Assembly: GCA_002696485.1 (NCBI GenBank)
Contig: NZTP01000064.1
Span: 1-32,324, forward strand
Direction of reading: 5' to 3'
Origin: Altibacter sp.
GTDB taxonomy: Bacteria; Bacteroidota; Bacteroidia; Flavobacteriales; Flavobacteriaceae
DNA: 32,324 bases
The position numbers and the translations under genes were made by a program. Shown here piece by piece: positions 1-32,324 of the stretch. The notes under the pieces were generated by a model that saw nothing but the letters and a program-made list of their open reading frames with translations, searched no databases and had not been told where the DNA came from. The first letter of the stretch is position 1; every line of letters begins with the position of its first letter.

Positions 1-462
1 CCCGATGCACCTGTCACCTCGTCGCCGGCAGAGATGCAACGCTACTTAGGAAAAATATCGGGCCCGCTGCTGGATCGTATCGATCTTCATATTGAGGTGA
101 CACCGGTTCCTTTTGAAAAATTGAGCGAAGAACGCAAAGGCGAACACAGCATTGTGATTAGAGAGCGTGTCACCAAGGCACGACAGATTCAGGCACAGCG
201 GTTTTCGAACCTCTCACACATTCATTACAACGCTCAAATGGGGGTAAAGCAGATTCGAACCTATTGCCGACTCGATGCGGAGTCGCTTCAGTTATTGAAG
301 ACAGCTATGGAACGATTGAACCTGTCGGCCAGGGCGTATGACCGTATCTTAAAAGTAGCCCGTACCATCGCGGACCTCGATGCTTCCGAAGCGATTATGG
401 GGAGTCACATTTCCGAAGCGATCCAATACCGAAGTTTGGACAGGGAAGGGTGGTTTGGGTAA
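1..462 (+). CDS. comM: ComM/YifB-family Mg-chelatase-like AAA+ protein, C-terminal part
   Basis: The left window edge cuts this gene; the frame is open from base 1 and stops at a TAA at 460-462. What remains is about 153 residues: the strongly conserved KISGPLLDRIDLH segment (sensor/arginine-finger region of the Mg-chelatase-like AAA+ core), followed by the helical C-terminal domain with the LSARAYDRILKVARTIADL segment typical of the family. In characterised bacteria ComM is a DNA helicase that promotes branch migration during natural transformation; other members are annotated only as YifB or Mg chelatase-like. The N-terminal Lon-like domain and the Walker A/B motifs must lie left of the window. 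The family call is firm; the role in this organism is inferred. Confidence 0.9.
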   Translation, partial: PDAPVTSSPAEMQRYLGKISGPLLDRIDLHIEVTPVPFEKLSEERKGEHSIVIRERVTKARQIQAQRFSNLSHIHYNAQMGVKQIRTYCRLDAESLQLLKTAMERLNLSARAYDRILKVARTIADLDASEAIMGSHISEAIQYRSLDREGWFG

Positions 463-528
463 TTTTCGATGCGGATATTGAATCCCTTAACTTGTATTTG
501 CTTTCGTTGTTTTAACACTTTTTTAAGA

Positions 529-556
529 TTTGTATAGGCATGCCATTGTATCTTTA
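529..556 (+). promoter_or_regulatory. candidate Bacteroidota-type promoter for the M16 peptidase gene
   Basis: A TTTG at 529-532 is followed after 16 bases by TATCTTTA at 549-556, one base from the -7 consensus TAnnTTTG. Transcription would begin about 20 bases before the ATG at 582, leaving an A-rich leader without a Shine-Dalgarno sequence, as is usual in this phylum. The spacing is slightly short, so this is a candidate only. Confidence 0.35.
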
Positions 557-581
557 GCACTCTTTAAAAAACAATCAAAAA

Positions 582-3452
582 ATGACTTCAAGAAATTCTT
601 TTAAAATGCTGGCAATCTTTCTGTTTGCTATCGCATTTACAATGACATCCTGTAAAAATGAAAAGGCCGAAAAAGCCGAAGAAACAGCACAGCTCTCCAT
701 CGATTTTGAAAAATACGAGTTGGAGAACGGATTGGATGTTGTATTACATCAAGACAAGAGTGACCCTATTGTTTCACTTGCCATACAATATGGTGTGGGG
801 TCCAATCGTGAAAAGACCGGACGTACGGGATTTGCTCATTTATTTGAGCATATGTTATTCCAAAAATCAGAGAACGTAGGAGAGGATCAGTTCTTTAAGA
901 AGATTCAGGATGCCGGAGGAACACTCAATGGAGGAACCTGGAAGGATGGAACGATCTATTATGAGGTAGTACCTAAGAACGCCATGGAAATGATCATGTG
1001 GCTGGAAAGCGACCGAATGGGATACTTTGTCAATACTGTTACCGAATCTGCTTTCTACAATCAGCAGGAAGTGGTACAGAATGAAAAAAGACAGCGTGTG
1101 GATAACAATCCTTACGGACATACGAACTGGGTGCTGGATAAGAACTTGTATCCCGAAGGCCATCCTTATAATTGGCAAGTGATCGGGGAACTGGTAGACC
1201 TTCAAAATGCAACTGTAGATGACGTTCGTGAATTCTACGATCGTTTTTATGGTCCTAACAACGCAACCTTAGTATTGGCAGGAGATTTTGAGAAGGAAGA
1301 AGCCAAGCAAATGATCGAAAAGTATTTTGGAGAGATCAAACGTCGTCAAGAAGTTGAGCCATTAAAACCACAGCCCGTTTCATTGGAAACGACCAAGCGT
1401 TTGTATCATGAAGATAATTTCGCAACGGCCCCGCAATTGAACATGGTTTGGCCTACGCCGGAGCAATATACCGAAGACGCGTATGCACTTGATTTCTTAG
1501 CTGAAATACTTTCACAAGGAAAGAAAGCACCCTTGTATAAAGTATTGGTCAAAGAAAAGGAACTTACATCCCAGACCAATGCATATAACAATGCACAGGA
1601 ACTGGCCGGAGAATTTCATATTCGTATTACGGCGAACAACGGTGTGGACTTGAAAAAAGTAGAAGAAGGGATTTTTGAAGCGTTCCAATTATTTGAAAAG
1701 GAAGGTGTTACAGACCGTGATATCGAGCGTATCAAGGCAGGGTTGGAAACACAATTTTACAATGGTATTTCCAGCGTATTAGGAAAGTCCTTTCAGTTAG
1801 CACAATACAATGTATTTGCCGGGGATCCGGGCTTTATTGAGCAGGATATCGAGAATATCAAAAAAGTTACCAAAGAGGATGTCATGCGTGTTTACAATAC
1901 CTACATCAAGGACAAGCCTTATGTTATGACTAGTTTTGTTCCGAAGGGGCAAACCGATCTTATCGCTGCAAATTCTGAAAAGGCGGCCGTTGTAGAAGAA
2001 GAGATCAAGGAGAATGTAATCAAGACCGTAACAGATTCAAACGAAGAGATTGCTAAGACGCCTTCTAAAATAGACCGTTCAGTAGAACCGAAGCAAGGAG
2101 AAGCTCCTAAATTAACGATACCGGATACGTGGACGGCCGAACTTTCCAATGGAATGGATGTCTACGGAATTGAGCAGAATGAGATCCCAACCGTAAACTT
2201 CAGTTTGGTAATAGAGGGAGGGCATTTAATGGATAGTAAGGATAAGAACGGTGTGGCCAATCTGATGACAGATATCATGATGGAAGGAACTGCTAACAAG
2301 ACACCCGAACAATTGGAAGAAGAGATAGAACTCTTAGGTGCCTCCATTAATATGTATACCACCAACGAATCTATTGTGATCCGTGGGAATACCTTAACGC
2401 GTAATTTCGATGAGACCATGAAACTTATCGAAGAGATTCTCTTGGAACCACGTTGGGACGAAGAAGAATTTGGACGTATCAAGACCAAGACCATCAACGA
2501 GATCAAACGTTCCGACGCAAACCCGAATGTGGTAGCCAACAGAGTGTACGATAAGCTCTTATACGGCGAGGACCATATCTTCAGTTACCCGATAAGTGGA
2601 ACCGAAGAAGCCGTAGCAGCCATTACGATGAATGATCTAAAAGAATTCTATAACAAGAACTTTTCTCCAAGCATTAGCACCTTCCACGTGGTAGGGAAGA
2701 TCGATAAGGAGGAAGCTTTAAAAAGTTTGAGAGGTCTGGAAGAACGTTGGGCAGCGAAAGATGTGACCATACCCGAATATCCGGTGGCAAATAATCGGGA
2801 CAAAGCTTCTTTGTATTTTGTCGACATCCCAAATGCGAAGCAATCTGTGATCAATATTGGTTACATTGCCTTGCCTAGAACCGATAAGGATTTTTATCCG
2901 GCCGAGGTGATGAACTACAAATTAGGAGGATCGTTCTCAGGGAATGTGAACCTTATTCTTCGTGAAGAGAAAGGATATACCTATGGTGCCCGTACCGGTT
3001 TTAGCGGAACTAAGATCCCGGGAACCTTCACCGCTTCATCTAGTGTTCGAACAAATACAACCGGTGAATCTGTAAAAATCTTCAAAGACGAGATCGCTAA
3101 ATATAAGGATGGAATTTCTGAAGAAGATCTGGAATTTACGAAGAACGCCTTGATTAAATCCAATGCACGCCGCTTTGAGACACAATTCTCATTGCTTGGG
3201 ATGCTTCAGGAAATGAGTAGTTATGATTTACCTCCTAACTACATCGAAAATGAAGAAAAAGTGATCAAAGGTATGACGCTGGAGCAACACAAAGAATTGG
3301 CGAACAAATACCTGGACGAATCTAAAATGGCCTATTTGGTCGTTGGTGATGCCGCCACACAGTTTGCTCAGTTTAAGAAGATGGGCTTTGATGAGGTTAA
3401 GTTGTTGAACAAGGAAGGGGAAGAAGTAACATTAGAAGATGTTAAGATGTAG
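582..3452 (+). CDS. M16-family zinc metallopeptidase, two-domain lipoprotein
   Basis: A 956-residue protein with a lipoprotein signal: a hydrophobic stretch at about 9-21 and a lipobox ending at Cys24, so it is probably anchored in an envelope membrane facing the periplasm. The first M16 half carries the inverted zinc motif HLFEH (His86, Glu89, His90), with the likely third ligand Glu168 in QNEKR. The second half (from about residue 510) has the M16 fold signature but no HxxEH, so it is the inactive partner lobe. It does carry the conserved EEKGYTYGA segment whose Arg/Tyr pair contacts substrate in this family. Such fused M16 proteins degrade peptides in a clamshell chamber. The gene has its own terminator. 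The physiological substrate cannot be told from sequence. Confidence 0.93.
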   Translation: MTSRNSFKMLAIFLFAIAFTMTSCKNEKAEKAEETAQLSIDFEKYELENGLDVVLHQDKSDPIVSLAIQYGVGSNREKTGRTGFAHLFEHMLFQKSENVGEDQFFKKIQDAGGTLNGGTWKDGTIYYEVVPKNAMEMIMWLESDRMGYFVNTVTESAFYNQQEVVQNEKRQRVDNNPYGHTNWVLDKNLYPEGHPYNWQVIGELVDLQNATVDDVREFYDRFYGPNNATLVLAGDFEKEEAKQMIEKYFGEIKRRQEVEPLKPQPVSLETTKRLYHEDNFATAPQLNMVWPTPEQYTEDAYALDFLAEILSQGKKAPLYKVLVKEKELTSQTNAYNNAQELAGEFHIRITANNGVDLKKVEEGIFEAFQLFEKEGVTDRDIERIKAGLETQFYNGISSVLGKSFQLAQYNVFAGDPGFIEQDIENIKKVTKEDVMRVYNTYIKDKPYVMTSFVPKGQTDLIAANSEKAAVVEEEIKENVIKTVTDSNEEIAKTPSKIDRSVEPKQGEAPKLTIPDTWTAELSNGMDVYGIEQNEIPTVNFSLVIEGGHLMDSKDKNGVANLMTDIMMEGTANKTPEQLEEEIELLGASINMYTTNESIVIRGNTLTRNFDETMKLIEEILLEPRWDEEEFGRIKTKTINEIKRSDANPNVVANRVYDKLLYGEDHIFSYPISGTEEAVAAITMNDLKEFYNKNFSPSISTFHVVGKIDKEEALKSLRGLEERWAAKDVTIPEYPVANNRDKASLYFVDIPNAKQSVINIGYIALPRTDKDFYPAEVMNYKLGGSFSGNVNLILREEKGYTYGARTGFSGTKIPGTFTASSSVRTNTTGESVKIFKDEIAKYKDGISEEDLEFTKNALIKSNARRFETQFSLLGMLQEMSSYDLPPNYIENEEKVIKGMTLEQHKELANKYLDESKMAYLVVGDAATQFAQFKKMGFDEVKLLNKEGEEVTLEDVKM

Positions 3453-3474
3453 GTTTAATTTTTAATAGTTGAAG

Positions 3475-3504
3475 AAGGGACGCCATGGAGCGTCCCTTTT
3501 TTTT
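3475..3504 (+). terminator. Rho-independent terminator after the M16 peptidase gene
   Basis: GGGACGC (3477-3483) and GCGTCCC (3490-3496) form a perfect 7-bp stem, extendable by two A-T pairs, around the loop CATGGA, followed by eight T residues (3497-3504). It lies 25 bases after the peptidase stop codon. The next gene's reading frame is open through it, which argues against translation starting upstream of the hairpin. Confidence 0.9.
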
Positions 3505-3537
3505 GATACCTTTAGCAGAACAAGTGATCTTAAAAGT

Positions 3538-4761
3538 TTGATACAACGCTTCAAGAATATTGGTCCCGGAACCTTAGTAGCGGCCGCTTTTATTGGCCCC
3601 GGAACGGTTACAGTCTGTACTTTGGCCGGTGTTCAGTTTGGGTTCACCTTGCTATGGGCGATGGCCCTTTCAATTATCGCTACGATCGTACTCCAAGAAA
3701 TGGCTGCACGCCTGGGTCTGGTATCCGGCAGCGGACTGGCCGAGAATATAAGGAAGGAAATTAAACATCCTGTTGCGAAAGGGCTTGCGATTCTACTCAT
3801 GTTGTCGGCGATTTTAATTGGAAATGCTGCCTACGAAGCAGGAAACATAAGTGGAGGTGTATTGGGACTTCAAACTATTTTTGAACAATACACTTTGCTC
3901 TTTGCAGGTATGGAAGTCAACCTTCTTAGCGTAGGCATAGGTGCATTGGCATTTGTACTGCTGTATATTGGAAACTACAAGGTTATTGAACGTAGCCTCA
4001 TAATTTTAGTATTGCTTATGAGCGTGTCTTTTTTAATTACTGCGGTACGTACCGTCCCCAATGTTCTTGAGATCCTGCAGGGTATTTTTATACCCAAAGT
4101 TCCGGAAGAGGGCTGGCTCACGATCATCGCTTTGGTAGGGACAACCGTTGTGCCCTACAATCTGTTTCTTCATGCGTCTTTGGTCAAGGAAAAGTGGAAC
4201 GGTGTTGGGGACCTTGGCGCCGCTCGTAAGGATTTGTATGTGTCTATACTTCTAGGAGGGCTTGTCTCAATGGCCATTATCATTTCAGCAGCGGCCATAC
4301 AGCAAAGTGAAGTGTCCAATGCCTCAGATCTCGCCCAAAGCCTGGCACCGTTGTTTGGTAGTTTCGCAACATACTTTTTAAGTATTGGTTTATTTGCGGC
4401 CGGGATTACTTCGGCTATTACGGCGCCGTTAGCTGCTGCATACGTGGTGAAAGGTTGTTTCGGATGGCAGGCAGGGTTGAGGAGTCTTGGATTTAGAGCG
4501 GTTTGGATGAGTGTCCTTGGTTTGGGTATTGTCTTCTCTTCCCTAGGGATCAAACCTATTGAGATCATTCAATTTGCCCAGGTAGCCAACGGTATCTTAT
4601 TGCCTGTTATTGCGATCTTCTTATTATGGGTGGTCAATAGAAAGACGGTAATGGGGGCCAATCGCAATACAGTTGTACAAAATTTGCTTGGGTTTTTTAT
4701 AGTGCTTACAAGCATTTTATTAGGCGTAAAGAGTTTGGCTAAAGTATTTGAAATACTATGA
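3538..4761 (+). CDS. NRAMP-like transporter (YcsG-type), non-canonical substrate motif
   Basis: About 407 residues with some 11 membrane helices and the NRAMP fold. The first helix reads NIGPGTLVAAAFIGPGT, so GPGT (residues 20-23) replaces the metal-binding DPGN of manganese/iron NRAMPs. The helix 6 motif is VVPYN rather than MPHN. Both changes remove metal ligands, so metal transport is doubtful. The stop codon overlaps the pxpA start (ATGA), and pxpB and pxpC follow, an arrangement like Bacillus subtilis ycsF-ycsG-kipI-kipA. That suggests import of 5-oxoproline or a related compound, which is an inference. The start is uncertain: the frame is open back to a TTG at 3469, but that would run through the terminator hairpin. 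The TTG at 3538, about 24 bases after a TACCTTTA box at 3507-3514, is the best choice; no in-frame ATG lies upstream. Confidence 0.85.
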   Translation: MIQRFKNIGPGTLVAAAFIGPGTVTVCTLAGVQFGFTLLWAMALSIIATIVLQEMAARLGLVSGSGLAENIRKEIKHPVAKGLAILLMLSAILIGNAAYEAGNISGGVLGLQTIFEQYTLLFAGMEVNLLSVGIGALAFVLLYIGNYKVIERSLIILVLLMSVSFLITAVRTVPNVLEILQGIFIPKVPEEGWLTIIALVGTTVVPYNLFLHASLVKEKWNGVGDLGAARKDLYVSILLGGLVSMAIIISAAAIQQSEVSNASDLAQSLAPLFGSFATYFLSIGLFAAGITSAITAPLAAAYVVKGCFGWQAGLRSLGFRAVWMSVLGLGIVFSSLGIKPIEIIQFAQVANGILLPVIAIFLLWVVNRKTVMGANRNTVVQNLLGFFIVLTSILLGVKSLAKVFEIL

Positions 4762-5495
4762 CCCCGAATCTTATAGATATCAATGCAGACCTTGGGGAGG
4801 GCAGCGGAAAGGATGAAAGCATCATGCCTTTGATCTCTTCCTGCAGTATTGCCTGTGGCGGACATTACGGAACGGAAACAAGCATGCGCACGACAGTACA
4901 GCTCGCAAAAAAGTATAAGGTGGCTGTGGGTGCCCACCCTTCCTTTCCCGATCGTGATCATTTTGGCAGAAAATTGCTAAGTATGACCAAAAGTGAACTC
5001 ATGCAAAGCATTTTCGATCAATTGATCCATTTCTATGCGGTCTGCGAGACCGAAGAAGTTCCTGTCCACCATATTAAACTACACGGTGCGCTATACAATT
5101 ATGCGGCCGTGGACGCCCCAACAGCCGATGCCGTTGTGGACGCCATTGTCACGACCAAGATACGTCCAAAACTATACGTTCCCTACCGTTCTATTTTAGC
5201 TAAAAAGGCCGAAAATCTGTTACCTTTGGTGTTTGAAGCTTTTATTGACCGTAGGTATAACGATGACCTCTCACTGGTTGATCGTTCTAAGCAAGGTGCC
5301 ATTATTGAACGTCCGTCACAGGCATGGCAGCAATTGTTTGAGATGTTCACGTCTCAAACTGTTACAAGTATCTCAGGAACAGTACAACCTATAGTTGCGC
5401 AAACCTATTGTATCCATAGTGACCATGCGGCAGCAGTTCCTATTTTGAGGTTTATACATGAGAAGATGCAGCAACATTCCATTCCATTGTTATGA
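4758..5495 (+). CDS. pxpA: 5-oxoprolinase subunit A (LamB/YcsF family)
   Basis: A 245-residue LamB/YcsF protein. The family motifs appear in order: DINADLGEG near residue 8, SIACGGHYG near 30, GAHPSFPDRDHFGRK near 58, IKLHGALYN near 105 and a late CIHSDHA near 218. PxpA works with PxpB and PxpC to cleave 5-oxo-L-proline (pyroglutamate) to glutamate using ATP, in the cytoplasm. This salvages a spontaneous and enzymatic damage product of glutamine and glutamate. The start overlaps the transporter stop by four bases (ATGA), and the stop overlaps the pxpB start in the same way, so translation is probably coupled. The length is normal for the family. Confidence 0.93.
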   Translation: MTPNLIDINADLGEGSGKDESIMPLISSCSIACGGHYGTETSMRTTVQLAKKYKVAVGAHPSFPDRDHFGRKLLSMTKSELMQSIFDQLIHFYAVCETEEVPVHHIKLHGALYNYAAVDAPTADAVVDAIVTTKIRPKLYVPYRSILAKKAENLLPLVFEAFIDRRYNDDLSLVDRSKQGAIIERPSQAWQQLFEMFTSQTVTSISGTVQPIVAQTYCIHSDHAAAVPILRFIHEKMQQHSIPLL

Positions 5496-6217
5496 ATACG
5501 GCACCCGATATTCAACGATTTGGCATGCACGGGGTGCAGATTTCATTTCCTTCGGAAATTTCATTCGAGGTACATAGACACGTCTTGGCTTGGCAAGAAG
5601 CAGTGATCGCTGGTTTTTCTGAAAAGATCGTTGATGTCGTACCGGCGTACCATTCATTAGCTGTCTTTCTGAAAGAGCATGTCAATCTTGGCGCATTTAT
5701 AGACGAGCTGAAGGATCTTTCAGTTTCTGAAACTGAAACGGCTATTTCCAGTCATTGTATCACCGTACCGGTTTGTTACGATGAAACCTTCGGTCTCGAT
5801 CTGAAGGAACTTTCCGAAGCAAAAGGAATATCTATTGAACACATCATACAAAAGCACACGGCTCCAACATACCAAGTCTATTTTTTGGGGTTTCTACCCG
5901 GTTTTCCATACTTAGGTGGCCTTGATACACAGTTGTCTCATCCTCGGAAGTCAACGTCTCGCCCAAAAATAGCTAAAGGCGCAGTGGCCATTGGCGGGAG
6001 TCAGACAGGCATTTATCCTATGGCATCCCCCGGGGGTTGGAACATACTGGGCAGGACACCGCTGGAGATGTTCAATCCGCAAGCTACGTCTCCCACACTT
6101 GTCATGCCGGGAGATTATATAAAATTTCGTCGTATTTCAATGAAGGAGTTTGATGCAATTGCGTCTAAGCTTGCCATGGGGACCTACAGTGTAGAAAAGG
6201 AGGTGTATCATGGTTGA
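5492..6217 (+). CDS. pxpB: 5-oxoprolinase subunit B (KipI/allophanate hydrolase subunit 1 family)
   Basis: A 241-residue protein. The N-terminal part (about 8-80) matches the KipI N-domain pattern (VVPAYHSLAVFL). The C-terminal cyclophilin-like domain has the diagnostic run VYFLGFLPGFPYLGGLD near 130, the PRKSTSRP segment, and GAVAIGGSQTGIYP...SPGGWNILGRTP near 165-190. It is the partner of PxpC in the ATP-dependent 5-oxoprolinase complex. The Bacillus homologue KipI was first described as a kinase inhibitor, but the location between pxpA and pxpC makes the 5-oxoprolinase role the better call. The ATG overlaps the pxpA stop by four bases, and its own stop lies eight bases inside pxpC. Confidence 0.93.
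   Translation: MNTAPDIQRFGMHGVQISFPSEISFEVHRHVLAWQEAVIAGFSEKIVDVVPAYHSLAVFLKEHVNLGAFIDELKDLSVSETETAISSHCITVPVCYDETFGLDLKELSEAKGISIEHIIQKHTAPTYQVYFLGFLPGFPYLGGLDTQLSHPRKSTSRPKIAKGAVAIGGSQTGIYPMASPGGWNILGRTPLEMFNPQATSPTLVMPGDYIKFRRISMKEFDAIASKLAMGTYSVEKEVYHG
6195..6204 (+). promoter_or_regulatory. strong Shine-Dalgarno sequence of pxpC
   Basis: AAAAGGAGGT ends five bases before the ATG at 6210. It lies inside the 3' end of pxpB, where it encodes the KEV residues. A near-perfect anti-16S match is uncommon in this phylum, and it fixes the pxpC start in the overlap. Confidence 0.6.
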
Positions 6218-7058
6218 AGTACTTTCAGGAGGTATGCATACTACCATTCAGGATATGGGTCGGTTTGGGTATCGCGCTCAGGGTGTTCCGGTAAGTGGCG
6301 TAATGGACCGGTTTTCTGCCCGACTTTCAAATAAACTGCTAGGCAATGCCGAAGGAGCGGCCGTAATGGAGATCACCCACATAGGTCCCGTTCTTCGGTT
6401 CACACAACCCACGCTCATTGCGATCACCGGAGCGGGTTTTTCACCTACCTGCAACGATGTGGAAATTCCGTTGAATACCCGTGTTCTTGTAGCAGCGGAT
6501 GCTGTTTTAAAATTTGGACTACCCAATTACGGCCTAAGAGCATATATGGCTGTACTTGGCGGTTTTCAAACTGAGTATATAATGGGTAGTTATAGTTTTT
6601 ATGAAGGGGTCACTCAAAAGACCTCACTCACCTCCGGAGATGTGTTACCTATTCTTGCAATCCCTTTAGCAAAGGAAAAAACAACTGCTTCGGTGAAGAT
6701 AGACCGAACTGTTTTCGAGAATCGGTACCTTGAGGTTCTAAAAGGAGCGGAGTTCGATCAACTTTCAAAATCCTTTCAGGAAAAGTTAGTCCGTACGTCT
6801 GCTGTGGTGTCTTCAAAAAGCAATCGAATGGCGTATCTTCTTGAAGGCTTTCAGGGTATCAAGGCTAGCGAGATCATCACAGCGCCCGTGCAACCGGGTA
6901 CGGTTCAATTGATGCCTTCAGGTCATTGTGCCGTACTCATGCGGGATGCACAAACTACCGGAGGGTATGCCCGTATACTGCAACTAACGGAAGGAGCGAT
7001 AAATATTTTGGCACAAAAGCGCGCCGGGGATCAAGTAGAATTCTATTTAAAGGAGTAA
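6210..7058 (+). CDS. pxpC: 5-oxoprolinase subunit C (KipA/biotin-dependent carboxyltransferase-like)
   Basis: A 282-residue protein opening with VLSGGMHTTIQDMGRFGYRAQGVP, then the GVMDRFSARLSNKLLGN and EITHIGPVLRF segments that define the KipA/PxpC family. The usual GGTRDAQTTGGYARI-like block appears near 245-255 as MRDAQTTGGYARILQL. It completes the PxpABC 5-oxoprolinase. The start overlaps pxpB by eight bases and is preceded by an unusually good ribosome-binding site. The gene is slightly short for the family (members often exceed 300 residues) but its ends look complete. It is the last gene of the operon; a weak hairpin follows. Confidence 0.92.
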   Translation: MVEVLSGGMHTTIQDMGRFGYRAQGVPVSGVMDRFSARLSNKLLGNAEGAAVMEITHIGPVLRFTQPTLIAITGAGFSPTCNDVEIPLNTRVLVAADAVLKFGLPNYGLRAYMAVLGGFQTEYIMGSYSFYEGVTQKTSLTSGDVLPILAIPLAKEKTTASVKIDRTVFENRYLEVLKGAEFDQLSKSFQEKLVRTSAVVSSKSNRMAYLLEGFQGIKASEIITAPVQPGTVQLMPSGHCAVLMRDAQTTGGYARILQLTEGAINILAQKRAGDQVEFYLKE

Positions 7059-7073
7059 TCAAGGAAAAACCCT

Positions 7074-7102
7074 GAATAGTATGGGGGTATTTTCCCCTAT
7101 TC
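7074..7102 (+). terminator. possible hairpin terminator of the pxp operon
   Basis: GAATAG (7074-7079) can pair with CTATTC (7097-7102), and a G run (7083-7087) pairs with CCCC (7094-7097). The alternatives leave a small bulge. No proper T run follows (TCTTAAAAAT), so termination is plausible but weak. Confidence 0.35.
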
Positions 7103-7175
7103 TTAAAAATGTGAAGCAACAACCAAACATTTTAACTAATTTTAGGAACAATTAACTAACAAAATAAAATCAATT

Positions 7176-7508
7176 ATGGGAAGACCAGCCAAATGTGTTA
7201 CCGTTCAAGAAGGAAAAGATCTGCAAAAGAATTACAGAGATACCAAGGGAACTTCAGACTCTTACGAAGTTGTTTACAGCCTGGAAGAACTGCAAGAATT
7301 CTTGGATTACGTTCGCGAACTTTCTTCAGAACAAAATATTGCAAAGCCGGGTATACGTATCTATTATGCAGCCTACGACCTGCCACAGCCCAACAAGGGA
7401 ACGGTACTTTTGTCTGCTACCAACGGGACCGCTATGAGTGCCGATAATAATTACAATATAGACCCTCTAAACAAAGGAACAGGAGGATGGCCGCCTAAAG
7501 CCTATTAA
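7176..7508 (+). CDS. small uncharacterised protein upstream of a two-component system
   Basis: A 110-residue soluble protein with no signal peptide or membrane helix. It is mixed alpha/beta, with a central GIRIYYAAYD strand-like segment near 61, then TVLLSATNGT and a C-terminal tail NYNIDPLNKGTGGWPPKAY rich in Gly, Asn and Pro. I recognise the general pattern from flavobacterial hypothetical proteins but can give no function. It is preceded by an A-rich leader and a weak -7 box (TAATTTTA, 7137-7144). The next gene starts one base after its stop, which suggests co-transcription with the membrane protein, kinase and regulator. A sensory or adaptor role is a guess from context only. Confidence 0.75.
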   Translation: MGRPAKCVTVQEGKDLQKNYRDTKGTSDSYEVVYSLEELQEFLDYVRELSSEQNIAKPGIRIYYAAYDLPQPNKGTVLLSATNGTAMSADNNYNIDPLNKGTGGWPPKAY

Positions 7509-7509
7509 C

Positions 7510-8220
7510 TTGGATCTTTCTTATTTCATACAACATACGCTGCCAATTTTACTAGTCGAATTAGGAGCAGCCGTTGCTGGAACGTATTACATTCGAAAAA
7601 ATGATCGATTAAAAAGCACTACCTATTTAGTGCTTTTTCTCTGGATTACATTATTAGTCGAACTGATGGGATATTATGCAGGGATAGCGCATTTTACAGA
7701 GTACAAATATTTTGCCTTTGTAAAAGGTACTTTATTTCAAAGTAATTATTGGCTTTTTAACTGTTATACCGTTTTAAGCTTTAGCTTCTTTATTTACTAT
7801 TTTAGATCGTTTCTACGTGCTGCGTCTTGGCGATTGCTCTTGGCCGGTTTCCTTGTTTTCTTTATAGTTTCATCGATTTTAAGCTTTTTTATAACAGACA
7901 CATTCTTTACAAGCTACTCACAATTTGTTTCACTCGTAGGTACTCTTTTGTTGGCGATTAGCATCGTATTGTTTTATTTTGAACTATTGCGAAGTGATAT
8001 ACTGCTTCAGCTCAAGCGTTTTTTACCATTGTATATTTCAGTGGGCGTATTAGTATTTAATTTATGCATAACACCTGTCGATATCTTTTCAGAATATTTT
8101 AAAAACAATACCTTTCTCGTGGAATTGAAAGTGTATGTTTATCTTTATGCGAACATTTTCATGTACACCAGCTTTATAATTGGTTTTATTGTATGCTCGA
8201 AAAAGAAGAGGTCTTACTAA
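7510..8220 (+). CDS. seven-helix membrane protein, putative sensor partner of the kinase
   Basis: A 236-residue protein with seven hydrophobic segments at about 11-28, 39-59, 76-95, 106-126, 137-158, 168-184 and 210-230. The loops are short, and the C-terminus is basic (SKKKRSY) and probably cytoplasmic. No enzymatic motif is visible. The chosen start is a TTG, one base after the preceding stop; starting at the next in-frame ATG (near 7668) would delete the first helix and part of the second. The 3' end overlaps the kinase gene by 28 bases, so the two are probably translationally coupled. Because the kinase has one membrane helix and no input domain, this protein is the likely sensor, which is an inference. 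Confidence 0.75.
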   Translation: MDLSYFIQHTLPILLVELGAAVAGTYYIRKNDRLKSTTYLVLFLWITLLVELMGYYAGIAHFTEYKYFAFVKGTLFQSNYWLFNCYTVLSFSFFIYYFRSFLRAASWRLLLAGFLVFFIVSSILSFFITDTFFTSYSQFVSLVGTLLLAISIVLFYFELLRSDILLQLKRFLPLYISVGVLVFNLCITPVDIFSEYFKNNTFLVELKVYVYLYANIFMYTSFIIGFIVCSKKKRSY

Positions 8221-8984
8221 TTGGATATTTTATTGCGGTCATTTTCTTTTTGGTCCTCTTTGTCGTACTCTTTTTTATTGCGTTTCAGCGTAAGAAGAAC
8301 AAATACCTGCTAGAACGTTTTGAAGCAGAAAAGAAATTTCAAACCGAACTGGTCAATGCGCAGCTCGAGATCCAGGAACAAACCTTAAAGAATATTGCAT
8401 GGGAACTGCACGATAACGTTGGGCAGTTACTTTCTGTTGCAAATATACAGTTGAATATGCTCATGAATGCCGCTCCGGCCGAATTGCACGATAGGATCTT
8501 GGAAACCAAGGATGTGGTAAAGGAATCCGTCACCGAAGTCCGCTCCCTCTCCAAAAGCCTCAATAAGGATGTAATACGTAAGAACGGATTGATACAGTCC
8601 CTAGAAGTAGAGGTAGCACGCTTTAACCGTCTAAATTTTTTAAAAGCGGAACTAAAGATAACAGGTACAGCTATTGACATTAAGAGCGAGAACGAAATTA
8701 TAATCTTTAGGATCTTGCAGGAATGTTTCTCAAATGTGATGAAACACGCAAAAGCTTCCAAATTATTCGTACATTTAAATTACAAAGTTGATACGTTGGA
8801 GATCATCGTTCGTGATGACGGTGCGGGCTTTAATCCCGAAACGAAAAGCGGTAATAGTGGAATGGAAACCATGAAAAGCCGCTCGGAGTTATTGGAAGCT
8901 TCGTTTTCTATAACTTCCAAACCGGGTCAAGGCACCCAATTAGTATTGCAATATCCCTATTCCCATGACAAAAAAACAACCTAA
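8193..8984 (+). CDS. NarL-type sensor histidine kinase (HisKA_3/HATPase_c)
   Basis: A 263-residue kinase. One membrane helix (about 8-32) is followed by a coiled-coil linker (35-68), the HisKA_3 dimerisation helix with ELHDNVGQLLS (phospho-acceptor His73), and a GHKL ATPase domain with N-box FSNVMKHAK near 178, G1 DDGAGF near 210, and a GMETMKSRSELL G2-like segment. It lacks a periplasmic or PAS sensor domain. It overlaps the membrane protein upstream by 28 bases and the response regulator downstream by 20 bases. This is strong evidence for a three-gene signalling unit in which the seven-helix protein provides input. The phosphorylation target should be Asp61 of the adjacent regulator. Confidence 0.93.
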   Translation: MLEKEEVLLIGYFIAVIFFLVLFVVLFFIAFQRKKNKYLLERFEAEKKFQTELVNAQLEIQEQTLKNIAWELHDNVGQLLSVANIQLNMLMNAAPAELHDRILETKDVVKESVTEVRSLSKSLNKDVIRKNGLIQSLEVEVARFNRLNFLKAELKITGTAIDIKSENEIIIFRILQECFSNVMKHAKASKLFVHLNYKVDTLEIIVRDDGAGFNPETKSGNSGMETMKSRSELLEASFSITSKPGQGTQLVLQYPYSHDKKTT

Positions 8985-9618
8985 CCACGTAGCTATTGTT
9001 GACGACCATGTACTGTTTGCCGGTTCACTGGAAAAATTGATCGAAACCTTTGATGGATTCGATGTACTTTATCATGCAAAGAATGGCGCCGACCTTCAGC
9101 AAAAAATAGAAAAAGGCGCTAAACTACCGGATGTCATTCTGCTCGATATCAATATGCCTGTCATGGATGGTTTTGAGACCGTGAAATGGCTTACCGAAAA
9201 ACACCCCTCCATTAAAGTGCTGGCACTTTCCATGGAAGATGATGAAGCTGTAATCCTGCGCATGCTTCGAGGTGGGGCGAAAGGGTATCTGTTAAAAGAT
9301 ATACACCCCGATAAATTGGAAGAGGCCCTACATGAAGTAATGGAAAAAGGGTATTACCATTCCGAAAAAGTAGCCGAAACCTTACTGCACTCCCTTCGGC
9401 CCGATAATTCGTCCGAAGACTTAGCCTTAAAAGAGAATGAGATCACCTTCATGCAGCTGGCGTGCAGTGAGATGACCTATAAAGAGATCGCTGCAGTCAT
9501 GAACTTAAGTCCAAAGACTATAGACGGTTACCGTCAAGAATTGTTCAATAAATTGCATATAAAGAATAGGGTAGGGCTGGTGATCTATGGTCTTAAGAAC
9601 GAGATCATTTCATTGTGA
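8965..9618 (+). CDS. LuxR/NarL-family response regulator
   Basis: A 217-residue protein. The receiver domain (about 7-122) has the acidic pair Asp13/Asp14, phospho-acceptor Asp61 in LLDINMPVMDG, Ser89 at the Thr/Ser switch position and Lys111. The C-terminal LuxR-type helix-turn-helix (about 150-210) reads SEMTYKEIAAVMNLSPKTIDGYR and NKLHIKNRVGLVIYGLK. It is a DNA-binding transcription factor presumably phosphorylated by the overlapping kinase. Its targets are unknown. Its stop codon directly abuts the stop of the opposite-strand pseudouridine synthase gene (9619), with no spacer for a terminator. Confidence 0.94.
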   Translation: MTKKQPNHVAIVDDHVLFAGSLEKLIETFDGFDVLYHAKNGADLQQKIEKGAKLPDVILLDINMPVMDGFETVKWLTEKHPSIKVLALSMEDDEAVILRMLRGGAKGYLLKDIHPDKLEEALHEVMEKGYYHSEKVAETLLHSLRPDNSSEDLALKENEITFMQLACSEMTYKEIAAVMNLSPKTIDGYRQELFNKLHIKNRVGLVIYGLKNEIISL

Positions 9619-10341
9619 TCACTCACAGGCATTCCATATCGCGTCGTCCGGTGGCGGTGCCACAAAACTAACCGGTTCCTTTTGTACCGGATGCACGAAG
9701 CTGAGCTTTCTGGAGTGCAGATGGATGCTCCCGTCCTTATTACTGCGATCGAAACCGTATTTTAAATCTCCTTTAATGGGTGTGCCAATACCCGATAACT
9801 GACTGCGGATTTGGTGATGCCTACCGGTTTCCAGATCGATTTCCAACAGATAATAATTCTGAAGCGATTTTTTTACTTTGTAATGTAGCACGGCTTTTTT
9901 ACTGTCCGGGACCTTCTTTTCGTGGGCATACGATTTATTCTGTTTCGGATTACGTTTTAAATAATGGATCAAAGTTCCTTGGGGTTTGGGCGGCATATCC
10001 TTAACGATCGCCCAATAGGTCTTTTCTGTTTCTCTTTCTGAAAATAGTTTGTTTAACCGCGATAAAGCTTTAGATGTTCGTGCAAATACAACGATCCCGC
10101 TAGTGGGACGGTCCAGCCGATGCACGACCCCTAAATAGACGGCTCCGGGTTTGTTATACTTATCGGCAATGTAATCCTTTACTACTTCCGAAAGCGGCAT
10201 ATCCCCCGTTTTATCTCCTTGCACAATATCACCGGGTCGCTTGTTAATAACAATTAAATGGTTGTCCTCATAAAGGACCTGAAGATTTTCTTTGGTGCTA
10301 TGTACAGATGACTGTGTGATGCTATTCTTTTCTGAATGAAT
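9619..10341 (-). CDS. RluA-family RNA pseudouridine synthase (start codon unresolved)
   Basis: The catalytic domain is clear: VVHRLDRPTSG carries the catalytic Asp, followed by EKTYWAIVK, LEIDLETGRHHQIRSQL and IHLHSRKLSFVHP. The enzyme isomerises uridine to pseudouridine in rRNA or tRNA; the exact site cannot be told. The start is a problem. The first conventional in-frame start is a GTG at 10224, which removes conserved sequence (LQVLYEDNHLIVINKRPGDIV) that is encoded in frame further upstream. The frame is open to the panB stop codon (10383-10381), but I find no in-frame ATG, GTG or TTG between there and 10224. The coordinates use an ATT at 10341. Either a rare non-AUG start, coupling to panB, or a base error in the A6 run (10375-10380) is involved. 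Confidence 0.85.
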   Translation of the reverse strand: MHSEKNSITQSSVHSTKENLQVLYEDNHLIVINKRPGDIVQGDKTGDMPLSEVVKDYIADKYNKPGAVYLGVVHRLDRPTSGIVVFARTSKALSRLNKLFSERETEKTYWAIVKDMPPKPQGTLIHYLKRNPKQNKSYAHEKKVPDSKKAVLHYKVKKSLQNYYLLEIDLETGRHHQIRSQLSGIGTPIKGDLKYGFDRSNKDGSIHLHSRKLSFVHPVQKEPVSFVAPPPDDAIWNACE

Positions 10342-10380
10342 TATTCCGTACAGTTTTACGCTTCGGAAGCATGTAAAAAA

Positions 10381-11199
10381 TTAATACTGCTCCGAATCAT
10401 TTGGGAAATCACCGCGTTTCACATCGGTGCTGTATCGTTGAAAGGCCGTTGTCATTTCAGAATACAGATCCAGATACCTCCGAAGGAATCGGGGATGGAA
10501 CTCATGTGTCATCCCTATCATGTCGTGTGTAACCAAAACCTGTCCGTCTACCCCATTTCCGGCACCAATGCCAATGATGGGGATGGTAAGGCTTTCGGCG
10601 ACTTCTTTGGCCAGTTTTGCAGGTACCTTCTCTAAGACTACGGCAAAGCATCCGGCTTTCTCCAACAATAGGGCATCCTCCTTTAACTTTTCGGCCTCTT
10701 CCTCTTCTTTCGCCCGCACGGTGTACGTACCGAATTTGTAGATAGACTGAGGCGTTAGACCCAAATGTCCCATAACGGGAATCCCCGCGTTCAAGATGCG
10801 TTTAATAGATTCTTTTATCTCTTTTCCGCCTTCCAGTTTTACGGCATGTGCACCGCTTTCCTTCATAATTCGAATGGCAGAGCGGGGGGCCTCCTTAGGA
10901 TCACTTTGATAGCTCCCAAATGGCAGATCAACAACCACCAGACTACGCTGTATGGCACGTACTACCGAAGCTGCGTGATAGATCATTTGATCAAGCGTGA
11001 TGGGAAGTGTGGTCTCGTGCCCCGCCATAACGTTGGAAGCCGAATCCCCAACCAGGATCACATCGATTCCGGCGCTGTCCACGATCTTGGCCATGGTAAA
11101 ATCGTAGGCGGTGAGCATGGAGATCTTTTCTCCCTTCTTTTTCATATCCACAAGGGTCTTGGTCGTGATCCGCTTGTATTCTTTTTTGGCTACTGACAT
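10381..11199 (-). CDS. panB: 3-methyl-2-oxobutanoate hydroxymethyltransferase
   Basis: A 272-residue protein from the chosen ATG. It catalyses the first committed step of pantothenate (vitamin B5, coenzyme A) synthesis: transfer of a hydroxymethyl group from methylene-tetrahydrofolate to 2-oxoisovalerate, with Mg2+. The family motifs are [61 protein letters not shown] and [15 protein letters not shown]. The open frame reaches back to a TTG at 11247, but the extra residues do not resemble the family and run into the divergent promoter; the ATG at 11199 ([13 protein letters not shown]) fits known lengths. The downstream pseudouridine synthase frame begins right after its TAA. Confidence 0.94.
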
Positions 11200-11203
11200 A
11201 CGT

Positions 11204-11239
11204 TTTGTAACAAATTGAACGGTAAAAGTACTAATTTTG
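11204..11239 (+). promoter_or_regulatory. candidate promoter for the NTF2-like gene
   Basis: TAATTTTG at 11232-11239 matches the -7 consensus TAnnTTTG exactly and lies 25 bases before the ATG at 11265. A TTTG at 11204-11207 is 24 bases upstream, a little further than the usual spacing. It sits in the 65-bp divergent gap with panB. Confidence 0.45.
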
Positions 11240-11264
11240 AGAATCAATCCTTATACAATCGATT

Positions 11265-11726
11265 ATGAAGTTCGCGATCCTGTTTTTTTGTTCATTAGTC
11301 AGTTCTATTATGTTTTCTCAACCCACTTTTTCTGAAGCCGATGCCAAACAGGTGATCGATGTTTTCTTTGAAGGATTTCACCAAGGAGATACCTTGAAGA
11401 TGCGTTCGGTCATGGCAGAGGAACTGGTGATGCAGACTGCTTTCTCCGATGCCCAAGGAAATCACAAAGTAAGCAACGGGAAAGCATCGGATCTGTTATT
11501 GGCAATCGCTAACAGACCAGAAACCCAGCAATGGGATGAGCGGTTGTTGGATTATAAGGTGCAAATCGACGGCAACCTTGCTCATGTTTGGACGCCTTAT
11601 GAATTTTGGCTCAACGGGAAGTTCATTCACTGTGGGGCCAATGCTTTTACCCTCGCCAAAACCAATGAGGGGTGGAAAATACTGCATTTAATAGACTCGA
11701 GAAGAAAAACCGATTGCGGGTATTAA
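11265..11726 (+). CDS. secreted NTF2-like (SnoaL/DUF4440-type) protein
   Basis: A 153-residue protein with a Sec signal peptide (about 1-18, cleavage near MFSQ) and a single NTF2-like cone domain. It begins with the characteristic helix EADAKQVIDVFFEGFHQGDTLKMRSVMAEELVM and ends with the strands LAHVWTPYEFWLNGKFIHCGANAFTLAKTNEGWKILHLIDSR. In this fold such proteins bind small ligands or act as scaffold; no catalytic residue can be assigned. It is probably periplasmic. The gene is divergent from panB and its 3' end overlaps the convergent serine dehydratase gene by four bases. Confidence 0.8.
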   Translation: MKFAILFFCSLVSSIMFSQPTFSEADAKQVIDVFFEGFHQGDTLKMRSVMAEELVMQTAFSDAQGNHKVSNGKASDLLLAIANRPETQQWDERLLDYKVQIDGNLAHVWTPYEFWLNGKFIHCGANAFTLAKTNEGWKILHLIDSRRKTDCGY

Positions 11727-13147
11727 CAGTCGCTTAAGTTAACTTGTACCGCTAAGCCGCCTTCACTGGTCTCTTTGTATTTGCTGGTCATGTCTTTGGC
11801 GGTTTCCCACATGGTGGCAATTACCTTATCCAAGGGCACTTTGGCCTGCGTAGGATCACCGTCTAAAGCCATTTCACATGCATTGATCGCTTTAATGGCG
11901 CCCATGGCATTTCGCTCTATACACGGAATTTGAACCAAACCGGCTATGGGATCACAGGTAAGTCCCAGATGATGTTCCATGGCGATCTCACTGGCCATTT
12001 GTACTTGTTCCGGCGTACCTCCCATAAGTTCGGTGAGTGCTCCGGCCGCCATGGCAGAAGAAACACCAATCTCTGCTTGACACCCACCCATGGCGGCCGA
12101 GATGGTCGCTCCTTTTTTGAAGAGACTGCCAATCACGCCGGCCACCAGCATGAATTTTCGGACATCTTCAAAATTGGCATCATGGTTCTCGATGACCATA
12201 TAGTACATCATAACGGCCGGAATCACGCCGGCACTGCCGTTGGTAGGCGCTGTAACCACTCTTCCAAGGGATGCGTTCACCTCATTCACGGCCAACGCAA
12301 AGCAGGATACCCATTTCAATATTTGTCGAAACTTTACTTCCGTACCACGAATCGATTCGATCCATTCTTCCGGATTTGTGTAGGTGGCATCACCAATAAG
12401 ATTTTTATGCATATCGAATGCTCGGCGTTGCACGTTGAGTCCGCCGGGAAGCTTTCCTTGGGTGTGGCAACCTACATACATAGAATCCAGCATTACCTCC
12501 CAAATGGCTTTTAGACCCTTATTGATCTCTGCCTCAGTTCGAAGCGACAATTCATTTTCGAGGACGATCTCCGATATAGATTTTCCGTGTGCTCTGCAAT
12601 GCACAAGGAGATCCGCAGCTGTTTCCACCTGATGCGGGAATTGTGCAAATTTTTCCAATTTCTTTTTGGCGCGTTTCCGCTCCTTTTGCACGACAAATCC
12701 ACCCCCAATAGAAAAGTAGGTTTCAGAAACTTTCTTACCGCTGCTTAAAGTGGCCCGAAAGGTCATACCATTGGGATGGAACTCCAAGAATTTTCTGTTA
12801 AATGTAATGTGTTCCTTCGGAATAAAAGGAATCTCCCGCTCACCATTGAGGATTATTTTATTTTCTGAAGCGATCTTACTTATTTCATCTTCAATGCGCT
12901 CGATAGGGAAAGTGATTGGGTCTGCCCCTGATAGCCCTAACATCACTGCGGTATCGGTAGCATGCCCTTTTCCGGTAAGGGATAAGGAGCCATAGAGATC
13001 TACTGAGACAGATGCAACCTGTTCGAAATAGCCCTTCGCCTTTAGAGCGTCGATCCATCTTCCTGCAGCCCGCCAGGGGCCAAGAGTGTGAGAACTGGAA
13101 GGGCCAACCCCTATTTTTAACATGTCAAAAACACTAATGCTTTCCAT
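11723..13147 (-). CDS. sdaA: L-serine ammonia-lyase, single-chain iron-sulfur type
   Basis: A 474-residue protein joining the beta domain (N-terminal, SVFDMLKIGVGPSSSHTLGPW) and the catalytic alpha domain (from about 180). It converts L-serine to pyruvate and ammonia with a [4Fe-4S] cluster. The three cluster cysteines are Cys356 (GGCQAEIG), Cys398 (LTCDP) and Cys409 (IPCIERN). Their spacing of 42 and 11 equals that of the Legionella pneumophila enzyme. The chain ends in Cys474, matching the Legionella C-terminal cysteine that reaches into the active site as the fourth cluster ligand and inhibits the enzyme until serine displaces it. This regulation is inferred here. The ATG at 13147 is preceded by an exact -7 promoter box. 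Confidence 0.95.
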   Translation of the reverse strand: MESISVFDMLKIGVGPSSSHTLGPWRAAGRWIDALKAKGYFEQVASVSVDLYGSLSLTGKGHATDTAVMLGLSGADPITFPIERIEDEISKIASENKIILNGEREIPFIPKEHITFNRKFLEFHPNGMTFRATLSSGKKVSETYFSIGGGFVVQKERKRAKKKLEKFAQFPHQVETAADLLVHCRAHGKSISEIVLENELSLRTEAEINKGLKAIWEVMLDSMYVGCHTQGKLPGGLNVQRRAFDMHKNLIGDATYTNPEEWIESIRGTEVKFRQILKWVSCFALAVNEVNASLGRVVTAPTNGSAGVIPAVMMYYMVIENHDANFEDVRKFMLVAGVIGSLFKKGATISAAMGGCQAEIGVSSAMAAGALTELMGGTPEQVQMASEIAMEHHLGLTCDPIAGLVQIPCIERNAMGAIKAINACEMALDGDPTQAKVPLDKVIATMWETAKDMTSKYKETSEGGLAVQVNLSDC

Positions 13148-13163
13148 GGGATGATTTATAGAA

Positions 13164-13171
13164 CAAATATA
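13164..13171 (-). promoter_or_regulatory. candidate -7 promoter element of sdaA
   Basis: On the minus strand TATATTTG (13171 to 13164) matches TAnnTTTG exactly, ending 16 bases before the sdaA ATG at 13147. No good TTTG -33 element is at the right distance; the nearest is a TTCG-like sequence 21 bases upstream. Confidence 0.4.
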
Positions 13172-13254
13172 AGTTTCTATTTTACAAGAATACGAATCGG
13201 GGGCTTATAAAAAATTACCTTTATATTGTATCTTCCGATTAAAGTATGTGAAGA

Positions 13255-14031
13255 ATGTGTTATGATATTAAAGCGAGCTTAGAAGCACAGTTAAACAGAG
13301 CTAGACGCCGTAACGATCTACAGGCAATAGATGAGATCATGGAGCGATTACTGCCTTTAACCGATCTGCCTATCCATCATGCCTCGGGTTTCAGTCACCC
13401 GGAAGTATTGATCTATACGGATCGTTCACCCGATTTTCCCGAAGTGGCCACGTGGGGATTGATTCCACATTGGGTAAAGGATATAGAGCAATCAAAAAAA
13501 TTATGGAACAATACCTTGAATGCGCGTGGTGAAACAATTTTTGAAAAACCTTCTTTTCGTGCAGCTGCAGCCTCCAATCGCTGTGTCATCTTTGTAGACG
13601 GTTTCTATGAACATCATCACTACAGCGGTCATACGTATCCGTTCTTTATCTATCAGAACGGTGGGAAGCCTCTGCCTTTGGCAGGATTGTGGAGTGAATG
13701 GACCGATCCTGATTCCGGCGGTGTAACATTGTCTTTTTCAATCGTTACAACTTCAGGAAATTCATTGCTTAGTAGAATTCACAATAACCCTAAATTGAAA
13801 GGGTCTAGGATGCCTGTTATTCTATTGGAGGAAGAGGAAGATGAATGGTTGCAACCTATCCAGGATGAATTGGATAAAGAGCGCATTGAAAACCTCATAC
13901 GAGATTACCCCGAAGGTAAGTTAAAAGCACACCCTGTGGCAAGACTACGAGGAAAGGAGTATGCAGGGAACGTAGAAGGCATCGCAGATGAAATAATATA
14001 CCCAGAGCTCAAATCGCAGTTTGATTTCTAA
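13255..14031 (+). CDS. SRAP/HMCES-family abasic-site shield protein (YedK-like)
   Basis: A 258-residue SRAP (SOS response-associated peptidase) protein. Cys2 directly follows the initiator Met, as required for autocatalytic processing and the thiazolidine cross-link to abasic sites in single-stranded DNA. Other active-site positions are present: Asn89 and Arg91 in NTLNARGE, Glu119 in DGFYEH, and His176 in RIHNNPK, followed by GSRMPVIL. The family protects abasic sites at stalled forks. The ATG is fixed by the need for Met-Cys. It converges on dinB with 12 bases between the stops, in a DinB/DnaE damage-tolerance neighbourhood. No copy of the dnaE operator motif is seen upstream of it. Confidence 0.93.
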   Translation: MCYDIKASLEAQLNRARRRNDLQAIDEIMERLLPLTDLPIHHASGFSHPEVLIYTDRSPDFPEVATWGLIPHWVKDIEQSKKLWNNTLNARGETIFEKPSFRAAAASNRCVIFVDGFYEHHHYSGHTYPFFIYQNGGKPLPLAGLWSEWTDPDSGGVTLSFSIVTTSGNSLLSRIHNNPKLKGSRMPVILLEEEEDEWLQPIQDELDKERIENLIRDYPEGKLKAHPVARLRGKEYAGNVEGIADEIIYPELKSQFDF

Positions 14032-14043
14032 ACCCTTGGATTT

Positions 14044-15264
14044 CTACTGCCTTCTGTTGGCCAACAGCGGAGGTGGTTCTCCCGTAAAAGGGTTCCATCT
14101 ACTAATGCTTTTCGCACCCATTCCGGAAGCTTTGATCACTGCACGATCTCCATAACGTTCCCGCATCTTGTCCATGGCTTGATACAAATTGATAATCTTT
14201 TCATTATCATCAAACAGGTCGATCTGTTGTCCTCCGGCCACCAAGTGACTAAACCGTACACCCACTAACCGAACTAACATCCTTCTTTGATATAAGTTTT
14301 TATACAACTCCATGACAACGGGAAGGATCTTATGGTCGGCAGCACTATATGGAATGTGTTTTTGCTGCGTGTAGGTCTGGAAATCGGAGTATCGAATCTT
14401 AAAAGTTATGCAAGCTGTTAGTTTGTTTGCGCGCCGTAACTGATACACGAGGTTCTCAGCCATAGCGGTAATGATGCCCTCGAGTTTCCGTATATCGGTA
14501 GTGTCTTTATCGAAGGTACGTTCGGTCGAGATGGACTTTCGTTCGGTATACTGTACTACAGGAGAATTGTCGATCCCATTTGCTTTCTTCCAAATGGTTT
14601 CCCCATTTTTCCCGAAGACACGTGCCATCATTTCCAGAGGCATTTCCTGTACAGTTTTTATTTGTTTTATCCCTAGATCGCAGAGAGAACGATAGGTTAC
14701 TTCGCCCACCATGGGGATTTTACGTACAGAAAGGGGGGAGAGGAATGGTTTTTCCGTACCTCTGAGAATTTGTATTTGATTGTTAGGTTTTGCTTCACCG
14801 GTAGCGATCTTTGAAACTGTTTTATTAGAAGAAAGTCCGAACGAAATAGGTAATCCGGTCTCTTTAATAATACGGGTTCGTACTTCTGAAGCCAATTGAT
14901 GACAACCAAAGAATTTATCCATACCGGTGAGATCGATATAAAATTCGTCTACCGATGTTTTCTCGTATAGAGGCACACTTTCTTTAATCACATCGGTTAC
15001 CATGTTTGAAAATTTACTGTAAATACCCGAGTTGCCACGAACAATTACCGCCTCCGGACAGAGTTGTCGTGCCAATCGCATCGGCATGGCCGAATGGATA
15101 CCAAAGGCTCTCGCCTCATAGCTGCAGGACGCTACTACGCCTCTATCGCTGGTACCTCCAATGAGTACTGGTTTACCGTTTAACCGGTTATCCAACAAGC
15201 GTTCACAAGACACAAAAAAAGTATCCAAGTCCATGTGAACGATATGACGATCTTGACTGTTCAT
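14044..15264 (-). CDS. dinB: Y-family translesion DNA polymerase IV-like
   Basis: A 406-residue Y-family polymerase. The palm carries Asp12 (HMDLDTFF, steric gate Phe16/Phe17) and the Asp106-Glu107 pair in SVDEFYIDL. The helix-hairpin-helix segment IPMVGEVTYRSLCDLGI and the little-finger domain follow. A beta-clamp binding motif QQIDLF lies at 346-351, with about 55 residues after it. The enzyme bypasses DNA lesions with low fidelity. It lies 42 bases downstream of the short DnaE gene on the same strand and is probably expressed from the same damage-controlled promoter. The Bacteroidota-typical FYIDL after the DE pair separates it from E. coli DinB but not from the family. Confidence 0.94.
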   Translation of the reverse strand: MNSQDRHIVHMDLDTFFVSCERLLDNRLNGKPVLIGGTSDRGVVASCSYEARAFGIHSAMPMRLARQLCPEAVIVRGNSGIYSKFSNMVTDVIKESVPLYEKTSVDEFYIDLTGMDKFFGCHQLASEVRTRIIKETGLPISFGLSSNKTVSKIATGEAKPNNQIQILRGTEKPFLSPLSVRKIPMVGEVTYRSLCDLGIKQIKTVQEMPLEMMARVFGKNGETIWKKANGIDNSPVVQYTERKSISTERTFDKDTTDIRKLEGIITAMAENLVYQLRRANKLTACITFKIRYSDFQTYTQQKHIPYSAADHKILPVVMELYKNLYQRRMLVRLVGVRFSHLVAGGQQIDLFDDNEKIINLYQAMDKMRERYGDRAVIKASGMGAKSISRWNPFTGEPPPLLANRRQ

Positions 15265-15306
15265 TGTTCTTAAAGAAATAAGCCTTACATTTTTTCTACG
15301 GACTTC

Positions 15307-18300
15307 TTATACTTTTTGTGCGGGGCGAATACGCCTGTTAAAATTCTTTGCAGAACTTGGCCGCGACTGAACATCGCTATACCTGGGATCTTGAATAATA
15401 GGGTAGCGCACCATTTTGGTAACTTCTATGGAGATACAATCGAATTCCTCTATGATGTTTCCGGTGATACCATAGATGCCTTTTCCTCGAAAGCGATAAG
15501 TTGCTGCCACGGGAGGAAAATGTACCGTATCTATAAAATCCCCATCGCGGTCCAGAAAGGTGCCAAAATACATCTGTTTCCCTTGAGAAGTGGTTGTGCG
15601 TTTTGTAGCGACCAGATAGCCTTCAATGGTTACGTTCTTCCCTATAAAAGCAGAGAGCTTTTTTACCCGCATACTGCTTCTTGCCGGAGCCAAGAGCAAA
15701 TCGAAAGGATTGCACAGCGGGAAGCCAAGGAGTTCCATTTCGTCAAAGGCATCTTCCATGCGTGTATTGGGTAGGTGTGGCGTTTGAAAGTTCATTTTTT
15801 TAGTTTTAAAAAGCGTTAATTCGGTGTTGTCAAGGGTCACTTTGTTAATTTTCATATGAGCTTCCCATAAGAGTTCACGTTTGTTTCTATGAGTGAAACG
15901 GAAAGCATTTATCTTTATAAGGATGTTTATCTGTTCTATGGAAATGACCACGCGATCTATAAAATCGTCCAAGCTTTCATAGCGCCCTCTTTGCTGACGC
16001 TCTGTAAGTATTTTTTTGATGATATTAGTTTCCAGTGCATGTAAGAAACTAAAGCCAAGGAAGATCGTTGTTCCTTGAATGATAGTTTCGGATGCACTGT
16101 GATTGATACAGGGAGCTACAATAGTTCCTCCATGCATGCGGGCTTCATGGACATAGAGTTCCGCAGAATAGAACCCTCCTCCATTGTTCAATGTAGCGAC
16201 CATATATTCCAAGGGATAGTATGCTTTAAGAAAAAGACTTTGGTAGCTTTCTACGGCATATGAAGCCGAATGCCCTTTTGCAAAGGCATATCCGGCAAAA
16301 CTTTCTATCTGTCGCCATACTTCGGCAGCAAGGGTTTCAGATTTTCCCGAAAGATGACAGTTGTCGAAAAACTGTTGTTTGACCTTTAAAAATTCTTCTC
16401 GCGAACGAAATTTTCCTGACATTCCCCTGCGTAACATATCTGCTTCACTAAGGGTGAGTCCTCCAAAGTAGTGAGCTACTTTTATTACATCTTCCTGGTA
16501 GACCATTACTCCATAGGTTTCGGGCATGATATCCAGCATGACAGGATGTGCTTCTTTTCGTTTTTCCGGATAGCGATAACGAAGGATATATTCGCGCATC
16601 ATTCCCGATTTTGCTACGCCGGGCCGAATGACCGAGCTCGCGGCTACAAGTCCCAGATAGTTGTCTACCTTCAACTTTCGAAGCAACATACGCATGGCCG
16701 GTGATTCTACATAAAAGCAACCAATCGCTTTGGCGTTTCGCAACAAGTCTTTGATACGTTCATCCTGTTTAAATCGTTTGATATCGTGAATGTCGATAGG
16801 GGGCAGGGTAGGGCGGTTGTACGCTACGATTCTTACACCATCTTTTATTTTTCCTAACCCACGCTGACTTAAAATATCGAATTTATACAAACCTATGTCT
16901 TCTGCTACTACCATATCGAACTGTGTCGTGGGAAACCCTTTGGGGGGCATAAAAGTGGCAGTATAATAATGTATGGGCTTTTCGGAGATAAGAATACCAC
17001 CGGCGTGGATGCCCAGGTAATTAGGGAATCCTTGGATGTATTGGCTGTAGGTAACCACCAATCGTGATAATTTGTCTAATTCTTCAAACCTGTATTCTCC
17101 TTTGGAAAGAAGTTCAATCTCCGCTGTTGGAAGTCCAAATACTTTTCCCAATTCCCGTATCGAAGCTTTGTATTTAAAGGTATTGTAAACCGTAAGAAGG
17201 GCTGTATTTTTGAACCTGTTAAAGATAAAGGCAGTGATGTCGTCACGGTCCTTCCATGAAAAATCGATATCGAAGTCGGGAGGGTTTGTGCGATACAAAT
17301 TAATGAATCGTTCAAAATAGAGGTCGAGTTCTATGGGGTCTACATCGGTGATGCGAAGTAAATACGCTACCACGCTATTCGCTCCGCTTCCACGGCCTAC
17401 GTAAAAATACTGTTTGCTGCGGGCGTACTTAAGGATTTTCCAATTGATGAGAAAATAAGAGACAAATCTTTTTTCCTTGATGATATACAATTCTTTTTCG
17501 ATGCGGTCTAAGATCTTATTGCCTGGGGTCTCATAGCGATACGGGATGCCTGCATAGGTAAGTTTTTTTAGCAGTTTAAAGTCAAGTATTTCATTCCCCG
17601 TATATGCATTTTGATTTTGAGGCGCTCGTTTGCTCATTTCAAAATCGATGTGACAACGACCCAGTAATCTCTTGGTATTTGTGATGAGTTCGGGAAACTC
17701 ATGAAACGGTTTCACGATGGAAGCTTCGTCAGCTAGGAGATCTGTTTCTCTTCCCTGTTCGGAAACGGCTAATTTACTAAGCAAGGTATTGTTGTCTATG
17801 GCCCGAAGCAACCGATGTGTATTAAAGTCCTTTTTGTCTTTGAAGGAGGCGGTATGTAACAGCACCAGCCTATGCAGTTGGTGTCGCCAAGGTGAGAATT
17901 TTAACCGATTGAGATCTGATTCCCGTACTCCTACAAATTCATTTGTAGTAAGCTCCCTATATGGGAAAGTCTCAAAGGGATAGATGGTAAAAGTATGTGG
18001 AAGCACAGGAGCCTGCTGCGGAATTTCGTTTTCCGGTAGCAAACAATGAGACAGAAACGTATTGATCTCACGAAAACCTTCATTATTCTGAGCTAAAAGA
18101 ATAAATTGTTGTTGTGCGCCCTTCCTGAAATCAACACCTACTACAGGACGTATACCGTGCTCGGGTGCTAAACGTACAATGTCTAAACACGCTGAGGTGG
18201 TATTGATGTCCGTTAATGCAAAACAGCCAATCCCAAGTTGCTGTGCTCGTTCGAGCAAGTCCTTGGGTTTCAAAGTCCCATAACGGAGACTGTAGTAGGA

Positions 18301-18318
18301 ATGGACATTAACAATCAT
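15307..18318 (-). CDS. short DnaE-type DNA polymerase III alpha (error-prone/DnaE2-like)
   Basis: About 1003 residues, shorter than replicative DnaE (over 1100, often 1400 in this phylum). Domains in order: a PHP domain with degenerate metal sites (VHSYYSLRYGT and ALTDINTTSA, where active forms have His/Asp), palm with the catalytic NPPDFDIDF and the KFDILSQRGLGKI segment carrying the third Asp, fingers and thumb with LRRGMSGKFRSREEFLKVK and FAKGHSASYA, a helix-hairpin-helix region, and an OB domain (VTIEGYLVATKRTTTSQGKQM). No tau-binding tail is seen. The partnership with dinB and SRAP suggests a translesion mutasome. The start is the ATG at 18318 (MIVNVHSYYS); the frame is open to 18420, but that runs through the promoter and operators. 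Confidence 0.92.
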   Translation of the reverse strand: MIVNVHSYYSLRYGTLKPKDLLERAQQLGIGCFALTDINTTSACLDIVRLAPEHGIRPVVGVDFRKGAQQQFILLAQNNEGFREINTFLSHCLLPENEIPQQAPVLPHTFTIYPFETFPYRELTTNEFVGVRESDLNRLKFSPWRHQLHRLVLLHTASFKDKKDFNTHRLLRAIDNNTLLSKLAVSEQGRETDLLADEASIVKPFHEFPELITNTKRLLGRCHIDFEMSKRAPQNQNAYTGNEILDFKLLKKLTYAGIPYRYETPGNKILDRIEKELYIIKEKRFVSYFLINWKILKYARSKQYFYVGRGSGANSVVAYLLRITDVDPIELDLYFERFINLYRTNPPDFDIDFSWKDRDDITAFIFNRFKNTALLTVYNTFKYKASIRELGKVFGLPTAEIELLSKGEYRFEELDKLSRLVVTYSQYIQGFPNYLGIHAGGILISEKPIHYYTATFMPPKGFPTTQFDMVVAEDIGLYKFDILSQRGLGKIKDGVRIVAYNRPTLPPIDIHDIKRFKQDERIKDLLRNAKAIGCFYVESPAMRMLLRKLKVDNYLGLVAASSVIRPGVAKSGMMREYILRYRYPEKRKEAHPVMLDIMPETYGVMVYQEDVIKVAHYFGGLTLSEADMLRRGMSGKFRSREEFLKVKQQFFDNCHLSGKSETLAAEVWRQIESFAGYAFAKGHSASYAVESYQSLFLKAYYPLEYMVATLNNGGGFYSAELYVHEARMHGGTIVAPCINHSASETIIQGTTIFLGFSFLHALETNIIKKILTERQQRGRYESLDDFIDRVVISIEQINILIKINAFRFTHRNKRELLWEAHMKINKVTLDNTELTLFKTKKMNFQTPHLPNTRMEDAFDEMELLGFPLCNPFDLLLAPARSSMRVKKLSAFIGKNVTIEGYLVATKRTTTSQGKQMYFGTFLDRDGDFIDTVHFPPVAATYRFRGKGIYGITGNIIEEFDCISIEVTKMVRYPIIQDPRYSDVQSRPSSAKNFNRRIRPAQKV

Positions 18319-18320
18319 AA

Positions 18321-18355
18321 TTTTGGATATATTCCAAAAATATGGAAATATTCCA
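18321..18355. promoter_or_regulatory. two overlapping operator-like inverted repeats at the dnaE promoter
   Basis: Repeat 1 is TTTTGGA-TATAT-TCCAAAA (18321-18339), covering the -7 box and start site. Repeat 2 is TGGAA-ATA-TTCCA (18343-18355), filling the spacer between -33 and -7. They share the half-site TGGA/TCCA. A repressor bound here would block the promoter; a LexA-like S24-family regulator is the natural candidate for a DinB/DnaE operon, but none is encoded in the window. Confidence 0.6.
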
Positions 18356-18365
18356 ATCAAGCAAA
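18335..18365 (-). promoter_or_regulatory. Bacteroidota promoter of the dnaE-dinB operon
   Basis: Reading the minus strand, TTTG (18365 to 18362), 19 bases, then TATTTTTG (18342 to 18335) match both the -33 and -7 consensus exactly with normal spacing. Transcription should start near 18328, giving a leader of about 10 bases before the ATG at 18318. Confidence 0.75.
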
Positions 18366-18427
18366 ATGAAGTTGTAAACAATTTTACATGTTCATTACTT
18401 TTGCAAGAGGGATTGAGCACGACTACC

Positions 18428-18515
18428 TTGCCTATGCCGGCAGGCAGGCATGTAGTGGCAAAAGCCTGCCTTTGCCGTCAGACAGGCCCGACCCAGCAAA
18501 GCGGGGCTTCCCCTA
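18428..18515. repeat. GC-rich palindromic intergenic repeat (REP-like)
   Basis: This stretch is far richer in G and C than its surroundings and holds nested inverted repeats: GGCAGGC (18439-18445) with GCCTGCC (18464-18470), and GGCAAA (18457-18462) with TTTGCC (18471-18476). Tandem GGCA units and a second C/G-rich part (18487-18513) follow. It lies between the divergent dnaE and dnaK promoters. It looks like a dispersed intergenic repeat, but only one copy is visible here. Confidence 0.5.
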
Positions 18516-18526
18516 AAACAAAATAA

Positions 18527-18541
18527 CTGACACCCTGTCAG
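18527..18541. promoter_or_regulatory. perfect dyad upstream of dnaK
   Basis: CTGACA-CCC-TGTCAG is a perfect inverted repeat with 6-bp arms and a 3-base centre. It ends 11 bases before the -24-like element of dnaK, so it is a probable binding site for a regulator of the chaperone gene. The regulator is unknown. Confidence 0.55.
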
Positions 18542-18552
18542 AGTCTTTCCGC

Positions 18553-18568
18553 TGGCATAATCCTTGTC
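18553..18568 (+). promoter_or_regulatory. sigma-54-like -24/-12 promoter of dnaK
   Basis: TGGCA (18553-18557) is followed after exactly six bases by TTG (18564-18566), as in the sigma-54 pattern TGGCAC-N5-TTGC. The final C of the -12 box is replaced (TTGTC). Transcription would begin near 18578, about 45 bases before the dnaK ATG. No good TAnnTTTG box is visible in this leader. Confidence 0.45.
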
Positions 18569-18622
18569 ATAAACACTGCGTACTAAATAAATTGAACTAG
18601 TAAAATATATAATTATAACACT

Positions 18623-20533
18623 ATGAGTAAAATAATTGGAATCGACTTAGGAACTACCAACTCGTGTGTCGCCGTAATGGAGGGTAGCGAGCCAACTGTA
18701 ATTCCGAATGCCGAAGGAAAAAGAACCACACCTTCTGTAATTGCTTTTGTAGAAGGTGGTGAAATTAAAGTAGGGGATCCCGCAAAACGACAAGCGGTGA
18801 CCAACCCTAAGAAGACCATTTCTTCCATCAAACGATTTATGGGGAATAAGTTTTCTGAATCGAAAGCGGAAGCCGAACGCGCTGCATTCGATGTGAAAAA
18901 AGGAGATAATGATACGCCTCGCGTGGACATCGACGGGCGTCTCTATACACCACAGGAATTGAGTGCCATGATTCTTCAAAAGATGAAGAAAACGGCCGAA
19001 GATTACCTGGGGCAGGACGTAACTGAAGCGGTAATCACCGTTCCTGCGTATTTTAACGACAGTCAGCGTCAAGCAACCAAAGAAGCCGGTGAGATCGCCG
19101 GATTGAAAGTGCGTCGTATTATCAACGAACCTACAGCGGCGGCGTTGGCGTACGGACTGGATAAAAAAGGACAAGACCAGAAGATCGTTGTTTTTGACTT
19201 TGGTGGGGGTACACATGATGTATCCATCCTAGAGTTGGGAGACGGTGTGTTTGAAGTATTGTCTACAGATGGTGATACCCATTTAGGGGGTGATGATGTT
19301 GACCAAAAGATCATCAACTGGCTGGCAGACGAATTTCAGAAGGAAGAAGATATGGACCTTCGCAAAGACCCGATGGCGTTACAACGCTTGAAGGAAGCTG
19401 CCGAAAAGGCCAAGATCGAATTGTCTTCCTCTTCGCAGACTGAGATTAACCTGCCTTACGTAACAGCTACGGCCAGCGGACCAAAGCACTTGGTGAAGAC
19501 CTTAACCCGTTCTAAGTTCGAGCAATTGATCGACGATCTGGTTAAAAGAACCATCAAACCTTGTGAGTCGGCGTTGAAAGCAGCCGGACTGTCTAAGAGC
19601 GATATTGATGAGATCATTCTTGTTGGTGGATCTACACGTATTCCTGCTGTACAGGAAGCGGTAGAGAAGTTCTTCGGAAAGGCACCCAGCAAAGGAGTGA
19701 ATCCCGATGAGGTAGTGGCCGTTGGTGCTGCGATCCAGGGCGGTGTCTTGACAGGAGATGTGAAAGATGTCTTGTTATTGGACGTGACGCCATTGTCTTT
19801 AGGTATTGAAACCATGGGTGGTGTGATGACTAAGTTGATCGAGGCAAATACGACCATTCCTACCAAGAAATCACAGATATTCTCTACAGCGGCCGACAAT
19901 CAGCCTAGTGTAGAGATCCATGTACTGCAAGGAGAACGTCCTATGGCAGCCGATAATAAAACCATTGGTCGCTTCCACTTAGACGGGATCCCGCCGGCAC
20001 AGCGCGGTGTACCACAGATCGAGGTAACTTTCGATATTGATGCCAACGGTATCATTAAAGTAAGCGCTACCGATAAGGCCACGAATAAGACGCAAGACAT
20101 TAGAATTGAAGCTTCCAGCGGTTTGACCGAAGAAGAGATCAAGAAGATGAAAGCTGAAGCCGAAGCGAATGCCGAAAGTGATAAGGCTGCTAAGGAGAAA
20201 GTGGACAAGATCAATGAAGCCGACGCGATGATCTTCCAGACTGAAAAGCAACTGAAAGAGTTTGGCGATAAATTGTCTGATGACAAGAAGAAGCCTATCG
20301 AAGATGCTTTGGAAGAGTTGAAGAAAGCGTACGAGACCAAAGAAGTGGCAAACATTCAGCCTGCGTTGGATAAGATCAACGAAGCATGGAAAACAGCTTC
20401 CGAAGAGATGTACAAGGCACAAGCCGAAGCTCAGCAGGGTGCTCCAACAGGAGAGCCACAAGGTGACACGTCCGGCCAGAACGGCAGTGAGAACGCCGAT
20501 GTGGAAGACGTAGACTTCGAAGAAGTGAAATAA
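18623..20533 (+). CDS. dnaK: Hsp70 chaperone DnaK
   Basis: A 636-residue cytoplasmic Hsp70. The nucleotide-binding domain starts with [15 protein letters not shown] and has the phosphate-2 loop [16 protein letters not shown] (the His in GGGTHDVS is typical of Bacteroidota) and [14 protein letters not shown]. The substrate-binding beta domain (about 390-505) is followed by a helical lid and an acidic end [11 protein letters not shown] resembling the EEVD-like tail. With DnaJ and GrpE, neither of which is in this window, it folds and rescues proteins using ATP. It stands alone between a sigma-54-like promoter with a dyad and a strong terminator. The start is the first ATG, 45 bases after the predicted transcription start. 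Confidence 0.98.
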
Positions 20534-20594
20534 GACGTCAATGAATGCATTCTGCTGAGAAGCGGAAGCATCACGACGAGAAATAGAGAAAAAA

Positions 20595-20623
20595 ATGCCC
20601 TGCAAATGCGGGGCATTTTTTTT
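20595..20623 (+). terminator. Rho-independent terminator of dnaK
   Basis: ATGCCCTGC (20595-20603) pairs with GCGGGGCAT (20608-20616) through nine positions, one a G-T wobble, around the loop AAAT. Eight T residues follow (20616-20623), and an A run precedes the hairpin. Confidence 0.9.
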
Positions 20624-20687
20624 GGTTCCTATCTAGATCAACACCATTGCTCCGTAAAGCAATTCTTTGAGTTACACCGGGGTATAC

Positions 20688-20742
20688 CCGAAGTACAGCC
20701 GAAGTAAAGCCGAAGTAAAGCCGCATTAAAGCCGAAGTAATA
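20688..20742. repeat. 11-bp tandem repeat, five units
   Basis: Five consecutive 11-base units follow the pattern CCGAAGTAAAG. Unit 1 has C for one A, unit 4 reads CCGCATTAAAG and unit 5 ends ATA. The period is close to one helical turn. It is in the spacer between dnaK and the convergent T9SS gene; the units are too short and lack spacers for CRISPR. Confidence 0.8.
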
Positions 20743-21034
20743 ACTTTTTAGAAAGCACATTTTATAAGTCTTTTCCTACTATTTTAACACATATCAGCCT
20801 ATTACAGTGATGCAAAATCTTACCTGGCTCGTATGAACGATAAAGATTTTGAACGTCATGAGGAATGGAATTAGCGAAAGCATACAGTGCCGGTCGCCAA
20901 CGCTAAATGCATGAATAGTTAACAAGGAACGTATGAACCTTCTTAGGTTGTAGTCTTTTCTTTATATTAAGCTATGTGTTTTTGACATCGCGGGCCTTAT
21001 CATATGCTATTTAAAAGTTTGTTCTTAAGGAATG
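20743..21034. other. intergenic stretch with no supported feature
   Basis: No convincing gene, RNA or hairpin terminator is seen. A 13-codon frame starting near 20833 has no support. The region is simply the gap between convergent genes. Confidence 0.5.
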
Positions 21035-22210
21035 TTATTCTTTTATGATCTTGTCATGAAATACTGTACCATCGACGTGGCTATTAATAAAATACAATCC
21101 GGTAGACCATCCGCTAGTATCAATTTCGCCATTTAGAGTACCCGGTTCTATTCTTAAAATAGATTGTCCTGCTTGAGTGATCACCTCCATGAATTCTATC
21201 GGAACTTCATTTACAAATAAGAGGCGATCTTTGACAGGATTCGGATAAAACTGTAGTCGTTGTTCTGTAGCATTAGCAATACCAAGAATATCTTTATCGT
21301 ACGAACCGGCCCATCCATATTGTGTGGTTGTGCCCGGTCGAATAATTCCTAAAGAAGTTGACAGCCCTGTATTTGTATTGATCACTCTGAGCTCTGAATC
21401 TCCAAGAGCCCCATTATACGCCGTATTCAGTAATTGATCGGTAGCATAATCGAATGTAAGTCCTTGTCCGAAATTAGCATCATAGCCAATAGGGCCTATT
21501 GCGCTGGTAATACCGGTAGCTACATCAATACCATACACGATATCATCATCAATGTCTATAGTGATGAGCGTATTAACACCGTCACTCCCCAGTGCAACAG
21601 GAACAATAAGTCCATTATTTCCGCCAATCATCTGGGCCTCCCAGGTTGTGGTATTAAGTTCTAACAAATGACTGCTGTCCACGCCATTCGTTGAAATGGC
21701 ATATAGCTGACCGTTGGGAGCTCCTAAAAGTTCTATTCCAGTGATAATTTCATTTGGGGGAAGGTTCGAAACACTACCTTGAAGTGTATAGTTATTATTT
21801 TCGACTCCTCTTATATACACTTGATTAAGATTATCGATGATGACAGCGCTGTTAGGGGGAGTCCCTCGGACTATACCAGCCCCTTCGAACTCGGTAAGGG
21901 AAGAAGGGCCAAAGTTTTCCGGTAATGCGAGATCTTCAGGATCAATAGAAACTACTGAAACAGGCGTTACTGCCTGAGTTGCTCCCAAACGCCTCCGCAA
22001 AAGACTTTCGGTAACAGGTGTCTCACTATTTAAAGCAGCCTGATTTCTAATAAATTGTAATTCCTCGACAGTATAAACATCCATCACACTACCCATGTGA
22101 TTCACTTTCATTCGATCCAATAATTCATCAAGGGTGTAATCTACCTGAGCCGTTGTAGTAACGCAAATCCCTAGTAGCATTCCCCATTTCACGATGTTGC
22201 TCCATTTCAT
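21035..22210 (-). CDS. secreted T9SS-sorted protein with beta-propeller-like body
   Basis: A 391-residue protein. A signal peptide (about 1-22, ending TTTAQ) is followed by a linker, then a repeat-rich body (about 105-310) with strand-loop units such as LYAISTNG, LLELNTTTW, VYGIDVATG and LRVINTNTG. These resemble NHL/DUF4394-type propeller blades. The C-terminal 70 residues form a type A T9SS sorting domain: LQFYPNPVKDRLLF at the start, DTSGWSTGLYFI in the middle and a final KIIKE. It should be exported and attached to the cell surface or released. The function of the body is unknown. A perfect 15-bp palindrome lies in the leader, 14 bases before the ATG. Confidence 0.85.
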   Translation of the reverse strand: MKWSNIVKWGMLLGICVTTTAQVDYTLDELLDRMKVNHMGSVMDVYTVEELQFIRNQAALNSETPVTESLLRRRLGATQAVTPVSVVSIDPEDLALPENFGPSSLTEFEGAGIVRGTPPNSAVIIDNLNQVYIRGVENNNYTLQGSVSNLPPNEIITGIELLGAPNGQLYAISTNGVDSSHLLELNTTTWEAQMIGGNNGLIVPVALGSDGVNTLITIDIDDDIVYGIDVATGITSAIGPIGYDANFGQGLTFDYATDQLLNTAYNGALGDSELRVINTNTGLSTSLGIIRPGTTTQYGWAGSYDKDILGIANATEQRLQFYPNPVKDRLLFVNEVPIEFMEVITQAGQSILRIEPGTLNGEIDTSGWSTGLYFINSHVDGTVFHDKIIKE

Positions 22211-22223
22211 ATCTTGAGATTAA

Positions 22224-22238
22224 TTGATTAGTAATCAA
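22224..22238. promoter_or_regulatory. perfect palindrome in the leader of the T9SS gene
   Basis: TTGATTA-G-TAATCAA is a perfect inverted repeat with 7-bp arms around a single base, 14 bases upstream of the ATG at 22210. It could be an operator for a dimeric regulator; it is too A/T-rich to be a terminator. Confidence 0.4.
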
Positions 22239-22285
22239 CAAGATACAAAATTTTTAATGAATAGATATGTAACTGAAAACCGTAC

Positions 22286-22738
22286 TTACGATTCACATCG
22301 ATCCTTAAGCCTTTCTAAAGCTTTTGGCCAAGTAGTTTCAAAATAGCTTTTCCATTCCGCATTCGCATCCATTGTCACCTTAAGAAGCGTTGTATGGGGG
22401 CCTTCAGAAACAAAAGTATATTCCTCTCGTGCGCCGGCCCATTGTTCAATTTCAGGTCCTGTAGTGATCTCCTTTCCGTCCTGAACGATTCCCAGATGCT
22501 CAATACTAATAAACTCTTTGGGGCGCACTTCTCGAATACGGCTTACCATACCACCAACTCCTTGTTCCTCATCTTCGCCCAAAAACAGCATTTTCGAACC
22601 CGCTTCCCAGGTTCCTTTAAAATGCGAAGTAGGGTTGAAGGCTGCCGTCCAATGACGGAATCCGGCATCGCTTAGCATCGTTTGGTATACCGTTGCGACA
22701 GGTGCCTGAATATGAATATCAAAATGAAGTGTTTCCAT
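22286..22738 (-). CDS. SRPBCC/AHSA1-domain protein
   Basis: A 150-residue single-domain protein of the START-like SRPBCC fold, AHSA1 (Hsp90 ATPase activator homologue) subgroup. It opens with LHFDIHIQAPVATVYQTMLSDAGFRHWTAAFNPTSHFKGTWEAGSKMLF (described by its segments: the N-terminal strand, the APVATVYQ helix and the FKGTWEAGS strand) and ends with an amphipathic helix (SYFETTWPKALERLKDR). Bacterial members bind hydrophobic ligands or have no known role. It lies 11 bases downstream of a second AHSA1-type gene on the same strand, so the two are probably one transcript. Confidence 0.85.
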   Translation of the reverse strand: METLHFDIHIQAPVATVYQTMLSDAGFRHWTAAFNPTSHFKGTWEAGSKMLFLGEDEEQGVGGMVSRIREVRPKEFISIEHLGIVQDGKEITTGPEIEQWAGAREEYTFVSEGPHTTLLKVTMDANAEWKSYFETTWPKALERLKDRCES

Positions 22739-22749
22739 AGGACTAAGAT

Positions 22750-23175
22750 CTACTTGTTTTTGCTTTCAACATAGGTTTTAAATGAATTCAAAATCGCCTG
22801 CCAGCCGCTTCGTTGCAATTCTTTTGAATTCTCTTCTTCGGGATCGAAGGTTTCTTCCACCAAGACTCCGTCTTCCTTCGGAATAAACAATACGCGCACT
22901 CCTCTGCCGTCGTCCAGTGTAAAGGCGATACGTTCTTTTTCTTTGATCTCGGTATAGGTTCCTTCAAAATCAAAACCCACACTGCCGTCCTTGGCTTCCA
23001 TACGATAGCTGAAGCGACCGTCTTCTTTGAGGTCGTTGGTAGCGCCTGGCGTATGCCAATCGGGTGATGCATGGTTCCATTGTGTAATGTGCTTAGGCGT
23101 CACCCAGCAGGTCCATACGAAATCCAGTGGCGCCTCCACCATGACCGATACTTTGATGCGATCTGATTCTTTCAT
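22750..23175 (-). CDS. SRPBCC/AHSA1-domain protein, second copy
   Basis: A 141-residue AHSA1-type protein with the pattern VSVMVEAPLDFVWTCWVTPKHITQWNHASPDWHTP near the N-terminus, GRFSYRMEAKDGSVGFDFEGTY in the middle and SGWQAILNSFKTYVE at the end. These are hallmarks of the family also called ATPase or polyketide-cyclase-like. Its similarity to the following gene is limited to the fold, so it is not a recent duplicate. The frame is open to a TTG at 23190, but the ATG at 23175 has AAGGAG six bases before it and fits the family length. Ligand and role are unknown. Confidence 0.87.
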   Translation of the reverse strand: MKESDRIKVSVMVEAPLDFVWTCWVTPKHITQWNHASPDWHTPGATNDLKEDGRFSYRMEAKDGSVGFDFEGTYTEIKEKERIAFTLDDGRGVRVLFIPKEDGVLVEETFDPEEENSKELQRSGWQAILNSFKTYVESKNK

Positions 23176-23181
23176 AGATAG

Positions 23182-23187
23182 CTCCTT
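23182..23187 (-). promoter_or_regulatory. Shine-Dalgarno sequence fixing the start of the AHSA1 gene
   Basis: On the minus strand AAGGAG lies six bases before the ATG at 23175. It favours that start over the in-frame TTG at 23190. Confidence 0.55.
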
Positions 23188-23255
23188 CAAAAAGATTTAG
23201 AATCCGTTTTTTCAGCATAAAAGTATAAAAAAAAGAGATTGAGCCATCCACAAAG

Positions 23256-23810
23256 TTACACTTGCAGCCACCCTCTAAATCCGCGTGCTGCATAGTAAGA
23301 TTCTGCTCCGTTATGGTAGAAGAATACCCTTCCGAAGCGATAATCTCCAAAAAGTGCGCCTCCAAGCTTCCGGACGGTGTCCGGCGTCTTAATCCAACTG
23401 GAGGTCTTGGTGTCAAATTCACCCAGCGACTGCAAATGCCTGTATTGTTCCTCATCGAGCAATTGAATCCCCATGGCTTCTGCTGTATTCATGGCGTTCC
23501 CTTCGGGTTTGAATTTCTTTCGGGATTCCAGTGCTTTTTGATCGTAGCAGAGGCTTCTTCGATCTTTGGGACTCTCCTTTGCGCAATCGAAAAACGTATA
23601 GGTGTCTGTTTCCGAAGCATACTTCACCACATCGGGTTCACCTCCCGTGCGTTCCATTTCGTACAGCGACCACAATTTATTGGGTTGTACCTTCAGTTTT
23701 GATTGTAGCTTGTTCCAGTCCAATCCTGGATGGCGTTCCGGATGTTTGCTGAAACGTTCTTTAAGCGTCTTGAGAAGTGTTTCGGTTTGTACTTGTGTTA
23801 GTTCACTCAT
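23256..23810 (-). CDS. DUF4256-family protein
   Basis: A 184-residue soluble protein. It matches the DUF4256 pattern: LLKTLKERFSKHPERHPGLDW at the start, KLWSLYEMERTGGEPDVV, the cysteine-containing FFDCAKESPKDRRSLCYDQKALE near 75-100, AMGIQLLDEEQYRHLQ, and GRVFFYHNGAESYYAARGFRG at the end. No function is established for the family. The frame extends to a GTG at 23825; the ATG at 23810 (MSELTQVQTE) is the more likely start. It lies 80 bases upstream of the two AHSA1 genes on the same strand and may be co-expressed with them. Confidence 0.87.
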   Translation of the reverse strand: MSELTQVQTETLLKTLKERFSKHPERHPGLDWNKLQSKLKVQPNKLWSLYEMERTGGEPDVVKYASETDTYTFFDCAKESPKDRRSLCYDQKALESRKKFKPEGNAMNTAEAMGIQLLDEEQYRHLQSLGEFDTKTSSWIKTPDTVRKLGGALFGDYRFGRVFFYHNGAESYYAARGFRGWLQV

Positions 23811-23913
23811 ATCATGACATTCCACTCATTGTTTTTAATCGCTTTTCTACATTGCCCGTACCTAGGCAGAGCGTTTCTATTGCAGGTTTTACTGCCCGAG
23901 GTCTATCCTAAGG

Positions 23914-25020
23914 CTATCTTTTAACGACCTTCTTTGTCTGGATACCCGTTTCAGTGAATAGCTTCATCACATATATTCCTGAAGCGTATTTGGACAGGTC
24001 CATCGAAGTTACGTTACCTTCAAGCGTGACCAAATTCTCTCCGAGGGGGGAATACAGTTCAACTTTACGCAGCGGCTGTGCTGTTGCGGCTATGTAGATC
24101 TTGGAATCCGTTGGATTGGGATAAATTTCAGTGATCAATTCGTTTATTGGAGCTCCTAAGAGTTCGCAATTAAAATCCTGTTCCACTTTAGAGGCAGCAG
24201 GTGGGTTCACTAAAAGATCGTCTGTCAATAAAGGACAATAGCAGTCATTATCTTCTACATACAATTTGAGCCATGAGAGTGCAATTTTACCCACGGCGCC
24301 ATTCCCGCCGTTGGGCGAATTAGCAACGGAGTGATTTCCGTTTGCCACTTCAAACAATAACTTATCGGTTGTATTTGGTGTAACATTGTAATGGATATCG
24401 GCGTGTTGGGCCGGAGGCGCTACCGTATCGGCTTCACCGCTAAAAATAAGCACCGGACTTCCATGATTCAATTGGGGGCTGGTAAGGTAAGGACACAAAG
24501 CAACCACACCAGCAATAGAATTGTCAAGCACGGCAGCTCTTTGCGCTCCGCCGCCACCCATCGACCAACCACTTACCGCCAGTTGGTCTAAGTTAAGGGC
24601 ACCTTCCAAAGGAGATGCGGTTCTTACATTTTCTTGTCTAATGGTTTCTAGGGCATCCAAAAGTGCCAGCGCCCGTGCTTCGGGAAAATCGAAAGGAGAA
24701 TTTGTACCTATAATTATCGCCACTATACCGTGGGACGCATAAAAAGGACCCCATTCTGCCACACTTGAGGGAGCAGCCGTGAATCCTGGGACGATCGCAA
24801 TACTAGCAAAAGGCGGTGTAGCGTTCGTTGGATAATAGACGGTGGCACCGTTATAAGCGGGTCCGTTACGAATACCATCGGCTTCGGTAAGGGTAGCTAC
24901 CTCGAAGGGTCCGGGATTGGTAAGGCTCTCGACCGTAACGCCATCACATTGTGCAAACAGTTGGTTCGAACTGAGCACTGAAGTGATGACCAACAGCAGT
25001 AAAATATAAATTTTCTTCAT
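23914..25020 (-). CDS. secreted PETase/cutinase-like serine hydrolase with T9SS tail
   Basis: A 368-residue protein. The signal peptide (about 1-23) is followed by an alpha/beta hydrolase domain (about 30-258) of the polyesterase (dienelactone hydrolase/cutinase-like) family. The nucleophile elbow GWSMGGGG carries Ser153; Asp198 (GEADTVAP) and His230 (NGNHSVANS) complete the triad. The oxyanion-hole segment is IVPGFTA (Phe80, where Ideonella PETase has Tyr87). Trp152 precedes the serine, and Tyr178 is near the position of the mobile Trp185. The PETase-specific disulfide cysteines next to Asp and His are absent (Gly195, Val232). Residues 260-290 hold cysteines that may pair, and 296-368 is a T9SS type A sorting domain (ITEIYPNPTDSKIYI...YASGIYVMKL). 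Bacteroidota relatives (Aequorivita, Kaistella) include enzymes with PET-hydrolysing activity. Confidence 0.9.
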   Translation of the reverse strand: MKKIYILLLLVITSVLSSNQLFAQCDGVTVESLTNPGPFEVATLTEADGIRNGPAYNGATVYYPTNATPPFASIAIVPGFTAAPSSVAEWGPFYASHGIVAIIIGTNSPFDFPEARALALLDALETIRQENVRTASPLEGALNLDQLAVSGWSMGGGGAQRAAVLDNSIAGVVALCPYLTSPQLNHGSPVLIFSGEADTVAPPAQHADIHYNVTPNTTDKLLFEVANGNHSVANSPNGGNGAVGKIALSWLKLYVEDNDCYCPLLTDDLLVNPPAASKVEQDFNCELLGAPINELITEIYPNPTDSKIYIAATAQPLRKVELYSPLGENLVTLEGNVTSMDLSKYASGIYVMKLFTETGIQTKKVVKR

Positions 25021-25159
25021 ACGTACGAGTTGTAAACTATTAGGTTAGGAACAGCATTTTATGCATGACGCACTTGCTATTCCTGATAAATATATAACTT
25101 TTCGCTATTCTGTGAGCGGTACATATCCCACATTTAGCACCACAGCGTGGCTACTGCTC

Positions 25160-26656
25160 CTACTTCAAGGTCATAAAGGTCTTTTTCTTCCTTCCGTCAT
25201 TCATCATGATAAAGGTGTCGGCCGCGTAGGTTCCATAAAACGGCAGATAGTATTCATTGCCTCTGTTATCTTGAATCTTGTTATAGGCTACTTGTCCGTC
25301 TACCGTATATTCAAAATCGTATAAGGAAGAAGATTCAAACCATCCCCGCGATACTTTGGTACGACCGTCGTCCTTTTCGGTAAGATTCTTTCCGGAGTTT
25401 AGAATGATGTGCAGCTGATCATCCTTCAAAAAGGCATTGTAGGAAGGGGAGGTGTCTCGCTTAAAAACACTTCGGCCCCAAGCAAGATCACCGTTAGCGG
25501 CAAACTTTAAGACCAAGATATCATCATAATGATAAACGGTTTGGTAATAGCCTCCCGTGGTTCCCGTGCGAACATATGTTGTGGTCTCATAGAATTCTTC
25601 AGCAATAAGATAAGTGCCTCCCTGACTGTCGGTAAGAACATAATCAACCTCGAAGTTCTTCAGTTCTTTTTTCTTGTCGTTCTTACGTTCGGCAGTGCGA
25701 TAGCCGTAAAGATCCTCATATACCTGCTTTGGGAGCGGATGCGTTTTTTTGGTCGTTACTGAAAAGCTATTGGTGTCGATCACAAAGTCGCAGCCACCTT
25801 TCACCCGACTTGCATTCCGCTCTGAATAAAAGCCCAACAAGTGCAGTTTGTCGTTGGTTTGTGAAATGGTAAGGGACTGTATATGTTCGTCATCCAGTTT
25901 TACAATGAGCTCATCGGCTTTGTCCTTTGTGATCTTGTTCAGCACAAAAACATAGTTGGCGTCACCTTTGCTGTTCTTATTCGATCGGCCGTTGCGAAAC
26001 AGTTTCCCTAAGGAGTATACAGCGGCATTGTCATCGATGAACAGATCGTTGTGTATGAACTCATGCTTTTCGTCTTCCTGATACGAACGTTCGTATTGCA
26101 GAGCTTCCGAAGCGGCATCAAAAACCCGAATGGTATATGAATTCTTGTTCTTACGAATATCGTCGGTTGCCACTGCAATATACTTGCCGTTTGGAGAGAG
26201 TGCGAAACCCGTTTTGTGGTTCTTTCGGGAACCAAACAGACTTTGTTTCTTCTCGACGGTGGTAGTGAAAAGGGTGGTTTTGGTGTGCGTCCCCGTGGCA
26301 ATATCGAGGGTATGACAGTAGATGATGCGTTCGTCCTTCTCCGGTGCATAGACGGTAAAAAGTTTTAATTGATCTTTGTAGAACAGGTCGCCTACATAGG
26401 TTTCATCTTTATCGCTTTCCACCACTTTGGAAACTGTTTTAATGAGGTTTGCATCAAAAATATCGAACAAGAGGTCCCGCTTTGCATTTCGAACGATGGC
26501 GGTCTTCCCCGAAGATGTAGTATGTATGGTCAAGACCTCTGTAGACTTGACCTCGTCCTTGTATTCGGCGCTTTCGCTTACGTTGAGGTTCGTTGTGGAT
26601 TGGGCAATGATCACGCCGGAAAGCGCGAGGAAACAAAGGAGTAGTATTTTTTTCAT
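25160..26656 (-). CDS. secreted protein of unknown function, propeller-like
   Basis: A 498-residue protein with a clear signal peptide (about 1-18, ending VIIAQ). The body is rich in short beta strands separated by charged loops (FALSPNGKYIAVATDD, YTIRVFDAASEA, LTISQTNDKLHLLGFYSE, ILVLKFAANGDLAWGRSVFKR), which suggests a beta-propeller. No catalytic motif, lipobox or T9SS sorting domain is visible, so it should be periplasmic or secreted otherwise. Lysine-rich segments (KKTHPLPKQ, ERKNDKKKELKN) interrupt the repeats. I do not recognise a named family beyond flavobacterial hypothetical proteins. A gap of about 140 bases separates it from the hydrolase gene, so separate transcription is likely. 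Confidence 0.75.
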   Translation of the reverse strand: MKKILLLCFLALSGVIIAQSTTNLNVSESAEYKDEVKSTEVLTIHTTSSGKTAIVRNAKRDLLFDIFDANLIKTVSKVVESDKDETYVGDLFYKDQLKLFTVYAPEKDERIIYCHTLDIATGTHTKTTLFTTTVEKKQSLFGSRKNHKTGFALSPNGKYIAVATDDIRKNKNSYTIRVFDAASEALQYERSYQEDEKHEFIHNDLFIDDNAAVYSLGKLFRNGRSNKNSKGDANYVFVLNKITKDKADELIVKLDDEHIQSLTISQTNDKLHLLGFYSERNASRVKGGCDFVIDTNSFSVTTKKTHPLPKQVYEDLYGYRTAERKNDKKKELKNFEVDYVLTDSQGGTYLIAEEFYETTTYVRTGTTGGYYQTVYHYDDILVLKFAANGDLAWGRSVFKRDTSPSYNAFLKDDQLHIILNSGKNLTEKDDGRTKVSRGWFESSSLYDFEYTVDGQVAYNKIQDNRGNEYYLPFYGTYAADTFIMMNDGRKKKTFMTLK

Positions 26657-26682
26657 ACGGTGTTAGGGTGTTGAAGGTTATT

Positions 26683-26702
26683 TGATTATTACGTGATTAT
26701 TA
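26683..26702. repeat. 9-bp direct repeat with 11-bp period upstream of the 25.2-26.7 kb gene
   Basis: TGATTATTA occurs at 26683-26691 and again at 26694-26702, 27-46 bases upstream of the ATG at 26656 on the minus strand. The 11-base period puts both copies on the same DNA face, as for a tandem regulator site. It is A/T-rich and may be chance. Confidence 0.35.
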
Positions 26703-26789
26703 GGTTTATCTATATTCATCTGTTCTTCTACAGTTGAACGGACGTAGGATTCGCCGGTACATAGTTGCTGAATGTTTTAGCGCAGCCAT

Positions 26790-28019
26790 TTATTTTGAAT
26801 TGTTTTCAATGAAGGTAGTAAGTTGCGTGATCCAATCACGGTCCGGTGCCAAAACAATTTCGGGTTTGACGCCCTGAGATTCGATAGGGAGGTAGGCTGA
26901 ATGTTTCTTAGACGTGAGTACTGCCACAAAATGACCACAAGGTAGGGTATAATTATCTCCTTTCAATTCGTAGGCCGCCGTGCCGTTGGTCCTTTGGCCC
27001 ACAAGGGTTGTAGCATCGAATTTACTTAATTTATACGCAAACTGCTCGGCATTGCTTATGGTACGGTGATTGGTCAAGACATAGATCTTATTTTGTTTTG
27101 CATAGCCTTTTAGGATCTTATAGAGGATATCCGAATTACGGTCGCCACCACCTCCGTTGTTTCGTAAGTCGACAATGAGATGTTCCTTGGTTAAGGTTCC
27201 GTCTAAGGACGCATAGAATGTTTCGGCATCGGACAAGGTGGGGTACCAAGCATTGAAACTTCCGATCATAAGATACGTTATGTTTTCTGAAAGTTCTTCG
27301 CGATGATAGGTATTCGTATAAGGTACTTCGGAAGCAAAGTTCGCATTGATCGCGTCTTTTCTGAAACCCATAAAGTAGAAAACACCCTGTTCGATCCTTT
27401 CGGTGTAAGCGATCAGTCTTTTTGAAGCAAGGTCACCACCAACACTTAGCAAATATTCATTTCCAAAGGGAATAAGCGTATACATCACCGTACCCGGTTC
27501 CCACAGTTCTGTTTCAGAATTTAAGACCACAGCCGTATATTTGGTATCGCTATTGTGCTTATACACCCCGAGGGTCACATAGCCTTCTTTTTTGTACACC
27601 CCTTCTACAGCTTCAATGGGCGTCGACTGTAAGGCAGTTCTTAAACTGTCCAGATTGATGTTTGGTCTGGGGAAGGCGTTAAAAAGTTTTGAGTTCTTGA
27701 ATGTGGCATACGCATCGTTATTTGTTCGGACCTCTTCGGTAGCGCCTGGATCTATACTGTAGACCTTACTATGATTGTCATTTAAGCCCAATAGAAGCGT
27801 GTTGAGCAGCACATGGCAGTCGTAGCTTGTTGTAGTGTTTCTTGCTTCCTCCACGAGGCTGGTATATCCTGCTTCATAGCTATCTTTATTGACCTTATAA
27901 GCAGGTGTTTTGCGAACTTTATCATCCAAGAAGCTAAAATCCTCTGCACATTGACAGGGTTCATTCTGGGCGTTGGTGATGGTTATTGAAAGTAATACTA
28001 GTAAAATTGTTTTTTTCAT
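26790..28019 (-). CDS. S41-family (C-terminal processing-like) serine peptidase
   Basis: A 409-residue protein with a signal peptide (about 1-17, TNAQ), so it is exported. The C-terminal part is an S41/TSPc domain: HLIVDLRNNGGGGDRNSDILY near 280-300, then IYVLTNHRTISNAEQFAYKL where Ser322 is the predicted nucleophile, followed by TTLVGQRTNGTAAY and the final PIESQGVKPEIVL. No PDZ domain is evident, and the region between about 30 and 240 shows no known module, with four cysteines at 22, 24, 68 and 361. Such stand-alone S41 proteins are common in Bacteroidota and mostly uncharacterised. The substrate is unknown. Confidence 0.87.
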   Translation of the reverse strand: MKKTILLVLLSITITNAQNEPCQCAEDFSFLDDKVRKTPAYKVNKDSYEAGYTSLVEEARNTTTSYDCHVLLNTLLLGLNDNHSKVYSIDPGATEEVRTNNDAYATFKNSKLFNAFPRPNINLDSLRTALQSTPIEAVEGVYKKEGYVTLGVYKHNSDTKYTAVVLNSETELWEPGTVMYTLIPFGNEYLLSVGGDLASKRLIAYTERIEQGVFYFMGFRKDAINANFASEVPYTNTYHREELSENITYLMIGSFNAWYPTLSDAETFYASLDGTLTKEHLIVDLRNNGGGGDRNSDILYKILKGYAKQNKIYVLTNHRTISNAEQFAYKLSKFDATTLVGQRTNGTAAYELKGDNYTLPCGHFVAVLTSKKHSAYLPIESQGVKPEIVLAPDRDWITQLTTFIENNSK

Positions 28020-28069
28020 GTGTAGATTCTTGTAAGCAGTTTTTATGAAGCTGTGTTAGTTATGTTCGC

Positions 28070-28774
28070 TTATTCAAATATCCTTGTCAGAAGTCTGAAA
28101 TTCAAAAGCATGAATCCACTTATGATCATTATGAATATCGCAATCTTTTTTATATCATTCAATCCTCGTCCTTCTTTTAAGATAAATCGTCTAAAGTCTG
28201 TTGAAACAAGACTCAATAATGCGGTTAAGAATAAAAGACCAATCGCTGTTAATGCTCCGTTGCCTATTGGGAAACCTTCTCTATCTTCATAAAAGAAACG
28301 CAGAATGTCCATTAGAAAAAGGATGTTCCAACTAATTACGGCTCCAACAGCGAAACTTTTTTTTATCGGATTTCCGCCTTGAGCTTGTTTATCTTTAATC
28401 ATTCTGTCAATTTGCTCAATGGAAGAATTCTCATTGCTTAAAAATCCGGTTTCTTGAATTTGAAGAAAGACCGAATTTGGATCTTTAAAAGTCCAAAAGA
28501 TCACATGATCCTGATATGTTGAGACCTTATGGTTGATCTTTATACCTTGTCCGATTATTGGAACCATTGTATAAGGCTCGATCGAAATAACGTCGGAAGG
28601 TTTAAAAGTGAGATGACTGATGATGGAAGCGTTTATTTCCATTCTGTCTTTACTCACTTTCAGGGTAGCAAAAGGGAACGTAGCATTTGCGTTTCCAACT
28701 CTTGCACCGCCTGTTAATTTGAACTCATTCATGTATCGATAGATTCTTTCGGTATATGACCCATAATCATTCAT
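28070..28774 (-). CDS. uncharacterised membrane protein with N-terminal soluble domain
   Basis: A 234-residue protein. The first 130 residues look like a soluble beta-rich domain (GARVGNANATFPFATLKVSKDRMEINASI, ISIEPYTMVPIIGQGIKINHK), followed by three probable membrane helices (about 142-160, 170-188 and 209-225). No signal peptide is present, so the domain faces the cytoplasm if the N-terminus stays inside. The ATG at 28774 is three bases after the stop of the upstream zinc-protease gene, so the pair is probably translationally coupled. A later in-frame Met (residue 15) is an alternative start. I do not recognise a characterised family. Confidence 0.75.
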   Translation of the reverse strand: MNDYGSYTERIYRYMNEFKLTGGARVGNANATFPFATLKVSKDRMEINASIISHLTFKPSDVISIEPYTMVPIIGQGIKINHKVSTYQDHVIFWTFKDPNSVFLQIQETGFLSNENSSIEQIDRMIKDKQAQGGNPIKKSFAVGAVISWNILFLMDILRFFYEDREGFPIGNGALTAIGLLFLTALLSLVSTDFRRFILKEGRGLNDIKKIAIFIMIISGFMLLNFRLLTRIFE

Positions 28775-28777
28775 TAA

Positions 28778-30091
28778 TTAGTTCCCGGTTCTAAATGCTA
28801 TTAGATAGGGTTTTAAAGGAATGCTTTCTTCAGTTCTAAAGTTGTTTGTAATATACAATTGATATTCTTTATTAGGTTCCAAAACAACGGGAATTGTCCA
28901 AGAACTGTTGTCATCTCCCCATCGTCTACCGTTTATAGTCCCTTTCGGGAAAGCGTCTTGTCCCAGCTCTCCGAAATCTACACCGGTATTATGTCCGTTC
29001 AAGGGTTGTGAGAAGGTTATGGTAATTTCGGTAATATTCGGACTCACATGGCTGCTATGGTTTTCGAATTGCATAATGCCTGTCACGACAGGACGTCTGT
29101 TTTCAAAGGTTTGATATAAGGTGTCCAATGGTTGTGAAAAATAACCGGATTTTCTTACGAATGCTTCAATTTCTGCTTCATTGGTATAATCCAATTCGAT
29201 CATTTTTCGAATGGCAGCTTTTTTGTCTTCAGCTTGTTCGTAGTAGCGTTCACATATTTGATATCCCACAGCATATCCCAAGTCTCTCATGCCAAATTCG
29301 TTTGGCGCATTTCCATCCAGCCATTTATATAGGTTATTATGATAGAACATTTCCGTTTCGAAAACCTCCCTCATCCTTTTAGCATTAGCCATACCATAGG
29401 CGATTTGGGGGTTTGGGGAGTTAATCTCAAGGGCCTTGGCGGCCACGAATTCGGCAACCCCTTCATAAAGGACTAATGACAAGATATTAAATACCCGCGG
29501 ATTCTGTTGGGTATGCACATATTCATGGACGTTTAGAAACACCAGATGTTCTTTGGGATTTGTTGCAAAATGCGATCGCAGGTGCGAAAGATTATCTGGA
29601 AACTCGCGGGTTTCTGTGGCACTGTCTGCCAGTGAAATTTCAGCGCCTATAAGGACCAGACTATCAATGGTGGTTCCTCCCGTTCTAAAAGCGCCTATTG
29701 TAAAGTAGATCTTTGCCGGTTTTAATTGAGGGTAGACCCCTCTTAATTTTTCTATACCGTTCTCTAGGTCCGAACTTACTTTGTCTGCTAGCAAGGTGTT
29801 CTCCCTAATAGAGGTCCAGAATTTCGGATAATTATTGATCGCATATACATATTCTTGAGGGGTATAGTTTCTTGCCTGGATAATACCCTTGAGTCCTGCG
29901 GTTGCTTTCTGAAGATAAAGGCTATCGAGGAATTGGAACTGCAAGGTGGAATCTTGGGTAGAAACAATCTTGTCATACGCTTCCCAAAAGTTTGTAATAT
30001 CGGCTGTAATGACGTTTCGGTTCACGTTTATTTGGGGCTTGCACTGTGAAAGTAGCAGTACTGTAACCAGCAGCATAAAAGTTTGTTTCAT
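28778..30091 (-). CDS. DUF2268-like putative Zn-protease lipoprotein
   Basis: A 437-residue protein with a lipoprotein signal (lipobox LLSQC, Cys17). The middle domain has a zinc-binding gluzincin motif HEYVH (His189, Glu190, His193), with a downstream YEGVAEFVA segment (Glu210 and Glu214) that can supply the third ligand. This is the layout of the DUF2268 'predicted Zn-dependent protease' family. The C-terminal 100 residues (PVVTGIMQFENHSSHVSPNITEITITFSQPL...) form an Ig-like strand-rich domain. It is probably an envelope lipoprotein. It is immediately followed by the small membrane protein gene. Proteolysis has not been shown for the family as far as I know. Confidence 0.83.
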   Translation of the reverse strand: MKQTFMLLVTVLLLSQCKPQINVNRNVITADITNFWEAYDKIVSTQDSTLQFQFLDSLYLQKATAGLKGIIQARNYTPQEYVYAINNYPKFWTSIRENTLLADKVSSDLENGIEKLRGVYPQLKPAKIYFTIGAFRTGGTTIDSLVLIGAEISLADSATETREFPDNLSHLRSHFATNPKEHLVFLNVHEYVHTQQNPRVFNILSLVLYEGVAEFVAAKALEINSPNPQIAYGMANAKRMREVFETEMFYHNNLYKWLDGNAPNEFGMRDLGYAVGYQICERYYEQAEDKKAAIRKMIELDYTNEAEIEAFVRKSGYFSQPLDTLYQTFENRRPVVTGIMQFENHSSHVSPNITEITITFSQPLNGHNTGVDFGELGQDAFPKGTINGRRWGDDNSSWTIPVVLEPNKEYQLYITNNFRTEESIPLKPYLIAFRTGN

Positions 30092-30146
30092 CCTATAATT
30101 GTGAATTTTTGTTTCCTTCGCATAATTTATTTGAACCTACAGCATA

Positions 30147-30190
30147 TAAAAAACCCGACACCTGCCATTGAGGAACAGCTGGAAGTCGGG
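30147..30190 (-). terminator. Rho-independent terminator after the SRPBCC gene at 30.3 kb
   Basis: On the minus strand CCCGAC (30190 to 30185) and GTCGGG (30159 to 30154) form a 6-bp stem around a 25-base loop that can pair further internally (CAGCTG/CTG elements). A run of six T residues follows (30153 to 30148). It lies about 95 bases after the SRPBCC stop. Confidence 0.55.
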
Positions 30191-30284
30191 GAGGAGTTTA
30201 AAGATAGTATTTTTTGTGAATGGAGAATACTAAAAACAGACATTTATAGACAAAAAGCGTTATGCATTTGTGCCATGCATACTT

Positions 30285-30761
30285 TTATTCATGCAATATT
30301 TCTTTCCATTTGTCAGATTCTGCAAAGGCTTTAATGCTGTCATTTCTCTTTTCTAGTAACTTGGTAATGTATTTTGTAAGAAATAATCGGTCAACGATTT
30401 TTCCTACCATTCCAAAAGGCGATGTGTATTCAAAAAAATCAGTCATCAATGTGCCGCCCTTCACAGTTTCAAAATGATGCTCGTGCCGAAATTCTTTAAA
30501 GGCTCCTTTTTGCATTTCATCCACAAAGTAGTTTGGCCGATCGTATGCTGTAATTTTGGAAGTCAGGTTTTGATAGATGCCTAAATGTTTAGCGCGCCAA
30601 GTAACACTTTCGTTTAATCCGATGAGTCCGGTTGTCTTACCTGCTATTGCCGTTTCGTTCGTGTGCGCCGTAGACAAGGTATGAAAGTCAACGCTGCGAG
30701 AAAGGTCGAAAACGATTTCTTTGGTAGCTTTAATTTCAGTCCGGAGTGTAATTTTCGGCAT
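30285..30761 (-). CDS. SRPBCC-family ligand-binding-like protein
   Basis: A 158-residue single-domain protein of the SRPBCC (START-like) fold. It starts with ITLRTEIKATKEIVFDLSRSVDFHTLS, has the strand pair ESVTWRAKHLGIYQNLTSKITAYDRPNYFVDEM (segment at about 51-83) and FKEFRHEHHFETVKGGTLMTDFFEYTSPFGMVGKI (about 88-122), then a C-terminal helix (ITKLLEKRNDSIKAFAES). This is the pattern of the cell-division-inhibitor/ligand-binding subgroup common in Bacteroidota, whose function is not known. It has no signal peptide. A hairpin with a T run follows downstream. It differs clearly from the two AHSA1 proteins at 22-23 kb. Confidence 0.82.
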   Translation of the reverse strand: MPKITLRTEIKATKEIVFDLSRSVDFHTLSTAHTNETAIAGKTTGLIGLNESVTWRAKHLGIYQNLTSKITAYDRPNYFVDEMQKGAFKEFRHEHHFETVKGGTLMTDFFEYTSPFGMVGKIVDRLFLTKYITKLLEKRNDSIKAFAESDKWKEILHE

Positions 30762-30854
30762 AATATCTATTACTCTGTATGGTACCGCTCTTGAATGTCG
30801 TGTCGTGGTGCCTTAGATAAAAGTAATTAAAATTCAATTAGGGAGTGTTGGTTG

Positions 30855-31325
30855 TTACCTCAGTTCTTTGTTGGCACCAGTTTTATTCTTTTTAAAGATC
30901 AATGAAATCAAATATATAATCAAAATCGATATAGATCCTATTCCTATTCCATAACTCAATCGCCAGAACCAAATCATAGCAGTTTGTCCACCTTGAAAAG
31001 TATCTTTCTCCGAAAAATTAAAAGATAGGTTTCCGGCAAGTAAATACGAAATGGGAACCCATAGAATTCCCAGTACGATTATTATTTTTAAAAAACCACT
31101 CAAAATTCTATTCAGTTTAGTTGTTGGATTCCTGAATTCTCGACATCCTATAAAAATTGTAAGAGGTAATGAAATCATTCCGAGCCATGTTATAAAAGTT
31201 CCCAAGGGAATCGTATGGAATTCATCCAAAGGTAAGGTCAATAAGGGAGATCCTGTCACTAAAAGTATAATTGAACTTATAGTCACAATCAAAAAGATAT
31301 AGAACCAAATATTAATTCTTTTCAT
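30855..31325 (-). CDS. four-helix membrane protein of unknown function
   Basis: A 156-residue protein with four hydrophobic helices at about 5-27, 40-60, 73-96 and 115-142, and a short basic C-terminus (KKNKTGANKELR). No motif or family is recognised. The ATG at 31325 is preceded by an in-frame TTG, which is a less likely start. The inverted-repeat element begins ten bases upstream, so its promoter must lie within that element or be missing. Confidence 0.65.
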   Translation of the reverse strand: MKRINIWFYIFLIVTISSIILLVTGSPLLTLPLDEFHTIPLGTFITWLGMISLPLTIFIGCREFRNPTTKLNRILSGFLKIIIVLGILWVPISYLLAGNLSFNFSEKDTFQGGQTAMIWFWRLSYGIGIGSISILIIYLISLIFKKNKTGANKELR

Positions 31326-31334
31326 CAAAAATTA

Positions 31335-31651
31335 TTGCCAACGGTTTTGTGTATGGGTTCGTGCGGATTTTAACCGAGCGCTTTGCGATCGGATGAGCCG
31401 TTTACGGCGAAAAATCCGCTGGAAAAGAAAGCGCGACGGTTACCAAGCGCAAAGTTTTCCACGAATCGTTAAAGTTTAAAAGTAAGAAAAATTTCTGGTT
31501 AGTATTTACTACCTCATCACCTTTACACGTGTAATGCTCATTGTGGCCCGTTGGTTAATCGAATAGCCTTTCCTACAAAACCAACAAACGTGTAACTGAA
31601 AATTCGTACCATGAAACCGCGCAGTGAAGCGTTATGTAGAACCATTGGCAA
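31335..31651. repeat. structured non-coding element with imperfect terminal inverted repeats
   Basis: TTGCCAACGGTT (31335-31346) and AACCATTGGCAA (31640-31651) are inverted repeats matching at 11 of 12 positions, bounding 317 bases without a gene. Internal pairs suggest heavy folding: CTTTGCG (31381-31387) with CGCAAAG (31448-31454), GGATTTT with AAAATCC around 31366 and 31411, the small hairpin CCGT-TT-ACGG near 31398, and the perfect palindrome TTACACGTGTAA (31523-31534). It resembles intergenic elements that I associate with flavobacterial genomes, but I see only one copy. The remaining bases to 31796 show no gene. Confidence 0.5.
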
Positions 31652-31796
31652 AAATTTCAAGAAAGTGATTACTATTTCTTTTTTTGAATAGCAACCTAAA
31701 CGAAAGAGAGAGATAGTTCACGAGATCAAAACACATTTTCCTGTTTTATAATTGACTATATTTAGTAGTACTTATAAATACATCAATACCTGTTCA

Positions 31797-32324
31797 ATGT
31801 TTAATGCTTTTATTTCTTATTCACACGCAGCTGATGGAAAACTTGCTCCAGCATTACAAATCGCCCTAGAAAAGATTGCCAAACCTTGGTACAAACTTCG
31901 AAATCTTAACATCTTTAGGGATGAATCCAGTTTGTCAGCCTCACCTCATTTATGGACCAATATTCAAACGGCATTGGATAATTCGGAGTATTTAGTTTAT
32001 ATGGCGTCTCCAGAATCGGCCAATTCTAAATGGGTCATCAAAGAAATTGAGTATTGGTTAGAACTCAAACCTTTGGACCATATTCTTATTGTGCTGACCG
32101 AAGGAGAGATTACATGGTCTGTTCAAGACGAATCCATTAACCAACCCAATCAGACTTCGTTACCCGAAATACTGACCAACAGATTAAAAGAGGATCCATT
32201 TTATATTGATTTACGAGCGGCAAAATCTCAAGAAGATATTTCATTAAACAACCCCTTGTTTAGAAAAGAAGTTTTGAAACTGGCTGCTCACCTACATGGC
32301 AAGGCACCCAAGGATATGGCAGGG
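31797..32324 (+). CDS. TIR-domain protein of the TIR-nSTAND-WD40 type, N-terminal part
   Basis: The frame is open from the ATG at 31797 to the right edge, 176 codons without a stop, so the gene is truncated by the window. It starts at once with a TIR domain: FNAFISYSHAADGKLAPALQ, then KPWYKLRNLNIFRDESSLSASPHLW, YLVYMASPESANSKWVIKEIEYWL with the likely catalytic Glu83 after Trp79. The following block, DLRAAKSQEDISLNNPLFRKEVLKLAAHLHGKAPKDMAG (residues 138-176), is the connector that in this subfamily leads to an nSTAND ATPase and WD40 repeats. Bacterial TIR domains cleave NAD+ or make cyclic ADP-ribose-type signals, often in antiphage defence; that role is inferred. A -7-like box (TATATTTA, 31757-31764) lies about 33 bases upstream. 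Confidence 0.85.
   Translation, partial: MFNAFISYSHAADGKLAPALQIALEKIAKPWYKLRNLNIFRDESSLSASPHLWTNIQTALDNSEYLVYMASPESANSKWVIKEIEYWLELKPLDHILIVLTEGEITWSVQDESINQPNQTSLPEILTNRLKEDPFYIDLRAAKSQEDISLNNPLFRKEVLKLAAHLHGKAPKDMAG

Follow-up and report, generated by a model that had tools for sequence, protein, structure and literature searches.

The gene studied here lies on a contig of Altibacter sp. (NZTP01000064.1; "the window" is the whole stretch that was analysed, 32,324 nucleotides). It very probably encodes a serine esterase that is exported by the type IX secretion system (T9SS) and that represents the PET27/PET30 group in the Altibacter lineage. This reading rests on the sequence of the gene, the residues and clade of its product, the T9SS genes of the genome and the purifying selection acting on the core, all of which were observed.

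Domain organization of the product

The product is read as a putative signal peptide followed by a PETase-family hydrolase and a type A T9SS tail (Table 1). The PETase model PF12740 was matched with an E-value of 1.6e-53 (182.3 bits for a cut-off of 28), far above what chance would give for such a sequence. At the C-terminus, the Por secretion tail PF18962 (39.4 bits, cut-off 27) and the T9SS type A tail TIGR04183 (45.2 bits, cut-off 23) were both above threshold, and the PETase-like enzyme with a T9SS domain announced in the preliminary description is thus recovered by the family models. The BHET hydrolase model NF051441 gave a sub-threshold match (144 bits for a cut-off of 520) and, under a loose limit, the dienelactone hydrolase (DLH) family PF01738 gave 15.6 bits, below its cut-off of 21.

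Table 1. Features of the Altibacter gene and its product (positions in the window)
Feature	Position	Strand	Remarks
PET30-like T9SS-tailed esterase/polyesterase gene	23914..25020	-	ORF from ATG to stop, 368 aa; function label by analogy
Predicted signal peptide, residues 1-23	24952..25020	-	putative cleavage after A23, by analogy with PET27-PET30 (as given in PMC8767016)
PETase-family catalytic domain PF12740, residues 31-265	24226..24930	-	182 bits
Phe80, putative aromatic clamp/oxyanion-hole residue (IsPETase Tyr87)	24781..24783	-	role by analogy, from PMC8767016 and PMC12224614
Nucleophile elbow GWSMGGGG, residues 151-158, with Ser153 and Met154	24547..24570	-
Tyr178 (IsPETase Trp185)	24487..24489	-
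Catalytic Asp198	24427..24429	-	alignment to IsPETase
Catalytic His230	24331..24333	-	alignment to IsPETase
Cysteine-rich linker, residues 260-297 (CYCPLLTDD...C)	24130..24243	-
T9SS type A C-terminal sorting domain, residues 299-368	23917..24126	-

The enzyme belongs to the PET27/PET30 group

The best match in the PDB was 7PZJ, PET30 of Kaistella jeonii (E 1.8e-147). Over residues 25-262, the Altibacter protein shares 191/238 positions (80.3%) with PET30 and 87/233 (37.3%) with IsPETase. A tree of 42 rows was built, leaving out LCC and true dienelactone hydrolases. The window protein and that of A. lentus paired (100/100) and fell, together with PET30, in a 26-row clade of Bacteroidota (99/98), the narrower PET30-like set of 22 rows being supported at only 71/98. 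IsPETase stood apart, in another branch (95/82) with 7CWQ, Ple628/629, 8OTU, Nonomuraea L042, 7YKQ, 8EU0 and L041. Seven distant PF12740 proteins of other Bacteroidota fell outside both branches; the tree program warned of long branches meeting, chiefly at such distant rows. The Altibacter enzyme is therefore a further member of the published PET27/PET30 group. The preliminary description had placed it among the Bacteroidota polyesterases exported by T9SS, and this interpretation is supported by the tree, the identity to PET30, the DLH score and the T9SS genes of the genome; the word "polyesterase" would be an extension to the Altibacter protein of the assays reported for PET27-PET30 (PMC8767016). 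Among the entries examined in our search of open-licence papers, no study of this enzyme was listed, and the main text of PMC8767016 does not mention Altibacter.

Three other loci are worth recording. L041, on a Piscinibacter gummiphilus plasmid (NZ_CP136337.1, locus 360-1232), encodes a protein 96.6% identical (225/233) to the Ideonella sakaiensis PETase, and its gene adjoins a lipase secretion chaperone gene. L055 (8459-12233, genome G140) carries three PET30-like genes in tandem; residues were read for two of these genes, and Trp80 was seen in one, Leu154 and Phe178 in the other. Finally, L020 (7926-9008, uncultured Saprospiraceae) is a clade member devoid of the type A T9SS tail, and no Pfam family was over its cut-off at its C-terminus.

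Active-site residues and cysteines

Key residues were read by script (F80, W152, S153, M154, Y178, G195, D198, V200, H230 and V232) and aligned with IsPETase, giving the correspondences F80 = Y87, W152 = W159, S153 = S160, M154 = M161, Y178 = W185, D198 = D206 and H230 = H237. Both the Ser-Asp-His triad (S153, D198, H230) and the Phe-Met-(Trp/Tyr) binding motif (F80, M154, Y178) are present. The alignment agrees with the earlier placing of the GWSMGGGG elbow, Asp198, His230 and Phe80, and it sharpens that of Tyr178, previously put only "near" Trp185, to an exact equivalent. Since C203 and C239 of IsPETase are replaced by G195 and V232, the PETase-specific disulfide is absent, as had been claimed.

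According to PMC8767016, the Phe-Met-Tyr motif of PET30 "seems to be a unique feature", and Table 3 of the same paper also lists F-M-Y for PET58 and PET59. In our alignment, this motif was found in 5/27 clade rows (the window, A. lentus, L026, L010 and PET30). When columns 80, 152 and 178 were removed before tree building, position 178 required at least seven changes among Trp, Tyr and Phe; it is labile and a poor guide to function. A histidine occupies position 210 (IsPETase Ile218) in 27/27 clade rows and in 0/9 others, which have Phe (seven) or Ile (two), and position 206 (IsPETase Ser214) is also His in 27/27 clade rows, as well as in 7/9 others. These two positions have been linked to the mobility of Trp185.

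The product has cysteines at positions 25, 176, 260, 262 and 285. PET30 is described as having a C262-C285 disulfide and no active-site disulfide (PMC8767016), and by sequence both partners of the crystal pair are present in the Altibacter protein. Cys262 and Cys285 occur in 25/27 clade rows, Cys260 in 27/27 (Arg in the nine others) and Cys25 in all 26 rows in which that end is present. The two exceptions, L037 and L038, show a Phe and a gap at positions 262/285, yet they keep Cys25 and Cys260, suggesting two separate cysteine pairs. This conservation pattern suggests a second pair, C25-C260, beside C262-C285. PMC8767016 states a single disulfide for the PET30 crystal, with C25-C260 unmentioned, and this may speak against the second pair.

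The M5 motif DxDxR(Y)xxFxC is absent from the Altibacter protein, which has DNDCYCPLLT there, near the end of the catalytic domain. The pattern we used, an approximation of the published one, was found in 0/27 clade rows and was present in IsPETase, L041, L042, 8OTU, 7YKQ and 8EU0, three reference stretches being too short to score. As reported in PMC12224614, PET activity was confined to enzymes carrying M5, and most Flavobacteriales sequences fell in lower classes. However, PET30, which lacks the motif by our pattern, is reported to be active on PET, so this motif is not an absolute requirement.

Export machinery and proposed mode of action

The genome of the window encodes one full-length SprA, a full-length PorU and 58 type A T9SS tails. 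SprA was found in 17/17 genomes searched, which include the 15 carriers of the family sample and leave out three carriers of the class sample (it is partial in one, at a contig end), and PorU in 4/4 genomes searched. The window also encodes a second T9SS-tailed protein (21035-22210, minus strand, 391 aa), the fourth gene downstream of the enzyme, a weak relative of which (28%) lies near the enzyme gene in L011.

We infer the export route, activity range, substrate and detailed mechanism of the Altibacter enzyme by analogy with its relatives. The protein would cross the inner membrane by means of its signal peptide and the outer membrane via the type IX system, PorU would remove the tail, and the enzyme would act on the cell surface or in the surrounding medium. 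There, Ser153, polarised by His230 and Asp198, would attack ester bonds, with the backbone amides of Phe80 and Met154 forming the oxyanion hole. The groove, lined by Phe80, Trp152 and Tyr178, may accept esters of short to medium chain length as well as soft polyesters, and would accept aromatic polyester only weakly; the real substrate would most likely be a natural ester or polyester of the environment.

Selection on the core, activity of relatives and rival readings

Compared with A. lentus, the catalytic core (residues 25-259) gave a dN of 0.026 and a dS of 1.40, hence a dN/dS of 0.019, and the ratio was 0.10 for the linker and 0.19 for both the tail and the signal peptide; these Nei-Gojobori ratios are rough, as they come from one species pair with dS near saturation. 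The core is under strong purifying selection, and we infer that it has hardly changed over a time much longer than the history of plastics. Such an almost frozen core would imply that a natural substrate exists, and the dN/dS of about 0.02 suggests that this substrate is old. "PETase" would then be the name of a side activity.

Four active members of the group, PET27-PET30, have been assayed (PMC8767016), and all hydrolyse pNP esters, PCL, BHET and Impranil. PET was hydrolysed by PET27 and PET30 only; PET28 and PET29 had no activity on it, and group membership therefore does not predict PET hydrolysis. According to the same source, IsPETase outperformed PET30 on PET by up to 253-fold at 30 C and the two were about equal at 4 C, PET27 (F-M-W) released 38 times more TPA than PET30 (F-M-Y) at 30 C, the changes F80Y and Y178W toward IsPETase cost PET30 activity, and removal of the PET30 tail left its activity unaffected. 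We thus expect by analogy that the Altibacter enzyme has esterase and PCL activity with weak or no PET activity; activity on PET is probably low. The available text of PMC8767016 names no natural substrate for the group.

The product could instead be a secreted esterase of small or lipid esters whose polymer activity is a side reaction without natural role, a reading that overlaps ours and that we hold to be possible, if rather doubtful. PET30 and PET27 are most active on pNP-C6 and pNP-C8 (PMC8767016), PET30 bears the name "Lipase" in its PDB record, and no polymer-utilisation locus was found around the gene. The PETase family, however, is generally lidless with an open groove. Moreover, each of the four assayed relatives, PET27-PET30, clears both PCL and Impranil, a polyester polyurethane (PMC8767016). 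An efficient PET hydrolase adapted to plastic is very unlikely. Trp152 and Ser231 do resemble IsPETase at its positions 159 and 238, and PET30, with the same clamp motif, equals IsPETase in the cold (PMC8767016), but the M5 motif and the PETase-specific disulfide are missing, His206 and His210 replace Ser214 and Ile218, PET30 falls far behind IsPETase at 30 C (PMC8767016), and a dS of about 1.4 with a dN of 0.026 leads us to think that plastics appeared long after the core had become fixed.

Grouping with ordinary dienelactone hydrolases, the alternative raised in the preliminary description, was checked by family scores. That the product is such a hydrolase with a T9SS tail is scarcely credible: the fold is shared, a weak DLH match exists, PMC12224614 searches such enzymes as DLH-domain proteins and the clade member L020 exceeds the DLH cut-off (29.5 bits for 21), but the Altibacter product stays below that cut-off while scoring 182 bits as a PETase, and it sits in the tree among solved PETase-family enzymes. 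Furthermore, of six DLH-model matches in its own genome, four were scored with the PETase-clade profile, and one of these matched, weakly (L059, 22.3 bits). A T9SS-exported esterase of the PET27/PET30 group remains our preferred reading.

Distribution, gene neighbourhood and possible transfer between orders

The catalytic domain was found in 2/4 genomes of the genus, the match in G003 being to the tail only. The enzyme gene of one genome of the genus, G001, has the contig coordinates of the gene in the A. lentus record (L009), and G001 is therefore taken to be A. lentus. In the family sample, 15/397 genomes and 11/237 genera matched at 1e-8, showing that the gene is sparse in the family. In the class sample, 20/395 genomes matched, only four of them (own included) with at least 47% identity, and in the phylum sample PF12740 matched 8/395 at 1e-15, with 59-74 bits for matches other than our own.

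In the window and in A. lentus, the gene order is enzyme, DUF4256, two AHSA1 proteins, dnaK and dnaE2. In the two remaining genomes of the genus the arrangement is dnaK-dnaE2-dinB-sdaA, and no relatives of the enzyme block were found there within roughly 9-10 kb beyond dnaK. In G002, a one-contig genome of the genus, dnaK reads in two frames meeting near codon 373 (L051, 9784-11687), perhaps through a sequencing error. Sixteen loci were compared, some of one genus and some ending at contig ends. The enzyme was the only family present in more than three of them, and no neighbour held its place between genera. Gene order is conserved among the Altibacter loci, among the Aequorivita loci and between the members of the pairs L014/L017 and L016/L019; the few more widely shared neighbour families sit at varying distances from the enzyme, and a distant AHSA1 relative (29%) lies 4.9 kb downstream in L053. 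The enzyme looks like a lone gene, and the absence of common neighbours across the 16 loci speaks against a shared operon or polymer-utilisation locus. In the window, the S41 neighbour had no match in the three other Altibacter genomes at E 1e-20 in a search run without a positive control. Upstream of the enzyme, a 498-aa protein (25160-26656, minus strand) has a start that looks by eye like a signal peptide, and it matched no Pfam or NCBIfam model at E 0.001. Phage or viral carriage found no support: phages gave no match to the enzyme, and none was confirmed in viral contigs; plasmids gave five records, all below 60% identity and none covering 80% of the query.

For transfer, DnaK served as the clock, as DnaE2 was matched in 6/16 genomes only (DnaK of G204 and G163 is partial). 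In G877 and G976, which belong to another order, the catalytic domain is 81-82% identical to that of the window while DnaK is only 74-75% identical. The corresponding ranges are 72-86% and 86-93% for nine carrier genera of the family (own and three divergent carriers left out), 47-53% and 87-88% for the divergent carriers G140, G153 and G334, and 47% and 76% for G818, of the same family as G877 and G976. In the tree, G877 and G976 (f59 rows) nest with Flavobacteriaceae rows at 96/93, with bootstrap unsettled. These sequence comparisons make transfer between orders likely; AU tests did not reject the alternatives, namely f59 as one clade (p 0.18) or the Flavobacteriaceae/PET30 rows as one clade (p 0.21). 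The pattern could instead come from wrongly binned contigs in the assembled genomes, but L014 and L017, which are related loci, have matching flanks, and over the core L014 does not differ from the G976 protein.

A possible tail exchange in the Altibacter lineage

In alignment A1, the core of the Altibacter protein is 77-86% identical to nine homologues from other genera and its tail only 28-35% (ranges leaving out A. lentus and L020), whereas the tails of those nine are 37-100% identical among themselves. We compared by phmmer 23 PETase-clade tails and 28 tails of other proteins from the genome of the window. The PETase-clade tails gave medians of 32-66 bits among themselves and 11-23 bits against the other set. 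Against the PETase set the window tail had a median of 21.1 bits, against the other set one of 21.6, and its best match fell in the latter (37.5 versus 29.4 bits); the A. lentus tail behaved alike (34.8 in the other set versus 30.0 bits). The Altibacter tail thus resembles PETase-clade tails no more than it resembles unrelated ones encoded in its own genome, which suggests a swap. In a tail tree of 74 columns, the 23 tails and one other formed a 97/94 branch with the Altibacter pair outside; an AU test did not reject PETase-clade and Altibacter tails as one clade (p 0.44). These sequences are most simply explained if the Altibacter lineage exchanged its tail at a point between about residues 289 and 298; alternatively, the Altibacter tail may have diverged rapidly. 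If confirmed, the exchange would show that T9SS tails can be traded as modules in nature, a point of relevance to enzyme display in Bacteroidota.

Taken together, a lone gene, the crossing of orders, a tail swapped for a resident one in Altibacter and an almost frozen core could describe a PET30-like core that is a mobile, surface-delivered cassette for an old natural polyester. We put this forward tentatively, as a quite possible idea that falls short of probable.

Comparison with known enzymes

What is added here to the known group, namely selection on the core, sparse distribution with a possible crossing of orders and a possible tail swap, are modest evolutionary points. PET30 (WP_039353427, PDB 7PZJ; PMC8767016) shares with the Altibacter protein the same numbering, the S-D-H triad, F80-M154-Y178, the cysteines C25/C260/C262/C285 and a T9SS type A tail. 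It comes from another genus, has Thr200 instead of Val200, and its tail reaches a best score of 57.9 bits to PETase-clade tails, compared with 29.4 for the window tail. As described in PMC8767016, PET27-PET29 of Aequorivita have the same domain architecture, with a Phe-Met-Trp motif where the Altibacter protein has Phe-Met-Tyr. Aequorivita is represented in our alignment by L011-L013, the own sequences of PET27-PET29 being left out; these loci are in the same clade as the window, with 80-84% identity over 261 catalytic residues. IsPETase (Ideonella sakaiensis, PDB 6EQD) shares the PETase family, the GWSMGGGG elbow, the triad and the equivalents of Trp159 and Ser238. In contrast, Altibacter has F for Y87, Y for W185 and H/H for S214/I218, and neither the C203/C239 disulfide nor the M5 motif. 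Finally, PET93 and PET94 (Maribacter, Arenibacter; PMC13188925), which are PET-active, are likewise flavobacterial, secreted alpha/beta-hydrolases, but they are reported to have no PorC-type tail and a Tyr-Met-Trp motif, and they were separated from PET27/PET30 by their authors (PMC13188925).
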